Below, in pieces: positions 1-64,000 of a stretch of 64,000 nucleotides of DNA. The position numbers and the translations under genes are program-made. The stretch is taken from the IMG/VR virus record IMGVR_UViG_3300035670_000163, positions 1 through 64,000 of that record; one strand, given 5' to 3'. Positions within the stretch are counted from its first letter, which is position 1; the number at the start of each line of letters is the position of its first letter. The notes below the pieces were generated by a model that did no database searches, was not told where the DNA came from, and worked only from the letters and a program-made list of their open reading frames with translations. Source of the stretch: a virus.

Positions 1-26
1 TCTTTAGGATCAAAGGTGTAACTCAT
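1..26 (-). CDS. 5' end of an unrecognised gene (cut by window edge)
   Basis: An ATG sits inside a TAATG overlap with the stop codon of the peptide deformylase gene and opens a frame reading MSYTFDPK before the window ends. Only eight codons are visible, so no function can be given. The overlap is typical of coupled genes in this genome, which is the main reason for calling it. Confidence 0.45.
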
Positions 27-604
27 TATGCGGCTTTACTCATTCTCTGAAATTTTTTAATTCGTTTTTGTTGTTTCTGTTTTGCCATTCGCAGAGTAAC
101 TGGACCAACATTGTCAACAAAAGATTTTCCGTTCATGTGTTCTAACTCATGTAGAAAACATCTTGCGGTTAAACCTTCTAATGACATCTCTTGTTTCTTA
201 CCTGTTTGATCTAGAAACTCGACACGAATGGCTCGAGGTCTTTCTATCTTAACAAATAAACCAGGATAAGAGAGGCAACCTTCATTGTCTTTAACCATAT
301 CTGTGCTTGCCTCAATTACTTTTGGGTTGATACAGACCAACTGAAAGTCGCCGGCACCGATAACAAAGACACGTTCAAATACACCGCATTGGTTTGCCGA
401 CAGGCCGATACCACCATAAGATTTCATGGTAAGTTTCAGTCGTTCAACGAGATCATCCATCAAATGATTTGGTAGTGTGTCTGTGTATTCTGGAATTTCA
501 TCTCTGAGCATTGGATAATCTTCACCATACAAAGGCAAAGGCTGCACAACTTTCTTCTCAACAGATGATGAACCAGTATCAAATACTAAAAATTCTTCAC
601 TCAT
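26..604 (-). CDS. def: Peptide deformylase
   Basis: Metal-dependent enzyme that removes the formyl group from the N-terminal methionine of new proteins in the cytoplasm. All three family motifs are visible: GIGLSANQ (residues 65-72), EGCLS (108-112, with the metal-binding Cys) and HELEH (152-156, two metal-binding His and the catalytic Glu). At 192 residues it is slightly longer than many phage forms because of an N-terminal extension of about 25 residues and a basic C-terminal tail. Its ATG overlaps the gp46 stop (ATGA), and the next gene starts in its own stop codon, so it belongs to the recombination/late-sigma operon. Peptide deformylases are known auxiliary genes of marine T4-like phages and probably support processing of phage proteins late in infection. 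Confidence 0.95.
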   Translation of the reverse strand: MSEEFLVFDTGSSSVEKKVVQPLPLYGEDYPMLRDEIPEYTDTLPNHLMDDLVERLKLTMKSYGGIGLSANQCGVFERVFVIGAGDFQLVCINPKVIEASTDMVKDNEGCLSYPGLFVKIERPRAIRVEFLDQTGKKQEMSLEGLTARCFLHELEHMNGKSFVDNVGPVTLRMAKQKQQKRIKKFQRMSKAA

Positions 605-2313
605 TTTATAATCCTCGAAAAGTTTTTCTCTTTCTGGAAACGAATCACGTTTCTAAATTTATCTTGCAGAATATCTCCTTTGTGGGAGATAACGAACAAG
701 TTTACATCTTCCAACATGTGAAGAATCTTCATCAGTTCTTCTGTACCATTTGCATCCAGACTCGAATCAAATGTCTCATCTAGAATTAACAGGTTAGTAT
801 TAGACGAATTCTTCAGTTTGGCAATAGCTCGCCAGGTTAACATCAGAGCCATGTCAATTCTTTGTTTCTCACCTTCTGAAAAGTTATTGTAAGTAAACTC
901 ATCACGATGCCGAGATTTGATTGTCTCTTTAAAAGATTCATCAAGGTTAAAGTTCACAAAGAAATCTAAAGAGGCCAGATATTTGTTGACGAGTTTGTTG
1001 ATAATAGGCAAGTATTGTTTCACAATCTTCGTTTTGATACCAGAATCTTTCAACAACAAAGATGCCGCATCAAGATAAGTCTTTTCATCAATAAGGTCCT
1101 TTATCTGACCTTTTAATTCTGTTAGACCACCATATATGACTTTTAATTCTTGTTCTTCTTTATCGGTAACAACAGTAGAACTTTTCAATTCATCGACCAA
1201 CTTTTGCAAACGAACAATCATCTTATTTGTTTCGGTGATGGTTGCATTTGCCGTTGCAATCTCAACTTGCTTCTTGTTGATTAGTTTCTGTGCTTCATTA
1301 ATCTTGTTTAACTTCTGTTGTTCTTCGTTGAGTTTCTTTTCTAGTTCAGAAAGTCCTTGCTCACAGTTATGGGCTTTGGTCGAGAGTGTGTTAAGCTCTT
1401 CTTCTTTAAATTCACTGGCAATGGCTTGCCTACAGGTTGGACAATCATCATGTGATTGGAAGAAACTGATATCCTTTCGTAGTTTGGATAAGTTCGTTTC
1501 AATTTGCGATTCAAGTTTTGTAATCTTCTTGACTTTAGTCTCAGTTTCAATTTGTAATTCAACCACCAATTGCAATTGTTCCGTTTCGGTTCCCAAGACG
1601 GCAACATTTTGTAATAAGTTGGCCACTGTATCACTATGCAGTTGTATCTCCGCAACATATTCGTTCACCTTGTCTTCATTGTTTTGTTTAAGTTCATCAA
1701 TATGCTTCTTCTGCATATCATACTTTTGTTGTTGCAATTCAATTTGATGTTTAAGGTCAGAAAGATTCTCTTTATTGGAAGACAGTCTTTCTTTAACAAG
1801 ACCATTCATCGTAGAGAAGATTTGAATATCGAGAAGGTCTTCAATGATAGTACGGCGATCAGATGCCGATAGCTGCATGAAAGGAGTGAATGATGCTGAA
1901 CCAAGAATTACAATCTGCGTAAAAGATTTATAATTCATCTTGAGAATAAACTTCTCTAAGAATTCTTGATAGTCTCTTGCGGCTGCATCTTGATTAAGCA
2001 GTTCGCCGTTCTGTAAGATTTGAAATACATTTGGTTTGATGCCACGAATAATCTTATATGATTTATTGCCAGTATCAAACTCAACCTCAACAACAGTTTC
2101 TTTATTGTTGATAGAGTTTACTAGTTGTGGTTTGTTAATATTACGGAAAGGTTTACCAAACAAACCAAAACACAACGCATCAAGCATGGTTGATTTGCCT
2201 GATCCGTTCTCACCGACAACAAGTGTGTTTGTGTTGCCGTCAAGTTTGATTTCAGTGAAGTGATTACCTGTACTTAACAGGTTCTTCCAACGTACATTAC
2301 GAAATAGAATCAT
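601..2313 (-). CDS. 46: Recombination endonuclease subunit gp46 (SbcC/Rad50-like)
   Basis: ATPase half of the gp46-gp47 complex, which processes double-strand ends for recombination-dependent replication and host DNA breakdown. Visible parts: Walker A GENGSGKS (residues 34-41), a long coiled coil interrupted by a zinc hook CPTC (291-294), the ABC signature FSEGEKQR (478-485) and Walker B LLILDE (508-513). The 570 residues are close to T4 gp46 (about 560). The start ATG overlaps the gp47 stop as ATGA, so the two subunits are translationally coupled, as expected for a fixed-ratio complex. The final ATGA overlaps peptide deformylase. Confidence 0.97.
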   Translation of the reverse strand: MILFRNVRWKNLLSTGNHFTEIKLDGNTNTLVVGENGSGKSTMLDALCFGLFGKPFRNINKPQLVNSINNKETVVEVEFDTGNKSYKIIRGIKPNVFQILQNGELLNQDAAARDYQEFLEKFILKMNYKSFTQIVILGSASFTPFMQLSASDRRTIIEDLLDIQIFSTMNGLVKERLSSNKENLSDLKHQIELQQQKYDMQKKHIDELKQNNEDKVNEYVAEIQLHSDTVANLLQNVAVLGTETEQLQLVVELQIETETKVKKITKLESQIETNLSKLRKDISFFQSHDDCPTCRQAIASEFKEEELNTLSTKAHNCEQGLSELEKKLNEEQQKLNKINEAQKLINKKQVEIATANATITETNKMIVRLQKLVDELKSSTVVTDKEEQELKVIYGGLTELKGQIKDLIDEKTYLDAASLLLKDSGIKTKIVKQYLPIINKLVNKYLASLDFFVNFNLDESFKETIKSRHRDEFTYNNFSEGEKQRIDMALMLTWRAIAKLKNSSNTNLLILDETFDSSLDANGTEELMKILHMLEDVNLFVISHKGDILQDKFRNVIRFQKEKNFSRIIK

Positions 2314-3380
2314 TCTGCGATTTCAGTATTCAATGCCTCAACATATAGTTCACGCATAACAGTTTTTAATTTTTCAGGTTCAACATCAAGTGCAAGATTA
2401 TCAATATACTTAGACAAGATGGTCATAGTGTCTTCGGCCTGGTCAATAATCTCTTGGTCAGTATCAATTAAAATATCTGTGAAGTCTTCAACGATACTAA
2501 TATCACAGATGCCAGTCTTATACAAGTTATCTAAAACATGGTCAAACAAATAAGGGTTCTGTTTGTTTAACACAACCACTTTAACATATGTGTTCTTTAG
2601 ACTTGCGAAATCATATGCCTTCCAGTATTCAAAGTCTGTTTCACCGTCGTCATAGATTACCTTATTGAACATTTGAAATGGGTTGCGAACGAACTCCATC
2701 TCTCTTGTGTCAGTATCAAAGATATGGAAGCCTTTTGGATCATTATAATCCGCCCAAGTCATCTCATAAGGAGTACCAACGTAGGTAATATTGCCGTCAG
2801 ATGATTTGTGGTGAAAGTGACCAGACAAAACAATATCATACTTCTTTAATACGTTCTTGTCAAGGCCATGGTCACATACATTGCCTCGGTCCATTTCAAA
2901 GCCTGCAATCTCAAAATGACCAAAACAAATCTGTGCAGTAGAAGACTTCATCTTCTGTAAGATTTCTTTTTCGTTACTATCGCATAACCAAGGAACAACA
3001 TCAATTTTTACACCATCAAATTCTACTGTATCAAAGTCATCGTAGTATTCAATGTTTTCATATTCATTCAACAATAGTCCAGTTGAATTTACCTCAAGTG
3101 TGTTCTTGAAAGCCACATCGTGGTTACCAAGTAGTGTGTGTACTTTAATGCCTAAGATTTGGCAACGATCAAAAAAGTATTGTCGGCACAGATGTAGTGT
3201 ATTAAAATTAATAAACTTACGGCGATCAAAGAGATCACCCATCTGAAAGATTACTTTAATGTCATTGTCGTTGAGATAAGGAAAAAATACCTCATCATAA
3301 AATTTTTCAAAGTGTTTGTGGAAATCTAACGAATCACCACGAGCACCAAAGTGTGTATCACCAAGAATTACAATCTTCAA
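2310..3380 (-). CDS. 47: Recombination endonuclease subunit gp47 (SbcD/Mre11-like)
   Basis: Metallophosphoesterase nuclease subunit partnering gp46. The metal-binding motifs appear in order: GDTHFG (residues 7-12), GDLFDRR (48-54), GNHD (85-88) and GHFHHK (187-192). Length 356 residues against about 340 in T4. The start codon is TTG, placed directly after and in the same frame as the TAA stop of gp55. A purine-rich GAGGAAG in the end of gp55 can serve as ribosome binding site. The next downstream ATG would remove the first metal motif, so TTG is preferred. Readthrough of the single TAA would give a gp55-gp47 fusion; there is no evidence that this happens. Confidence 0.96.
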   Translation of the reverse strand: MKIVILGDTHFGARGDSLDFHKHFEKFYDEVFFPYLNDNDIKVIFQMGDLFDRRKFINFNTLHLCRQYFFDRCQILGIKVHTLLGNHDVAFKNTLEVNSTGLLLNEYENIEYYDDFDTVEFDGVKIDVVPWLCDSNEKEILQKMKSSTAQICFGHFEIAGFEMDRGNVCDHGLDKNVLKKYDIVLSGHFHHKSSDGNITYVGTPYEMTWADYNDPKGFHIFDTDTREMEFVRNPFQMFNKVIYDDGETDFEYWKAYDFASLKNTYVKVVVLNKQNPYLFDHVLDNLYKTGICDISIVEDFTDILIDTDQEIIDQAEDTMTILSKYIDNLALDVEPEKLKTVMRELYVEALNTEIAE

Positions 3381-3914
3381 TTATTCTTCCTCTACGAACT
3401 TCTCCACACCTTTTGATTTTGTTTTCTTTTTCTTTTTGTTTTCTTCAAAATTGTGAATGAATTCCGAAATGTTATCATATAGTTCAAACTGTCTTACGTT
3501 ACCGGTTTCGTCTTCGTAAAGTTCACCTTCATCGAGTAGACCAAACTGTTCAGTAGCTTTGTACTTAACGTACAACTGTTTCTTCTCACGCATAATTCTA
3601 CGTAAGAATGCATAATATATGATCTGAGTAAAATAAGCAAATGGATTTTTACTTTTTGCCGGATCAAAGTTTCTGAAATACATCAGGCAGTTTTCAATGC
3701 CGTCTGCAATCATTTCATCACGGAAAGAATACGAGATGAAGTTTGGTTTGCGAGAAAGGTGGTCAGCAATCTTCAGAAAACATTCACCAATGTAATTTGG
3801 AATCGGTGGGTCTTCTTTCTTTTCTTTTTTTGCCTGCTTACAATCTTTCTGATAGGCGATGAGGGCCTCTAGAAAGTCTGCGTTATTGATATAGTGATTT
3901 GATTTTGTAGCCAT
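3381..3914 (-). CDS. 55: Late-transcription sigma factor gp55
   Basis: Phage sigma-like factor that directs host RNA polymerase to TATAAATA late promoters. The segment from MATKSNHYINNADFLEALI through FRDEMIADGIE, FDPAKSKNPFAYFTQ and YYAFLRRIMREKK follows T4 gp55 closely, and the 177-residue length matches (185 in T4). I chose the ATG at 3914 rather than an upstream GTG at 3935: AGAGG lies at good spacing before the ATG, and the T4 alignment begins there. The C-terminus is Lys/Glu-rich; in T4 the C-terminal end contacts the sliding clamp. Late-promoter boxes elsewhere in the window fit the presence of this factor. Confidence 0.93.
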   Translation of the reverse strand: MATKSNHYINNADFLEALIAYQKDCKQAKKEKKEDPPIPNYIGECFLKIADHLSRKPNFISYSFRDEMIADGIENCLMYFRNFDPAKSKNPFAYFTQIIYYAFLRRIMREKKQLYVKYKATEQFGLLDEGELYEDETGNVRQFELYDNISEFIHNFEENKKKKKTKSKGVEKFVEEE

Positions 3915-3973
3915 AATATTTGCCTCTTTTAGCACTTGACAACATGTATAGTCTCGGTGTTGCCGTTTGAAAA

Positions 3974-4393
3974 TTAATGTAACAACCTTTTATTAGTCTT
4001 GAGTTCTTCTAAAGCTTCTTTAATTTCTTCTTCACTCAGAGATTCTTCGTCTTCATCTTCATCTCCCCAATCAAGAATACTTTCAGAAGATTGTTCTTCT
4101 TCTTTGTACTTCTGTAATTCAAGTAATGTTTTGTAATAGTAGTCAATCACATTCTGTTTTGGATCTACAACAGTAAGAATGTCAGATGTGTAGATTGTTG
4201 CAGAATCATTTTCTACTATTTCAACTGGAAGCCAAGGAGAGACCATTAGTAGAGAATTACCAGAAGCAAGTTTCTTAAAAAAGACAATCATAGGATTAAT
4301 CAACTGTACCATCTCACTTTCTGGATCTTCTACATAAACTGCAATAATATCTTCACCACTTTGCAGTCTAACTAATTTTATTTGTTCAAGCAT
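3974..4393 (-). CDS. Conserved hypothetical protein, possibly LSm-like
   Basis: The 139-residue protein has an N-terminal beta-rich part (residues 1-90, with RLQSGEDIIAVY and MVSPWLPVE) and a very acidic C-terminal tail rich in Asp, Glu and Ser. The N-terminal pattern resembles proteins found next to uvsW in marine T4-like phages, which I recall as having an Sm/Hfq-like fold. That is an impression from memory and has not been tested here. The start overlaps the end of uvsW by 8 bases, so it is likely coupled to the helicase. Function unknown; an RNA- or protein-binding role in the uvsW/gp55 block is possible. Confidence 0.75.
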   Translation of the reverse strand: MLEQIKLVRLQSGEDIIAVYVEDPESEMVQLINPMIVFFKKLASGNSLLMVSPWLPVEIVENDSATIYTSDILTVVDPKQNVIDYYYKTLLELQKYKEEEQSSESILDWGDEDEDEESLSEEEIKEALEELKTNKRLLH

Positions 4394-5852
4394 TTTTGAT
4401 CTCTATGTTATAGAATTTATAATTAAACTTTTCTTCATCATAGATTTTAACACGTTCAACAAAGTGGAGCAACGTATAATTGGTAAATTTGCCTGTTCTA
4501 AAGTCATCTGCAATATCAAATAATGTGGCTTCTGTCTTGTTATCTCCAACTCTAAGACCACGACCAATAGACTGAAGATTACGAACTCTGGATTTAGAAG
4601 GTGAAGCAAATATAATATTATGTAGGTTTCTTATATTAACACCAGTTGAAAAGGTACCATATGAAGCAATGATGATGGCATCTTTTTCTTTTTCAGTAAT
4701 TGATCTTACTGATTCTCTGATCTCAACATCTGTACCACCAAATACAAAAAACACATGACGTTTCTTTGCAGCTTCATGTATGATAGAATGTAGTTCTTTA
4801 CCATGTTTCTCTACAAACTGGAATAGTATGAGAGAGTTACCTTCTAATGAGAGTGCAAGATTCTTAATGAATTCATTTCTTGCCTTGTTCTGTACAATAT
4901 AATCCATTTCACCATTGTAATCCCAATCTTTGGCCATCTTACAGATGTGATCTGGATATTTTAAAATCAAACATTTAATTTTAAAACTTGCAAGGTGTTT
5001 GTTATCAATCAGTTCTTTAGTTGTGACAACCTTGTACACTGGACCAAATAGTCCTTCTAGTACTAGTTTGTGTGTCTGAGTACCATCAAGAGTACCTGTG
5101 CAACCTATGCGATACTTGGCACCATTTAAACCTGTCATAATAGTTGTAAGTGATTTGGCTTTAAACTGATGTGCCTCATCACCAATCACAAAATCAAATT
5201 GTTCAAAGTAATCTTTCTCGTTCTTGTAGATAGATTGCCATGTTGTGATTGTTAAAAATTTATTTGTGTGTTTATCTTTACCTGCATATTGACGATGGCA
5301 GTATTCATCCGATTCATAACCATATGATGCAAAGTCTGCAAACATCTGTTCAACAAGAGATGTGGTTGGTACAACAAGAAGACCTCTTTCGTATCCAGCT
5401 TCTTGTAGATAACGCACAATAAGGTAGATGATTAAAGATTTGCCTGAAGCTGTTGGAGAAAGTAGTAGAATCCTTTTGTTTCTTACTGCATGAACAAAAG
5501 ATTGTAATTGATAGTCACGGACTTCTAAAGGTATGCCAAGAGTTTTAATAAATTCAACTGCTTCAACAAGAGAAAAGTTTTCTGTTGTTTGTAATTCTGT
5601 GTCTACTTCTAGTGAGTACTCACGTTCTTTACAGAAGCGTTCAATATATGGAACAAGACCACGATAAATGGTAAATGATCTAAGGTCAAAAAGTCTTATG
5701 CGGCCATCCCACATTCTTGATTTGAATGCAGGAGTAAATTGATAACCTGGTACGTAAAAGGTAAAGTAATCTGAAAGTTCTTGTGCGGTACCTTTATCGC
5801 AAGCTACTTCTATAAAGGCTTCATCTTTTTGTTTTAAAATTATGTCTGGCAT
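4386..5852 (-). CDS. uvsW: UvsW-type RNA-DNA/DNA helicase
   Basis: Superfamily 2 helicase that in T4 unwinds R-loops and branched DNA, helping the switch from origin- to recombination-dependent replication. Visible: the N-terminal UvsW domain (residues 1-105, with MWDGRIRLFD), Walker A SPTASGKS (132-139), VVPTTSLVEQM, a DEAH box (225-228; T4 has a DECH variant), CTGTLDG near 251, ASYGTFSTGVNI and the arginine-finger motif SIGRGLR near residue 438. Length 488 against about 500 in T4. The start lies 32 bases inside the preceding zinc-binding gene, with AGGAAAA upstream of the ATG. Confidence 0.96.
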   Translation of the reverse strand: MPDIILKQKDEAFIEVACDKGTAQELSDYFTFYVPGYQFTPAFKSRMWDGRIRLFDLRSFTIYRGLVPYIERFCKEREYSLEVDTELQTTENFSLVEAVEFIKTLGIPLEVRDYQLQSFVHAVRNKRILLLSPTASGKSLIIYLIVRYLQEAGYERGLLVVPTTSLVEQMFADFASYGYESDEYCHRQYAGKDKHTNKFLTITTWQSIYKNEKDYFEQFDFVIGDEAHQFKAKSLTTIMTGLNGAKYRIGCTGTLDGTQTHKLVLEGLFGPVYKVVTTKELIDNKHLASFKIKCLILKYPDHICKMAKDWDYNGEMDYIVQNKARNEFIKNLALSLEGNSLILFQFVEKHGKELHSIIHEAAKKRHVFFVFGGTDVEIRESVRSITEKEKDAIIIASYGTFSTGVNIRNLHNIIFASPSKSRVRNLQSIGRGLRVGDNKTEATLFDIADDFRTGKFTNYTLLHFVERVKIYDEEKFNYKFYNIEIKNA

Positions 5853-6228
5853 TATATTTTTTCCTGGCTTCTGATACTTTTTTCCTAACTTCAGAAGTCA
5901 TTTCAATTGGTGCTTTTCCTTTTTTACTTTCCATATAACATTTTCTGTTGCAGTAATGTTTTTCTTTGTACAAATAATCTTTTATACCTTGCCTAGGAAT
6001 AACATTTTTACATTGTTTACAGGTTTTTAATTCTGTTTTACAATTGTCAAAATGCCATCGCATCATATTTGGTTTATTACCCTCAACGCCACATTTTGTA
6101 CATTTAACGATTTCAGAATTTCTTTTCAATGCTTCTTCTCTATTAATCGTAGGATCATTGGTGAAAATTAAACATGACATATCAACTTCATGATGTTCAA
6201 TATTTAATAAATTTGACAGAGCTTCCAT
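5821..6228 (-). CDS. Zinc-binding, NUMOD3-like DNA-binding protein
   Basis: A 135-residue basic protein. It has a C2HC finger (C43, C46, H59, C63) in a CxxCG...RWHFDNC pattern, then a second Cys set (C70, C73, C93, C97), and a C-terminal helix TSEVRKKVSEARKK resembling the NUMOD3 DNA-binding motif. From family knowledge, this RWHFDNC finger and NUMOD motifs accompany phage homing endonucleases, but no GIY-YIG, HNH or LAGLIDADG catalytic motif is visible. It could be a nuclease-free remnant or a protein now used as a DNA- or RNA-binding factor. A TATAAATA box and AAGGAG stand immediately upstream, and its last 32 bases overlap uvsW in another frame. Confidence 0.8.
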   Translation of the reverse strand: MEALSNLLNIEHHEVDMSCLIFTNDPTINREEALKRNSEIVKCTKCGVEGNKPNMMRWHFDNCKTELKTCKQCKNVIPRQGIKDYLYKEKHYCNRKCYMESKKGKAPIEMTSEVRKKVSEARKKYNARHNFKTKR

Positions 6229-6247
6229 TATATTCTCCTTATAAAGT

Positions 6248-6255
6248 TATTTATA
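6248..6255 (-). promoter_or_regulatory. T4-type late promoter (TATAAATA)
   Basis: The minus strand reads TATAAATA exactly, followed by AAGGAG and the ATG at 6228. This puts an expected transcript start about 10-15 bases before the gene. It would drive the zinc-binding gene, uvsW and the downstream block late in infection under gp55. Confidence 0.7.
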
Positions 6256-6273
6256 ATAAGTCGAATTTGTCCG

Positions 6274-6708
6274 TCAAACCCCCTGGATAAATCTTTCCCA
6301 TGCAATAAAATCTCTCAATTGAAATGTTCGAGAGTTTAGTTCTTTTAATATAGCTTCACATACATCTACAATCTCTTTGTTCATAATGATAGATGCAGTA
6401 TATTTGTTTAAGTCTTCATCGCTCTCCAAATATGTAGACAATTCGGATTTGATGATATATGGAAATGGTTCCCATCCTCTTTTCTTCAACTCATCATCAT
6501 CTAACTTACCAGTGTAGTATTCCCACTTTAACTTTTTCATTTTGTTATACTTGAACTCAGCATCTTTAATGAGTAAGCGATGCTTAGAAAGTATCTGCAA
6601 ATACTTGCTGTGTAATTTGGGTATGTCAATTAATGCTTTGCCTGGCTCGGTGCGATCAATCTCAGCATCTTTAGCCCACATAGCAAGTAATTCTTCAAGT
6701 TTTTCCAT
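6274..6708 (-). CDS. uvsY: Recombination mediator UvsY
   Basis: Loads the UvsX recombinase onto gp32-coated single-stranded DNA. The 144-residue protein matches T4 UvsY (137 residues) in length and in the helical pattern: N-terminal LEELLAMWAKDAEIDRT, the central KYNKMKKLKWEYYTGKLDDDEL (T4 has a similar LDYYSGRGDGDE segment) and an alpha-helical C-terminus ending DFIAWERFIQG. The position between the capsid genes and uvsW is standard for marine T4-like phages. Its ribosome binding site lies in a small hairpin. Confidence 0.93.
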   Translation of the reverse strand: MEKLEELLAMWAKDAEIDRTEPGKALIDIPKLHSKYLQILSKHRLLIKDAEFKYNKMKKLKWEYYTGKLDDDELKKRGWEPFPYIIKSELSTYLESDEDLNKYTASIIMNKEIVDVCEAILKELNSRTFQLRDFIAWERFIQGV

Positions 6709-6717
6709 ATTAAAATA

Positions 6718-6731
6718 TCTCCTTACGGAGA
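6718..6731 (-). promoter_or_regulatory. Hairpin covering the uvsY ribosome binding site
   Basis: On the minus strand TCTCC-GTAA-GGAGA forms a 5-bp stem closed by a GNRA-type tetraloop. The GGAG arm is the only good Shine-Dalgarno for uvsY, 10 bases before its ATG. This could damp uvsY translation unless the stem is opened. It is short, so chance cannot be excluded. Confidence 0.4.
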
Positions 6732-6742
6732 GTATAACATAA

Positions 6743-7282
6743 TTAAATTAAAGTTTCAACATCAAAATAGGCAAATCTGAATGTGGCATCGGCAGTAATG
6801 ATGCTATCTGGAGTATCTGCCGTAGATACTACAAATGTACTGAGTGAGGTTGGGAACAGATCATAAAATTTAAATTTTATGTATGGTGTATTTGAAGATG
6901 ATAAAAGAGTAACTTCACCGTCAGAAAACTGCGGCATCTTTGCGTTAGCATATCTGGTATAATTATTTAAGTTATTTAGATTCGCATATTCTTCAAAGTT
7001 TTCTGGGAAAGTCATCGCACGAATCCAATCGTGTATTTCAATCCAAGCTTTAAGTTCTTCGTCTACCAAAAATGTAATGTTCATCACATCATAGATTGCT
7101 TTCTCACCAGGAGAATACAGGTCTACAAATGGATTGTTTCTTGGTATCTCAGACAATGAAATGCCAGGTACAGATAAAGATTGGCAAAAATATTGTAGAT
7201 TTGGTACCCTAGAAAATTTCAGTTGAAACTTATTAGGGTGTAAGAAATTTGGATTAGATGGATTTCTTGTAAGTGCTGTCAT
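6743..7282 (-). CDS. Tail tube-fold structural protein (gp3 position)
   Basis: A 179-residue virion protein. The N-terminal pattern (NKFQLKFSRVPNLQYFCQS, then SVPGISL) followed by ITFLVDEELKAWIEIHDWI is typical of the gp19/gp54 tail-tube fold in marine T4-like phages. It is distinct from the gp19 encoded at 14 kb. In related genomes the gene between gp23 and uvsY is usually labelled tail completion gp3, and the length is close to T4 gp3 (176), so both names are possible. It lies just downstream of the gp23 terminator on the transcribed strand, so it is read by leakage or by its own unseen promoter. Confidence 0.75.
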   Translation of the reverse strand: MTALTRNPSNPNFLHPNKFQLKFSRVPNLQYFCQSLSVPGISLSEIPRNNPFVDLYSPGEKAIYDVMNITFLVDEELKAWIEIHDWIRAMTFPENFEEYANLNNLNNYTRYANAKMPQFSDGEVTLLSSSNTPYIKFKFYDLFPTSLSTFVVSTADTPDSIITADATFRFAYFDVETLI

Positions 7283-7300
7283 AGTTAGGTATTTAGGCGT

Positions 7301-7330
7301 AAAAAAAGACCCACCTTTCGGTGGGTCTTT
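7301..7330 (-). terminator. Intrinsic terminator after gp23
   Basis: Perfect 11-bp inverted repeat (7305-7315 with 7320-7330) with a GAAA tetraloop on the minus strand, followed by a T run into 7301. The stem is GC-rich in its loop-proximal half. It stands about 45 bases after the gp23 stop and is the clearest terminator in the window. Confidence 0.93.
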
Positions 7331-7376
7331 AAGGTTAGTCTCTTATTATTATAATTATTGTCGAGACTTTTTAAGA

Positions 7377-8708
7377 TTACATCAGGTTAGCAATCTTGAA
7401 TGCACGATAGTACAGGTTGGTCTTGGCGTTAATAACACCCAGGCCTTGGGTAGTACCTTCGGCAAACGGATTAGCAACCAGGCCGTAACGTGTTTTGAAA
7501 CCAATCTTCGGTTGGAAGTTGTTGGTGTCAACGGCACGGACCATTTGCAGCGGAACGTATGGGCAGTAGAACAGACCAGCGTCATAGGCATTGGTACCCT
7601 TATAACCCATAACAGCAAACTCAGCGGTCGAGTTAGCAGAGAAATAAGGATCAATGTAAACCTTGATGCGACCAAACAGTGTACCAGCAAATGTATTGCC
7701 AGTATCATCAACTGTCAGGTTAACTTGGCTATTCAGAGCCGATTGGTAGTCAAGCAGACCAGCCATGGCCAGAGCAGAAGCAACGTCAGACGAACAAATC
7801 ATGACGTTACCTTTGCCACGACGGGTTGTCTTGGCGATAACGTTAGCTTCACGCTCGAGTTGGAAAGCCAGACCCTTGATCTTCTCAACCATCCAGCGAC
7901 CGTTGGAGTCGGTGTCAAGGTCAAAAGTACCAGCAGTCGTTGTACCAACTTGGGCACCAACTTTAGCAGAAGTATAGATTGTGCGGATAACTTCACGGTT
8001 GATCTCAGCCAGGATTTCTGTCGAGAGGATGTTAGCCAGTTCTGTTTCGGCATCCAGACCATGAACAGCTTTCAGGTCTTGAGCGAGTTCCATCGAGTAC
8101 TCAGCTTTCAGAGCACGGGACTTAGCAGTAACGGAAACTTTCTCAATCGAGAAGGCCATTTCGTTGAAGGTCAGGTCTTCGGCAACAGAGGTAGCCATAG
8201 CGGTACCAGTTGTCATGACCGAGGTGTTGAATACGTCACCACCAGAAGTGTCACCTTCCAGAGTGATAGCGCCTTGAGCAGCTTTAGTACCGGAGAAGCC
8301 TGTGTTAGCCTCATTGTAGAAGGCCTCAACAGCACCAGCGGTAACGTTTTGAGCAGCGTAGGTCGAACGCATTGCGAAGATCAGGCCTGTAGGACCAGTC
8401 ATTGGCTGAACGCCACACAGATCATAAGCGATCAGGTTTGGCAACGAACGACGGACCAAAGAGATCAGGATTGGGTCGAAACCGGCAACTGGACCGCCAG
8501 CAGCAGAACCACCCGAATAACCTGTACCACCCAGCGAGTTCAGCGGAGCTGTCTCTTGCAGAACACCAGCAGCCTTTTGCATTTCTTGAGCTTGGTTCTC
8601 AAGAATAACGGCTGTAACGGCCTTACGATATGGATCTTTAATGGCTGGCAGGTCTGGATGGTCCAGAACGCCTTCCCATTTCTTTTGTAAATTTTCGGAC
8701 AAATACAT
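7377..8708 (-). CDS. 23: Major capsid protein gp23
   Basis: Precursor of the main shell protein, 443 residues (T4 gp23 is 521). The N-terminal region (residues 1-52) is helical and ends with LQE before TAPLNS, fitting the (I/L)xE rule of the gp21 protease, so mature capsid probably starts near residue 53. Downstream blocks such as FDPILISLVRRSLPNLIAYD, GVQPMTGPTGLIFAM and LEREANVIAKTTRRGKGN are characteristic of gp23. AAGGAG lies before the ATG. Codons are visibly more G+C-rich at third positions than in the fibre genes, as expected for the most highly expressed product. It follows gp22 by 17 bases and is closed by a strong terminator. Confidence 0.97.
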   Translation of the reverse strand: MYLSENLQKKWEGVLDHPDLPAIKDPYRKAVTAVILENQAQEMQKAAGVLQETAPLNSLGGTGYSGGSAAGGPVAGFDPILISLVRRSLPNLIAYDLCGVQPMTGPTGLIFAMRSTYAAQNVTAGAVEAFYNEANTGFSGTKAAQGAITLEGDTSGGDVFNTSVMTTGTAMATSVAEDLTFNEMAFSIEKVSVTAKSRALKAEYSMELAQDLKAVHGLDAETELANILSTEILAEINREVIRTIYTSAKVGAQVGTTTAGTFDLDTDSNGRWMVEKIKGLAFQLEREANVIAKTTRRGKGNVMICSSDVASALAMAGLLDYQSALNSQVNLTVDDTGNTFAGTLFGRIKVYIDPYFSANSTAEFAVMGYKGTNAYDAGLFYCPYVPLQMVRAVDTNNFQPKIGFKTRYGLVANPFAEGTTQGLGVINAKTNLYYRAFKIANLM

Positions 8709-8725
8709 TTAAATCTCCTTAGTGT

Positions 8726-9763
8726 TTAAATTTTTGTTTTGGAAATTGCTTGAGAAACGGCGGCAACAAATGGATCAAGAGATTTCTTTGTTTCTTCGGC
8801 AGCTTCTTCAATTGTTTCGTGCAGTTGGGTCTCATCAGCTTTCTTTACGCCAGATGGGAAGTAATTCTCACGAATGGTTTCCAGTTTTGTCTTGTACTCT
8901 TCCTCTGTGGAAAACTCAACACTCTCTGCGAGCGACTTGATTTTTTCAAACTGGGTTTCGGTGAGGCCTTCGCAAACGGCTCTAGTAACTTCAGTCTTAA
9001 CGGACTCAACAAGAGCTTTCTTGTACTCAATGCTGCGCTCAATCTCTTCGTTGAGTTTGCTTTCGAGTTCTTCAACTTTACCAGCAAGTTCGTCAACGAG
9101 GTCAACCTTTTCTGTTGGAACATCAATGTAATGTTCGGCAAACAGATTACGCAGACCAGCAATGAATTCTTCAGTGATTTCAGCACGTAAAGCACTTTCA
9201 ATCGCAATTTCATTTTCTTGCAACCACTGCTCAACAACATAGTTGAGGTAGTCATCAATCTTGTTCGTCAAATCTTCTTTGATAGAAGTGACGGCTTCTT
9301 CGAGTTGCTCGGCATATTGGGCTTCAATTTGCTCTTCAATTTGAGCAACACGATCCATTACACGAGCTTCAAAAATTGTTGCAACTTTAGACTTGAATTC
9401 CTCAGAGATTGTGGAATCATCGGCAAAAAGAGCATTGATATCTTCAGACAAGTCCATACCTTCTTCGGCTTGTTCTTCAGCAATGATCTCTTCAGCTTCA
9501 ACTTCCGACTCTTCTTTCTTCATCTTCAGTTGTGTATCTGGCGATGCAGCAGAAGGTTTGGTTGTTGGCGCAGAAGCACTTTTTGCACCTTTAGTTGCGT
9601 CAATTTTATGCGAATCGTCATCCGGCTTCGCATTTTGTGGGGTTGGGCCACCGAGGTCTTGAGCCTCAGTACCAGGTAATTTTTCTGGTGGCATAGCTGG
9701 AGCCTTGCTCTTACCGCCTGCAAGAATGTCAGCAGCTGCTTCCATTAGTTTATTTGTTGCCAT
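8726..9763 (-). CDS. 22: Prohead core scaffold protein gp22
   Basis: Scaffold that shapes the prohead and is then degraded by gp21. The 345-residue protein has a flexible Ala/Pro/Lys-rich N-terminus (1-85), then a long acidic coiled-coil-like region rich in Glu (85-320, for example EEIIAEEQAEEGMDLSED) ending with FVAAVSQAISKTKI. It is longer than T4 gp22 (269). Position directly between gp21 and gp23 supports the assignment. A TATAAATA late promoter and AAGGAG precede it. Confidence 0.93.
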   Translation of the reverse strand: MATNKLMEAAADILAGGKSKAPAMPPEKLPGTEAQDLGGPTPQNAKPDDDSHKIDATKGAKSASAPTTKPSAASPDTQLKMKKEESEVEAEEIIAEEQAEEGMDLSEDINALFADDSTISEEFKSKVATIFEARVMDRVAQIEEQIEAQYAEQLEEAVTSIKEDLTNKIDDYLNYVVEQWLQENEIAIESALRAEITEEFIAGLRNLFAEHYIDVPTEKVDLVDELAGKVEELESKLNEEIERSIEYKKALVESVKTEVTRAVCEGLTETQFEKIKSLAESVEFSTEEEYKTKLETIRENYFPSGVKKADETQLHETIEEAAEETKKSLDPFVAAVSQAISKTKI

Positions 9764-9785
9764 TAGGAATCTCCTTATGATTTCT

Positions 9786-9793
9786 TATTTATA
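9786..9793 (-). promoter_or_regulatory. T4-type late promoter (TATAAATA) for gp22-gp23
   Basis: Exact TATAAATA on the minus strand, 23 bases before the gp22 ATG, followed by AAGGAG. It lies in the short gap between gp21 and gp22. gp23 has no box of its own in the 17-base gap before it, so this is the likely source of capsid transcript. Confidence 0.8.
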
Positions 9794-9797
9794 AAAT

Positions 9798-10448
9798 TTA
9801 AAGTTTTCGTAGGTAATTTTCAAATAATTTTAGAGCGGCTTCTTCAATTTGGTTCTTGGAAGCCCTCTGAATTGTCTTCTTGGCTTTATCAAAATCAGCC
9901 TCAACGAAGCGTCCTTCAATGAACATCCATTCTTTATTCTCCATGATGCCATTAACAAAAGCACCTGGTGCTGATGGATCAGCCACGATGTCAGCCGCTG
10001 TAGCCAACTTTAGATCATCTTGAACAAGATTATACCCTTCTTTCGTTTGAATAACTGAACCTAGAGCTCTTGACGAGACACCAAGATTAACACCATTCTC
10101 GATTAAATTTTTTGCAATTTGACCATATGGTGTATCCAAAACGAGAGCTTTACCATAAAATGTATTTCCATCTTCTTTCAAGGAAACAATTTTGTGAGAA
10201 ACTCTTTCAAGATTAATTGACGGTGTATCTGGATGACCTAACTCACCCAATGCACGGTTTGTATTGATAAACTCTTCTGTATATCTCTCAACTTCATTTC
10301 TAAGAGTTTCCATTTTGTACATACGATTGTTACGATTAACAGCATCGCCAACCAAAAATGTACCTTCGATATATAGATTTTTCTTACCGTTCTCAGAAGC
10401 TTCGGTAAGATATTTGACTTGTTCTACGTGTTCTCTAATTAGTTTCAT
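9798..10448 (-). CDS. 21: Prohead maturation protease gp21
   Basis: Serine protease (peptidase family U9/S77, herpesvirus-assemblin-like) that cleaves scaffold and capsid proteins after (I/L)xE. Visible: IEGTFLVGDAVNRNNRMY near the N-terminus, catalytic His in ALGELGHPD (H72) and catalytic Ser in LGVSSRALG (S125/S126). At 216 residues it nearly equals T4 gp21 (212). It is followed directly by scaffold gp22 and capsid gp23, its substrates. Confidence 0.95.
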   Translation of the reverse strand: MKLIREHVEQVKYLTEASENGKKNLYIEGTFLVGDAVNRNNRMYKMETLRNEVERYTEEFINTNRALGELGHPDTPSINLERVSHKIVSLKEDGNTFYGKALVLDTPYGQIAKNLIENGVNLGVSSRALGSVIQTKEGYNLVQDDLKLATAADIVADPSAPGAFVNGIMENKEWMFIEGRFVEADFDKAKKTIQRASKNQIEEAALKLFENYLRKL

Positions 10449-10449
10449 T

Positions 10450-10815
10450 TTAGAAGTCCGTTAAAGCTGGTGAATAATTGGCAGTTTTAGAAACAGATAG
10501 AATCAACGTGCCATTAGAACCAGAGTTAGTTACGTAAATATTTGCAGATGATGTATTAGCAACGGTGATATCATATTGTGCTAAGGGCCAATCTAAACCA
10601 CCAGGCAAATCAAGAACCAATACTCCAGTATTATCGTTGCCTCTATAAATTGACCAAATGCCATCTGTTGCAGATTGGATGCTTGTGATAGAAACATTAG
10701 AAACAGATTCATCTGCCGAAGCTTCTAGCTGCGCCAAATCAATTCTTGTTCCACCTGTTCCAACAATCTTGATAACAGATTTGGATCTTTTGTTGTTTAC
10801 AATTTCGTATGCCAT
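10450..10815 (-). CDS. Small beta-rich protein of the prohead operon
   Basis: A 121-residue protein with no family I can name. It begins MAYEIVNNKRSKSVIKIVG and continues with alternating beta-type segments (DGIWSIYRGNDNTGVLVLDLPGG, IYVTNSGSNGTLILSV), so a beta-sandwich is likely. Similar small proteins occur between portal and protease genes in marine T4-like phages. The location suggests a head-associated or decoration role. Its ATG immediately follows, in the same frame, the TAA of the upstream gene. Confidence 0.7.
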   Translation of the reverse strand: MAYEIVNNKRSKSVIKIVGTGGTRIDLAQLEASADESVSNVSITSIQSATDGIWSIYRGNDNTGVLVLDLPGGLDWPLAQYDITVANTSSANIYVTNSGSNGTLILSVSKTANYSPALTDF

Positions 10816-11235
10816 TTATCTTAGTCCCATTGCTGAACGTCTACGCATTGACATCTTTCTTTTCAATAACGAGCGACGTAGTTTAGCCCTTCTAGTTGTT
10901 TTCCATGACCGCTTTAATAAGCGAGCCTTTTTAATCCTTGCTGTTGCAGGTATTCGCACTACACGATTACCTTTAATTCTATAACCTTTAATGCCTGAAC
11001 GTTTGCGATTCTTCTGAACTACAATACGACCTTTAGCATTTCTTCTAATTCTACGGCGAATCTTTTGTATTCTACCTTGTTTAATAATGTTAGGATTACC
11101 TTCTTCTAACATATCTTCTACAACATAATTCTTTGCTTCACCTAAAATTCTCGAAGCAATTTCATTCAGTCGAGCAAATAATTCTTCTTTTGCTTTCTCT
11201 AATTGTCCTTCTGCAACCAATTCAACAAATTTCAT
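10816..11235 (-). CDS. Prohead core protein with protamine-like basic tail
   Basis: A 139-residue protein in two parts. Residues 1-45 form an amphipathic, mixed-charge helix (MKFVELVAEGQLEKAKEELF) like the start of T4 prohead core proteins gp67/gp68. Residues 46-139 contain no Asp or Glu, and 37 of the last 87 residues are Lys or Arg. A possible gp21 site (LEE at 43-45) lies exactly at the boundary. I infer a core protein whose basic part is released inside the head, perhaps binding DNA or the acidic scaffold. ATGA overlap with the upstream gene. Confidence 0.7.
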   Translation of the reverse strand: MKFVELVAEGQLEKAKEELFARLNEIASRILGEAKNYVVEDMLEEGNPNIIKQGRIQKIRRRIRRNAKGRIVVQKNRKRSGIKGYRIKGNRVVRIPATARIKKARLLKRSWKTTRRAKLRRSLLKRKMSMRRRSAMGLR

Positions 11236-12032
11236 TTCTTTGCTTTACTAAATGCAAAGTCTGCCACCTTAGTAAAGTGTGCAGGCGATTTGTGAACCAT
11301 GTCTGCTAACTTTTTTTTGTTCTCATCATTCACAGCTTTATGTACTTGCGTAATTGCCGATGCGGTAAAATGATCTACCTTTCTTGTTTGGCCATTACCA
11401 AATTTAACAGTCTGTGCCTGTTTATTATTTACAATCTTATGTAGTTGATCCATAACACCTTCTACAATTGTCTCTTCTGCTTGAATAACAGCATCAGTTT
11501 CTTTTTCATTAGAATAAGGAATCATAAAGTTCTTATCTAATGTTTTACTGTAATACAAAGCAACTTTTGTTTTATCTGGAAACAAACGAATAGCTTTTCT
11601 TTTTAAAACAATTGTAAAAGGCGGATCACCTTTCATTACTTCTTCTTTAATATTTTCTTTATCAGAAACATCTGGCGCATCTTGTGTCATCACAATACGA
11701 TGAGCTCTTACTTTTTTGCCTGAAGCAGAAACTTTATAATCAGAAGAATCAATTACACCTTCTTCTAATTCTTCCCTTACTGCTCGGCGAGTTTGCATGA
11801 AGATTTGTTTATTATTAGAAAGTAAATCTACCATCTTATTAAAAAGATTTTGAAGAATCATTCTGTCGGCATTATTAAATACTGGTTTATCTTCTTGCAT
11901 CTTATCCAAAATTTTATGAATACGATTTAATTGAGCTTTGTTTGCAAGACCAGCACGAACCAACATATCAAACTTTTCGTAGTTTGACGTTTCTTCTTTA
12001 ACAGTAGATTTAAATTCGTTTAATAATTTCAT
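11232..12032 (-). CDS. Hypothetical prohead-operon protein
   Basis: A 266-residue protein of unknown function. The N-terminal 90 residues are helical (LVRAGLANKAQLNRIHKILDKM). A middle part has strand-like segments (FTIVLKRKAIRLFPDKTKVALYY, written here in pieces as FTIVLKRKAI and RLFPDKTKVALYY). The C-terminal 70 residues are helical and lysine-rich, with KVDHFTASAITQVHKAV. It overlaps both neighbours by ATGA junctions, so it is made together with gp67 and the basic core protein, which points to head assembly. No catalytic motif recognised. Confidence 0.65.
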   Translation of the reverse strand: MKLLNEFKSTVKEETSNYEKFDMLVRAGLANKAQLNRIHKILDKMQEDKPVFNNADRMILQNLFNKMVDLLSNNKQIFMQTRRAVREELEEGVIDSSDYKVSASGKKVRAHRIVMTQDAPDVSDKENIKEEVMKGDPPFTIVLKRKAIRLFPDKTKVALYYSKTLDKNFMIPYSNEKETDAVIQAEETIVEGVMDQLHKIVNNKQAQTVKFGNGQTRKVDHFTASAITQVHKAVNDENKKKLADMVHKSPAHFTKVADFAFSKAKK

Positions 12033-12241
12033 TCTTCTGTTTGTGTTTCTTCTGCCTCAGATTCTACTTCTGTTTCGCCTTCAGCTTCTGGCTCTTTACC
12101 ATTAAAAATAGTTGCAGCCATTTCTTGTTTTCTTAAACCAAGAGCTTCTAATGCTCTCTGAGAAATAATATCATTCAGCGTATCTTTTGCCGCAGCAGAT
12201 TCGCCTGTACTCACTTGTGTAATAAATGTATCAATATCCAC
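12029..12241 (-). CDS. 67: Prohead core protein gp67-like
   Basis: A 70-residue protein with a helical N-terminal half (STGESAAAKDTLNDIISQRA, then LEALGLRKQEMAATIF) and a strongly acidic tail rich in Glu and Thr. This two-part layout matches T4 gp67 (80 residues, acidic C-terminus), which helps core assembly and head shape. The start is GTG with AGGAGAT upstream. It directly follows portal gp20, the T4 order. Confidence 0.85.
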   Translation of the reverse strand: MDIDTFITQVSTGESAAAKDTLNDIISQRALEALGLRKQEMAATIFNGKEPEAEGETEVESEAEETQTEE

Positions 12242-12260
12242 GTTTATCTCCTGTTATCTT

Positions 12261-13934
12261 TTATTTATGCCTAAATTTTAAAACACTTTCAGATAAGGCA
12301 TAACGAGAAACCTCATCATCTAGTTGTGGTGTCATCGACTCCTGGGTGCCATTCTCTTGTGTGTTGTCTTGAGGGGGATATTCGGCCGCTGGGGCACCTT
12401 GGCCTTGTGCGGCAACAGGCCCTTGAAGTTCGGGTGGGAGGGTTTCTCTTTCATTTTGTAACTCCTTATCCATTTGTTTAATTTCATCATCTCTCATACG
12501 AAGAACATTCTTCTTAATATACTGTTGAGAATAGTATCTGCCAACATATGGATCAATCATTGTTAACAGATTTAATCTTTCTCTCATCAACTCAACTTCA
12601 CTTAACTCTGTAAAGTTATTATCTTTACGGTAAGTAAAATAGATATCTTCTTTAAAATCATCCCATTCTTCTTGCGTACAAATACCTTTTAATGCTAACT
12701 GAATACGTAAAGCATTATCAAAGATTTGTGAAAACTTATTGCGAAGTCTGTCGATGAATCTCATGAACTTAACTTCATCTCTAGTAACTTCTGTCGAACG
12801 ACCAACACCAATCAAACCACCACCTTGTGGTTCTAAACGAGAGATTGGCACATTCAGAGATTGCAATAGTTTTTGTTTGAAGTATTTAACATCTTCCAGT
12901 TCACCAAGATTTTGGCCAGCTGGTAAAGTTGTAATTTCGGTACCTTTACCACCTTCACGGCGTGGTAACCAAAAATCTTCAAGCATCGACATGTGTTTAC
13001 GATCATCACGCAGTTCACCAGTTGTTGCATCATAAACCATCTTGTTGCGATACTTAACCATAATATCACGCAGATATTGTTCTGCTTTACCTTTTGGTAA
13101 GTTACCAACATCAATGTAAAAAATACGGCGTTCTGGTGCTCTCGATAAACGATAAATCACGACAGCATCTTCAATCATTCGCAACTGATTGAGTGGCTTA
13201 ATTGCTTTGTGCAGATACGAAATAACAAATGTATTTTTGGCATCCATCAAGCCAGAGTTTACATTGATAATAGAATCGGTAGTAATGCGAACACCAGCAT
13301 TTACTTGAGCTGTATATGTTTGAGTAGTGGAACCACGATCGTTATAAACATAGTATTCGGCAATAGATTTAATTACCATTGCACCAGTTTTTGGATCACG
13401 ATCTTTTTGAATCTCACGTACTTTACGAATCTTACGTGGATCAATGTAACGTAGTTCAACAATACCGTCTTTTGGATTTTGTGTGTTTACTAAAACGTGG
13501 TAATAAATTCTACCATCAATATACCAACGTTTGAAAAGATCATCTGCGAGATTGTTGAAGTTCAACATCTTAAGCAGCATTGTAAATTCTTCTTTAATTT
13601 TTTTCTTGATTGATTCTGGTTGTTTGAGTTTATCTAAATTAATATCAACAACCGTACCATCGGTATCGTGAGTGATGGCTTCATTGACAATTTCATCAAT
13701 GGCCATTTCTAATTCTGGATGGTTTGCCATCTCACGATAGCGGGTGATGAGTTCTAGTTCATTACGAACAGAACCTTCTAAGTCAACATATGTGCCGTAA
13801 TAAGCATTTTGTGTGATGGTAACTGCACCATCATCCATTGCTTCGGTTGGAAGAGCAAAAGAAGACTCCTCAGGTTTTTGCACCTGAACGATGTCTTTTT
13901 TGCCGAGAGTAAATCCGAAAAGTTTTATTGCCAT
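12261..13934 (-). CDS. 20: Portal vertex protein gp20
   Basis: Forms the dodecameric portal that starts head assembly and serves as DNA entry and exit channel. The 557 residues are close to T4 (about 524). Characteristic blocks include ELITRYREMANHPELEMAID, the long segment around RIYYHVLVN and PKDGIVELRYIDPRKIRKV, and LPAGQNLGELEDVKYFKQKL. The C-terminal 60 residues are Pro/Gln-rich and probably disordered. An intrinsic terminator separates it from gp19, so it probably has its own promoter, but no exact TATAAATA is seen just upstream. Confidence 0.97.
   Translation of the reverse strand: MAIKLFGFTLGKKDIVQVQKPEESSFALPTEAMDDGAVTITQNAYYGTYVDLEGSVRNELELITRYREMANHPELEMAIDEIVNEAITHDTDGTVVDINLDKLKQPESIKKKIKEEFTMLLKMLNFNNLADDLFKRWYIDGRIYYHVLVNTQNPKDGIVELRYIDPRKIRKVREIQKDRDPKTGAMVIKSIAEYYVYNDRGSTTQTYTAQVNAGVRITTDSIINVNSGLMDAKNTFVISYLHKAIKPLNQLRMIEDAVVIYRLSRAPERRIFYIDVGNLPKGKAEQYLRDIMVKYRNKMVYDATTGELRDDRKHMSMLEDFWLPRREGGKGTEITTLPAGQNLGELEDVKYFKQKLLQSLNVPISRLEPQGGGLIGVGRSTEVTRDEVKFMRFIDRLRNKFSQIFDNALRIQLALKGICTQEEWDDFKEDIYFTYRKDNNFTELSEVELMRERLNLLTMIDPYVGRYYSQQYIKKNVLRMRDDEIKQMDKELQNERETLPPELQGPVAAQGQGAPAAEYPPQDNTQENGTQESMTPQLDDEVSRYALSESVLKFRHK
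12262..12269 (-). promoter_or_regulatory. Possible late promoter variant (CATAAATA) before gp67
   Basis: CATAAATA on the minus strand overlaps the last codons of gp20 and lies about 21 bases before the gp67 GTG. It differs from the TATAAATA consensus at the first base and the coding constraint of gp20 could produce it by chance. Confidence 0.35.
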
Positions 13935-13948
13935 TGTAGTTTCATCCT

Positions 13949-13986
13949 AAAAAATAAAAAGAATAGGGGACCATGCCCCTATTCTT
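13949..13986 (-). terminator. Intrinsic terminator after gp19
   Basis: An 11-bp perfect stem (13959-13969 with 13976-13986) around a 6-base loop, followed on the minus strand by a run of nine Ts and one A. The upstream arm begins within the gp19 stop codon, so translation and the hairpin compete for the same bases. It separates the sheath/tube transcript from portal gp20. Confidence 0.9.
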
Positions 13987-14530
13987 ACACCACAGCGTCT
14001 TCTACTGATTCCCACCACTGGTAGGAAAGGGTTACAGTAAATTCTTCAATAGCGTCATTCGAACCCCAATCAACTTCAATTGGAGCTAAGTCTGTTGGGA
14101 AAAGACCAACAAACTTATACTTCTTCAGAACATCGCCAGCTTTACCATATTGACGAACTTCTCCGTCAACAGTATAACCTAGTGGCGACTGAGCGGCTGG
14201 TGTACGAACATTCAACGAGTGACTGTTGATGCCGTTCATCCAACGTTCAAATGCATTACGAACAATGAAATCTTCATCATTAATTACGTTGATTGTCCAA
14301 TCTGCAAATGTTCTATTACCAACAAACTTTAATTCACGGCCAAAGTAGTTAACAGGAACGACACCAACTGTCGAACCCGGCAACTGAGCACTTCTACACA
14401 TGAATGTTAGTTTCTGCTGTGCTGTTCCTGGTAATGAGAAAGCAGGAAACGGAAGCGTCACCTCAAATAGATTTGGGCGAGCACCGTCTCCTGTCATCTG
14501 AGAGCGGAACTGATTTACATTAAATGCCAT
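13985..14530 (-). CDS. 19: Tail tube protein gp19
   Basis: Monomer of the inner tail tube, 181 residues (T4 163). Good match along its length: ARPNLFEVTLPF, LTFMCRSAQLPGS, the pair FVGNRTFADWTINVIND and FERWMNGINSH, then GLFPTDLAPIEVDWGSNDAI and the terminal VTLSYQWWE. It lies directly downstream of sheath gp18, as in T4, with an AGGAGA before the ATG. Confidence 0.96.
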   Translation of the reverse strand: MAFNVNQFRSQMTGDGARPNLFEVTLPFPAFSLPGTAQQKLTFMCRSAQLPGSTVGVVPVNYFGRELKFVGNRTFADWTINVINDEDFIVRNAFERWMNGINSHSLNVRTPAAQSPLGYTVDGEVRQYGKAGDVLKKYKFVGLFPTDLAPIEVDWGSNDAIEEFTVTLSYQWWESVEDAVV

Positions 14531-14552
14531 TTGTTATCTCCTATCTCTCTAT

Positions 14553-16241
14553 TTAGAAGCGTCCAACAACTTCGTCAAACGCTACGCCTGTTCTTGTAGC
14601 AACGAAGTTAAGTTGAATAAAGTTAATGGAACGAGCAGGCTTAATGTAAATATCACCAACAAATTCGTTGCGATCAATAACTTCTGGAGTATTATTTGTA
14701 GTATCACAAACAACACGGAAGTCAAAAATACCACGGCGACCTTGAATGTCACGCAAGAACGGTTCAACAAGATTTACAAATTGCGATCTTGTAAATTCAT
14801 CATTGAATTCAAACAGCGATGACCGAGCAGCACGTGCGATTGCTTTCTCAAGAACGATAAACAGTCGGCGAACATTAATACGATCAAAAGCCGATGGTTT
14901 TCTTGTAGCAGTTTTGTCGCCGTATAGAATTGTACCTTCGCCTGGAAAAGTAACAACAGGATTAACACCAGCTTTATAAATTGTATCTCTTTGTGCTTGT
15001 GTTGGATTCCAAGAAAGTTTTATAACATTTTTAATTTGGCCACGATTTAAACCTGCTGGCGAGAACCATGGATCTCTTTGCAGGTCGGTACGAGCACAAA
15101 GACCAGCAATGTCACCATTTAATGGAATATATCTGTAAACATCATTGTATTTGTCATATTGATATTTCCAAGCTGAGTCTGCAAAAGCATATGTACTTGC
15201 TGATGTAAGACCGTTAACTGTACTAACAATAGCAGAAGCTTCTGATCCTGCGTTATCGACAACATCGGCTCTATTTGGAGAGAAAAATACCATACAATCT
15301 TTTCTCGATTCAGCTAAAGCAATCAAATAGTTTGGAATTGTCAAACCAGAAGTTTCTCCAGCCATAATTAATGAAACATCGACTGAATCTGGATTGGCAA
15401 ACAAATCATATGAAGTGTTTCTGTTAGCTGCTGTTGGAGAAACAGAGAGTCCGCCAGATAAATCATAGTCTGTTGTAGCTACTTGGTCATAAATTTCATT
15501 ATCAGTTGAAGGTAAATCCCAATTTGTAGCTTCATCTGGATGAGATAACCACCAAATATATTTTGATCTGTTATTGATTACTTCTTTATAGTAATTTGTT
15601 GAACCGTCATCTGTTTTAGCATCAGGAGCTTTAGAAAGGAAACCAAATGTTTCTAAAACGGTATTTGCTGTTCCGCTAATTTTACCTGTCGTATCAACAA
15701 CTACAACGTGAATTTCGTCATTTGCTGAAGTGGCATTACTGTTTCTGTTTTGTACATAGGTAGATGTGCTTGGCGTTCCATTGAAATAAGAGGCATAAGC
15801 CCAAGAACCAATAAGAGAAGTATTGCCGTCACAAATAGAAACTTTAATAGAGTTACCAATTAATCCTGGATATTTGGCAGCAAAAACGTTAGGATCAGAA
15901 CCAGATGAGTGATTCTCTAAGTAATCCGAAGTATTTTCAATCAATACACCAGTACCGGTTGTGGTAGCATTTAAAGCACCAGAACCAACAGAACGTACTA
16001 CACGGACGTCATTAGAGTATTGTAAAAAGTTTGCTGCGGTAAAAAAGCTTGTAAATGTATTAGCGTCTGGTTTACCAAATCTTTCTACGAGTTCAACTTC
16101 ATTACTAATTTGGACAATCTCATTAACTGGACCCCATTGAAAGTCACCAGCAAAAGCTCCAATTGTAGTCGATACTGAAGGAACAACTGTGGTGAGGTCA
16201 ACTTCTGATACATTCACGCCTGGCGATAGTTGAAAAGCCAT
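14553..16241 (-). CDS. 18: Contractile tail sheath protein gp18
   Basis: Sheath subunit that contracts to drive the tube through the host envelope. The N-terminus FQLSPGVNVSEVDLTTVVPS and the C-terminal domain (FDRINVRRLFIVLEKAIARA, EPFLRDIQGRRGIFDFRVVC and a terminal block with GDIYIKPARSINFIQLNFVA) are diagnostic of the family. The middle (about 100-380) is the variable outer domain. At 562 residues it is shorter than T4 gp18 (659), and the loss lies in that outer domain. A CATAAATA box and AAGGAG are upstream. Confidence 0.97.
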   Translation of the reverse strand: MAFQLSPGVNVSEVDLTTVVPSVSTTIGAFAGDFQWGPVNEIVQISNEVELVERFGKPDANTFTSFFTAANFLQYSNDVRVVRSVGSGALNATTTGTGVLIENTSDYLENHSSGSDPNVFAAKYPGLIGNSIKVSICDGNTSLIGSWAYASYFNGTPSTSTYVQNRNSNATSANDEIHVVVVDTTGKISGTANTVLETFGFLSKAPDAKTDDGSTNYYKEVINNRSKYIWWLSHPDEATNWDLPSTDNEIYDQVATTDYDLSGGLSVSPTAANRNTSYDLFANPDSVDVSLIMAGETSGLTIPNYLIALAESRKDCMVFFSPNRADVVDNAGSEASAIVSTVNGLTSASTYAFADSAWKYQYDKYNDVYRYIPLNGDIAGLCARTDLQRDPWFSPAGLNRGQIKNVIKLSWNPTQAQRDTIYKAGVNPVVTFPGEGTILYGDKTATRKPSAFDRINVRRLFIVLEKAIARAARSSLFEFNDEFTRSQFVNLVEPFLRDIQGRRGIFDFRVVCDTTNNTPEVIDRNEFVGDIYIKPARSINFIQLNFVATRTGVAFDEVVGRF

Positions 16242-16287
16242 GTTTTAATCTCCTTTTTTTCAGGCTGAATAGTGCATTTTTATCTTG

Positions 16288-16295
16288 TATTTATG
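16288..16295 (-). promoter_or_regulatory. Probable late promoter variant (CATAAATA) for gp18-gp19
   Basis: CATAAATA on the minus strand in the 57-base gap between gp17 and gp18, 47 bases before the gp18 ATG. The gap is one of the longer ones here, and the sheath/tube pair needs stronger expression than terminase, which supports a promoter. Confidence 0.5.
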
Positions 16296-16298
16296 TTT

Positions 16299-17933
16299 TT
16301 AAAAAGTTGAAGATGGATAACCTCGATCCGATACAAAAGACCATCGGTCACCTGAGTTATCGTGAATATCTTCTACTCTACCATCATCAAATATACCAAC
16401 TGGTGCCAGATTTTCTTGTATTAAAAGATTCTGTTCTTCAACTAATCGTTTCCGAATATCACTATTGGTGTTTTCTTTAAAGAAAGACTGCGCGGCCAAC
16501 CAAGAAAACATCACTAAAGTCATGGCCATATCGTCATGGTTACCTTCTTCTGCCTTAAACGTGTCTTTATCTCTTGAAAAAGTATATAATTCCAGTATAG
16601 TATCTTGGTCATTTATAATTAGCTTGTCAGATTCAACCATTGCTTTGAAGTTTGCACAACCAATTTTCTTAACAGATACAGTAGTTTTAAGTCCAAAAGA
16701 TACCGAACGTTTAAAACCAGCAGAAATGGACTGTCCTTTGATATTGTGGTGTTCTAGTTTAAATATGTTATCATACTCTAGGTCATGGTGCAAAATATCT
16801 ACAACCTGTTGACCAATATTGTTCGTTTCCACCAGCACAAAGGCTTCGTTATACCTCATTGCTGCCGAAAAAATAAGTGTTGGGTAAATTAAAGTTGGTA
16901 TTTTATTGTCTCTGTATTTGGCAACTTGTCGGTACGGTATTTCTGTTACATCAATAATAGAAAATGCCGAATAATCTAAGCCAACACCTTCAGAACAATC
17001 AACAGTCATTACATACATGTGGTCATCTTTTGGATACTCATAGATATCAAAACCATCACCAGATTGGATTGGTGTTTCATATGTTAATGATTTAAGTTTT
17101 GCTGCCGAAATAAGTGTTGCAGTAGAACCAATAAACTCGGTTTCAAACTCTTGCCTAAATTGTTCTTCAGAAGTGTTTCGTATGGTTTCTTCTTTCCACT
17201 TCTGATCTCTACCTGGTACCATTGACCAATGAACTTCAACTGGTTTATATAAACTTCTTTTCTCTGTGGCATCTTTCCACATTTTGTAGAAGAGATTCAA
17301 ACCATTTGGTGTTGAAACAATAATAACTTTTGTTGTTTGGCCAGAAGAAATAACTGGATAGGTAGAAGTAAAAAATTCTTCTGCAATGTTATTTGGTACG
17401 AACGCAAATTCGTCTAAGAATACTAGATTGTATGTGCCGCCTCGCACACCAGCTCCTGATGTTGCGTAAGCATAAATCTTAGATTTGTTTTCTAGTTCAA
17501 TATTACCTCTATTCCAAACTAGAATACCTTGTTGCATCCATGTTGGCAGATATTCATATGCATATTGAACACGACCTAAAATCTCACGGGCAAGTGAACC
17601 TTTGTTGGCAAGAATGGCGATAGAGTAGTTATCATTGAACAAAACGCACCACAACATATATCCAACCGTTGTGGTTGTCTTTCCAACCTGTCGTGGCATC
17701 TTTGCGATACAGAAACGATTCTCATGAAAATCTCGCACCATATCTTCTTGGAAAGGCCACATATCAAAAGGCACAAGACCTCTATCTACGTTAACAATCT
17801 TAACGTAGTTCTTAATAAAATATACCGGATCTTCCATACACTTGGCAATTTCAACTAATTGCTCCTGTGTATAGGATATTTCTGTACCAGGTTTTTTTAG
17901 ACTGGCATTACCAAGATAACCCTCATCAGCCAT
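16299..17933 (-). CDS. 17: Terminase large subunit gp17
   Basis: DNA-packaging motor ATPase and headful nuclease. ATPase part: Walker A MPRQVGKTT (residues 79-87), Walker B LVFLDE (170-175) and coupling motif IIVSTPNG near 204-211. Nuclease part (RNase H fold): VDCSEG (D312), VLVETNN (E369) and NHDDMAM (D467/D468) give the three acidic positions expected from T4 D401, E458 and D542. Length 544 against 610 in T4. It is preceded by the Dps-like gene with only two bases between stop and start, and the usual partner gp16 lies one gene further upstream. Confidence 0.97.
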   Translation of the reverse strand: MADEGYLGNASLKKPGTEISYTQEQLVEIAKCMEDPVYFIKNYVKIVNVDRGLVPFDMWPFQEDMVRDFHENRFCIAKMPRQVGKTTTTVGYMLWCVLFNDNYSIAILANKGSLAREILGRVQYAYEYLPTWMQQGILVWNRGNIELENKSKIYAYATSGAGVRGGTYNLVFLDEFAFVPNNIAEEFFTSTYPVISSGQTTKVIIVSTPNGLNLFYKMWKDATEKRSLYKPVEVHWSMVPGRDQKWKEETIRNTSEEQFRQEFETEFIGSTATLISAAKLKSLTYETPIQSGDGFDIYEYPKDDHMYVMTVDCSEGVGLDYSAFSIIDVTEIPYRQVAKYRDNKIPTLIYPTLIFSAAMRYNEAFVLVETNNIGQQVVDILHHDLEYDNIFKLEHHNIKGQSISAGFKRSVSFGLKTTVSVKKIGCANFKAMVESDKLIINDQDTILELYTFSRDKDTFKAEEGNHDDMAMTLVMFSWLAAQSFFKENTNSDIRKRLVEEQNLLIQENLAPVGIFDDGRVEDIHDNSGDRWSFVSDRGYPSSTF

Positions 17934-17935
17934 TT

Positions 17936-18370
17936 TTATTTACTGGTGCTTTTCAGCATCCATCCATGTTTATTGTGTGCGTCAATTCTACCTGCAATAT
18001 AATCTGCAAGGCCTTGTTTATCAAATTCGTTTGCTAATTTGAAAGCAACATTTAATGTATTTAAAAGTTTATCATTATCTTCAGCAAGTCTACGAATCAT
18101 ATCTATTGCTGTTGGAATTGTCGTGTCACACTCAATCTCACTTAATTCCATATAACGTGTAAATGAACCAGGAGCATAAGCACCTAGTGTACGTATCTCT
18201 TCGGCTATCGCATCTGTCGCAGCATAAACTTCTCCATAAAGATCACCTAAAAAATCATGATATTGTGGAAAATTTGGACCTTCCACATTCCAATGATAGT
18301 AATTTGCTTTGAGTTGAAAGGCGTAAGTTTCGGCTAAAACTTTACGCATAATTTCTATTAATGTTTCCAT
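17936..18370 (-). CDS. Dps-like mini-ferritin encoded between terminase genes
   Basis: A 144-residue four-helix protein of the Dps/ferritin-like superfamily. In the family, dodecamers oxidise and store iron and some bind DNA. The signature HWNVEGPNF begins at H26, and H38, D53 and E57 sit at exactly the spacing of E. coli Dps ligands H51, H63, D78 and E82. The position of D67 is Gly42, with Asp43 next to it. The C-terminal DAHNKHGWML also matches. It starts at the helix core and lacks the lysine-rich N-terminal arm of E. coli Dps. The ATG overlaps the gp16 stop (TAATG), and gp17 follows after two bases, so all three are co-translated. It is not part of the T4 core set; role in infection or virion unknown. 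Confidence 0.85.
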   Translation of the reverse strand: METLIEIMRKVLAETYAFQLKANYYHWNVEGPNFPQYHDFLGDLYGEVYAATDAIAEEIRTLGAYAPGSFTRYMELSEIECDTTIPTAIDMIRRLAEDNDKLLNTLNVAFKLANEFDKQGLADYIAGRIDAHNKHGWMLKSTSK

Positions 18371-18753
18371 TACTTGTTTGCCTTAATCATGTTAATTAAA
18401 TCTGCGGTAGAACCAACAAATACCGCCTTGTCAATCTTAACATCAGAACTTTGTTTTGGTTCCAAATCTCTTTTTCTTTTTTGTATTTCTAATAAATCTT
18501 TATTCATATCTGCCAAATTTTTAAGCATGTTTGCAGCAACTTCATATGCTCTTGGATGTTCAGATTCTTTTGCGACATGCAAGAGATTATCCATGGCAAT
18601 ATTACCTTTATCTATAAGACCACGGATATTCTCTCTTGCAAACTCAGCATCATCATGAATTGGATTTGTAATCTCAACCACTTCAGTTCTCTGAGTAAAT
18701 TCAACAGGTTCAATGTCAAGTACTTCAGACAACTTTTCATCAATTTTTTTCAT
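18370..18753 (-). CDS. 16: Terminase small subunit gp16
   Basis: Recognises DNA and regulates gp17 during packaging. Although only 127 residues (T4 164), it keeps the central pair of helices (AMDNLLHVAKESEHPRAYEV and NMLKNLADMNKDLLEIQKRK) and the C-terminal KAVFVGSTADLINMI, which corresponds to T4 NATVFMGSPTELMDEI. The position upstream of gp17 supports it, with the Dps-like gene inserted between. Confidence 0.9.
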   Translation of the reverse strand: MKKIDEKLSEVLDIEPVEFTQRTEVVEITNPIHDDAEFARENIRGLIDKGNIAMDNLLHVAKESEHPRAYEVAANMLKNLADMNKDLLEIQKRKRDLEPKQSSDVKIDKAVFVGSTADLINMIKANK

Positions 18754-18757
18754 TCAA

Positions 18758-19555
18758 TTAACCCCAAGTACCGCCAGTGAAATTAATATATCTCCAAATA
18801 TCTGTTGTACCGTCATATGTACCAACACAACGATAAATTTTATCATTATCAATAGAAATTAAACCGGCCACATCACCTGGATCGCCTTTAGATGTTAATG
18901 GTACTGGTGTGTGCCATTGTAAAACAACACCATCAACGTTTAAAATGCCAGTTACAGTTAAATTATTTGCAGTAACAGTATTTGAAGAAATGACATTAAC
19001 GCCTACTAAATTATTTGCAGTAATTGTATTCGCACCAGAAATATTACCTGGAACGGTCAATGTACCGTCTGTATTTGCAAGAGTTACATAATAAGATTGT
19101 GCATTGAATTGTACATTACCTCCATCATTACCAAGTCTTGTATCATTTGCTCTTAAATTTAAAAATCCTGAACCTTCGCCATCTAATGAATTAAAAGAAT
19201 CACAAGTAACTGTTCCGCCCTCTTGAACTATTAACGAAGAAACGTTGGCTTCTGCTGTGCCGTCAAATAAACTGTTAGCAACAGCTCTAGCAGTAGAATC
19301 AACGGAACTTGCAGCAGCACTATTGGCCGCAGCAAATGCAGCATTAGCATATGCGCCAGCAGAGTTGGCAGCCTGGAAAGACGCAGTACCATCATTCGTA
19401 ACAAACGATAGTGTACCAGATCCGTCAGTTGCCAGAACTTGACCAGCAGAACCATCGGCAGATGGCAATATGAAAGCGATATTTGGAGAAATAGTATTGG
19501 CGGCAACCAATTCTATTTTACCAGAAGTATCTCCAAGAATTGTAACTTTAGACAT
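18758..19555 (-). CDS. Virion fibre-like protein with Ala/Asn heptads
   Basis: A 265-residue structural-type protein. The N-terminal part (MSKVTILGDTSGKIELVAAN, then FILPSADGSAGQVLATDGSG) resembles tail-fibre N-termini. A short run of x-A-N-x-A-[FY]-x heptads follows (residues 60-100), then a beta-type NxxVTVxG segment and a C-terminal part containing LISIDNDKIYRCVGTYDGTT. It shares the heptad with six larger proteins further along the window. No catalytic motif. It lies between gp16 and the neck genes, a usual place for accessory virion proteins. Confidence 0.75.
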   Translation of the reverse strand: MSKVTILGDTSGKIELVAANTISPNIAFILPSADGSAGQVLATDGSGTLSFVTNDGTASFQAANSAGAYANAAFAAANSAAASSVDSTARAVANSLFDGTAEANVSSLIVQEGGTVTCDSFNSLDGEGSGFLNLRANDTRLGNDGGNVQFNAQSYYVTLANTDGTLTVPGNISGANTITANNLVGVNVISSNTVTANNLTVTGILNVDGVVLQWHTPVPLTSKGDPGDVAGLISIDNDKIYRCVGTYDGTTDIWRYINFTGGTWG

Positions 19556-19570
19556 TTAAAAATCCCCTTT

Positions 19571-19903
19571 TTATTTTATAATCCATTCTGAACCTGGAGA
19601 TACGGTTACAGTTACTCCAGGAGATAAAACTGGGTCTATTGTAATTGCATTATAGCCCTCAGGTATAGTATAACTAGAATCTATGGTTGTACCACCAATA
19701 GGTTCTAATGTAAATTTTGCAGCAGTAGTAACTGCCGTAGAAATTGATCTCTCAATAACAGAATCTAATGAAGATAGTTTGATCTTCTTTGTTACTGCTG
19801 GTGAAGAACTATTATCTACAACAATTAAAATAATCTGATCTAAGTCATCAACAACATCAACTAATTGTAACTCAGATAGTTCTGTAATTTTTTTGTTTGC
19901 CAT
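19571..19903 (-). CDS. Small virion-associated hypothetical protein
   Basis: A 110-residue protein starting MANKKITELSELQLVDVVDD, a pattern common at the N-terminus of phage fibre-associated proteins (KITEL...D.D..I.V.D). The C-terminal part (IPEGYNAITIDPVLSPGVTV) is the type of strand-rich tail that often ends head- or fibre-binding domains. Its start is placed right at the end of gp15. I infer a minor structural protein; no specific function is recognisable. Confidence 0.65.
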   Translation of the reverse strand: MANKKITELSELQLVDVVDDLDQIILIVVDNSSSPAVTKKIKLSSLDSVIERSISTAVTTAAKFTLEPIGGTTIDSSYTIPEGYNAITIDPVLSPGVTVTVSPGSEWIIK

Positions 19904-20733
19904 TATTCTTCTCTTATTGGTAATGAATTTTCTGTTGCAATCTTATAACCATCTTCAGTAATAATGTATGTGTATGCAAGTTCTTCGGCTCTTTGTTCTG
20001 AGAAACCAAACTCATCATCAGGTTCAGCCGTATCAGGATTTGGTGTTGTGACAAACTGTGTCACAAGATTATAAACAGTAGTGTTTGCTTCCAGGTATAT
20101 ATTGGTATTTGCTTGTCTGATAACTTTACCAGTACGCACAGCAGGCCAAATGTAACCTTTTGCGGTGAACTCTAAGTCCCATGTAATCAATCTTGTACTC
20201 ATCATATCACCCTCATAGTCTGTTGTTGGTGTAACAGAGTTTAGAATGATTGGTAGATCGTACTTTTGGTCCATTGGCTGAATAAAGTCAACAGTCACAG
20301 TAAAATCTGGTGTAAAGAATGGTAAAATTTGTTCTAATATTTGTGTACCATCTTCTGTATTGCGAGTATAGATTGACAATGAAAAATCAAAGTTATATGG
20401 AACTGGCACATACTGAGCATTTAAAGATGTACTTGTATTTGCCGAAAAGTTTCTCATCGTTGAGATTTGTTTGCGGCCAGAATCGTAACTCATGCCGGTC
20501 ATCTCAAAAGAAATTCTAGGTACAACTGTAGCAATAGATTTGGTTAAGTTAGGATCAGAAGTTATTCTCGTCATATATTTTTCTTTAGCGCCATATGATA
20601 ATGGCACCTTGAAAATTTCTCTTGGTGATCCATTTGTATTGTACCGAACAATCTGAATGTCATTAAAGAGCGTACCAAAAGCCACTACAACTTTTCGTAT
20701 TGTTCGGTTATAAAAGTGTTGTTGTCCTAACAT
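19903..20733 (-). CDS. 15: Tail sheath stabiliser / tail completion gp15
   Basis: Forms the hexameric ring that ends the tail and joins it to the head. The sequence matches T4 gp15 in order: FYNRTIRKVVVAFGTLFNDI, VPLSYGAKEKYM, VVPRISFEMTGMSYD, LSIYTRNTEDGTQILEQILP, FF and ITWDLEFTAKGYIWP. I place the start at the ATG at 20733, within the TAATG overlap with the gp14 stop, giving 276 residues (T4 272). An in-frame start 33 bases upstream would lie inside gp14 and adds residues T4 lacks. Confidence 0.95.
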   Translation of the reverse strand: MLGQQHFYNRTIRKVVVAFGTLFNDIQIVRYNTNGSPREIFKVPLSYGAKEKYMTRITSDPNLTKSIATVVPRISFEMTGMSYDSGRKQISTMRNFSANTSTSLNAQYVPVPYNFDFSLSIYTRNTEDGTQILEQILPFFTPDFTVTVDFIQPMDQKYDLPIILNSVTPTTDYEGDMMSTRLITWDLEFTAKGYIWPAVRTGKVIRQANTNIYLEANTTVYNLVTQFVTTPNPDTAEPDDEFGFSEQRAEELAYTYIITEDGYKIATENSLPIREE

Positions 20734-21680
20734 TAATCGCCACCAAATGGATTTGTTTCGGTCCAATCTAGAATTAGATCGCCTTCTGTTTCTACTCTAT
20801 TGTTATCTGCAATGTCTTCAAATACGGTATCAAATGTAACTTTATCATTTGCAGTTGTCATTGTCCATGTTGCACCACTTGTATTGCCTGTAATTGTACC
20901 TGCACCAAATGTTCCGTTTACATGAATGACATCAACATATCTACCTGCATTCCATGTATGAACTGTTGCGGTAGCTGTTGCGGTTGCTAAACTGGATCCT
21001 TGATATACAATTTCTTCTGGTTCAAATGTGCCAGAACCACCTGTGATACTTACTGTAAGTCTTGTCTTTGTATAGGCATCAAATGCTTGTTCATCAATTT
21101 CTGTAATGCCTGTTGAAATTAATTCATGTGAGAAGACATATTGTTTTAGTTTTAATGCATACACATAAACATTACCGCCACGGCCACGACCAAGAGAATA
21201 GAACATGGCTTGATCGTTCTCATGTTCGACAAAAGTAATCTCAAAAAAGTTTTTGAGCATTGGAATATAAACAAGGTCACCTTCTCTTGGTCGAGTTGGT
21301 GATGCATTTTCTGATGGTGTAATATCACCTAATCTTGGTTGATTAAAGTTTGTGGCACCAACTGTATATTTAAATCTGCGGCGAGAAACAAGCAATTGAA
21401 CTTCATCACGAATCTCTAAACCAAACTTAGAAATGAAATCACCTTCACCATCCATACCTGTAACATTCTCAAGATACATTTCAATTGGATGTGCAGAACG
21501 ATATTGTTTGAGTGTGTCTTCACCATACAAATAATCTTCTGTTCCACCACTTGAACGTGGCAGATAATAAACATCCATGCCATAGATGCCCATGGCTTCA
21601 ATCACCAAATCTTCAACTAAAAGTTGTTCATTGGTGATCTGTTCTTGTGGAAACGGTTGAAAATAAAAGTTTGTAGCCAC
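20733..21680 (-). CDS. 14: Neck protein gp14
   Basis: Head-completion protein that with gp13 closes the portal and forms the tail-docking site. Matches include VEDLVIEAMGIYGMDVYYLP (T4 has VAESIQMRGVECYYVP), FISKFGLEIRDEVQLLVSRR and PREGDLVYIPMLKNFFEITF. At 315 residues it is longer than T4 gp14 (256) because of an inserted beta-type region near 215-285 (FEPEEIVYQGSSLATATATA) that is typical of marine relatives. The start is GTG. Confidence 0.95.
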   Translation of the reverse strand: MATNFYFQPFPQEQITNEQLLVEDLVIEAMGIYGMDVYYLPRSSGGTEDYLYGEDTLKQYRSAHPIEMYLENVTGMDGEGDFISKFGLEIRDEVQLLVSRRRFKYTVGATNFNQPRLGDITPSENASPTRPREGDLVYIPMLKNFFEITFVEHENDQAMFYSLGRGRGGNVYVYALKLKQYVFSHELISTGITEIDEQAFDAYTKTRLTVSITGGSGTFEPEEIVYQGSSLATATATATVHTWNAGRYVDVIHVNGTFGAGTITGNTSGATWTMTTANDKVTFDTVFEDIADNNRVETEGDLILDWTETNPFGGD

Positions 21681-21682
21681 AG

Positions 21683-22636
21683 TTAACCCATTATGAAGTC
21701 TGATGGAAGAACATTGTATGATTGCATTTCTTCTTCAATCTTATCAATTTCTCTCTGTGCTTCCTCCATAATTCTTGGACCATCTAGTGTGACACCGCCA
21801 GGCATTTGTATGCCAGCAAACTTAGAAAGGTTGGTTCCCCATTGATACTTAATTAAAGCCGTTGCATATCTCTTTAAGAATCTATCATCCCAAACATCAG
21901 ACATTCCAGCTTTAATTGCAGTTGCAGATGAAATCTCGGATGTTGGTGTAGAAATCAACATGAGTTCTGTTGGTGAATTGATGCGATTAACTTGCAGATC
22001 GGTGCCACCAATCGTAATGATGTCGCCTTCTACAATCTCCTGGTCAAACTTTGTGCCTGTACCTGTAACTGTATTAGAAGTGTTTGTTGCGGTAAATGTA
22101 CCAGTCAATGTTACGGAATCTGGATTCATTTTACGATAGCATTCGATGACAACATATTCACCAACTGTTGCATCTCTAGACCAATCAATGTCTAAGAAAA
22201 GTCGGTTGTGATGTCGATTGAATCTGAATTGAGGAGTACCTGAGAAAAGAAGATTTAAGGTACGAATATGTTGCATGGTAATTTCATATGACACATACGA
22301 AACAGAAGTAAAGTCATAGAGATCATGCAAACGTAACTGATATCTCAGGTCAAACATATTGATCGATGAATTAGAATCATCAAACGGCATAACACCAATT
22401 ACAAAAAGAACAGGATCAGGACAATAAATCCACTTACGATCAATGTCTTCTTGTGTAAATCGGTGTTTCATGTAAATCTTCTCACAACCTTCAAAATGAT
22501 AGTCGTGGAAGAATTGCAGAGCGTCATCAATGCGATCTTCTACTTGATCGTCATCTACGTTAATTTGAATTACTGGATGACCTAAACGGCGAAGGCAGTA
22601 ATCTTTGAATTCTTGTCTAGTAGCAGGTGCGGCCAT
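21683..22636 (-). CDS. 13: Neck protein gp13
   Basis: Head-completion protein that binds the portal after packaging. The N-terminus TRQEFKDYCLRRLGHPVIQI, the segment VEDRIDDALQFFHDYHFEG and the C-terminal DGPRIMEEAQREIDKIEEEM are typical of gp13. Length 317 residues (T4 309). A small inserted beta-type domain with TNTSNTVTGTGTKFDQEI lies near residue 185-225. It is the first gene after a TATAAATA box and heads the gp13-gp14-gp15 transcript. Confidence 0.95.
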   Translation of the reverse strand: MAAPATRQEFKDYCLRRLGHPVIQINVDDDQVEDRIDDALQFFHDYHFEGCEKIYMKHRFTQEDIDRKWIYCPDPVLFVIGVMPFDDSNSSINMFDLRYQLRLHDLYDFTSVSYVSYEITMQHIRTLNLLFSGTPQFRFNRHHNRLFLDIDWSRDATVGEYVVIECYRKMNPDSVTLTGTFTATNTSNTVTGTGTKFDQEIVEGDIITIGGTDLQVNRINSPTELMLISTPTSEISSATAIKAGMSDVWDDRFLKRYATALIKYQWGTNLSKFAGIQMPGGVTLDGPRIMEEAQREIDKIEEEMQSYNVLPSDFIMG

Positions 22637-22657
22637 AATAGTCCCATGTGAATGGAC

Positions 22658-22665
22658 TATTTATA
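22658..22665 (-). promoter_or_regulatory. T4-type late promoter (TATAAATA) for gp13
   Basis: Exact TATAAATA on the minus strand, 21 bases before the gp13 ATG, in the gap after the first glycine-rich fibre gene. The leader that follows contains AGTCC and GGGACT arms able to pair around an 8-base loop next to the start codon. Confidence 0.75.
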
Positions 22666-22677
22666 CTAAATTGAAAC

Positions 22678-24036
22678 TTACTGGTACTTGTATTTTAAAA
22701 TTACAATTCCTGAACCACCAGATGCTCCAGCTGTAGCTCCTTGACCGCTATTTGGTTGGCCATCTCCTGTGGTATTTCTTCCTGATCCTGTAGTAGACGG
22801 AGCTTGAGTACCAACGTTTATTCCTGCACCACCGCCACCATAATAAGTTGCTACACCACTTAATGGAGATAATCTTCCGGCTCCAGCATTAACTATACCT
22901 CCAGCACCTCCGGCTCCACCGCCTCCACCAGAACCACCACCACTTCCTGGAAAAGCTGCGTTTCCTCCATTGTTACCTTGGCCTGGAGTTCCTGCTCCTC
23001 CTGTTCCTGGATAAAAATATGCGCCACCACCAGATCCACCAGATTTTCCATTTTTTGAACCATCTCTTCCAGATCCACCACCACCAATAGCTGTAAATCC
23101 TAACGCTGAAGAATTTCCTCCATTATTTGTAACCGCACTAGGACTTGTAACTGCTGCTCCTCCTGCTCCAATAACAACAGAATAAGTACCGGTACTTACT
23201 GTTGTGTTTCCTGTTAAAAATCCTCCTCCACCGCCTGCTCCAGATCCTGTTCCAGGAGCATTTATTGCGCCGCCTCCACCAGCAACAATAAGATATTCAA
23301 TATTATTTTCTGGTGATGTTAAAGGAACAACAGTAACATCAAACGAATCCGATGAAGTAAAGGTGTGTATTTTATAATCACCATCTGTTGTAATTGTTCC
23401 TCCTGTTGCTACATAGTAACTAATTACTAACACATCCAAACTAAATGTTTTATCACTATCTTGCAATTCGTCATCGCTTGCTCGAATTGTAAAATTATAT
23501 GTTGTATCTGTTTCTACTGTAATTGTTCCATAAAAATATCCATTTGACAATAAAGTAGTACCAGCTGGAAGTTCTGTTGTGTTGGCATATGATGTGGCAC
23601 CAGTGGCTTCAAAAGTTATATCAAATGGTACATCCGTAGATTGTTGAAGTAATGTTGCTTCTGTTACCCAAGTTGGTGAACCAGAATAAGTTAATTTGTT
23701 TGGTCCAATCGCCGTACCACCATCTGGATTTACGACATAAAGATTATATGTTGCTGCTGATTTGGCTGGAACTTGAGCGTGTAATGTGGAAGAATTTACA
23801 TAAGAAACGGAAGTTGCTTGTGTACCACTAATAATAACAGTTGCACCATCTTGAAAGCCGGCACCACTTACAACGATATATCCTCCGCCAACATTGACGG
23901 CAGTATCATCAAGAACGGTGTAAGAAGAATTGGCAACAGAAACGTTACCAATTTTTGGTACTAAGTTTTCAGTAAATTCTGAATATGTAACTACTGTATT
24001 TGGTTGAATATTATCTGTTGTTATTTTAGTTGTCAT
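22678..24036 (-). CDS. IPT/TIG plus glycine-rich tail adhesin-like protein (copy 1)
   Basis: A 452-residue fibre-type protein with modular layout: short N-terminus (1-30), an IPT/TIG-like Ig domain (31-118, with GAGFQDGATVII and VVNPDGGTA), a second Ig-like domain (120-205, with YNFTIRASDDE), a DYKIHTFTSSD module (220-230), then a domain of about 195 residues made largely of Gly with Ala, Ser, Asn and Pro. Glycine-rich domains of this type occur in marine phage fibres; in T4-like adhesins such as S16 gp38, polyglycine sandwiches bind host receptors. I infer a receptor-binding or virion surface role. Close paralogs follow at 24.0 and 25.8 kb. Confidence 0.8.
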   Translation of the reverse strand: MTTKITTDNIQPNTVVTYSEFTENLVPKIGNVSVANSSYTVLDDTAVNVGGGYIVVSGAGFQDGATVIISGTQATSVSYVNSSTLHAQVPAKSAATYNLYVVNPDGGTAIGPNKLTYSGSPTWVTEATLLQQSTDVPFDITFEATGATSYANTTELPAGTTLLSNGYFYGTITVETDTTYNFTIRASDDELQDSDKTFSLDVLVISYYVATGGTITTDGDYKIHTFTSSDSFDVTVVPLTSPENNIEYLIVAGGGGAINAPGTGSGAGGGGGFLTGNTTVSTGTYSVVIGAGGAAVTSPSAVTNNGGNSSALGFTAIGGGGSGRDGSKNGKSGGSGGGAYFYPGTGGAGTPGQGNNGGNAAFPGSGGGSGGGGGAGGAGGIVNAGAGRLSPLSGVATYYGGGGAGINVGTQAPSTTGSGRNTTGDGQPNSGQGATAGASGGSGIVILKYKYQ

Positions 24037-24042
24037 TTTTTC

Positions 24043-25485
24043 TTACCAAGTAATTGAACCTGAACCCGTAAATTTATACATTTTGTATCCACCAGTATTG
24101 GTGTATGTTGGTGAACCTGTGGTTGAAACTGCGTCAGTATATGCATCAGCGTAACGAATGATTACAACACCAGATCCACCTGCTCGGCCAACTCGGCCAC
24201 CAGGATAATCGTTATTTGCACCTCCACCACCGCCACCGCCAGTGTTTGTTCCTCCTGCTGTAGCTCCATTTCCAGAATTTTGCAGATATCCGCCGCCAGT
24301 TCCACCACCACCTAAACCACCAGTAGTCTCGTTATTTGATCCTCCACTACCGCCGCCTGCATAATATGTTCCAAGAGAATTCCAATTTAAACCAACGCCG
24401 CCTTGTACTCCTGATCCTGCAGCTCCTATTCCTCCACCGCCGCCAGAAGCATAAGGTGCTCCTGTAGCATATGTTCCTCCATTATTTCCTTGTGGTGGTG
24501 ATGTTGAAGGTACGTTTCCAGAACCTGCGGCGCCACTACTGTATTTGCCGCCGCCACCGGATCCTCCAGATCCACCTGCTGTACCTAAACTTGGCCCTCC
24601 AGCACCATAACCTCCTCCAGCAGAAGTTATCGTTGAAAATACTGAACTTTGACCTTGAGTTCCACTAGTCGAACTAGAACTTGTTGCTGTGCCACCAGCA
24701 CCTCCCGCACCAATTGTTACTGTATATGGAGTTGATGCTGAAATTGACAATGTTCCAGTTCTATATCCACCAGCACCACCGCCAGCCGATCCAGCTTGAT
24801 TAATATGCGCTCCGCCACCACCGCCACCACCGGCAACAACAAGATATTCAACAGAAGTTGGTACAGAAACAACTGAAACTGTTAAACTAAAATTCTTATC
24901 GCTGTCTTGATTCTCACCATCAGTAGCACGAATAGTAAAGTTATAAGTTGTTTCTTCTACAATACCTGTTACAGTACCATAGAAATATCCGTTATTCAGC
25001 AATGTAGTGCCGGCTGGCAATGCAGTAGTATTAGAATAACTGGCCGCGCCTGTTGCATTAAATGTAATATTAAATGCAGTATCGACAGATTGTCCTGTTA
25101 ATGTGGTGTCTGTAACCCAAACAGGTGATGCTGAGTATGTTATTTTATTTACACCAATGGCTGTTGCGCCATCTGGATTTACAACATAAACATCATATGT
25201 TGCAGCTGATTTTGCAGGCAATTGAACATTTAATCTTGTTGCATTGATATATGAAACTGCGGTAGCTGTTACTTCATTAATGATAACAGTTGCACCATCT
25301 TCAAATCCTGTTCCAGTGATGACAACATAACCACCATTTGTTGAAATTGCTGTGTCATCTAATAAAGAATAAGATGAATTTGCAATACTTACATTTGAAA
25401 TTTTAGGTACAAGCGAGTTCGACCACTCAGAATAAGTGACAATTGTGTTTGCCGCAAAATTTTCTGTTGATACTTGAGTGGTCAA
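24043..25485 (-). CDS. IPT/TIG plus glycine-rich tail adhesin-like protein (copy 2)
   Basis: A 480-residue paralog of its neighbour. The N-terminal 200 residues are closely similar (shared ITGTGFEDGATVIINE-type core, VVNPDGATAI, YNFTIRATDGE). The glycine-rich domain (about 215-450) differs in loop content and contains VEYLVVAGGGGGGG at its start. Unlike copy 1, the KMYKFTGSGSITW module stands at the very C-terminus. The gap to copy 1 is only six bases. Divergence is concentrated in the glycine-rich part, the region expected to meet the host. Confidence 0.8.
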   Translation of the reverse strand: MTTQVSTENFAANTIVTYSEWSNSLVPKISNVSIANSSYSLLDDTAISTNGGYVVITGTGFEDGATVIINEVTATAVSYINATRLNVQLPAKSAATYDVYVVNPDGATAIGVNKITYSASPVWVTDTTLTGQSVDTAFNITFNATGAASYSNTTALPAGTTLLNNGYFYGTVTGIVEETTYNFTIRATDGENQDSDKNFSLTVSVVSVPTSVEYLVVAGGGGGGGAHINQAGSAGGGAGGYRTGTLSISASTPYTVTIGAGGAGGTATSSSSTSGTQGQSSVFSTITSAGGGYGAGGPSLGTAGGSGGSGGGGKYSSGAAGSGNVPSTSPPQGNNGGTYATGAPYASGGGGGIGAAGSGVQGGVGLNWNSLGTYYAGGGSGGSNNETTGGLGGGGTGGGYLQNSGNGATAGGTNTGGGGGGGANNDYPGGRVGRAGGSGVVIIRYADAYTDAVSTTGSPTYTNTGGYKMYKFTGSGSITW

Positions 25486-25495
25486 TTTTCAACTT

Positions 25496-25744
25496 TTATT
25501 CAGAAGTAGGTGCAACAAAAACGTCATTTGCCGCATCATATGTGTAACCGATGCCAGCATACAAGCCACGAAAACTAGCATTGTAACTTGTCTGAACCCA
25601 ACGAGTGTCAGCACCAAAAAGAGATTTGCAGAATGCAATACCTTTGGCTTCGCTTTCTTCTCCACCTTCCATAAGTTCAGCATTGTTTACAACGATAACT
25701 TGTTCTACGACATTGTTAGCATCAAGTTTTGCAAAATGAGCCAT
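25496..25744 (-). CDS. Small conserved 'MAHFAKLD' phage protein
   Basis: An 82-residue protein starting MAHFAKLDANNVVEQVIVVN and ending GYTYDAANDVFVAPTSE. I recognise this as a small family widespread in marine T4-like phages, usually located among tail-fibre genes; its function is not established as far as I know. A good ribosome binding site (AAGGAG) precedes the ATG. It sits between the second and third glycine-rich adhesin-like genes, so a fibre assembly or virion role is the best guess. Confidence 0.85.
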   Translation of the reverse strand: MAHFAKLDANNVVEQVIVVNNAELMEGGEESEAKGIAFCKSLFGADTRWVQTSYNASFRGLYAGIGYTYDAANDVFVAPTSE

Positions 25745-25764
25745 TTTTTAATTCTCCTTTTTTA

Positions 25765-27276
25765 TTACCAAGTAATTGAGCCTGTGCCTGTAAATTTATA
25801 ATATCTATAACCACCAGAAAGTGTATAGGTTGGTGATCCAGTAGTTGAAACAGCTAATGTTTTATTGTCTGGATACCTTATAATAACAACTCCAGATCCT
25901 CCTGTACCTCCAGCAGCATCATTTGCTGTTCCTCCTCCACCTCCACCAGTATTTGTTGATCCTGCATTACCAATTGCTGCTGCGGTGCCGCCACCTCCAG
26001 ATCCTCCTAATCCTTGAGTTCCTCCAGCTGCTGCTACACCTGATGCTCCTCCGCCGCCACCTCCATAGTACACTGTTGATCCTGTTGGCCACTCTAATCC
26101 AGATCCACCATTTCCTCCTGAAGTTGAAGTTCCGTTTCCGCCTACTGAAGTGGCTCCACCTCCACCTCCAGCTCCATAATATGGTGCCGAATTTACTGCT
26201 GATCCTCCATTATTTCCTTGTGAGGGAGAAACTGATGGTGTATTTCCAGATCCATATGATGATGGTTGGTCGTAATTTGCTCCACCACCCGAACCTCCTG
26301 AATTTGCTGGCCTTCTTGGAGAACTATATGCACTACCTCCTGCACCACCACCAGTGGAAGTTAATATAAATGTTTGATTTGATATAGAACTATCGGTTCC
26401 ATTATAAGCTATATAAGATGTTGCTCCACCAGTTGTACCTCCAGCACCAACACTAATAGTATATGAAGATCCTTCAGTTATATTTAAAGTTCCATATCTA
26501 ACTCCTCCAGCACCACCTCCGCCGCCGCCTCTTCCTCCTGCAGCGCCGCCTCCGGCAACTACTATATATTCAATTGATGTTGGCGGAACAACATTTGTAA
26601 CTGTAAAACTAAATGATCTATCACTATCTTGGTTTTCATCGTCACTAGCACGAACAGTAAAATTATATGTTGTATCGGATTCCACTTCAATATTACCATA
26701 ATAATAACCATTAGCCGAAATTAAATTAAAATTGTCTGGTAAAGCAGTGGTGTTGGCATACGATGTTGCACCGTTGGCTTCAAATGTACCTGTAAAAGCA
26801 ACAGCATTTATGGCATTTGATAATGCAGAAGATGTTATCCATATTGGATTACCAGAGTAAGTGATTCCGTTAATTTTAATTCCCGTACCGCCATCTGGAT
26901 TTACAACTGCTAATTGATATGATGCAGCATTTGCAGCGGGAACTTGGGCTCTTAATTCTGTACTTGAAACAAATGTAGTTGATGTTGCTGGTGTTGTACC
27001 AATAAGAACTTGGGCTCCAGATTGAAATCCTGTACCTGTAATAACAAGATAACCACCTCCAGTATTTGCAGCAGTGTCATCTAAAATTGAATATGTAGAA
27101 TTTGCATATGAAACGACATTAATTTTTGGTGCAACACCTAAAGCAATTTCAGCAATGGCTGCATAGTTTGATAAGTTAGCAACTTTAGCATAGTCAGCTT
27201 CAAATGCCGCACTAACTTTTTCTGGTTCAACTGCACCATCAGCAATATTAGTACTTGTTATTCTTGTGAATGCCAT
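25765..27276 (-). CDS. IPT/TIG plus glycine-rich tail adhesin-like protein (copy 3)
   Basis: A 503-residue third member of the family. Its N-terminus is different (MAFTRITSTNIADGAVEPEK, a fibre-type start) and it then joins the common layout: IPT/TIG-like domain (ITGTGFQSGAQVLIG, VVNPDGGTG), Ig-like domain (YNFTVRASDDEN), VAGGGAAGGRGGGGG glycine-rich domain and a C-terminal YYKFTGTGSITW module like copy 2. The mixed N-terminus suggests domain exchange with other fibre genes. Confidence 0.8.
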   Translation of the reverse strand: MAFTRITSTNIADGAVEPEKVSAAFEADYAKVANLSNYAAIAEIALGVAPKINVVSYANSTYSILDDTAANTGGGYLVITGTGFQSGAQVLIGTTPATSTTFVSSTELRAQVPAANAASYQLAVVNPDGGTGIKINGITYSGNPIWITSSALSNAINAVAFTGTFEANGATSYANTTALPDNFNLISANGYYYGNIEVESDTTYNFTVRASDDENQDSDRSFSFTVTNVVPPTSIEYIVVAGGGAAGGRGGGGGGAGGVRYGTLNITEGSSYTISVGAGGTTGGATSYIAYNGTDSSISNQTFILTSTGGGAGGSAYSSPRRPANSGGSGGGANYDQPSSYGSGNTPSVSPSQGNNGGSAVNSAPYYGAGGGGGATSVGGNGTSTSGGNGGSGLEWPTGSTVYYGGGGGGASGVAAAGGTQGLGGSGGGGTAAAIGNAGSTNTGGGGGGTANDAAGGTGGSGVVIIRYPDNKTLAVSTTGSPTYTLSGGYRYYKFTGTGSITW

Positions 27277-27286
27277 ATGTTATCTC

Positions 27287-30200
27287 TTAAACAGGAAGTT
27301 CTCTAATTTGAATTTGTACACCATCAGCTGGTGCAGTTGTAAATGTTAATATTGTACCAGAAACAGTATAGTCGGCAATTGGTGCCTGACAGATACCATT
27401 TTCAAATACTAATACTGAGTTTGCAGAATGACCAGAAGAAATTGTAAATTCTGTACAAGCTGAACCACCAGTATATATTCTAGAATTGTAACGAGAAGAT
27501 GTAACATTCATTTCTGAACCAGCAACAGTTACAACTTCAAGTGTATCATTTGCCGTTGCAGCTTCAGTAAATATAACATTTGCACCAGAAATCGTGTAGA
27601 CAGATTTATTCTGATAAACACCATTTAGATAAACAAATGTGTGATTTTCATTTTGTGGTAGTGTAGATAATGTAAATTCTAAAGAAGAACCATCGCCACT
27701 AAATGTATCTACAACTGTACTGAATGATGCCGCATAACCACCACCACCAGAGTAAACAGTGACTTCAATATTTGCACTATTGGCTGGAGCTTCTGTAAAT
27801 ACAATTGAACTTCCAGTAATTGTATAAGAAGACTTCATCTGTGGAACACCACCAACAATCACTGAAGTTAAATTTTTATTTACCGGTACTGATGAAAGTG
27901 AAAATGTAGTACATGCACCCGTACCAATAAATTCATTTACTTTTACACCAAGTTGTGAAGGTGTTGTATTTGCAAGAACACGAACTTCAAGAATCGAATT
28001 GGCATCAAGAGCTTCAGACAAAGTAATTGTATTGCCAGTTAAAGAATAGGCAGATGCTTGCTGATAAACACCATCAACATAAACAAACAATTGATTTGCG
28101 GATGTTGGTGTTACAGCAAGTGTAAATATAGTGTTTGTGCCGTTACTAGTGAAGTTCTCAAGAGATGCAACATAGATTTCAGATCCACCAGAATTTGCTT
28201 GTGCGTAAGCAGCATTTGCGTGAGCTCTTGCATAAGAATCTGTTGTTGCGCCGCCGCCACTATTTGCGGTTTCAAATGCAGCATTAGCATGTAAATATGC
28301 AGCATTTGCATGTGCTCGAGCATAAGTGTCATCACCACCAGCAGTATTAGCAGCATCAAAAGCGGCTTGTGCTAAAGTATTTGCAGTATTACCAATTGCA
28401 AAGGCACCATTGGCATATGAACTTGCTGAGTTAGCAGCATCACGTACCCAAGTATCTACAGCATTATTAGCTGCGTTAAAGGCAGCTTGCGCTAATGTTG
28501 TTCCTGTATTTGCCTGTGCATAAGCACTATTAGCATAACTAGAAGCAGCATTAGCTGCATTTCTTACCCATGTATCAGTTGCATTATTGGCCGCATTGTA
28601 AGCAGAATTTGCATGTAAATAAGCCGAGTTGGCATAAGAACCAGATGTAACAGCTCTTTGATCTGCCGTATTGGCAGCAGAGAAGGCCGAATTAGCATAA
28701 GAACCAGATGTGACAGCTCTTTGGTCTGCCGTATTAGCAGCAGTAAATGCTGAGTTGGCATAAGAACCAGATGTAACAGCTCTTTGGTCTGCTGTATTAG
28801 AAGCTGCAAAAGCGGCATTAGCATAAGATTCAGCCGCAGATGAACCGATATCACTATAAGATGAACCATCATTAGTAAAGGTCCATTTGTCAGTTGTTTC
28901 GTTCCAAATTAAACCAACATTTGCAGAAGCACCACGATCAACTTCAACACCAGCATTTTCTGATGGTGCAAAGGCTTGTGGAATATCTGCATTAAGTGTA
29001 ATGATTGCATCACCAAGATTTACGACAGTACTATTAGCGTATGTTGTTTGTCCAGATACAGTTAAATTACCGGAAACAATTACATCACCTGAGATTGTAC
29101 CACCTGTCGCATCGTATTTTAAATTAGCAGTTGCAAAAGCAGCATTGGCATATGTACCAGATGTAACGGCTCTTTGGTCTGCGGTATTGGCAGCTGCAAA
29201 AGCAGCATTAGCATAAGAACCAGATGTGACAGCTCTTTGGTCTGCTGTATTAGCAGCTACAAAGCCACTATTAGCATAACTAGAAGCAGCATTAGCTGCA
29301 TTTCTTACCCATGTATCAGTTGCATTATTAGCGGTATCAAAAGCTGCATTAGCATGATCTCTAGCAATTTGAGCCAAAGTATTTGAAGCATAAACGTCTG
29401 CACTTTGATATGTTGTTACTTCAATATTGGTATTTGATCCTGGAGCTTCAGAAAATACAATATCTGAACCAGAAATATTATATGATGTTTTTAGTTGCGT
29501 TACACCATCAATAACAACAGAAGTATAGTTTTCGTTTATTGGTGTAGTAGTTAAAGCAAATGTAGTACAAGAATTATCTCCTGTAAATGAATCTAATGTT
29601 ATTGATACACCAACAGAAATAGATTCTTGAGATGTAAATGTAACCACATCAATTGCAACATTTGTTCCAGGTGCTTCAGAAAAAACAACATTTGCACCAG
29701 AAATATTATAAGCAGATTTATGCTGTGTTAATCCATTTAATGTAACAAGAGTAAAGTTTTCACTGACTGGTGTTGTTGATAAAGTAAATGTTGTGCAAGA
29801 ATTATCACCTGTAAATGCATCTAAAGAAATAGAAACACCAAATTGTGAATTTGCTAAATTGGCCGAAAGGTTTGCTTTATCAAAAGCTGCATTAGCGTGA
29901 ACATATCCAGAATTAGCATATGAACTTGCTGAGTTAGCAGCTGTACGTACCCATGTATCAGTTGCATTATTAGCGGCATCATACGCAGCTTGTGCAAGAG
30001 TATTTGCGGTATTACCAATTGCAAAGGCACCATTGGCATAACTAGAAGCGCTGTTGGCAGCATCACGTACCCAAGTATCTACAGCATTATTAGCAGCATT
30101 GAAAGCCGCATTAGCATGAATATAAGATGAGTTAGCATAAGAACCAGAAGTTATTGCTTTTTGATCAGCAGTATTTGCAGCAACAAATGCGCCATTGGCA

Positions 30201-31333
30201 TAACTAGAAGCACTATTAGCAGCATCACGTACCCAAGTATCTACAGCATTATTAGCTGCGTTAAAGGCAGCGTTAGCATGAATGTATGCGCTATTAGCAT
30301 AAGAACCACTTGTTACTGCTTTTTGATCTGCTGTATTGGCAGCTGCAAAAGCAGCATTAGCATATGTACCAGATGTAACAGCTCTTTGATCTGCCGTATT
30401 AGCAGCAGTAAAAGCCGCATTGGCTTGTGTTAGTACTTCAACATTTCTTACTATAACGGTATTTGCGATAACATTTGCACGAAGTTCAGCTTGATATAAG
30501 CTTGGATTGCTTAAATCTAATGTGTTAGTATCAAACTCATCATCATAATTTGTAAACAGATAGAAGGTATTAGAACCTTCCATACGAATTAAACCTGCGT
30601 GGCGATTTGTTGTGCCATCATTGTAGTTACCAACAAATCCAATACCAACAACATCAGAATCATAATTGTTTGCAGCAAGGTAAATAATTGGATCGGTGAC
30701 GTTTAATGTTGTAACGTCAATTTGAATTGTATTGCCAGAAACAGTGAGGTTACCTGCAATAGATAAATCACCTGTAATTGTACCACCAGTTAAATCTAGT
30801 TTATTATTAGCCGCAGCATAAGCTGCATTAGCATGAATATATGCTGAGTTAGCATAATCACCAGAAGTTACTGCTTTTTGATCTGCTATATTGGCAGCTG
30901 CAAACGCAGCATTGGCATAAACTCCAGCAGAATTAGCAGTTTCAAAAGAAGCATTAGCATAACTAGCTGCAGAATTTGCGGTTATAAACGCACCATTTGC
31001 GTATGACGAAGCTGAGTTTGCACTTACAAAAGCACCGTTTGCATATATTGATGCAGAGTTGGCCACTACAAATGAACTATTAGCATATATTGATGCAGAA
31101 TTTGCCGCATCAAATGCAGATTGAGCAGTTAAACCACCAGAAAGTAACGAAGTAGATGACCAATTTCTTTGGCCAGGAGCATTAGAATCGTATATTAAAA
31201 CATAACCATCAGCTGGCGCAATCCCAAGATTTGGTTCTGCCTGTTCTAATCCTAAAAATTGATAACGGTCTTCCGTTACATTGGCAGAGGGTGTTACCTT
31301 TACTCTGCCGCTTAGTAATTTATTTTTAACCAT
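27287..31333 (-). CDS. Large Ala/Asn heptad-repeat fibre protein (1348 residues)
   Basis: Long virion fibre-type protein. After a short N-terminus (LGLEQAEPNLGIAPADGYVL) it is dominated by heptads of x-A-N-x-A-[FY]-x, often with the linkers TADQKAVTSG and DTWVRDAANSASS. Inserted modules are a GDLSIAGNLTVSG domain (minus-strand bases 30431-30788), a WNE-type module (around 28.8-29.1 kb, with ENAGVEVDRG and IWNETTDKW), and several beta domains of about 65 residues with FTGDNSCTTFTLSTTPVSEN patterns, three near the C-terminus. The heptads predict long helical bundles, the beta modules knobs. I infer a trimeric tail fibre or baseplate-associated fibre. Its ATG overlaps the upstream gene by 8 bases. 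Confidence 0.8.
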   Translation of the reverse strand: MVKNKLLSGRVKVTPSANVTEDRYQFLGLEQAEPNLGIAPADGYVLIYDSNAPGQRNWSSTSLLSGGLTAQSAFDAANSASIYANSSFVVANSASIYANGAFVSANSASSYANGAFITANSAASYANASFETANSAGVYANAAFAAANIADQKAVTSGDYANSAYIHANAAYAAANNKLDLTGGTITGDLSIAGNLTVSGNTIQIDVTTLNVTDPIIYLAANNYDSDVVGIGFVGNYNDGTTNRHAGLIRMEGSNTFYLFTNYDDEFDTNTLDLSNPSLYQAELRANVIANTVIVRNVEVLTQANAAFTAANTADQRAVTSGTYANAAFAAANTADQKAVTSGSYANSAYIHANAAFNAANNAVDTWVRDAANSASSYANGAFVAANTADQKAITSGSYANSSYIHANAAFNAANNAVDTWVRDAANSASSYANGAFAIGNTANTLAQAAYDAANNATDTWVRTAANSASSYANSGYVHANAAFDKANLSANLANSQFGVSISLDAFTGDNSCTTFTLSTTPVSENFTLVTLNGLTQHKSAYNISGANVVFSEAPGTNVAIDVVTFTSQESISVGVSITLDSFTGDNSCTTFALTTTPINENYTSVVIDGVTQLKTSYNISGSDIVFSEAPGSNTNIEVTTYQSADVYASNTLAQIARDHANAAFDTANNATDTWVRNAANAASSYANSGFVAANTADQRAVTSGSYANAAFAAANTADQRAVTSGTYANAAFATANLKYDATGGTISGDVIVSGNLTVSGQTTYANSTVVNLGDAIITLNADIPQAFAPSENAGVEVDRGASANVGLIWNETTDKWTFTNDGSSYSDIGSSAAESYANAAFAASNTADQRAVTSGSYANSAFTAANTADQRAVTSGSYANSAFSAANTADQRAVTSGSYANSAYLHANSAYNAANNATDTWVRNAANAASSYANSAYAQANTGTTLAQAAFNAANNAVDTWVRDAANSASSYANGAFAIGNTANTLAQAAFDAANTAGGDDTYARAHANAAYLHANAAFETANSGGGATTDSYARAHANAAYAQANSGGSEIYVASLENFTSNGTNTIFTLAVTPTSANQLFVYVDGVYQQASAYSLTGNTITLSEALDANSILEVRVLANTTPSQLGVKVNEFIGTGACTTFSLSSVPVNKNLTSVIVGGVPQMKSSYTITGSSIVFTEAPANSANIEVTVYSGGGGYAASFSTVVDTFSGDGSSLEFTLSTLPQNENHTFVYLNGVYQNKSVYTISGANVIFTEAATANDTLEVVTVAGSEMNVTSSRYNSRIYTGGSACTEFTISSGHSANSVLVFENGICQAPIADYTVSGTILTFTTAPADGVQIQIRELPV
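28431..28486 (-). repeat. 56-base exact repeat, copy A
   Basis: Identical over 56 bases to 30216-30271 within the same fibre gene. It encodes the linker around DTWVRDAANSA. The copies are 1785 bases apart, an exact multiple of three, so recombination between them would remove 595 codons in frame. Confidence 0.85.
30216..30271 (-). repeat. 56-base exact repeat, copy B
   Basis: Second copy of the repeat at 28431-28486, same orientation and same reading frame. Confidence 0.85.
30431..30788 (-). repeat. GNLTVSG fibre module, copy A
   Basis: About 119 codons encoding a module that begins GGTITGDLSIAGNLTVSG and includes NYNDGTTNRHAGLIRM. The same module lies at 35353-35710 in another fibre gene with about 13 amino acid differences by eye, but many synonymous changes. 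Confidence 0.75.
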
Positions 31334-31667
31334 TTGAAGTTTCTAGTATTGATAATGTCAATTCTGCACTATTATTTGCATTTGATAAAATTGAAAAACC
31401 GTCTCCTGCTTCTAAAACTAATTTACCCAATAAAAGAGAAGCTGCATCGTTTGTTGGAATTTCGGTGTTTGCAATTAGTCGTGTTACATTGCCGCCTCTC
31501 ACATGAGAAGCGGTAACATCAATTGTACTTGAAGTATTAATATTAGAAACTTGCGCTAGAAGGACAACTGTTGTTACTCCTGCTGGACAAGTATAAACAG
31601 TATTTGCGACAGTAGTAACTGGCAGAGCAACTGTCTTAAAAGTATTTAAAGGAATATTTTGTGCCAT
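31326..31667 (-). CDS. Small beta-rich virion-associated protein
   Basis: A 113-residue protein (MAQNIPLNTFKTVALPVTTV, then TVYTCPAGVTTVVLLAQVSN and LLLGKLVLEAGDGFSILSNA). The pattern of alternating strands with a nearly Cys-free, uncharged composition is that of small jelly-roll-like proteins that accompany phage fibres. I recall similar proteins in marine myoviruses without a proven function. It sits between the beta-helix spike and the large heptad fibre and overlaps the latter by 8 bases. Confidence 0.7.
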   Translation of the reverse strand: MAQNIPLNTFKTVALPVTTVANTVYTCPAGVTTVVLLAQVSNINTSSTIDVTASHVRGGNVTRLIANTEIPTNDAASLLLGKLVLEAGDGFSILSNANNSAELTLSILETSNG

Positions 31668-31674
31668 TTTTTAT

Positions 31675-33600
31675 TTAGCCTTCTAATGCAAGAATGAATG
31701 GTGTCATTTGAGCAAACAAACTCTTTGTAAATGTGGTGCCAGAAATTGTTCCTGTTGCCTGATCAATGGATAAATCTGAAACTAAGAAGTTACCATTTTG
31801 ATCTGTTGATGTGCAGAACACAGCGCCTTCTGCCTCACGAACAATTTGCAACGAAGTATTTGGAACACCACCGTTTCTTGGTAATGCTGTACTGAGTGAA
31901 GTTCCTGCACCAACAAATTCAAATGTTTGACCTGAAGCTCTCAACTGACTTTGTTGATAAAAATTAATTGTTGTACCGCTTGAGAATACGTTATCTAACG
32001 ATTCTCTAAATTCTACTGTTGTATTGCCGCTCGATATTGGAGAAGATGTGACAACATAATAATATGTTCCTGATGTATCTCCGTCTACAATACCAATTAA
32101 ACCAACATATGGTTCTGTCGCAGTAACATTAAAATAAGAATCTGTATTTGCAACAACATTATTTAGATTAGCCGAAAACGAACCAATCGCAGTATCACCA
32201 TTGAATGTGGCAGTCATGGCCAATGCACCTTTGCCATTTGCAACAAGACCTTTATTACCAAAGTTCACGTTACAGTTACCCATAGAAGCAGTGCCACCAG
32301 ACTCAGCCAAAAATCCAATATCGCAGAAGATGGCATACATGGAAACTAACTGAGCGTAACCATCATTCAGTACATGGAATCCACGACCTCCAACATTGAT
32401 CTGCGTAAATTGTGCTGAGACCATACTCTTGTTTCCAGTCGCTAAACGACCATCAACTTTGAGTCCTGTTCCAGTTGTAGTACCAGATGAGCAAACATAA
32501 ACATATGGACTTGCCGTAATGTATGTTGACCAGCGAGCAGTATTTGCGGCTGGACTTGTTCTTAGAGGTATCGCAATATTATATGTTGATGTTGCGTCTG
32601 GATTTGTAGACCAATTAGAATTGGCAGTAGCTACTTTTGTTGTGCCATTGTAAGCACTAATTGTTTTAACTTGACCTGATCCTGTACCACCAGTAATGGT
32701 GATTTCCATATCAGTATAATATTCATCGAGGGTTTCTTCACCAGCAGCAAGAGTGATTGTATTAGAAGATCCTGCTTGTGCAGTACCAGAAGAAACTGTT
32801 GTTCCTGGGAAAGCAACAGCGTTTGCAAGATAACCTTCAAACTTCATACTGTTAATCCAGCAACCATTATTTACCCAAAATACGTCTTTGTTTGGATTGG
32901 CGGGTTTGATAACTGTCGTTCTCTCACCGTCACCTTTAACTTGAACGAATTGTGGAACAATAATTGGAGTTGTTTCTTCGTAAATACCAGATGCAATTGT
33001 AACTTGCATGAATGGTCTTGCAGCATTCATAGCTGAACGAATTGTTCTTTTTGGTCTACTAAATGCAAGACCATCGTTACTGTCGTCGCCATTTGGCGCA
33101 ACAAAAATTTGTGAGCCTGTATTACCTTGTGCAAGTTCTGTCAGACCAATTGTGATAGAATCTGAACCGGCATCACCTGTAATTGTAACACCATTTGTTG
33201 GTGTTAATGTGATTGTATCTGTTTGAGAATCGGCAACAACGTTTGTTCCGTTTGCTGCAAATGTTACAAACGATTCTACGGAATTTGCTTTATCAAATGC
33301 GGCTTGTGCAGTTAAATTAGCAGTGTTTGCTAAGTCTCTGGCAGTATTGTCAATTGCAGCACCACCTGCAATAGTGTTTGCATAATCGTAAGCAGCATTG
33401 GCGTGAATGTATGCACTGTTGGCATAAGAACCAGCAGTTTGTACAGCAGTTTCTTGTGCTAGAGGAAAACCACCAGCAGTAGAACCATCATGTACAACTA
33501 CGGTATTTTTATCGGTATCTACTGTCAGTTCGGCCACAGCACCTGTAAAAGTACTGTGGGCTGATGTATTACCTCTGCGATGTTTTAATGTGATAGACAT
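31675..33600 (-). CDS. Tail spike-like protein with right-handed beta-helix
   Basis: A 641-residue protein. The N-terminus (KHRRGNTSAHSTFTGAVAEL, VDTDKNTVVVHDGSTAGGF) matches the small N-terminal domain seen in phage tropism-determinant and fibre proteins. A heptad stretch follows (60-100). From about residue 160 there is a pectate-lyase-like beta-helix start (FVAPNGDDSNDGLAFSRPKR, TIRSAMNAARP, VKGDGERTTVIKP) with repeated short strands up to about 430, then a C-terminal beta domain. Such spikes can bind or cleave surface polysaccharide, but no catalytic residues can be assigned from sequence alone. Confidence 0.8.
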   Translation of the reverse strand: MSITLKHRRGNTSAHSTFTGAVAELTVDTDKNTVVVHDGSTAGGFPLAQETAVQTAGSYANSAYIHANAAYDYANTIAGGAAIDNTARDLANTANLTAQAAFDKANSVESFVTFAANGTNVVADSQTDTITLTPTNGVTITGDAGSDSITIGLTELAQGNTGSQIFVAPNGDDSNDGLAFSRPKRTIRSAMNAARPFMQVTIASGIYEETTPIIVPQFVQVKGDGERTTVIKPANPNKDVFWVNNGCWINSMKFEGYLANAVAFPGTTVSSGTAQAGSSNTITLAAGEETLDEYYTDMEITITGGTGSGQVKTISAYNGTTKVATANSNWSTNPDATSTYNIAIPLRTSPAANTARWSTYITASPYVYVCSSGTTTGTGLKVDGRLATGNKSMVSAQFTQINVGGRGFHVLNDGYAQLVSMYAIFCDIGFLAESGGTASMGNCNVNFGNKGLVANGKGALAMTATFNGDTAIGSFSANLNNVVANTDSYFNVTATEPYVGLIGIVDGDTSGTYYYVVTSSPISSGNTTVEFRESLDNVFSSGTTINFYQQSQLRASGQTFEFVGAGTSLSTALPRNGGVPNTSLQIVREAEGAVFCTSTDQNGNFLVSDLSIDQATGTISGTTFTKSLFAQMTPFILALEG

Positions 33601-33608
33601 AATTCTAT

Positions 33609-34577
33609 TTATAGCGTTCCGTAATCTTGAATTGTGTTATTTACATCTGTAATCAGACCATAATCAAATTCACCAGAAAGTGGTGTTCCACCAGATTGTG
33701 CTAATGCATATGCAGCATTTGCAGCTGCATAGGCTGAATTTGCATAAACTCCAGCCGAATTTGCATCTTGAGTTGCAGTATTTGCTTGTTCGTAAGCTGA
33801 GTTTGCATATGAACTAGCTGAATTGGCTGCATCTCTTACCCAAGAATCCGTAGCATTATTAGCTGCATCATATGCGGCTTGGGCTAAAATTTCTGCGGTA
33901 TTGGCAACAACAAATGAAGCATTAGCATAAGAACTGGCTGAGTTAGCAGCATCATATGCGTCTCCAGCTAATTCAGTTGCAACTAAAATGTTTGAGTAAT
34001 TTAAATTTGCTTCCGCATAAGCAGCATTAGCATGTAAATATGCACTATTAGCAAAAGAACCAGAAGTGACAGCTTTCTGATCTGCGGTATTGGCTGCAAC
34101 AAAAGCACCATTAGCATATGAACTTGCTGAATTCGCAACATCTCTCGCCCAAGAATCTGTTGCTGAACCACCAGTATTTGCAGTATCAAAGGCCGCTTGT
34201 GCTAATATGTTTGTGGTGTTTGCATAATCATATGCCGAGTTGACATGTCGATATGCAACGTTTAAATGTACATCAAGATTTGTAGCATATTGTATTGCTG
34301 TACATGCATAGAATCTAGCTAAAAATACTTCAGCATTAGCTGTATTTGCGGTGTTAGATGCTGCATTTGCTAAGTCTGCGGTATATTGTATGAATACTGG
34401 ATCAGCTAAGTTTGCAGTATCAAAAGCGGCATTAGCATGACCATAAGCTGTATCAATGCGAAGAGTGGTCGGTGTACTAGTAAGTACCCAACCATCTCCA
34501 TTAAAAGTCCAAGTTTTACCCTCAAACGAATATTGATCGTTTAAGACCGGACTTGAAGGAAAATTAATTGTCGCCAT
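33609..34577 (-). CDS. Heptad-repeat fibre protein (322 residues)
   Basis: N-terminal domain ATINFPSSPVLNDQYSFEGK followed by TWTFNGDGWVLTS, shared with the next upstream gene and typical of short-fibre N-termini in marine phages. The rest is almost entirely x-A-N-x-A-[FY]-x heptads with DTWVRD/DSWARD linkers, ending in a short unique tail (FDYGLITDVNNTIQDYGTL). No GNLTVSG or WNE module is present, so it is the simplest of the set. Probably a helical fibre or a spacer in a composite fibre. Confidence 0.75.
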   Translation of the reverse strand: MATINFPSSPVLNDQYSFEGKTWTFNGDGWVLTSTPTTLRIDTAYGHANAAFDTANLADPVFIQYTADLANAASNTANTANAEVFLARFYACTAIQYATNLDVHLNVAYRHVNSAYDYANTTNILAQAAFDTANTGGSATDSWARDVANSASSYANGAFVAANTADQKAVTSGSFANSAYLHANAAYAEANLNYSNILVATELAGDAYDAANSASSYANASFVVANTAEILAQAAYDAANNATDSWVRDAANSASSYANSAYEQANTATQDANSAGVYANSAYAAANAAYALAQSGGTPLSGEFDYGLITDVNNTIQDYGTL

Positions 34578-34609
34578 TATTCAATCACCACTCTGGTCAA
34601 ATCTCTCAA

Positions 34610-36331
34610 TTACAGAGAGACCTGAACCCATTGAGTTGTGTCACCATCATTAATGTAGACGAACTCTATTCCCCCATCGGCGTAGTACCATCTATCTCCT
34701 GCAACAGCGCCAGCTGGCACAGTAGATGAATAGTAGAATTGTGATTTAGCATTGGCAGTTGCAAAGGCACCATTCGCATAACTTGAAGCAGAGTTAGCAA
34801 CACCAAAGGATGCATTAGCGTAAACACCAGATGTTACAGCTCTCTGATCTGCTGTATTGGCAGCTGCAAAGGCACCATTAGCATAAGAACCGGCAGCTTC
34901 AGCATATTGAGTTGCGGTGTTTGCTTGATCGTAAGCGGCATTTGCCCAATCATATGCTGAGTTTGCATGGTCCCAAGCATATGCTGTAGCAGTACTTAGA
35001 CCAACATTTGCAGCTTCAAAAGCTGCATTGGCGTGAATGTAAGCTGCATTAGCATAAGCACCAGAAGTTACTGCCTTTTGGTCAGCAGTATTAGCACCAG
35101 CAAAAGCTCCGTTAGCATAAGAACTTGCAGAGTTTGCGGCACTAAAAGCTGCATTAGCGTAGACACCAGAAGTTACTGCCTTTTGGTCAGCAGTATTGGC
35201 GGCAACAAAAGCGCCATTAGCGTATGATCCAGCACTGACCGCTTTCTGATCAGCAGTATTAGCAGCATCAAATGCAGCATTAGCATATACGCCAGCGGAA
35301 GTGGCATATTGTGTTCCTGTATTTGCTTGAACATATGCAGCATTCGCTCTATCAAGAACGTCAACACCACGAACTAAAACTGTATTGGCAGTAACGTTTG
35401 CTCTAAGTTCTGCTTCATATAGACTTGGTTGAGACAAATCTAAAATATTAGTATCAAATTCTTGATCATAGTTTGTAAACAGATAGAAGGTGTTTGAAGC
35501 CTCCATTCTGATAAGACCAGCATGTCTATTTGTAGTGCCATCATTATAATTACCAGCAAAACCGATACCTACGATATCAGAATCATAGTTATTGGCTGCA
35601 AGGTAGATGATTGGATCTGAAACATTTAAAGACGTAACGTCAATTTGAATCGTATTACCAGAAACGGTGAGGTTACCAGCAATTGACAGGTCTCCAGTAA
35701 TTGTGCCACCAGAAGTTTCTAATTTTGTATTAGCGGCTGCATAAGCACTATTTGCATAATCGCCAGCCGAAGTAGCATATTGAGTTGCAGTATTGGCTTG
35801 GTCAAATGCTGAGTTGGCATAATCACCAGATGTTACAGCTCTTTGATCAGCAGTATTAGCTGCAGCAAAGGCACCATTTGCATAACTAGATGCAGAGTTA
35901 GCAACACCAAAAGAAGCATTAGCGTATACGCCAGCACTAACCGCTTTCTGATCAGCAGTATTGGCCGCAGCAAAGGCGCCATTAGCATAACTTGACGCAG
36001 AGTTGGCAGCTTCAAAGGCACCATTTGCATAAGAACCTGCAATAACACCACCAGTTTCATAAGCAGTATTTGCAGCATCAAAAGCAAGTTGCGCTAAGTT
36101 GTTTGCAGTATTTGCATGGCCATAAGCCGCATTAGCATATGTACCAGCAGATGTGGCATACTGTGTCGCAATATTGGCTTTGTCGAAAGCCGCATTAGCG
36201 TGCAGGCGAATAGTTGATGTGATGCCAGTTGAGATAAGTTCCCAAGCGGTACCATTAAATTTCCAGGTCTTTCCGCCAAAGGAATATTCGTCACCAGTCG
36301 TTGGTCCGGTAGGGAAATTAATTGTTGCCAT
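34610..36331 (-). CDS. Heptad-repeat fibre protein (573 residues)
   Basis: N-terminal domain ATINFPTGPTTGDEYSFGGK/TWKFNGTAWELIS, paralogous to the 322-residue protein. Two heptad blocks flank a GDLSIAGNLTVSG module (bases 35353-35710). The C-terminal domain (FYYSSTVPAGAVAGDRWYYA, then IEFVYINDGDTTQWVQVSL) is of the type that ends fibre or head-fibre proteins and is related to a domain inside the 1260-residue protein. Linkers TADQKAV(S/T)(A/S)G repeat throughout. I infer an assembled tail fibre component. Confidence 0.77.
   Translation of the reverse strand: MATINFPTGPTTGDEYSFGGKTWKFNGTAWELISTGITSTIRLHANAAFDKANIATQYATSAGTYANAAYGHANTANNLAQLAFDAANTAYETGGVIAGSYANGAFEAANSASSYANGAFAAANTADQKAVSAGVYANASFGVANSASSYANGAFAAANTADQRAVTSGDYANSAFDQANTATQYATSAGDYANSAYAAANTKLETSGGTITGDLSIAGNLTVSGNTIQIDVTSLNVSDPIIYLAANNYDSDIVGIGFAGNYNDGTTNRHAGLIRMEASNTFYLFTNYDQEFDTNILDLSQPSLYEAELRANVTANTVLVRGVDVLDRANAAYVQANTGTQYATSAGVYANAAFDAANTADQKAVSAGSYANGAFVAANTADQKAVTSGVYANAAFSAANSASSYANGAFAGANTADQKAVTSGAYANAAYIHANAAFEAANVGLSTATAYAWDHANSAYDWANAAYDQANTATQYAEAAGSYANGAFAAANTADQRAVTSGVYANASFGVANSASSYANGAFATANAKSQFYYSSTVPAGAVAGDRWYYADGGIEFVYINDGDTTQWVQVSL
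35353..35710 (-). repeat. GNLTVSG fibre module, copy B
   Basis: Paralogous to 30431-30788, the same length in bases. The protein sequence is about nine-tenths conserved while third codon positions have drifted, so the duplication is old and the amino acid sequence is under constraint. Confidence 0.75.
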
Positions 36332-36358
36332 GTTTGTTTTCTCTCGTTAAGTTATGGT

Positions 36359-39300
36359 TTAGTACCATGATCCTATGTTAATATTCGTGTTAGAGGAACC
36401 AACCGGTTCCAGCTTAAAGTATGATCCCGCCAGAGTATCAAAAGCGCCACCAGGAGTACTCGTAAGTCTATACTGAGGCGTGAAACTACCAGCAGATCCA
36501 ACAGATATCGTGCCTTTCAAGAAAACATTATGATTATCTACATCTGAAGCTGATGAAACTGTTGTGCTTGATACGGTATTTATCATAATTGAGGTTGGTG
36601 TTGCTGGTGAATTTAGTGCGGAACTGTTATGAATAACCTTATAAAGTATGTTATTTACAGTTGCAGAACCAGCAAAACCAACGGCCAATGCGTGAGAATT
36701 AGAACCAGATGTTTTCTCTAGTGAAAAACTGGCTTCAAATTCGTAAACTGTATTTGCAAGTAGATTGACACTTACACCATAGATACTTTGAACTGTGTCA
36801 GAATCATTACCTGTTCTTGCGGTTTCTAAACGATAGTAAGTATCATCATCTACAAGATTCTGGTCAACAAATGCAGATAACTCAATCCATTGTAGAGAGT
36901 CGCCATCGTCAACATAAATGAACTCTTGACCTAAGTCAGAGTCAATCCAGCGGTCACCTTCATTTGCATTTAATGGTGGAGTTGAACTAAAATAGAATGT
37001 ACTCTTTCCGTTTGCAAGATCATATGCTGCATTTGCTTGTTCATAGGCAGCCGTAATTAAAAGAAGATCGGTATTTACAGTATCAAATACTGTTTGAATT
37101 GTATTTGCATTTGTGTTTGCTTTATTAAATGCGGATTCTGCGTGAGAACTAGCTGCATTGGCCTCTGCAAAAGCACCGTTAGCATAAGATTCTGCTGAAC
37201 TAGAAGCAACATTAAAATAGTTGATACCATCATTAGAGAATGTCCAAGAATCTCTACCTTCATCCCACAAGAACGCAACGTTGTCAGAGATACCACGATC
37301 CACCTCAATACCAGCATTAAAGTTTGGTAGAGTTGCTTGAGAGATTGCAGCATTAAGAGTCAGAATATTATCAGCGATGATTAACGTGGTCGTGTTGGCA
37401 TATGTCACACCTCCAACCACTGTCATATTACCATAAACTCTTACGTCACCATTAATATCACCACCTGAAGAACTATACTTTGTATTGGCAACATCAAACG
37501 AAGCATTAGCATGACGGAATGCAGCGGCTGCCTTATCGTTAGAAACGTTTGCAATTGTAAATGAAGCATTAGCATACACGCCAGCCGAGACCGCTTTCTG
37601 ATCCACAACAACGATAGATGATAATGCAGAGGCTGCCGATGATGTTGCAGTATTTGCTTGATTAAATGCAGCATTAGCGTGTGTATACGACGAATTAGCG
37701 TGTAATCCTACCGTGTTTGCCTTGTCAAATGCTGCCTGAGTATAATCACTGGTACCAGCATTATTTGCGGTGTCAAATGCTGCCTGTGCAAGAATCTCAA
37801 CAGTATTTGCTAATGAATAACCTGAGTTAGCATATGATCCTGCAAGATTGGCTTTGAAGTATGCAGAATTGGCATAAGATTCTGCCGCAGCAGAAGCAAT
37901 ATTATTATAATTTACGCCATCATTTGTAAACTGCCAATAATCATTTACTTCGTTCCATCGAATTTGAACACCAGTTTCATCACCACGAACGACACGGATA
38001 CCAGAGTTACTTGTTGGATTACCTACTGTACCTGCACTAATATCAATTAGATTGTCGTCAATCGTTATAGACGAAACGGATAATATTGCTCTATCACCGT
38101 CAACTCTTAAATTACCAGATACAGTTAAGTCGCCTGTTATTGTACCACCAGCAGAATTTAATTTAGTATTTGCGGTTGCAAAAGCCGCATTAGCATAAAC
38201 ACCAGCAGAATTTGCAGCAACAAAGGCTGCGTTTGCTTGTGTATATGCTGAACCTATTGTTATCGTATTTGTATTTGATTGGTCATATGCAGAGTTTGCC
38301 TGTTCATATGCCAAGTTAGCAAGTATACCACCTTCAGTAAGTTGAATACTATTTGCTAAAGCAAAGGCAGCTAGTGCGATTGCAGTAGCAGTATTTGTTT
38401 CTGAATAAGATGAGTTTGCGTAATTATATGCTAACGTTGCTGAATCATTTGCAGTATTGGCTCTATCAAAAGCCGCATTTGCTTTATCGAATGCCGAGTT
38501 TGCATAATTTCCAGCAATAGTTCCACCAGCAATTAAAGCATTATTTGCAACATCGAAAGCAGCATTAGCATGATCATAAGCACTAACAGCAAACTGTAAG
38601 CCTGCGGCATTGGCAGCATTATATGCTGAATTTGCATGGTCGTATGCTGATGCAGAATGTGTTCCAGACGCACCAGTAAACGCCGCATTGGCTCTAGCGT
38701 AAGCACTATTTGCATAAGAACCTGCCGAATTGGCCGCAATTGCAGTGCCCAATGCAAGTATATTTGTTTGGCCTGCAATGGCATATGCAGCATTAGCCTC
38801 GTTGAAAGCAGAGTTAGCATAAGATTCTGCAGCAGCTGAAGCAATATTACTTGTAGTATTATTTCCAGTAAATTGCCATTGTCCAACTGTTTCATTCCAA
38901 AGTATTGAAGCGTTCTGATATATGCCACGTTCAACTTCTATACCTGCATTTTCAGTAGGACTTGCAGATTGACCAAGATCAGAATTTAAAACTAAGACGT
39001 TATCACCAATATTTAATTGGTTTGTTGCAACATAAGTTGTTACACCAGAAACAGTGAGATTGCCTGTAACAACAACATCACCAGAAACAGTTCCGCCAGA
39101 AGAACTAAATTTTGTATTTGCTACATTATAAACAGTATTTGTTGTATTAAAAGATGCATTTGCATGATCACTAACTCTTTGTACATCATTAATAACCGAT
39201 ACTGTATTAGCAAATATATCTGTCAATAATAAAGAAGTATTGATCGAATTATTTAATGATGTATTTGCTGTAATGAAAGCCGCATTTGCATGTACATAAG

Positions 39301-40141
39301 AAACGTTAGCAATATTTGCAATTTCATAGGCTGCATTGGCGTGAATGTATGCACTATTAGCATAACTTGATGCACTATTAGCAGCATCACGAACCCACGT
39401 ATCGATACCATTATTTGCAACTTCAAAAGCTGCATTGGCCTGTATAGAAGCAAACGTAGCAATTGAATTAACTAAGTTTGCAAGAGAATATGCAGAGTTA
39501 GCATAAGAACCAACTGAAGTTGCTGTATTGTTGGCAGTATTTGCAACAGAATGTCCAGAGTTGGCGTGAAGATATGCACTATTAGCATGGTCATAAGAAT
39601 TTTGTGCAAAGTCTGCGGTACCTGGAAAATCAACCGCAACATTAGAAACACTAGTAATACGACCATCACTACCAACTGTAAATGTTGGAATGTATCGGGT
39701 GTTACCATAAGAACCCGATGTTACATTGGTGTCCGATAACGATACTGATAAATTAACATTTGCAGAACCATCTATTGATACATTACCAGATATATCACCA
39801 GTCAAAAAGACAGTAAATGGATTTTGTAATTGTGAAGCTGTGCCTGCATTTCCACTAATATCGCCAGAGAACGTACCAACAAAAGCATTTGCAGTAATTA
39901 CATTTGAAGCAAAAGAACCAAACTGATCTCTAGTAACGATTGTATTTGCATTGGCTAAAGGTGTATTTGCATTAATAATTGTGGTGTAATATTCACCACC
40001 AATTACATTTGCTGCTCCTATTCCTTCATTACCAATAAATAATTTATTTGATAAAAAAGAATACGCTAATTCACCACCTACTAAACTGCCATCAGCTGGT
40101 GCAGTATTCGCTGTGGAATACTTTATCTGAATAATTGCCAT
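36359..40141 (-). CDS. Large heptad-repeat fibre protein with three WNE modules (1260 residues)
   Basis: N-terminus AIIQIKYSTANTAPADGSLV with GELAYSFLSNKLFIGNEG is a classic phage tail-fibre start. Heptads of x-A-N-x-A-[FY]-x alternate with three WNE-type modules (cores ILWNETVGQWQFT, IRWNEVNDYWQFTNDG and FLWDEGRDSWTFSNDG, each ahead of an AAESYAN-type heptad start). Near the C-terminus is FYFSSTPPLNANEGDRWIDS with EFIYVDDGDSLQWIEL, followed by a beta domain of about 130 residues (ETARTGNDSDTVQSIYGVSV, VGSAGSFTPQYRLTSTP), a type found in head and tail fibres. I infer a long fibre whose modules give bends and knobs. Confidence 0.8.
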   Translation of the reverse strand: MAIIQIKYSTANTAPADGSLVGGELAYSFLSNKLFIGNEGIGAANVIGGEYYTTIINANTPLANANTIVTRDQFGSFASNVITANAFVGTFSGDISGNAGTASQLQNPFTVFLTGDISGNVSIDGSANVNLSVSLSDTNVTSGSYGNTRYIPTFTVGSDGRITSVSNVAVDFPGTADFAQNSYDHANSAYLHANSGHSVANTANNTATSVGSYANSAYSLANLVNSIATFASIQANAAFEVANNGIDTWVRDAANSASSYANSAYIHANAAYEIANIANVSYVHANAAFITANTSLNNSINTSLLLTDIFANTVSVINDVQRVSDHANASFNTTNTVYNVANTKFSSSGGTVSGDVVVTGNLTVSGVTTYVATNQLNIGDNVLVLNSDLGQSASPTENAGIEVERGIYQNASILWNETVGQWQFTGNNTTSNIASAAAESYANSAFNEANAAYAIAGQTNILALGTAIAANSAGSYANSAYARANAAFTGASGTHSASAYDHANSAYNAANAAGLQFAVSAYDHANAAFDVANNALIAGGTIAGNYANSAFDKANAAFDRANTANDSATLAYNYANSSYSETNTATAIALAAFALANSIQLTEGGILANLAYEQANSAYDQSNTNTITIGSAYTQANAAFVAANSAGVYANAAFATANTKLNSAGGTITGDLTVSGNLRVDGDRAILSVSSITIDDNLIDISAGTVGNPTSNSGIRVVRGDETGVQIRWNEVNDYWQFTNDGVNYNNIASAAAESYANSAYFKANLAGSYANSGYSLANTVEILAQAAFDTANNAGTSDYTQAAFDKANTVGLHANSSYTHANAAFNQANTATSSAASALSSIVVVDQKAVSAGVYANASFTIANVSNDKAAAAFRHANASFDVANTKYSSSGGDINGDVRVYGNMTVVGGVTYANTTTLIIADNILTLNAAISQATLPNFNAGIEVDRGISDNVAFLWDEGRDSWTFSNDGINYFNVASSSAESYANGAFAEANAASSHAESAFNKANTNANTIQTVFDTVNTDLLLITAAYEQANAAYDLANGKSTFYFSSTPPLNANEGDRWIDSDLGQEFIYVDDGDSLQWIELSAFVDQNLVDDDTYYRLETARTGNDSDTVQSIYGVSVNLLANTVYEFEASFSLEKTSGSNSHALAVGFAGSATVNNILYKVIHNSSALNSPATPTSIMINTVSSTTVSSASDVDNHNVFLKGTISVGSAGSFTPQYRLTSTPGGAFDTLAGSYFKLEPVGSSNTNINIGSWY

Positions 40142-40342
40142 TTAAAATGTTCCGCCGGTAATCGTATCGATTGGTTTATTCACCCATTTACCAGACGCTT
40201 CTTCATATGTCAATACGTGGTTATTTGCAACGGCGTTCAATTCTATATTATTAATTTGCGCTAAATTTAAGTTTGCTGTTCTGGCGACAGTTACAGATGA
40301 AATGGTTGTCTTTTTTGGTTTTACTTGAACGGTTATTGCCAT
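40142..40342 (-). CDS. Small protein at the head of the fibre gene block
   Basis: A 66-residue protein (MAITVQVKPKKTTISSVTVA, LNLAQINNIELNAVANNHVL and a tail with TYEEASGKWVNKPI). The LTYEEASGKWVN pattern resembles the 'L.W....W.N' C-terminal motif common at the ends of fibre modules in marine phages. Its stop codon touches, in the same frame, the start of the 1260-residue fibre. Probably a structural accessory; function unknown. Confidence 0.65.
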   Translation of the reverse strand: MAITVQVKPKKTTISSVTVARTANLNLAQINNIELNAVANNHVLTYEEASGKWVNKPIDTITGGTF

Positions 40343-40344
40343 GT

Positions 40345-40677
40345 TTATCTCGTTACGTTAGGTAAAACGGTTATGATTCCTTCAAAAATTCTGGTCACTT
40401 CTCCATTACCATCATCAATTTCGACATCATAAACGTACCTTCCAGCAGTCAGATTTGCAGTGTTGGCCGCAGACATGGACATGGTAATCTCACCTAAAGT
40501 TGGTGTAGAAACCGAGACTTCAAATTCTTTATAAGAGGATGTGTAATAGGAACGGCGCATCATTGATCTGGCCGTGTAACCCACCAAGTTTTGAGGGGTG
40601 CCGGTACCATCATTTACGTTAATTACCGTATTAAATGTTGCACCTTGATCGAGGGTGAGTTCTACAAATTCTGCCAA
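40345..40677 (-). CDS. Small virion-associated protein, BppU-like
   Basis: A 110-residue protein (FVELTLDQGATFNTVINVND, QNLVGYTARSMMRRSYYTSS, ending YDVEIDDGNGEVTRIFEGII). This is the pattern of a small Ig-like domain common in phages of many hosts and related in outline to the N-terminal domain of baseplate upper proteins. In marine T4-like phages such genes lie next to fibre genes. I infer a baseplate- or fibre-attachment role; the assignment is by pattern only. Confidence 0.7.
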   Translation of the reverse strand: MAEFVELTLDQGATFNTVINVNDGTGTPQNLVGYTARSMMRRSYYTSSYKEFEVSVSTPTLGEITMSMSAANTANLTAGRYVYDVEIDDGNGEVTRIFEGIITVLPNVTR

Positions 40678-40727
40678 AATGACGCTCCTTTAAGACTTTT
40701 ATCGTCTATTTAGTCAAATACTGAAGT

Positions 40728-41285
40728 TCACCATCTAGGATTTTCATTCAATTGTTGGAAAAATATATCTGGATTGACTTTCCAAAAGGTCTGTTTGTGT
40801 CCTCTATACTCTTTTTCACATACTTTTTCCACCATTCTAGTGCTTTGAAAGATGGGCATACAAATATTATGCATCAATTTTAGGCTTGCCTCTGATGAAT
40901 CGTGTGTTGTAATATAGAGGTTTGAGCCCTTTGGAGCCCATTCTATGCAAATAGGTATTAAAAACTGCGCTGTTGCATTTTGGTGATGTTTTATTCCGTA
41001 TTTTGTTCTAAGATTTTTGATTTCGGTATCTTCAGAATGAACGCACGATCTAACTCCAATTCTATAACTATTTTCACCCATGAAATCAAAAGAATGTGCA
41101 GCTACAGAACCTATTGCTTTTCCTTTTTTAAATAGAATCCAAACTTTCCATTCTTTTTCGTTAAGTAAAGGCTTAATCATTGTATCATAACTAGAGTTGT
41201 TAATGAATCCTTTTTCTTTTGATTTTTGATAAAAGTAACTTAAATCTAAACTTTCAGACCAATCAACGATTTTGTAATCAGACAT
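40728..41285 (-). CDS. Putative GNAT-like acyltransferase
   Basis: A 185-residue protein with a layout that recalls the GNAT fold: N-terminal helices, a strand pair KVWILFKKGKAIGSVAAHSF, a central strand YRIGVRSCVHSE and a late helix SSEASLKLMHNICMPIF. The classical acetyl-CoA binding Q/RxxGxG/A loop is not clear, so activity is uncertain. It is the last minus-strand gene before the divergent plus-strand cassette, and its start codon overlaps a CATAAATA box facing the other way. It may belong functionally with the cassette (modifying sugars or amino acids) or be unrelated. Confidence 0.55.
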   Translation of the reverse strand: MSDYKIVDWSESLDLSYFYQKSKEKGFINNSSYDTMIKPLLNEKEWKVWILFKKGKAIGSVAAHSFDFMGENSYRIGVRSCVHSEDTEIKNLRTKYGIKHHQNATAQFLIPICIEWAPKGSNLYITTHDSSEASLKLMHNICMPIFQSTRMVEKVCEKEYRGHKQTFWKVNPDIFFQQLNENPRW

Positions 41286-41290
41286 AAATA
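41283..41290 (+). promoter_or_regulatory. Possible late promoter (CATAAATA) for the plus-strand cassette
   Basis: CATAAATA on the plus strand, 39 bases before the first cassette ATG, the same variant as upstream of gp18. The CAT is also the start codon complement of the leftward gene. No convincing -35/-10 pair is seen in this gap, so it is the best candidate. Confidence 0.4.
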
Positions 41291-41310
41291 TTTTTCCATT
41301 GACAATAATT

Positions 41311-41318
41311 TATTTATC
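41311..41318 (-). promoter_or_regulatory. Possible late promoter (GATAAATA) for the leftward gene
   Basis: GATAAATA on the minus strand, 25 bases before the ATG at 41285. It faces opposite to the box at 41283-41290, making an overlapping divergent pair. Two boxes in a 44-base gap are suggestive, but AT-rich sequence makes such matches easy. Confidence 0.35.
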
Positions 41319-41329
41319 TACTGAAAAAA

Positions 41330-41836
41330 ATGATTTTACCTGAAACCAATTTTTTAGAAACCGATTTTCATTTTGACTATGTAAACATGTTAGATGACTA
41401 CTATAAAATTTATGACTCTATACAAAAAAATCAAATATATATTTCTTCTTATGATGGAAAAACTTATGAATTTAATTATGAAGATATAAAAAAAGATAAA
41501 ACTCTTTCTGAAAAAAACTGTACAAAAATAAATTCTTGGTTTTTTGGTTCTTATACGGAAAAAGTTTATAAAGAACTGAATGAAAAATTTGATATCTGTC
41601 GTGCAAGATTTATGAGAATGGATGAAAACAATAGAGCATATTCTTATCACTCCGACCCTACTGGTAGATTACACATACCACTAAAAACAAATAAAGACTG
41701 TTTATTTTTGGTGGAAGATCGAGTTTATAGTATGCAGAATTTAGGAAAACTTTACTACCTAAACACAACAAAAAAACATACTGCTTTAAATCTATCTTGG
41801 GAAGACAGAATACATTTTGTCGTTTGTTTAAAATGA
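41330..41836 (+). CDS. Aspartyl/asparaginyl beta-hydroxylase-like 2OG-Fe(II) oxygenase
   Basis: A 168-residue protein whose C-terminal half has the double-stranded beta-helix signature of the AspH/cupin-type dioxygenases: H107-S-D109 (iron ligands), then GRLHIPL, a strand CLFLVEDRVYSM, LYYLNTTKKH with H150 as third iron ligand, TALNLSWEDR with R160 as likely 2-oxoglutarate anchor and IHFVVCL. Family members hydroxylate Asp, Asn or other residues or small molecules. First gene of the plus-strand cassette, ending ATGA with the next gene. The substrate is unknown. No good ribosome binding site is seen. Confidence 0.82.
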   Translation: MILPETNFLETDFHFDYVNMLDDYYKIYDSIQKNQIYISSYDGKTYEFNYEDIKKDKTLSEKNCTKINSWFFGSYTEKVYKELNEKFDICRARFMRMDENNRAYSYHSDPTGRLHIPLKTNKDCLFLVEDRVYSMQNLGKLYYLNTTKKHTALNLSWEDRIHFVVCLK

Positions 41837-42630
41837 AACTTTTAAAAGTTATCGGAGAAGAATTTGAACTGGCATCAGCCGACCAACATATTCCAATTAA
41901 AAATTGTTTTAATATTGGTTTAGTGATATTGACACTATCAAATTATTTGTCAGACCATTTAAAATTGGTAAAATTAGGAATAAAAACAAAAGATGTAAAA
42001 TTAGCAATAATTATTGAATCTTCTAAAATAGGAAAATTTAAAACAGAAGATTTAGAAACAAATTTAGATAGAATTGTTTTTATTTGTAATCAATTTGAAA
42101 ACAATGGACTAAATTTAAATTTTAATATTTACGGTTTCGAAAAAGAAATACCATTTTTAGAACAAGAAATATCAAAATCTTTTTGGACTTTTAAAGACAA
42201 ATGGATTGGAGATAAAAAGCAAATAATGGTAAAAAAAAGTTCTAGTTTTGGTTATGATAGTTTTGGTTTTCGGACAAGAAATATTAATTTAAAGATGGCT
42301 TATGATTATGCCGAAAAAAATAATTTAGAAATTGTAGAATTTGATTATGCAGACCGATTTGCCAATGTGTTAGAAAATATGATACACTCTAAATTTGTTA
42401 TTTCAGAAAGAAGTGGATTAATGGTAATGGCCGCATTTGCTAAGGTGCCCGTTTATTTGGTTTCCGAACAACGTTTGTGTATAAACATAGATAATGAAGA
42501 AAGATTGTTAACATGGGGTAACGGCAATTTAACGACATCTAGTAGAATAGAACATATAGAAGACGGAAATATAGAACAATCTTATTTTAAAGGCAAAATC
42601 TATAATGTAACAACCAAAGATACTCTATGA
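41833..42630 (+). CDS. Glycosyltransferase-like protein (GT9/GT-B type)
   Basis: A 265-residue protein. The C-terminal motif at 185-211 (SKFVISERSGLMVMAAFAKV, PVYLV) resembles the nucleotide-sugar site of GT-B enzymes such as ADP-heptose transferases (family GT9), in which a conserved S-G-x-M-H-x-A-A segment precedes VPVxxL. Here Met replaces the His. The N-terminal half shows no motif I recognise. I chose the ATG in the ATGA overlap rather than an upstream TTG. It lies among other glycosyltransferases, which supports the call. Sugar and acceptor unknown. Confidence 0.6.
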   Translation: MKLLKVIGEEFELASADQHIPIKNCFNIGLVILTLSNYLSDHLKLVKLGIKTKDVKLAIIIESSKIGKFKTEDLETNLDRIVFICNQFENNGLNLNFNIYGFEKEIPFLEQEISKSFWTFKDKWIGDKKQIMVKKSSSFGYDSFGFRTRNINLKMAYDYAEKNNLEIVEFDYADRFANVLENMIHSKFVISERSGLMVMAAFAKVPVYLVSEQRLCINIDNEERLLTWGNGNLTTSSRIEHIEDGNIEQSYFKGKIYNVTTKDTL

Positions 42631-43244
42631 AAATTTTTATTGGTTACGATTCTCGTTATCCTGATTTATATAAGGTCTGTGAAAAATCTATTTCAAAAAA
42701 AGTTTTTCCAACACCAAATCATTTAATAAAAAAAACAAAAAAATCATCAACAGAATTTACGTATTCTAGATTTTTAATACCTTTGGTTTGTAAATTTGAA
42801 GGATGGTCTTTATTTTGCGACAGTGATTTTTTATTTTTATCGGATATAGAAGAGTTATTTAAATTGAAAAATGATGATTATGCGGTTATGGTTTGTAAAC
42901 ATAAAAATTATAAACCAAAAACCAAAATAAAAATGGATGGACAAAAACAAATTGGTTACAAAAGAAAAAATTGGTCTTCTTTAATCTTATGGAATTGTGG
43001 TCATAAAAAAAATAAGATATTAACTAAAAATTTTGTAAATGAAAAAGACGGATTATTTTTACACCAATTTAAATGGTTGTCGGATAAAGATATAGGATCT
43101 TTACCTTTAACATGGAATACGTTGGTTGGTTACAATAATTTTAAAAGTCCTAAAGCCTTACATTTTACCGATGGTGCACCACATCTAGAAAATTATAAAA
43201 ACGTTCAGTATTCAAAACTTTGGAATAAAATTAAAAATGTATAA
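42627..43244 (+). CDS. GT8-like glycosyltransferase
   Basis: A 205-residue protein starting MKIFIGYDSR, with TEFTYSRFLIP (42-52) and FCDSDFLFL (63-71), which contains the DxD metal/nucleotide-sugar motif of GT-A enzymes. The T/FSR-x(n)-DxD arrangement is typical of glycogenin/LgtC-like family GT8. WNTLVGYNN and ALHFTDGAPHLENY near the C-terminus match the family's later 'LHF' motif. It transfers a sugar from a nucleotide donor; acceptor unknown. The start overlaps its neighbour as ATGA, and the stop overlaps the radical SAM gene by 8 bases. Confidence 0.82.
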   Translation: MKIFIGYDSRYPDLYKVCEKSISKKVFPTPNHLIKKTKKSSTEFTYSRFLIPLVCKFEGWSLFCDSDFLFLSDIEELFKLKNDDYAVMVCKHKNYKPKTKIKMDGQKQIGYKRKNWSSLILWNCGHKKNKILTKNFVNEKDGLFLHQFKWLSDKDIGSLPLTWNTLVGYNNFKSPKALHFTDGAPHLENYKNVQYSKLWNKIKNV

Positions 43245-44244
43245 TGTTGAAAGATTAGATATAGGGTTAACCAATAATTGCAACGCAAAATGTCCTCAAT
43301 GTGCAAGAACAGATCCTAAAACTTTTAAAAAATATGAATGGTTACCATTAGATGAATTGTATATTGAAGATATAAAAAAAATATTACCGGCAGAACAACT
43401 TAGAAAAATAACATCAATTTCTCTTTGTGGAACTTATGGTGATCCTTTAGTTGCAAAAGACATATTTCAAATTTTAGAATATTTTTTTAGTTGCAGGCCA
43501 AATTTATATTTGACTATTCATACAAACGGTTCTATGAGAAATAATAAATGGTGGTATAAACTATGTTCTATTTTAAAAAATAAAAATGTTACGATAATTT
43601 TTGGAATCGATGGCATAGATCAAGAATCTCACTCAAAATATAGAATAAACACTTCTTTTGAAAAAATATTAGATCATGCCAATATTGCAAAGATGCATAG
43701 AATTAAAATTGAATGGCAATTTTTAATGTTTGATTACAATAAAAATTTATTAGAACGAGCTGAAAAACTGTCTAAACAATTAAATTTCGATAGATTCTTT
43801 ACAATAATTACGGATAGGCCTGATGTAGAAGGCGATTTTAAAATTCCCGATGGTTTGAAACCTAATGGTAGAGAAGAACATAATCATCTTGAAGACGAAG
43901 TGTCTTTTATTGATTGTCTCTCTAAAAACAACAAAGAAGTAAGAATAAGTGCATCTGGTTTAATATCTCCTTGTTGTTATCTTGACCATTTGTTTACTTC
44001 TTATCAACATTTTGATCAGGCTATGAAAATTGGATCTAATTTCAAAAGTATACCAATTAAAGTTATTGATAAATGTAAAGACGATGTAGAAAAAATGTTT
44101 GAGGATAATTCTTGGCACGAACTAGATGGTAAAAAACATAGTTTAGAAGGAGTATTGAAAAGTTCTTGGTTCGATAAACTGTTAAAGATGCACGATAATT
44201 TAGAACCATTTAGATGTTTTAATGTTTGCGGAAAAAAAACATAA
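43237..44244 (+). CDS. Radical SAM protein with SPASM-like C-terminus
   Basis: A 335-residue protein. Cluster motif CNAKCPQC (C15, C19, C22) is the CX3CX2C of the radical SAM superfamily, followed by CGTYGDPL (64-71, the SAM-binding GGE-like motif) and IFGIDGID (121-128). Further cysteines (C227, C246, C247, C277, C327, C331) fit an auxiliary iron-sulfur SPASM-like domain, often found in enzymes that modify peptides. The reaction cannot be deduced. It sits in an operon with glycosyltransferases and a 2OG oxygenase, so modification of a sugar or protein is a reasonable inference. Confidence 0.9.
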   Translation: MYNVERLDIGLTNNCNAKCPQCARTDPKTFKKYEWLPLDELYIEDIKKILPAEQLRKITSISLCGTYGDPLVAKDIFQILEYFFSCRPNLYLTIHTNGSMRNNKWWYKLCSILKNKNVTIIFGIDGIDQESHSKYRINTSFEKILDHANIAKMHRIKIEWQFLMFDYNKNLLERAEKLSKQLNFDRFFTIITDRPDVEGDFKIPDGLKPNGREEHNHLEDEVSFIDCLSKNNKEVRISASGLISPCCYLDHLFTSYQHFDQAMKIGSNFKSIPIKVIDKCKDDVEKMFEDNSWHELDGKKHSLEGVLKSSWFDKLLKMHDNLEPFRCFNVCGKKT

Positions 44245-44882
44245 TGAATTTTTATTGTATAAAACATGGCACTAAGTATTCTGCTGAATTTGTCAATAAA
44301 TTAAATAACATGATTGGCCGGCATTGGATAGGAGAATACAAACTCTATTGTATTACTGAAGATTCTGAAGGTGTTGTATGTGATACGATAGAACTTCCTA
44401 ATTATGGTCTAGAAAAATGGTGGACTAAAATATGTTTGTTTGATGAGTCATTTTTGCAAGAAGGTATATTTTTAGATTTAGACATAATTATCCGAGACAA
44501 TATAAATTGGATGTTTGAACCATCAGAAGAAATGAAATTTTTATATACTGATTGGGTTAATCTCGAACAATTACATAAAGATACAGTATCAAATAGAACT
44601 CGATATTGTTCAATCAACTCTTCTGTTCTATGTTGGAACAAAGAAACAAAACGGCAATATATCTTCGATGATTTTATGAAAAACAAAGATAAGATTCTTT
44701 TCTCTTTTACTGGAATAGATTCTTTTATCGAACACCGACACAAATATGATTTGTATGCAACAGGCAAAGCTTATTCATACCATAAAAGTTTAGGAACCGG
44801 TTTAGAATCAGTTGTACTTTTTGATTATGGACTAAAACAAAATGAAATAAATGAAAATTGGATTAAAATGTTATGGACTTGA
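44244..44882 (+). CDS. DxD glycosyltransferase-like protein (copy 1)
   Basis: A 212-residue protein with N-terminal YCIKHGTKYSAEFVNKLNNM, a LYCITED strand, the KWWTKICLF segment and FLDLDIIIRDN (DLD at 78-80) as the likely GT-A DxD. The TAATG overlap with the radical SAM gene fixes the start. It shares the GxKYxxE(F/Y)VNxL start with two genes further along the cassette (45499 and 46269), so these are paralogs. Family outside phages not identified; marine phages carry similar proteins. Confidence 0.72.
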   Translation: MNFYCIKHGTKYSAEFVNKLNNMIGRHWIGEYKLYCITEDSEGVVCDTIELPNYGLEKWWTKICLFDESFLQEGIFLDLDIIIRDNINWMFEPSEEMKFLYTDWVNLEQLHKDTVSNRTRYCSINSSVLCWNKETKRQYIFDDFMKNKDKILFSFTGIDSFIEHRHKYDLYATGKAYSYHKSLGTGLESVVLFDYGLKQNEINENWIKMLWT

Positions 44883-45502
44883 GAACACATACAATGAAAA
44901 AATTTCCAATCTCTGTTTGGGATTGGTCTGAAATGATACAATTTATACGAAGAAATTATTCATATAGAATAGAAGACTTTGCAAAATCATTTTCAGAAAA
45001 TCAATTTGTGTCGAAAACTTGGTTGGTTGAAAGACTTTCTTTACACAGCATTTGTGATGTTCCGGATAAAACTATTTGGATTTTAGGTTCTTGGTATGGA
45101 ACACTAATTGTTCCTTTACTTTATAAAAATATACCTAAAATAAAAGAGATAAATCTTGTAGACTATGATGAAGAAAATTTAATTATAGCCAAACAATTAT
45201 TTGGTACTCTTGTTAAGACACATGTAAAAGATATAAATTTTGATTTAGATTATTTGAAATCAGATATTATTATTAACACTTCTTGCGAACACATGTATCC
45301 AATGAAAGATTATAATTTTTCTGGTCTTTGTGTGTTTCAATCTAATAATTTTGACAAAGAACCTGCACACATAAACTGCGTAAACAGCTTACAAGAATTT
45401 AAAAATCAAAGTGGTTTATCTAAAATAGATTTTGAAGGTGAAATAAATTTTCACAAATACGACAACAATTACAAAAGATACATGTTGATTGGTGAAAAAT
45501 GA
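44873..45502 (+). CDS. Class I SAM-dependent methyltransferase-like protein
   Basis: A 209-residue protein. IWILGSWYGT (68-77) fits the glycine-rich SAM loop, INLVDYDEEN (93-102) the acidic end of strand 2, and SDIIINTSCEHM (130-141) strand 4. This gives a Rossmann-like class I methyltransferase outline with a shortened C-terminus. Two starts are possible: ATG at 44873, overlapping the preceding stop by 10 bases, and ATG at 44894; coupling favours the first. Acceptor unknown; methylation of a glycan or nucleotide-sugar product of the cassette is an inference. Confidence 0.65.
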   Translation: MDLRTHTMKKFPISVWDWSEMIQFIRRNYSYRIEDFAKSFSENQFVSKTWLVERLSLHSICDVPDKTIWILGSWYGTLIVPLLYKNIPKIKEINLVDYDEENLIIAKQLFGTLVKTHVKDINFDLDYLKSDIIINTSCEHMYPMKDYNFSGLCVFQSNNFDKEPAHINCVNSLQEFKNQSGLSKIDFEGEINFHKYDNNYKRYMLIGEK

Positions 45503-46272
45503 TACATGTGATTTGTAGTCGCTGGGGACAAAAATATTCTATTGAATATGTGAATAATTTATATTCTATGGTAAAAAGAAATTTACCTACAAAATTTAAA
45601 TTCTATTGTCAGACTGATGACACAAAAGGACTGAATAAAAAAATTACAGTTCTACCTTTTCTTAATGATCTTCCAGAATCTACACCAGAAGAAATGTATT
45701 CTTCTCCAGACAAAAAGAATAACTTGCCTAGACTTTGGGACCGACCAAAATTAAACTATTTTAATCCTCATTGTTGGGGTATTGATGGTACAAAAATAGC
45801 TTTAGATTTGGACTTAATAATTCAAAATGACATGACACCAATTTTAGATTCATTTAAGGATAAGCCAATAACAGGCCGTTCATGGTGGCACAATATGAAA
45901 TTAGAATGGGATCCAAATTGGAGAAAAAGATATGGTGCCAGAAACAATGGTGGATTTTATATGTGGGAAGGCAATCAATTTGAAGATATCTGGAAAGATT
46001 TAAAAGAAAATTGGAAAAAAATTTACTTTGTATTTACTGGCGGATCAGACAACTTTATTACAACAAGACACTTAGAGAAGTTTGATTTTGTTTCACACGA
46101 ACATTACTATTCTTTTAATAGAGGATGTAAATGGCCAGAAGATTTAACCAGGCACAAGTTTAGACCAGAAAAAATTATTTGCGTTTTCAATACTGATCCT
46201 GGCAATGCAACAAATTTTGAATTGCATCAAGCCATAAAAATCTATCCTTATCTGAAAGACTATTGGAAATGA
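45499..46272 (+). CDS. DxD glycosyltransferase-like protein (copy 2)
   Basis: A 257-residue paralog with N-terminal VICSRWGQKYSIEYVNNLYS and FYCQTDDT, and DLDLIIQND (DLD at 103-105). Compared with copy 1 it has an added loop of about 25 residues before the DxD (ESTPEEMYSSPDKKNNLPRL) and a C-terminal region with FTGGSDNFITTRHLEKF like the FTGIDSFIEHRH part of copy 1. The ATGA start overlap shows coupling to the methyltransferase-like gene. Confidence 0.75.
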   Translation: MIHVICSRWGQKYSIEYVNNLYSMVKRNLPTKFKFYCQTDDTKGLNKKITVLPFLNDLPESTPEEMYSSPDKKNNLPRLWDRPKLNYFNPHCWGIDGTKIALDLDLIIQNDMTPILDSFKDKPITGRSWWHNMKLEWDPNWRKRYGARNNGGFYMWEGNQFEDIWKDLKENWKKIYFVFTGGSDNFITTRHLEKFDFVSHEHYYSFNRGCKWPEDLTRHKFRPEKIICVFNTDPGNATNFELHQAIKIYPYLKDYWK

Positions 46273-46901
46273 AAATTTTTGCAGTAAGAATTGGCGAAAA
46301 ATATGGACCAGAATATGAAATTTATCTAAAAAGTAAGTTACCAAACATTGAATTTATGAATGTCGCAAAAGAAAATTTTCTTTTTCAATGGAACAAACTT
46401 CATTTTTTTAATTTGAATATTGACGAAGAGATTTGTGTCATTGATATAGACATCTTACTTATCAATGAATATCAAAAACTATTTGAATACCCAATACAAA
46501 GAGGTGAATTTCTTTCTATAAGGTCTTGGTGGGAACATGAAGGTTCTTGTTTATTAAACGGAGGTTTCTATAAATTTTTTCCGAGAGATACACAATACAT
46601 CTATGAAGAATTTAAAAAAAATAAAAAATATTGGGAAAACTATTTTATAGAAAAAAAATTAAAGCCAGGACCAATCAATGGAGAAGAAAACTTTGTTGAA
46701 TATATGGTCAATCAAAAGTTAAATTTGAAATTTGTACCTGAGACTTGGGCTTGTAGAATGATATCAGAACCTTCAAATGAATGGTTGAAGAATATCAATT
46801 TAAAATATCCAGGAAATTATATGTTTTTAGGTGACAAGTACAATCAAGAAATTAAACTAGTACATTTTACAAAAGCATTTAATTATCCACAACATTTTTA
46901 A
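46269..46901 (+). CDS. DxD glycosyltransferase-like protein (copy 3)
   Basis: A 210-residue protein, last of the cassette. N-terminal FAVRIGEKYGPEYEIYL matches the copy 1 and 2 starts, and VIDIDILLINE (DID at 59-61) occupies the DxD place. Then RSWWEHEGSCLLNGGFYKF resembles the RSWW and NNGGFYMW segments of copy 2. The start is the ATG in an ATGA overlap (a TTG six bases upstream is less likely). Its 3' end overlaps the convergent minus-strand gene by 23 bases. More diverged than the other two, so function may differ. Confidence 0.7.
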   Translation: MKIFAVRIGEKYGPEYEIYLKSKLPNIEFMNVAKENFLFQWNKLHFFNLNIDEEICVIDIDILLINEYQKLFEYPIQRGEFLSIRSWWEHEGSCLLNGGFYKFFPRDTQYIYEEFKKNKKYWENYFIEKKLKPGPINGEENFVEYMVNQKLNLKFVPETWACRMISEPSNEWLKNINLKYPGNYMFLGDKYNQEIKLVHFTKAFNYPQHF

Positions 46902-47376
46902 CTATAAGAATCAAGTCAATAGGACTTTTTGATTGACGAATAGAATCTTTAATTTCATCTGAAGCATTTTGAATTTTTTCTAAATCAAATAAATGCAATT
47001 TAAATTCAAAAAGTCTTTCTTTATGTGATTCTTTTGTTTCATCAAAAAAGAACAATGTTTCAACAATATCTGTTTTATAGTAAACATCACCATTTGTAAA
47101 TGTTGCATCTACACTAATTTTTCCCGATTCAATCAATCTTTTGTTAAATTCTAAAAAGGCTTCATTTTGATCTTGAATCCATTTTTTGGTATTGTTTTCT
47201 ATTTCATCAATTGTAAATATCTTTAAGAGTTCAATAAAGTCTTCCTGTTCACTGTCAACTCCAACAATATGCGTAATGATAGAATCATTTGGTCCTTTAT
47301 AAAGAACCTCAATGTCTTTTTTTTGATTGTCGATAAATCTAGCAGATAAAATATTTTGTTCATTAAAAAAAATCAT
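46879..47376 (-). CDS. Hypothetical protein, convergent with the cassette
   Basis: A 165-residue protein with no family I recognise. It alternates strand-like segments (ILSARFIDNQKKDIEVLYKG) and helices (KKWIQDQNEAFLEFNKRLIE, HKERLFEFKLHLFDLEKIQN) and is rich in Lys, Glu and Asp, without Cys. The start codon lies right at the stop codon of the virion protein upstream, so it belongs to the minus-strand fibre transcript. Its last 23 bases lie under the end of the plus-strand cassette, marking the insertion edge of that cassette. Confidence 0.6.
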   Translation of the reverse strand: MIFFNEQNILSARFIDNQKKDIEVLYKGPNDSIITHIVGVDSEQEDFIELLKIFTIDEIENNTKKWIQDQNEAFLEFNKRLIESGKISVDATFTNGDVYYKTDIVETLFFFDETKESHKERLFEFKLHLFDLEKIQNASDEIKDSIRQSKSPIDLILIVKNVVDN

Positions 47377-48317
47377 TATTCTTTCCTTACTTTTAAGTAT
47401 GACGTATATGATGATAGAGTTCCATTTGGAAATTCTTGTGCTCTATAATCATCAGCATTCACAAATCTTGTTTGATAATTTCCAGATCCACCTTGTAATT
47501 CTGTATCTGTAACTCCACCACAACTATTACCATCAACGTTATTATTGACGTTAAAATTTACTAAGTTTATTCCATATCTTATTCTATAACCAGAAACGTT
47601 TGTTGCCACAAATCTAATAATTGCACTGAGCAAACTATTGAAATTGGCTTCAGAATAAATTTGTATATCTGGATTACTAGAAGAAGTAGCTTTTACAGGT
47701 ACAGTATATGATGTAGAAGAATCATTTCTTTTATACAAATATGATCTAGATACTTCTACTGGTTGATCTGTTGTTTCAGGTATTTCTGAAGCATTATATG
47801 CAGCCAAATTGGCTTTAGTGTCAATATGAATTGGTGTACCCGAAACAGAAGTATAACCAGATGGTGTTGATGTAGATAATGTATAAACTGCACTAGAAGC
47901 AATCAAACTATCTATGACACTAAAAGCAAATGTATCGTACATGTCTTGTAAAGACATTGCTTGTAAATTACCAGTGTTTGTATAAAATAAAGGAAAACCT
48001 ACTAAATTAGTATCTGATGGAACAGTAAGAGAAGCTATATTCTGATTAAGGGTCCTATATTCCGTGGTAATATAAAGAGGTTCAGAAGTTTCAGCTTCAG
48101 TAGGATACCTTTCAGTTCTTGCTAAAGCATTACCTGCTGTTAATCTCCAATCATATTGTAAGATTCCTAAATTTCCTCCACTCCCAACAACAGATAAAGA
48201 AACACTAGGGTTAGCAATATATCTCCAAAACATCTGTGATCTAATGTCGCTTATTTGAGAATCACTCAGTTCACGAAGATTTCCGTTAAAATAATATAGA
48301 GGTCTACGAAAAGCCAT
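47376..48317 (-). CDS. Conserved virion structural protein
   Basis: A 313-residue protein starting MAFRRPLYYFNGNLRELSDS and IRSQMFWRYIANPSVSLSVV, a pattern I know from marine T4-like phages, where it is annotated as virion structural protein near tail-fibre genes. The middle has LTVPSDTNLVGFPLFY and AMSLQDMYDTF, also conserved. The C-terminus contains GGSGNYQTRFVNADDYRAQE. It overlaps the downstream gene by a single base. No enzyme motif; likely a baseplate- or fibre-associated component. Confidence 0.78.
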   Translation of the reverse strand: MAFRRPLYYFNGNLRELSDSQISDIRSQMFWRYIANPSVSLSVVGSGGNLGILQYDWRLTAGNALARTERYPTEAETSEPLYITTEYRTLNQNIASLTVPSDTNLVGFPLFYTNTGNLQAMSLQDMYDTFAFSVIDSLIASSAVYTLSTSTPSGYTSVSGTPIHIDTKANLAAYNASEIPETTDQPVEVSRSYLYKRNDSSTSYTVPVKATSSSNPDIQIYSEANFNSLLSAIIRFVATNVSGYRIRYGINLVNFNVNNNVDGNSCGGVTDTELQGGSGNYQTRFVNADDYRAQEFPNGTLSSYTSYLKVRKE

Positions 48318-48319
48318 AA

Positions 48320-50944
48320 TTAACTACCTGCGCCGTAAATTGTCTTTAAAGTTACTCCAGATGAATCTAAAATTCTTAATGTTTGTACTGTTTTTAATTG
48401 TGCTGAACCAACAGACCCATCAGCAACAGTTGCTGCTTGTCCAGAAATACTTATAGCGTATGTTCCACTCAATCTAGCAGAAGGCACTGTACCAGAAGTT
48501 AAATTTGTTGCATTTAAATTTGATAAGTCTGGTGTACTTCCAGAAACTTGTTGGTCAACATAAGCTTTAGTTGCTGCATGTAATGATTGTGTTGGTGCAC
48601 CAGAAAGAGTAATTGCACCAGTCATTGTTCCGCCAGATAACAACAAATAACTTGAAAGCTGAGAAGCTAATGTAGATGCGCCAACAATAGTTTGTACGCT
48701 ACCAGATGTTCCAAATTCCCAAACATCTGAGGTTTCGTTCCATTGTAAGTAAGCATTAGCCGCAGTACCACGATCAACTTCAAGACCAGCATTTTCAGAT
48801 GGTGATTGATTTTGTGGAATATCAGAATTTAAAGTTATTAAAGCATCAGCAACTTTTAATTCATTGGCAAGTATCGATGCGCCAGAAGTTGTAAATGCTC
48901 CTGTTACAACTAGATCACCTGAAATTGTACCGCCAGAAGTGCTTAACTTACTTGATAAACCACTAAAAGCTAGATTAGCTTGTGCAAAAGATCCGTTTGC
49001 ATAAGACGAAGCCGAAGATGCATTTGAACTGGCAAGATTTGCTTTATCGAATGCTGCCTGTGCTTTTGTATTTGCATTTACTGCCTTGATGTCAGCAAGT
49101 TCAGCATTGACTACAGCTAAGTTGGCGGTTGTAAATGCCGCATTAGCATGTATTCTAACATTTGTTGCAAAACTATTAGATGCATTTGCTTGTGTATAAG
49201 CACTATTTGCATAACTACCAACAATAGCAATTGTAGTATTTACATTTGAGAAAGCTGCATTGGCATGAATGTATGCACTATTGGCATAAGATCCTGCAAT
49301 TGTTCCACCAGCAACAAAAGCATTATTCGCAGCATCAAAAGCGGCTTGTGCTGTTAAGTTTGCTGTGTTTGACTTCACAAAAGCACCATTAGCATAAGAT
49401 GATGCAGAGTTTGCAACTGTATGTGCCGAATTGGCATGTCTATAAGCCGCATTTGCATAACCACCAGCAACAACACCGCCGGCCTCATATGCAAATTTAA
49501 CAGCACTTGCTGATGCAACTAATGTTGTACTGGTCGAATCAACACCAGTATAGATATCAGCACCATCTAAAATCTTATAGGTAGAACTATATGTGTTACC
49601 TGTTGAAATTTCCCAACGATCATTAGTTTCATTCCAAAGAATTTGTGCATCGTTTCCAGAAACTCTTTCGTTGACAATCAATGCATCTTTATTGACACCA
49701 GTATTTGCATTGAAAATAAATCTATCGGTTTCAAAATTAATATTACCTGTTTGAGTGAAAGAACCAGAAACAGTTAAGTTTCCTTCAACAACTAAACCTT
49801 GTAAAGAAGTTAATCCAGAATCAACAACGAGAGCATCATTTCCAGAACCAGAATTAATTCTTAATGTTGAACCAGAAACAAAAGTTAGATTACCAGAAAC
49901 ATTTGCATTCGTAATATTTGCTGAAACGATGTTTGAGCTAAGTAACGTAGAATTGTTTAATGTCGATACATTTGATGTAAGTGTTACGACATTGCCAGTA
50001 ATAATTGTTCCATTCGTAACTGTCGATGTACCAACAGTTTCGGTTGTTATACTTGCACCAGTGATTACTGCATTTGAAATTGAAGAGTTTGTTGTTGTAG
50101 AATCGATAATTGTAGCGGTATTAATTGTACCATTATCAACAATTAAAGTTGCAACATTACCATTTGTAACTATTGCACCAGTAACCTCTAAATTGGTAAT
50201 GTAAGAAGTATTGATTGTTGCAAGGTTTGAAGTTAACGTTACGACATTACCCGTTCCGTTTGCAACAAATGTTTGAATTGTGCCACTGTTTGCATACAAT
50301 TCATTTGACGATAACGTGTAAACATTACCAGTAGAAACACGCAGAATACCAACAACAGCAGAAGCGATATCTTGTAAGTTATCAATATAAGCTTCAAGAG
50401 CGTAAATAGTTCCTACGTTGGCTTTCTGTAAAACAGCATTTGTTAAGTAAGCGTCTTGAACGTAGACGATACCACTATTGGCATCTAATACTTTTCCAGA
50501 ACCAGATAATGTAACGACACCATCAACTTGTACATCACCAGCAACAGAAGCATTAGTGTTGATAACAGCATTGTTACCATAAATCGTACCAACAACACTT
50601 AAATTTTGGCCAATTTGTGCAGTATTGGAAACATAAAGTCCAATTCCTTGGCCAGCAACAGTTACAGTATTACCAACAACCAAATTTCCGTTTCTAGTAC
50701 CAACAGTACCAACTGTTACATTAGCACCAATAGATAAATCTTTTTGAATCAGTGCGCTATTCGAAACTTGAAGTGGAGTACCTTCAGCCGTAATTAGAAG
50801 TGTTGTTGTGTTTGATATTGTCAAAGTTCCGTTTGACTTATCAAAATTACCAAACTCTAAATCATTTATTTTTTCAGCTGATAAGTTGGTTTGTATTCTC
50901 CACTCATCAATTGTATTTGTTCTGGTTATAATAGGAATAGTCAT
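48320..50944 (-). CDS. Tail fibre protein with beta-helix-like and heptad regions (874 residues)
   Basis: The N-terminus (TNTIDEWRIQTNLSAEKIND) is typical of marine T4-like fibre proteins. Residues about 60-420 are a run of short threonine/asparagine-rich strands (NATLIVDNGTINTATI-like units) that suggest a beta-helix or triple beta shaft. A WNE-type unit (ILWNETNDRWEIS) follows, then x-A-N-x-A-[FY]-x heptads, a second WNE-type module (LQWNETSDVWEF) and a C-terminal end with TKAYVDQQVSG and LTSGTVPSARLSGTY, a common fibre-tip or chaperone-like motif. Probably a long tail fibre. Confidence 0.82.
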   Translation of the reverse strand: MTIPIITRTNTIDEWRIQTNLSAEKINDLEFGNFDKSNGTLTISNTTTLLITAEGTPLQVSNSALIQKDLSIGANVTVGTVGTRNGNLVVGNTVTVAGQGIGLYVSNTAQIGQNLSVVGTIYGNNAVINTNASVAGDVQVDGVVTLSGSGKVLDANSGIVYVQDAYLTNAVLQKANVGTIYALEAYIDNLQDIASAVVGILRVSTGNVYTLSSNELYANSGTIQTFVANGTGNVVTLTSNLATINTSYITNLEVTGAIVTNGNVATLIVDNGTINTATIIDSTTTNSSISNAVITGASITTETVGTSTVTNGTIITGNVVTLTSNVSTLNNSTLLSSNIVSANITNANVSGNLTFVSGSTLRINSGSGNDALVVDSGLTSLQGLVVEGNLTVSGSFTQTGNINFETDRFIFNANTGVNKDALIVNERVSGNDAQILWNETNDRWEISTGNTYSSTYKILDGADIYTGVDSTSTTLVASASAVKFAYEAGGVVAGGYANAAYRHANSAHTVANSASSYANGAFVKSNTANLTAQAAFDAANNAFVAGGTIAGSYANSAYIHANAAFSNVNTTIAIVGSYANSAYTQANASNSFATNVRIHANAAFTTANLAVVNAELADIKAVNANTKAQAAFDKANLASSNASSASSYANGSFAQANLAFSGLSSKLSTSGGTISGDLVVTGAFTTSGASILANELKVADALITLNSDIPQNQSPSENAGLEVDRGTAANAYLQWNETSDVWEFGTSGSVQTIVGASTLASQLSSYLLLSGGTMTGAITLSGAPTQSLHAATKAYVDQQVSGSTPDLSNLNATNLTSGTVPSARLSGTYAISISGQAATVADGSVGSAQLKTVQTLRILDSSGVTLKTIYGAGS

Positions 50945-50953
50945 TTTGGAACT

Positions 50954-51184
50954 TTAATCTCTCTGTTGAATTAATTGTTTCAATAAATCTTTAATATCAG
51001 AAACGTCTTTATTAATGTTTTCTACTTGTTCTTTTAACTTATTTATTTCATCATTTTTAGAGTTTAACTTTTTACCCAATTCAAGTCTAGCTTGATTTTC
51101 CAACAAAACGGAACGATTTACGGTTAGTAATGCTCCGTTTGTTGTATCTTTCACAAATCCAGTATCTTTAACAGGTACTCTCAT
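50954..51184 (-). CDS. Small coiled-coil protein
   Basis: A 76-residue protein. The N-terminus MRVPVKDTGFVKDTTNGALL is a pattern seen in small phage structural proteins, and residues 30-76 (LENQARLELGKKLNSKNDEI, KLKEQVENINKDVSDIKDLL) form one heptad coiled coil. It lies between the DUF4815-like protein and a long fibre, so it may be an oligomerising adaptor. No function known to me. Confidence 0.7.
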   Translation of the reverse strand: MRVPVKDTGFVKDTTNGALLTVNRSVLLENQARLELGKKLNSKNDEINKLKEQVENINKDVSDIKDLLKQLIQQRD

Positions 51185-51186
51185 TT

Positions 51187-54100
51187 TTAACCTTCAGGCA
51201 AAGCAATAATTCTAAGGTCTTTAACTTTAGGTGTTATAGACGCATCAGTAGAAAGCAATACAATTTTGATCGAGAATATCTTGAATGAATCAAATGTTGT
51301 TCCGTTATCTGATGTATATGTAACTTGATTGTCGGTTAAAGATGGACGATATTCAAACTCAACAAAATCTGTATCTGTCAATGATGGTACTGATGTTGGA
51401 TTAAAACATTCCATCAATTGATATGGTCGATCATTAAAGTTTGTCGTATCAGATCCAGATAAAACTTTGTAATAAACTTGAATTTGAGAAACGCCTGGTC
51501 TATTTGCAGATAAGAATACACGCAAATCACCAGCATCAAATCCATCAGCTAAAGTAATTGGTTTGGTGATATATCTGGCCAAACATGGGCCACCAGAACT
51601 ATCAAATTCACTATTGAGTGCAATAGAAGCGTTCGATGTAATATCGCCTTGACCTGTACCTGGAATAGAAATCGTAAAGTCGTCATAGTAACCAGAACCA
51701 GAAGATGCAACATTGACACCAACAACATTACCTGCAGCACCATTTGTGACCAAGTATACTAAAGCACCACTACCTGTATTTGAAGAAATGGTAACGACAT
51801 TGCTATTGGAGTAACCACCGCCTGGTGCAATAATGTTGAAATCGTCAGATGTAATTTCTCCATTGTCAACGAAATTTTCCCATGCATTTAAGTACATACT
51901 TTCTAGAGAAATCAAAGGACTAATTGCATTATCAGTTGAAGAAATTGTTATGGCTACAGTAAAGTCACCTTGAGCTGAAATTTCTTTTCTGCGATTACCA
52001 ATTGCATAGTATTCGTCTTTACCCATATCATAAGTTACGAATGGAGATATATCTCGGTAAGAAGTTTCTCTTGAACCACCAACTGGTTTAGAAACAAAAG
52101 AATAATCTATCGTAATTGGACTATTGGCAAACGTCTCTAATGTTTTGCCAATCACTCTAAACTTATCGATATATTTTGCAGAAGTTTGCGTTTCATTCTG
52201 CAAGGAGAATGTGGCTGGAGACGTTGAGAAGACACATCTATCCATAACGAACATCAAATCTTCATTTAAGAATGGAACGTATTCCATTGCATTTTGAGAT
52301 TTGTATAGTGTTCCAACATATGGATTAACCGAAACATATTGGTTCGATGTGGTTGTCTGTCCTTTTTCTGCAACCCAAACTGAGTACAATGGACTATCTG
52401 TCAATACAACAAGAGAATAAAGACCAGGTTTCAAGAAGACTGGTGATCCAAATGTAAATTCTGTATAACTGGAAGAAGAAGTTGGATCAGGATTTGTTGT
52501 CGTATTGACCTCAAATGGATATTTTGTAACAATCGATTCTGGATAGATGAAGTCCGAAGACGGCAATCCATTAACTGTTGGTCTAATCTGTACTGTAACA
52601 GGTAAAGCATCATCGTCTTTTGCAGTAAAGAAAAGTTTTACATTGTCAACAAAAAGTCCATTTGGATAAACTTCCGAATCGATAAAGAATGTTTGAGCCA
52701 GTGGATCAACTCTCCATGTGCTGGTAATATTTGATGTTGATGTTGACGATTGCAGTAACGGTGTCGTTGCATTACCAACAAACTTCACACCAACATCTAT
52801 ATTGTAAACTGTATCAACTAATGTAGTTTTATTTAATTTTACACCAGAAGAAACAAAAGTTTTTTCAGCAAAAGAGATGGCATCTAAGTCGTAACTGTTA
52901 TTGAAAGATTCGGTAATTCTAAGATTTCTTTCGCCATTTCTAAATGTTGCAGCAGGAGGATAGAATACACCAGAAACATCACCTGCTTTATTGGCTCTAA
53001 GTCCATTACTATCATTTCTATTGTTACCAATTGTATAAATCCAAGAACCACTTCTTTCGGTTGAAGATGTAGTTTCAGAAATTGTAGCTACTTTTGTTGT
53101 TGTATTATAAGAAACAATATTATAGATTGCACCGTGACCTTCTGCACTTCCAGTCTGTCTAACCAATGTAACTGTATTACCAGAAATATCAACAGATGGA
53201 GCTTCGGTATCTAAAGTAATTGTATTTTCAGAAACTCCTCTGGTCATACCAGATTTGTGTTCGATTACAGAATCAATAGAAAGTGTTGATTGAGAATCGA
53301 TACCAAATATAAATTTGCCAGTTAAAGATTTCCCTGTTTCATTAACAATGCTAACATTAGAGGTACCTTTTTCACTATTTGTAACAATGACAGCCGAATA
53401 ATTTGTTCCACCAGCAAAATAAGAACTAATGTTTGAAGCCAAATCTGTTTGGGTATTTGCAATAAGTGCAATCTCACCTGCAATCAAAGGAGAAGTATTC
53501 GAAAGATCAACAATATTTGGAACAATAACATAATTATCAACAGCAACATCATCAAAATAAACATAATATCTCGAACTTGGTTTTAAACTTGTTCCATTAA
53601 ATGTTATTGCCGTTGGTTTAATATATGGTTGAATTGATAAATCAGTTACGAATGTACCAACATCAACTTGAGAAGATGAAACCGAAAACTGATTCATGTT
53701 CAGTTCGGCACCTTGAGAAATGTAGACTTTATCGGTCGTAGTTCTCAGATTACCAAATTGGTTTCCACCTAAGTTTACAGTTTGATCTGTTACACTTGTT
53801 ACTGTTTCAAACCATTTAGTGTCAACAACTTTAGCAAAAGGATTATCTTTATCGTTTACCCAAGTTGGATTTTGATCTGAGATATATTTGAACGATTCGT
53901 TAACAAAGTTGAAGGCTTCCTCTAATCCATTTACAGAGTTGAGTGTAACTTTGGCAGTATAACCAGTATCAACTTCGCTTGTAAATTCTGGGAATAATTT
54001 TAAATTACCTTTAAAATTGGCAAATAAAGCACTTGCGATTGCAATAGACTTTGTAGCATAAGGCTGTTGAGCAAAGGTCGATGTAGTATAATCTAACATC

Positions 54101-57100
54101 AATGATTTTTGATCGCCTGTACCAACCGCAGCATATGAACCGGAAGTATTTGCTTCGGACCATTTAAGTTTGAAAGTTCTCATTAGAGAAGCTGGTTTTA
54201 ATTCACCATTTTCAATAAGATTTCTATTGTCAAACCCAACATCTCCATATGTAGCCTGAACATCTCTTGTTGTAAAGTTATCTACAACAATACCATATTT
54301 CGATCTTTCTAGTCCGTTTGCATCAAGAATCTTAGAGTCTGCTGCATTTTTCTCTAATGATGAAAGTGCAACATAGTATTCGAGACCTTTGATTCTATTC
54401 TCAAAAGAACCAATGTCATTCATTGTGAATCTTCTATTATTCTTAAATGTGGTTGAGATATCTTTAACTGTTTCCGTATATGCCGGAATGTTTAAAGTAT
54501 AAATCAACATATCATTAGAATCTGTTGGCGGCGGAACAGGAGTTACCGCAGATTTACCAGAAACAACAGCAAATTCTTTTGATGGTTTAACAACAATCTT
54601 ATCGATTCTGCTGAGATAGTATTCAAAACTAAATTCCGCAACTTCATCTGGATCAGCGTTAACTGCACCAGAATAAGTGTCAGCTGCAATATCTCTTGTA
54701 GGCCTAAAGTCTAAACAGGATCTCATCGAAATAACTTTACCTGCATCAGCATCTAAAAACTTAGCCATATCATCATATGTGAAATTTGAGCCAGTTTTTA
54801 AATAAGAATCTACTGTAAACAGACCATTGTTTTGTGGAGATGGTGCAGATTGGTGGTCTAGATATTTAAATAATACCAATACAGTTGAACCTGTTGGAGA
54901 ACTGTATCCTCTTTTTAATTTAATCGATGCGTGGTCGTAGTGTGTTTTTCTTTGACCATTATCAAATTCGTAATTATTTGTAACATCATATGTAGAATCT
55001 GTCAACATGGCTGTAGTAACATTTCCAGTTGATTTAGAATCAATAATTTTTACAATTTGATAAACGTCAGGAACTTGAAGACTTACAGATGTTCCTGGTG
55101 TTTTTAAATCTGAAACAGTATTTGCGCCATCAAAGAAAATAGCACCAACATCAGTGAATAATAAACCATCAGTAACATTAACGACTGTACCTGTATTTCC
55201 AGATGTTAGTGAATCACCAGCAGTATCTAAATTATATGGTACTTTTTCATGCAACGAGGTTGAAAGTGGCAATAATTGTTTACCACGAATAGCACCACTC
55301 GTTCCATCTTCAGCATTATTAACTTTTGTGGTGACTAAGAAATCAGCTTTAACGCCTGCTGTATTCAAATCAATTTCAATGGAACTATCACTAATAGCTG
55401 TAACTGTAAACAGATTGTTTGCAAGACTTAATACTGTGTTTGGTGTGATACCAGAGGTGCCATTAGATGTAGAATCATAACGAACGAAACAAATAATGTT
55501 CTGTAAAATTTGAGAATCGGATAATGTTCCTGGAGAACCAGCAAACGGGAAAGTATCTGTACCAATTGTATTTAATGTGATGACACCACCAGCATTTGAA
55601 ATTTTATCTGCATAAACTTTTCTAGCAATGAAATCTAAATTGGAAATCGAACCAGATTTCATTGATTCAAATGGTGTATCAAAAATTAAACTTGTACGTG
55701 TTGGTTCTGTAATAGAAGCATAACCTGTTGTGGTATCTTTAGATTGGTCGTCAACGTTAGCTTCAAATGTTAAAGATGAACCACTCTTAACAACTAAAGA
55801 CTCTGCAACTTTAAAATCAGATTCAATAGAGAATGTGTTTGATGCTGGTTCAAAAGGTAAAGCTTGTGACAATGTGATTGTTTGTGCAACACTATTCGAT
55901 TCTGTAATTAAAATAGGAGAAAGTGTTAAACCGGCTCCGTCTGTAATTCTAAAATACATGTTTGCATAAGCATTAGCTGATGCTGAAGTTGAGAAAGAAG
56001 AATCTAATTCAATAACTGTATTTGTGGAACCAGAACCTGGTAATGTGCCAGTAATTGGTGTAGAATTAACTTGCATTACACTCAAACTAAACGTATGAGT
56101 TGTTCCAACATCTGAAGCTGTCGAATCATTATACTTCATCATGTGAGCTCTCAGAGTACCAATCTTAGTCGAATTGTATTCTGAGGTAGAAGCAGTATTT
56201 ACTTCAGTAGAAGGAACGCAATGAATGTCTAACTGAGGAAAAGTTGGTAAATCCAAATAACCAGTTACATCAGAAACAATAACATAACTTGAATAGTTTG
56301 TTGGTAAATCATAATCAGAAACATTAGATGTCAAACGGGCTCTTGGGATTGTTAATTTTGTTGGCGCAATAGTCTGCACTTCATAACCACCAACATAAGC
56401 TTTACCTGGATCTAAAACAGCAGTAAATGAATCCGCATCTACAACATTGTTTGCACCATAAGCAGTTTCTTCCAAAGAAATTACAAATGGATCAACAGTG
56501 TAGTTTCCAGATTCTTCAAATGTTCTTCTTGCAAGAGTTTTTTCAATTTCATTATAGATTGGATAATCAATTTCTTTTGTTTTAACACCTTCAACAAGAC
56601 GAATAACTTCAAAGAAAGAAGACTCGTCAGTAGAATCTAAAGTTCTCTTAGAAAGTGTAGTTTCAATAACGAAACGTGTTGCACCAGGTGCCTGATAGTT
56701 AAATGCACCTTGAGCCGGATCTAAAAGAGATGTATCATCAATCTCATCAACAATTGTTTCAGTAAATTGAATACCAACTTTATATGAAGGTAATCTATTA
56801 ACTGTCGATGCGTTGTAACCAATTTTATAGAAAAGTTCCAAAACTAAAAATTGTGGAACAATCTTAACAAATTGACCTTTGAAATAATAAACACCTTCTT
56901 GAATGCTGGCAACATAAGAACGACCAACTGCACTGGTACTTCTTGCTTGTGCAAAAATGTTTTGACCAGATATTTTTAGTTCGTCTGATTCAGAAAAAGT
57001 ATCAGCACTTAAATATTTTAAAATTAAAATTGGATTTGTTGTCGTGTCATCTACAGCAATAACTTTAGCTCTAATTGTCTTTGTTGTATTATAACCAATT

Positions 57101-57387
57101 ATTGTTTTGTCTAAAAATTGACTAACGTCAACATCTTCACTATTATATTGGGAATCTAAAATTAAATAGAAAGCTCTATCATCGAGAGAAATTTTACCGC
57201 CAGTAATTGGACTACCATTTTGGAAAATATGATTACCAAACTTTTCAATTTGATTGGAAAGAATAGTTTGTAATTGAGTTAATTCACGAGCCTGTACTGA
57301 ATATCCAGGACGGAAAAGTACACGCATGAAGTTTTTATCTTCATCAAAATCATCATAGTATGGATCGTAATTAAATGTGGTAGTCAT
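51187..57387 (-). CDS. Giant DUF4815-like baseplate/fibre structural protein (2066 residues)
   Basis: N-terminal 330 residues (YDPYYDDFDEDKNFMRVLFR, ARELTQLQTILSNQIEKFGN, HIFQNGSPITGGK, VGGYEVQ) match the DUF4815 domain known from large structural proteins of marine T4-like phages. The rest is a series of beta domains, with a segment at about 900-1100 containing SCLDFRPTRDIAADTYSGAV and ENRIKGLEYYVALSSLEKNA, and a C-terminal part (DPLAQTFFIDSEVYPNGLFV, VYYKVLSGSDTTNFNDRPYQ). Directly after gp8, it takes the place of T4 gp9/gp10, which link the wedge to long and short fibres; an analogous role is inferred. The longest gene in the window. Confidence 0.85.
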   Translation of the reverse strand: MTTTFNYDPYYDDFDEDKNFMRVLFRPGYSVQARELTQLQTILSNQIEKFGNHIFQNGSPITGGKISLDDRAFYLILDSQYNSEDVDVSQFLDKTIIGYNTTKTIRAKVIAVDDTTTNPILILKYLSADTFSESDELKISGQNIFAQARSTSAVGRSYVASIQEGVYYFKGQFVKIVPQFLVLELFYKIGYNASTVNRLPSYKVGIQFTETIVDEIDDTSLLDPAQGAFNYQAPGATRFVIETTLSKRTLDSTDESSFFEVIRLVEGVKTKEIDYPIYNEIEKTLARRTFEESGNYTVDPFVISLEETAYGANNVVDADSFTAVLDPGKAYVGGYEVQTIAPTKLTIPRARLTSNVSDYDLPTNYSSYVIVSDVTGYLDLPTFPQLDIHCVPSTEVNTASTSEYNSTKIGTLRAHMMKYNDSTASDVGTTHTFSLSVMQVNSTPITGTLPGSGSTNTVIELDSSFSTSASANAYANMYFRITDGAGLTLSPILITESNSVAQTITLSQALPFEPASNTFSIESDFKVAESLVVKSGSSLTFEANVDDQSKDTTTGYASITEPTRTSLIFDTPFESMKSGSISNLDFIARKVYADKISNAGGVITLNTIGTDTFPFAGSPGTLSDSQILQNIICFVRYDSTSNGTSGITPNTVLSLANNLFTVTAISDSSIEIDLNTAGVKADFLVTTKVNNAEDGTSGAIRGKQLLPLSTSLHEKVPYNLDTAGDSLTSGNTGTVVNVTDGLLFTDVGAIFFDGANTVSDLKTPGTSVSLQVPDVYQIVKIIDSKSTGNVTTAMLTDSTYDVTNNYEFDNGQRKTHYDHASIKLKRGYSSPTGSTVLVLFKYLDHQSAPSPQNNGLFTVDSYLKTGSNFTYDDMAKFLDADAGKVISMRSCLDFRPTRDIAADTYSGAVNADPDEVAEFSFEYYLSRIDKIVVKPSKEFAVVSGKSAVTPVPPPTDSNDMLIYTLNIPAYTETVKDISTTFKNNRRFTMNDIGSFENRIKGLEYYVALSSLEKNAADSKILDANGLERSKYGIVVDNFTTRDVQATYGDVGFDNRNLIENGELKPASLMRTFKLKWSEANTSGSYAAVGTGDQKSLMLDYTTSTFAQQPYATKSIAIASALFANFKGNLKLFPEFTSEVDTGYTAKVTLNSVNGLEEAFNFVNESFKYISDQNPTWVNDKDNPFAKVVDTKWFETVTSVTDQTVNLGGNQFGNLRTTTDKVYISQGAELNMNQFSVSSSQVDVGTFVTDLSIQPYIKPTAITFNGTSLKPSSRYYVYFDDVAVDNYVIVPNIVDLSNTSPLIAGEIALIANTQTDLASNISSYFAGGTNYSAVIVTNSEKGTSNVSIVNETGKSLTGKFIFGIDSQSTLSIDSVIEHKSGMTRGVSENTITLDTEAPSVDISGNTVTLVRQTGSAEGHGAIYNIVSYNTTTKVATISETTSSTERSGSWIYTIGNNRNDSNGLRANKAGDVSGVFYPPAATFRNGERNLRITESFNNSYDLDAISFAEKTFVSSGVKLNKTTLVDTVYNIDVGVKFVGNATTPLLQSSTSTSNITSTWRVDPLAQTFFIDSEVYPNGLFVDNVKLFFTAKDDDALPVTVQIRPTVNGLPSSDFIYPESIVTKYPFEVNTTTNPDPTSSSSYTEFTFGSPVFLKPGLYSLVVLTDSPLYSVWVAEKGQTTTSNQYVSVNPYVGTLYKSQNAMEYVPFLNEDLMFVMDRCVFSTSPATFSLQNETQTSAKYIDKFRVIGKTLETFANSPITIDYSFVSKPVGGSRETSYRDISPFVTYDMGKDEYYAIGNRRKEISAQGDFTVAITISSTDNAISPLISLESMYLNAWENFVDNGEITSDDFNIIAPGGGYSNSNVVTISSNTGSGALVYLVTNGAAGNVVGVNVASSGSGYYDDFTISIPGTGQGDITSNASIALNSEFDSSGGPCLARYITKPITLADGFDAGDLRVFLSANRPGVSQIQVYYKVLSGSDTTNFNDRPYQLMECFNPTSVPSLTDTDFVEFEYRPSLTDNQVTYTSDNGTTFDSFKIFSIKIVLLSTDASITPKVKDLRIIALPEG

Positions 57388-57399
57388 TTATTCCTCGGT

Positions 57400-58740
57400 T
57401 TAAAAGCTAAGAATGAATCTAATTCTATCTGTTTGGTCAACATCTCTGGAGATTGGTGTCTTATCAGAGATATAAAGTATTTTACCAGAGTAAAGTTCTA
57501 ATGTTGGGTCTGTTTTATTTATGGCTACTCGGATTGAGCCACTTTCTAAACCTTTAATTGGTTCGTTTGTATTTAATGTACCAACTAAATTGTTTAGATA
57601 AAGTATGTTTTGTGTCTCATCAAATGAAATAACATCTGCACTAAATGTAGCTCTAGCAATATCAACACCTTGAAAAACAATTTCATCATTGTTAAAATCA
57701 CCAACACCAGGAGAAGTTTTAACTTGAGTATATAATGTTTTAATTTCTGTGTTTGCTAAAGTGGTAGTTCCATAATCATATGGATTTTTTACAATAAATG
57801 TTTCACGATATTCGTTATCGGCCGGAAATACACCAGATTCTTCACCATCGAAATCTGTATTAAACATTATGGTTGATGTATAAAGTTCTTCGACTGGATC
57901 ATATCCGTGACCATTTTGTGGAGATAAAACTACAGTTGCAGCTGCATCTGTTCCAATACCACCAGCAACATCAGTAAAGACTAAGTTTGCTTTTGTATAG
58001 TCTTGACCTCGATTTTGTATTAAAATATCTACAACTTGTCCATCAACAACGTTTGCTTTTAAAACAGCGTCTGTACCATCACCTCCAATAGTGATGATAT
58101 CTTGTGCTGCGCCGTCAACATAGTTGTTTCCAGCGTTAGTGATTCTAATAATATCAATACTTCTATTTACGGCTGATGCTCTAACAAATCTATTGTATGA
58201 TACTGGCATCCAGTTTTCCGTTAAGAATTTTTGTTTCTGTAATGAGGTCAAAGTGTACAAATATTTCCACTTATAACCATCGGAAGTTTTAAAATATGGT
58301 TCTTCTAAAGAGGAAGCAGATAGTGATAATTGTGGTTCAACCGTTGAGTTTGCAGAAGCATTATTGAACAGGCATTTAAAAACCTGATCTTTAGAATTTC
58401 TAACATAAAAATTTGTACCTGCTGGACAAACTGTGCAACCAGCGGCAGAATATACAGTATTTGCTGTCCAATCGATCCGATCAACCACAAATGAAGCGTT
58501 TTCTTGTGAAAGTCTTTTAGCTAGAATACCCTTATCGTAGTTTGCATTCAATGCTCTGATAGACTGTTCTGGTGCTGGAGCAACTTCTGTACCTGTATTC
58601 CAAGGTGTTTGCTTACCTAAAACAACATATAGATAAGACTTTTTATCTGCTGGAAGGTAAGAATTGGCACTAATGTCCAAAAGATCATAGAACTTTTGAG
58701 CCAATAAAGTTTTGAGTGATGAGGTAAGTAGTGAAGACAT
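57400..58740 (-). CDS. 8: Baseplate wedge protein gp8
   Basis: Wedge subunit of the baseplate. The match to T4 gp8 includes the N-terminal helix, YLYVVLGKQTPWN (T4 has IFITFGRSEPW), the DGYKWKYLYTL segment and a C-terminus with VDQTDRIRFILSF against T4 MDQTEEINILFTF. At 446 residues it is longer than T4 gp8 (334). An inserted beta region (GNNYVDGAAQDIITIGGDGT, IQNRGQDYTKANLVF) near 200-265 resembles repeats also found in gp6 and gp7 of this genome. The order gp25-gp6-gp7-gp8 supports the call. Confidence 0.92.
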   Translation of the reverse strand: MSSLLTSSLKTLLAQKFYDLLDISANSYLPADKKSYLYVVLGKQTPWNTGTEVAPAPEQSIRALNANYDKGILAKRLSQENASFVVDRIDWTANTVYSAAGCTVCPAGTNFYVRNSKDQVFKCLFNNASANSTVEPQLSLSASSLEEPYFKTSDGYKWKYLYTLTSLQKQKFLTENWMPVSYNRFVRASAVNRSIDIIRITNAGNNYVDGAAQDIITIGGDGTDAVLKANVVDGQVVDILIQNRGQDYTKANLVFTDVAGGIGTDAAATVVLSPQNGHGYDPVEELYTSTIMFNTDFDGEESGVFPADNEYRETFIVKNPYDYGTTTLANTEIKTLYTQVKTSPGVGDFNNDEIVFQGVDIARATFSADVISFDETQNILYLNNLVGTLNTNEPIKGLESGSIRVAINKTDPTLELYSGKILYISDKTPISRDVDQTDRIRFILSF

Positions 58741-58748
58741 AGTTTTAT

Positions 58749-61550
58749 TTATTCAACTTTTTGGAGTATTGCGGTTTTAAGAACACCTGAAGTAGTAAAT
58801 GTAGAATCGACAAAAATAGTATTGGAATTAACAGATGTCACCGTCTTGATTTCATCATATATGAGGTTAATCGTCAAATCGGTATCTGTTACAGAAATAG
58901 TATTCTGTGTAATTAAAGAAGAAGCATTAGTAACAAATGTAACGGTTTCTGTGTTTCCACTTGAAATATAGATCAAATCGCCGTCTTGAATGTCATTAAT
59001 GAATGTGGTATTGGTACCAGTAATTACATTGGAACTACTAGTAACATTTACTGTTCCATTGGCAAATCTAGTTAAGTCTGTAACAATAATCATGTCACCA
59101 ACGTTGATAGTGTTGGCGAAGTCTGGATTTGATCCTACACCAATAATTGTATTTGAATCTGCCACAATGTTAACAGTATTTGCTAAAGTGAAACGAATAA
59201 GATTCATCGTTTCAATTTGAACGTTTGCAGCTGTTTCTTCGTTTGTGTCAATTCTTGTAACAAAAGCTTTCATGCCAATTGGATGTACAACTTCATTTAA
59301 TGTTTTCTTAAATTTGGCATAATCGTTTTCAGTCTTGATGATATAAGAATAATTATGGTATTTTGTTCCGTCTTGTAATTTTTTATCAGAACTTACTTGG
59401 CCATCAGTATTAAGGTAAATTCCAGGATAACGAATCAGACCATTTTCAAATTTGGCAGTAGCTCTTGCTTTACCATCACCATAAAAAACAGTAGAGTTTA
59501 CATTTGCGGTAACAACTGGATCGGTATCTGAAATAATTTGTTGTTGTACATTTAGTGTACCACGATAATTAAACACTCTCAATAATCCAGAAGATTGAGT
59601 GTATTTTTCTACTGTTGCACTAAAAGTTGTATTTGCGTTAGATTCACCTTGATAGATTATTGTATTTGAAACAAATAACAATCCTTCAGTAACATTGGCA
59701 ACAGTTAAATCCGCATTTCTTAAAGAAATTGTTGGAGCTTCAACGTAGTCGTATCCATAACTAACAACTCTTAATGTTGAAATTGCACCAATTCGTGATG
59801 TGAACAAATCAACATCAACGCCTTTTCCTAAAATCTCAGAAACATATAAAGAAGCATTTGCACCAGATGCGGTGTTAACAGTAATAGTAGGTAATCTATC
59901 TTGTTTGTAACCTTCACCACCCTTAATTATAGAACCATCATCATTAAATTCTACTGTTTTGATTCCGTTATTTGCAACATGAACTTCTGTAATTACTGCA
60001 TTGGCGCCATAGCCTGTTCCTCCGGTAAATACCAAATATTCACCAACATTATAACCATCTCCGCCATTTTCAATTACAATTCTTCCTAAAGCACCAACAT
60101 CATTAAGTGGTCTACGTAAAATCTTATAGACACGAACGTTTGAAATATCATTTTGAAATGGCGCACCAGTTACAGTTATTGTATTTGAAGTTACAGAATC
60201 TATAACACGAATCTCTTCAAATCTACCTGTAACAAATAATCTTATGTAATCACCAGCTTCAAAAGTACTTGTCAAGTCTTGAGATTCATCTCTAAGGACA
60301 TTGGTTGATGCCACAATAGAAGTGCTACTGATAACTGAAATATCATTTTCTGATTCAAGATAAAAACTATAAAAATTAGGAGTTGGAGTTGTTCTATATC
60401 CACCACCACTTCCATCAGTAACTATGTAAGAAATAGGAAACACATTTAAAGATTGTGTAGTGGTAATAAAATTAATTGTACAATTTTCAATATTTGATGT
60501 ATTGGCGGCTTGATCTAAAGTTAAAGATAAACCTATAGTCTCTATACTAGTATCACTAACGTTTACTGTTCTATATGTGTTGGAATCAATAAGAGATATT
60601 GAAGCTCTAGTTTCTTGACCAAAGACAGAATTTTCAAAACCACCAACGAAATCAATAATAGAAGAATTTACATTTATAGCTGGATCTCTAAACCCAAAAC
60701 CACCATTGATAATCGAAACTTCAGTTACGGAACCTTTTGTCACTTCACCAACAGTTGCAATAGCACCAACTGGATTACCTGAAGTTGGATTTAAACCACC
60801 TAAAATTGTTACTGGATCGCCTTGATAACCTGTAGTGGTGTCGTAACCATTGTAAAATAATCCCCTATAATCTGGATTAATTTTGAGTTCTGATAAAGAA
60901 CCAATCAATCTTCCCGTAACAGTAACAGTATTTCCATTATCTGTGTAAGATCCAGTAATCTGTTCACCAGTTGCAAACAATTTATTAACATTAGAAATAT
61001 ACAATTCGATATATTCAATACCAAGTTGTCTATCGATAGATTGTACAATGTTTTCTACGATTGCTGTTGCTTGAGAAGTTACACCTTTAATTCTAACGCC
61101 AGTTAAATTAAAAATATTGTTGTCGTCTGTGTCAACACGTAATGCTAGCGGTAAAACCCATTTACCATCTGAAGCAATTAATACATCTTCTTTAGGGTAA
61201 TAGATTTCAATATTTTCACCGTAAAGTACCCTAAAAAGAAATTTTACGGAATTTGGTGTGCCTTTTGCACGATAAAATTGATTTAAAAATTTGACAAATT
61301 TAGATTTATCTAAAAGTAATTCTTCAGGAAAATAAGGAGCCAATTCCTGTTTGATAAATTCCAAATAATAATCAGAAGACAAATCAACATCTAAAGAATT
61401 AGAAAAATTTTGAATTACATTTGAAAGATTGTTTTGTTGTTCTAACCACTCGTAATATTTTTTTAAAAATACTACAAACGTAGAATATTCGTCCCTAACA
61501 AAAGAAGGAAGTTGTCTCTCTACAAGAGCTGAATTTAAAATTTGTGTCAT
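58749..61550 (-). CDS. 7: Baseplate wedge protein gp7
   Basis: Large wedge subunit, 933 residues (T4 gp7 1032). The N-terminus (LPSFVRDEYSTFVVFLKKYY, EWLEQQNNLSNVIQNF, FYRAKGTPNSVKFLFRVLYG) is the conserved helical region of marine gp7-like proteins. The middle carries several GxGY-type beta repeats (IINGGFGFRDPAI, IENGGDGYNVGEYLVFTGG, VVSYGYDYVEAPTIS). The C-terminus has DYAKFKKTLNEVVHPIGMKA. Identity rests on the N-terminal pattern and on the gp6-gp7-gp8 order; similarity to T4 gp7 itself is weak by eye. Confidence 0.83.
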   Translation of the reverse strand: MTQILNSALVERQLPSFVRDEYSTFVVFLKKYYEWLEQQNNLSNVIQNFSNSLDVDLSSDYYLEFIKQELAPYFPEELLLDKSKFVKFLNQFYRAKGTPNSVKFLFRVLYGENIEIYYPKEDVLIASDGKWVLPLALRVDTDDNNIFNLTGVRIKGVTSQATAIVENIVQSIDRQLGIEYIELYISNVNKLFATGEQITGSYTDNGNTVTVTGRLIGSLSELKINPDYRGLFYNGYDTTTGYQGDPVTILGGLNPTSGNPVGAIATVGEVTKGSVTEVSIINGGFGFRDPAINVNSSIIDFVGGFENSVFGQETRASISLIDSNTYRTVNVSDTSIETIGLSLTLDQAANTSNIENCTINFITTTQSLNVFPISYIVTDGSGGGYRTTPTPNFYSFYLESENDISVISSTSIVASTNVLRDESQDLTSTFEAGDYIRLFVTGRFEEIRVIDSVTSNTITVTGAPFQNDISNVRVYKILRRPLNDVGALGRIVIENGGDGYNVGEYLVFTGGTGYGANAVITEVHVANNGIKTVEFNDDGSIIKGGEGYKQDRLPTITVNTASGANASLYVSEILGKGVDVDLFTSRIGAISTLRVVSYGYDYVEAPTISLRNADLTVANVTEGLLFVSNTIIYQGESNANTTFSATVEKYTQSSGLLRVFNYRGTLNVQQQIISDTDPVVTANVNSTVFYGDGKARATAKFENGLIRYPGIYLNTDGQVSSDKKLQDGTKYHNYSYIIKTENDYAKFKKTLNEVVHPIGMKAFVTRIDTNEETAANVQIETMNLIRFTLANTVNIVADSNTIIGVGSNPDFANTINVGDMIIVTDLTRFANGTVNVTSSSNVITGTNTTFINDIQDGDLIYISSGNTETVTFVTNASSLITQNTISVTDTDLTINLIYDEIKTVTSVNSNTIFVDSTFTTSGVLKTAILQKVE

Positions 61551-61554
61551 TTAT

Positions 61555-63627
61555 TTAAACTTTATTCAGTTCTATAACAATACTTGTTGGATCGGTCTCA
61601 TCAAAAACCAACATCTTATTTTTTTCAGAAGAAATAACACTTACTTTTGGTCTAATGTTAACGCTCAATTCTTTAAAGTCATTTGAAATATCTAATGGAT
61701 TAAAATCATTAATATAAATTTTACCTAAAACGTAATCAATAGTTCCCATTATGCCATTATTTTTAGAGTAGTTCAAAATAATTTTAGTGTTCTGATTTGT
61801 AACTTCATCTGGTTTATAATAGAATATCCTTAGTTGGCCATATCTGCCTTCAAGAACTGCTTCAGCAGTTGCTAATTGGCCGCCGCCACCAGAGATTCTT
61901 ATCGATGCTGTTGTATATCCAACGCCAGGATTTGTTACTGTAATAGATTGAATTCTTCCGTTCACAATTTCTGCAACGGCTGTCGCACCTTCTCCGTCAC
62001 CAACAATTGTAATAGTTGGAGTGGTAGTGAAATTGATACCTGGATTAATAACTGTAATAGATTCGACGCCAGTAAATGATGAAGGCACTTCTTCAAAGAA
62101 ACATAGTCTCTCGATACCTTCTTCATCTAACATGGTAAATTCTGGTCCAGAATACAAGTTATCTAGAGTTGTACCTTTTTGCAGTGGAACTCCATAATCT
62201 AAAACATAACTATCTGTATTAATTAAATCTGGTCTAAATCTTTTTGATAAGAAAATTTCCAATTCATTTGAAATAATAGATTTGTCTGTACTATCAATTT
62301 GTGTTCTTAGTTGTGAAGATTTGAAAAGAGAATTAAATTGATTTAAATTAGAATTAGAGAAATTAACAATAGTATTGCTGACTAAAGTCTTTAGTGCATT
62401 TACATTAACGATAGTTTTAGATGAATCATAATATACTTTAGAAACATATTTGATATAATTGTAATCGACATCTAAAACTTCTGGCGTTACTGTAAGAACA
62501 CTAATTGGCTTTAAAACATCATTTTTCAAAAATTCTTTTTGCGTATCAGTTACTTCAAAACCTTGTTTTGGTTTTACAGACACAAAAACTTTACCATAAA
62601 CTGGCGGAACATTTTCTTCTCCGCCCCATACGTTAACCGCCTCATATTGTGGGAAGTTTTGTTGAATTAATTTGATGTAGTCGTTTTTAGTGACTGCACG
62701 ATTCTGTGAAGTAAATTGCAAAGGCGAAGAAAATTTAATTTGGTCGACAGTTTCTTTTTCTGCTCCACCTGCAGCATACGAAACAGGACTTACTGTGAAA
62801 TTTGAATAACCTCCTACTAAAGAAGTCGCAATAAAATTATTAGCTCTATTAGCCAAACTTCCGTGTGTAACCAAATACGAAACCGTTACGATTCCACCAT
62901 CTGGTATTTTCTTACCTAAAACACCATCTCCAAAATAGATTTGATATTTTTCATCATTACCTTCTTGTAAAAAATAAACTTCAGACGTAGAATCAATTGT
63001 CAAGACATCTTCATTTAGTGTATAGATTGTCGTATCTGTATTGGAAACTGATTGTTGTACATATACAATCATTGTGCTCGTATCTACGTCAGCATCAGGC
63101 AATGTGAAAATTTGTTTTGGATTTATGGCATCGTTTTGTGTGAAAGAATAATTCTTTAATGTTCCTTCATAAATTTTTAAATTTGAAAATACAAAATTAT
63201 TTGCTGTTTTAGAAACAGTAACATCTTCCAGTGTTACGAAATTATAGGCTTTATTATCAACCAATTCACTCAAGAAAACATAACCTTTTGGAAGTGTTAG
63301 TGAACCAGTAGCTGAAGATAAACTATCAACAGTAAAATTGATTGTTGCTAATGGAGCAGACATGGATCTTGGTGTGTAACCAAACTTCTTTGCATGAGAT
63401 ACAACGGAATTTCTAAGAACGGAACTATCTAAGAATGATTCGTTTGCCAGCATATTCATATAATATGCGTTATAGTGCGTATTATATGCCAAAATATCAA
63501 GTAGAATATTTAGACCAGAGCCCTCAAAATCGTAGTCTGTAAATTCATCTTGACTTTGCAAGAAAGTTTTTAGATTAGTTTTGATCGTGTCAAAATCTAA
63601 TTCGGTTACATTTAAGCGGCTAGCCAT
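61555..63627 (-). CDS. 6: Baseplate wedge protein gp6
   Basis: Dimer-forming wedge protein of the baseplate ring, 690 residues (T4 660). Its N-terminus (LNVTELDFDTIKTNLKTFLQ, DYDFEGSGLNILLDILAYNT, HYNAYYMNMLANESFLDSSV) and central DYIKLIQQNFPQYEAVNVWG belong to the gp6/GpJ-like family. Around residues 520-585 are two beta repeats (VINPGINFTTTPTITIVGDG, NPGVGYTTASIRISGGG) typical of marine forms. The ATG immediately follows the gp25 TAA in the same frame. Confidence 0.95.
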   Translation of the reverse strand: MASRLNVTELDFDTIKTNLKTFLQSQDEFTDYDFEGSGLNILLDILAYNTHYNAYYMNMLANESFLDSSVLRNSVVSHAKKFGYTPRSMSAPLATINFTVDSLSSATGSLTLPKGYVFLSELVDNKAYNFVTLEDVTVSKTANNFVFSNLKIYEGTLKNYSFTQNDAINPKQIFTLPDADVDTSTMIVYVQQSVSNTDTTIYTLNEDVLTIDSTSEVYFLQEGNDEKYQIYFGDGVLGKKIPDGGIVTVSYLVTHGSLANRANNFIATSLVGGYSNFTVSPVSYAAGGAEKETVDQIKFSSPLQFTSQNRAVTKNDYIKLIQQNFPQYEAVNVWGGEENVPPVYGKVFVSVKPKQGFEVTDTQKEFLKNDVLKPISVLTVTPEVLDVDYNYIKYVSKVYYDSSKTIVNVNALKTLVSNTIVNFSNSNLNQFNSLFKSSQLRTQIDSTDKSIISNELEIFLSKRFRPDLINTDSYVLDYGVPLQKGTTLDNLYSGPEFTMLDEEGIERLCFFEEVPSSFTGVESITVINPGINFTTTPTITIVGDGEGATAVAEIVNGRIQSITVTNPGVGYTTASIRISGGGGQLATAEAVLEGRYGQLRIFYYKPDEVTNQNTKIILNYSKNNGIMGTIDYVLGKIYINDFNPLDISNDFKELSVNIRPKVSVISSEKNKMLVFDETDPTSIVIELNKV

Positions 63628-64000
63628 TTATCTTACTCGTTCTAAGAAAAAATTAATTGTTATTGGATTTGTTAAGTTGTTTATAATAAATTCCATATCA
63701 ACAACGAAACGGTTGTTATCGTAATCTGGAAGAACCGAAACTTTATTTACTCTCGCTCTCGGTTCAAAATTTTTAATTACCTGCAATATTTCTCTTTCTA
63801 GAGCTGCGGCATTTATAGCATCTACATTTTCAAACAATAATCTTTGTACATTTGAACCCAAATCTGGTTGGAATGGTCTTTCATAATGATTTGTCAGTAT
63901 CAAATTTTTTATTGAATTGATTACTGCTCTTTCTCCAGAATGTTTAGAGACATCTTTTTTGACTGGATGAACAGTAAAATTCAAGTCTAAATCTTTATAG
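63628..64000 (-). CDS. 25: Baseplate wedge protein gp25 (5' end outside the window)
   Basis: Lysozyme-like/GPW family wedge component that with gp6 and gp53 makes the baseplate core. Visible: KNLILTNHYERPFQPDLGSN, VQRLLFENVDAINAAALERE and NFEPRARVNKVSVLPDYDNN, matching T4 gp25 (132 residues). The open frame continues to the window edge without a stop, and its first residues, YKDLDLNFTVHPVKKDVS, align with T4 YSDIDPEMKMDWNKDVS. The start codon is therefore beyond the window, and a TTG at 63984 is internal. Confidence 0.93.
   Translation of the reverse strand, partial: YKDLDLNFTVHPVKKDVSKHSGERAVINSIKNLILTNHYERPFQPDLGSNVQRLLFENVDAINAAALEREILQVIKNFEPRARVNKVSVLPDYDNNRFVVDMEFIINNLTNPITINFFLERVR

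Follow-up and report, generated by a model that had tools for sequence, protein, structure and literature searches.

In pelagimyophages and cyanomyophages, a host recognition cluster (HRC) lies among fibre genes between VrlC and the neck gene. It was described as a variable, LPS gene-bearing island, and its hypervariable cassettes of glycosyltransferases and radical SAM proteins were read as modifying the host O-chain (Zaragoza-Solas et al. 2020, PMC7029224). In the Campylobacter phages CP220 and CPt10, an interchangeable module of five radical SAM genes is swapped en bloc (PMC2853527). In mycobacteriophages, capsid and tail tube proteins have been reported to bear glycans, and the phages to encode glycosyltransferases (PMC12619734, PMC11256854, citing Freeman et al. 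2023); these phages are unrelated to the one studied here, and the passages on virion glycosylation in those sources mention no radical SAM protein, hydroxylase or methyltransferase.

Here we analysed a window of 64,000 nucleotides, i.e., positions 1 to 64,000 of a 70.4-kb virus contig (IMGVR_UViG_3300035670_000163), whose portal protein (phrog_213) and terminase (55–57% to Pelagibacter phage Mosig and Synechococcus phages) identify its source as a T4-like marine myovirus. Eight plus-strand open reading frames at 41,330–46,901, here called c1 to c8, lie inside a minus-strand fibre region, the long reading frames judged to be genes on both sides all being on the minus strand (Table 1). As read from the sequence, all seven junctions within the cassette overlap, and the 3' end of c8 overlaps the converging minus-strand gene by 23 nt, so that the eight fully coupled genes of the preliminary description were found as described. 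With its position in a fibre island by VrlC, its glycosyltransferases and radical SAM protein, and its T4-like marine source, the cassette can be placed in the HRC at the published site.

Table 1. Features of the cassette and its surroundings (positions in the window).
Feature	Position	Strand	Assignment and remarks
Left anchor	40345..40677	-	Tail-fibre-assembly family (phrog_1084/phrog_3304); outside exchanged unit
Left border gene	40728..41285	-	185 aa; divergent from cassette; apparently part of exchanged unit
Candidate late promoter CATAAATA	41283..41290	+	40 nt before ATG 41330; would drive cassette
Mirrored candidate late promoter GATAAATA	41311..41318	-	For left border gene
c1	41330..41836	+	Aspartyl/asparaginyl-hydroxylase-type 2OG-Fe(II) oxygenase; PF05118, E 4e-8
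c1/c2 junction	41833	+	ATGA
c2	41833..42630	+	Compact GT-B-like protein, probable glycosyltransferase; weak
c2/c3 junction	42627	+	ATGA
c3	42627..43244	+	GT8-type glycosyltransferase; PF01501, E 4.8e-6; phrog_28018, E 7e-47
c3/c4 junction	43237	+	8-nt overlap
c4	43237..44244	+	Radical SAM protein with SPASM/twitch-type C-terminal cysteines; PF04055, E 4.9e-11
c4/c5 junction	44242..44246	+	TAATG
c5	44244..44882	+	GT-A glycosyltransferase, paralogue of c7 and c8; phrog_1962 (glycosyltransferase), E 9e-7
c5/c6 junction	44873	+	10-nt overlap
c6	44873..45502	+	Class I SAM-dependent methyltransferase; family mark INTSCEHM
c6/c7 junction	45499	+	ATGA
c7	45499..46272	+	GT-A glycosyltransferase; D103-x-D105; phrog_1962, weak
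c7/c8 junction	46269	+	ATGA, or 10 nt if the start is TTG 46263
c8	46269..46901	+	GT-A glycosyltransferase, last cassette gene; D61-x-D63, NGG motif
Right border gene	46879..47376	-	Small; converges on cassette; apparently part of exchanged unit
Right anchor	47376..48317	-	Structural (fibre-region) gene; outside exchanged unit; synteny anchor

A cultured relative, Pelagibacter phage Mosig EXVC030M, carries a plus-strand cassette (60,990–71,305) at the same syntenic site. The right anchor gene, which matches Mosig_00097, is 40% identical to a Mosig gene at 72,532–73,446 and was found in no other cultured phage of the phage collection, the left anchor gene is 41% identical to Mosig_00070, and the gene at 51,187–57,387 matches VrlC of Mosig. 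Like the cassette described here, that of Mosig has a divergent start with mirrored copies of TATAAATA, which is the T4 late promoter, and a convergent overlapping end, and it shares homologues of the radical SAM protein, c6 and c8 at 27–33%. It differs in having 13 genes, among them nitroreductases, a sugar-type aminotransferase and a carbamoyltransferase, and homologues of c2, c3 and c7 were not detected within it. The radical SAM proteins of CP220 and CPt10 are 27–31% identical to c4 and are adjoined by nucleotide-diphospho-sugar transferases, but that module has several radical SAM genes and an amidinotransferase, and no counterparts of c1, c2, c3, c6 or c7 were detectable in the compared stretch. 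The kind of locus is thus already known from the HRC and the Campylobacter phage module, and the earlier statement that this combination of enzymes could not be matched to a described phage system is not supported.

All eight products read as enzymes, c2 weakly so. The oxygenase and the radical SAM/SPASM protein proposed beforehand are borne out by their Pfam matches and by their conserved residues: H107-x-D109, H150 and R160 of c1 (HxD...H...R) are invariant in 25 of 25 sequences, as are C15, C19 and C22 of the CxxxCxxC core of c4 together with C246, C247, C327 and C331 in 20 sequences. Viperin (pVip) was rejected as an identity for c4, which scored 19 bits against a cut-off of 180, and a PADLOC match of 26 bits spans the general radical SAM core only. 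The methyltransferase-like protein of the preliminary description can now be assigned with confidence, on the strength of its predicted structure, to the Rossmann-type class I SAM methyltransferase fold; c6 has no usable Pfam match, but its AF2 model (pLDDT 95.1, from a 60-sequence alignment) has class I methyltransferases as its top Foldseek matches in the PDB, with E down to 5e-8 and TM up to 0.66 among the best matches. Relatives of c6 on Rhizobiales chromosomes seem to stand alone and offer no functional clue.

Five glycosyltransferase-type proteins had been proposed, and the five hold, one of them weakly. Sequence comparison places c5, c7 and c8 as paralogues in a single GT-A family, each with a DxD motif (D84-x-D86 in c5, in reading-frame numbering from TTG 44,226): hhalign gives c5 100% to c7 and 99.5% to c8, and c8 99% to both others, with a weak match of c8 to UGGT (E 0.26). 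The fourth, the GT8-type c3, is 45% identical to genes in Synechococcus phage S-SCSM2R and Mosig. The fifth, c2, is probably also a glycosyltransferase, of weakly GT-B-like type; it matched nothing in Pfam or PHROG, and its AF2 model (pLDDT 88.8) retrieved from the PDB top matches that are nearly all GT-B proteins (POMGNT2, TibC, WaaC), although at E > 1e-3 and TM of about 0.4. Together, the enzyme types fit the building or altering of a glycan, as was suggested at the outset.

Their distribution shows that the cassette genes travel together as one enzyme set. A single-protein search of viral contigs with c4 gave no matches, and relatives were found instead through alignments and the flanking anchor gene. 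Searching with c6 recovered two contigs in which seven of the eight families are present and keep their order, while c7, the most conserved gene of the module and one without a match in the phage collection, recovered 21 contigs at 58–69% identity. Essentially all of these 21 carry c6-c7-c8 followed by a converging homologue of the right border gene (c8 being detected by tblastn in three), usually with c5 ahead of c6, and many also hold c1, c2 and c3 farther upstream, often with the gene order unchanged; in many, an aminotransferase and a SPASM radical SAM gene sit where c4 would be. Among 38 loci picked by the right anchor gene alone, a glycosyltransferase of the c5/c7/c8 type was present in 36, c6 in 35 and a radical SAM gene in 33, and all three occurred together in 31. 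At the sequence level, the 3' end of the cassette, c5-c6-c7-c8 converging on the neighbouring gene, is constant and the 5' part changeable. In 57 distinct convergent pairs formed with the border gene, the partners overlap 3'-3' in 54 (median 26 nt), and the abutting gene is a glycosyltransferase of the c5/c7/c8 family in 47.

The composition of the cassette departs from that of its surroundings in the direction noted beforehand: its genes have a GC content of 0.26–0.29, against 0.33–0.42 in most flanks, its pooled GC3 is modestly lower (0.155 versus 0.208), and its codon distance to the rest of the window (0.83) exceeds that of any eight-gene flank block (at most 0.78). Low GC continues into the right border gene (0.253). 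In a Mantel test on 13 loci the window was an outlier that dominated the result, and exchange was judged by a rank test instead. For both border genes and all of c1 to c8 the best-matching locus was always a cassette-type contig, whereas the first such contig ranked 14th of 40 for the left anchor, 92nd of 117 for the right anchor, 41st of 112 for 51,187–57,387 and 40th of 74 for 57,400–58,740. The loci in this test had been chosen by c6, c7, c2 or the right anchor, so that fair evidence comes from the genes outside that selection, and the border genes lead by narrow margins (120 versus 115 and 88 versus 77 bits). Within these limits, the cassette and its border genes are closest to one set of phages and the structural backbone to another, so that the block was exchanged as a unit. 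The unit appears larger than eight genes, taking in both border genes, the left of which is represented in three contigs, by a homologue or HMM match, as the gene that opens the cassette and lies on its strand; by eye its product looks acetyltransferase-like, although a GNAT identity could not be confirmed. Of the single acquired pathway initially proposed, exchange as a unit is therefore retained, but the rank test points to a larger block that T4-like lineages have swapped at this one site, and not to a pathway newly derived from a host.

Several motifs point to probable expression of the cassette late in infection. The divergent gap of 44 nt before c1, with its edge, holds a mirrored pair, CATAAATA and GATAAATA, the former overlapping the start codon of the left border gene. 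Both match NATAAATA, the published late promoter of cyanomyoviruses (PMC2984593), with the candidate late promoter of the window having C, not T, at the first position. The ATAAATA core is rarer in the window than expected (13 observed, 28 expected), which makes chance an unlikely source of two mirrored copies in such a short gap. Mirrored TATAAATA pairs also occur in Mosig and three further loci. Across the retrieved loci, TATAAATA lies 8–60 nt upstream of the start of a reading frame in 194 of 367 cases, against some 3% expected if placement were uniform, and it precedes 18 of 67 distinct cassette runs, compared with 1.9 in shuffles (maximum 6 in 200). In four contigs the c5–c8 module carries its own TATAAATA at −24/−25. 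Sigma-70 promoters and intrinsic terminators were no commoner in the cassette than in shuffles.

We consider the cassette to be a horizontally exchanged, probably late-transcribed modification operon of the HRC of a marine T4-like myovirus, with the phage's own fibres or receptor-binding proteins as its likeliest target, and give this reading a probability of about one half. The existence of the cassette, its inheritance and exchange as a unit and most of the enzyme classes have good support. Decoration of the fibres is preferred on the strength of the late-promoter motifs, of a position fixed at the fibre genes and next to the same small gene, and of the lack of any membrane or sugar-nucleotide gene in the set of eight; the precedent of virion glycosylation in phages (PMC12619734, citing Freeman et al. 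2023) also counts in its favor. The four or five soluble glycosyltransferases would take nucleotide-sugars from the host and assemble a short oligosaccharide, which c6 may methylate, while c1 and c4 could add a phage-specific decoration or ready the acceptor residue. In relatives, c1 and c4 appear to be replaced or joined by aminotransferase and SPASM radical SAM, PP-loop or sulfotransferase-like genes. The most likely acceptors would be the fibre or receptor-binding proteins made simultaneously from the neighboring genes, and a swap of the cassette would alter the fibre surface. The uncertainty over c2 and over the substrate of the radical SAM protein weighs against this explanation, as does the motif-based nature of the window's late promoter, with its deviating first position.

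The strongest competitor, which we regard as a serious though lesser candidate, is that the cassette remodels a host surface polysaccharide (LPS core or O-chain), blocking other phages or the re-adsorption of progeny to debris. This is the role proposed for the glycosyltransferases of the pelagimyophage locus (PMC7029224) and for glycosyltransferase clusters in the jumbo genomes of cyanophages (PMC7824862), and it remains strong on account of that published view and of the GT8-type c3 and weakly GT9 heptosyltransferase-like c2, enzymes of kinds typical of LPS core synthesis, which tells against fibres as the target. Some sister cassettes also contain a DegT aminotransferase and a carbamoyltransferase, which modify sugars. 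However, the late-promoter motifs suit superinfection exclusion poorly, the position of the cassette is fixed at the fibre genes, and the eight genes include no membrane glycosyltransferase, flippase or nucleotide-sugar gene. Clusters of the gtr type, which seroconvert the host O-antigen, consist of the membrane flippase GtrA, GtrB and a membrane glycosyltransferase; none of these families was matched among the eight proteins, in which no hydrophobic or membrane segment was found (highest 19-residue hydropathy 1.27). Late expression is also compatible with changes made to the host surface late in infection. Of the two targets named in the preliminary description, fibre and host surface, the promoter motifs thus favor the fibre without deciding the matter.

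A role of the cassette in making or modifying a lipid or small molecule, instead of a virion or envelope glycan, is improbable. The pairing of a PLP class I/II aminotransferase with a SPASM radical SAM protein in sister cassettes would suit such a role, as would the best match of c4 to a protein with a solved structure, cytosylglucuronate decarboxylase, and the weak likeness of c1 to a model of nonproteinogenic amino-acid hydroxylases, but the constant core consists of four or five glycosyltransferases, and it is the aminotransferase and radical SAM-type genes that vary. Hypermodification of phage DNA, in which phage 2OG oxygenases and glycosyltransferases are known to take part (for the latter also in a passage of PMC12619734), is very unlikely, as the promoter motif is of the late and not the early or middle type, no hydroxymethylating, base-precursor or DNA-acting gene was found in the cassette with Pfam, PHROGs and NCBIfam, and a review states that evidence for modified nucleotides or DNA glycosylation in cyanomyoviruses is lacking (PMC2984593).

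Beyond the HRC as published, the present analysis defines a conserved ordered module, the boundaries of its exchange, the methyltransferase family of c6 and late-promoter motifs that make late expression probable, and it favors decoration of the virion. Glycosyltransferase and radical SAM genes of marine phages are usually assigned to auxiliary metabolism or to the host surface. A cassette that is conserved, probably late and fixed in its site within the fibre locus, and that is present in most loci with the same anchor gene, offers a testable alternative, in which these viruses would decorate the machinery with which they bind their receptors, and Mosig, cultured on Pelagibacter HTCC1062, carries a sister cassette. 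More tentatively, marine T4-like phages may share a locus, swapped between lineages and co-expressed with the virion, that places glycans tailored by radical SAM proteins, hydroxylases and methyltransferases on their own tail fibres. If so, host range or the protection of the fibres would vary with the glycan and not with protein sequence alone.

Near-empty versions of the cassette site are found in two of the loci fetched for comparison (L048 and L049), in which the interval from one anchor gene to the other spans just 2.3 kb and holds the border gene, which in the window converges on the cassette, together with two unknown genes. In Pelagibacter phage Mosig EXVC030M, which carries the sister cassette, the homologue of the GT8-type glycosyltransferase c3 is a member of a second glycosyltransferase/sulfotransferase/methyltransferase cluster that adjoins the ribonucleotide reductase genes, distant from the fibre locus.

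Coordinates of features outside the cassette
Feature	Sequence	Position
Gene with GC outlier	window	7377-8708
Second Mosig cluster	L003	12833-18667
Second Mosig cluster	Mosig	124832-130666

Across the window (1-64000), the late-promoter core ATAAATA occurs 13 times versus 28 in shuffles, i.e., about half the expectation, and the four exact TATAAATA sites all lie on the minus strand, each a short distance upstream of a gene start. The GC content of one gene (0.49) is well over that of the remainder of the window.

Relatives of the class I SAM-dependent methyltransferase c6 occur at ~33% identity in genomes of Ensifer, Mesorhizobium, Rhizobium, and Brucella/Ochrobactrum (Rhizobiales loci, among them L191-L203), in one of which (L191) the gene has an ABC transporter gene on one side and a GT28-like gene on the other. 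The contigs L204, L248, and L264, assigned to MAGs of Pelagibacter, Rhodobacteraceae, and Gammaproteobacteria, encode phage-type cassettes that include c6, and therefore look like phage contigs placed in bacterial genome bins; fibre-region genes are present alongside the c6 cassette in L264 and apparently also in L248. Because c6 relatives are also encoded on very large viral contigs (L119, 362,810 bases; L145, 235,363 bases), the range of this methyltransferase family may be wider than the ordinary T4-like phages.
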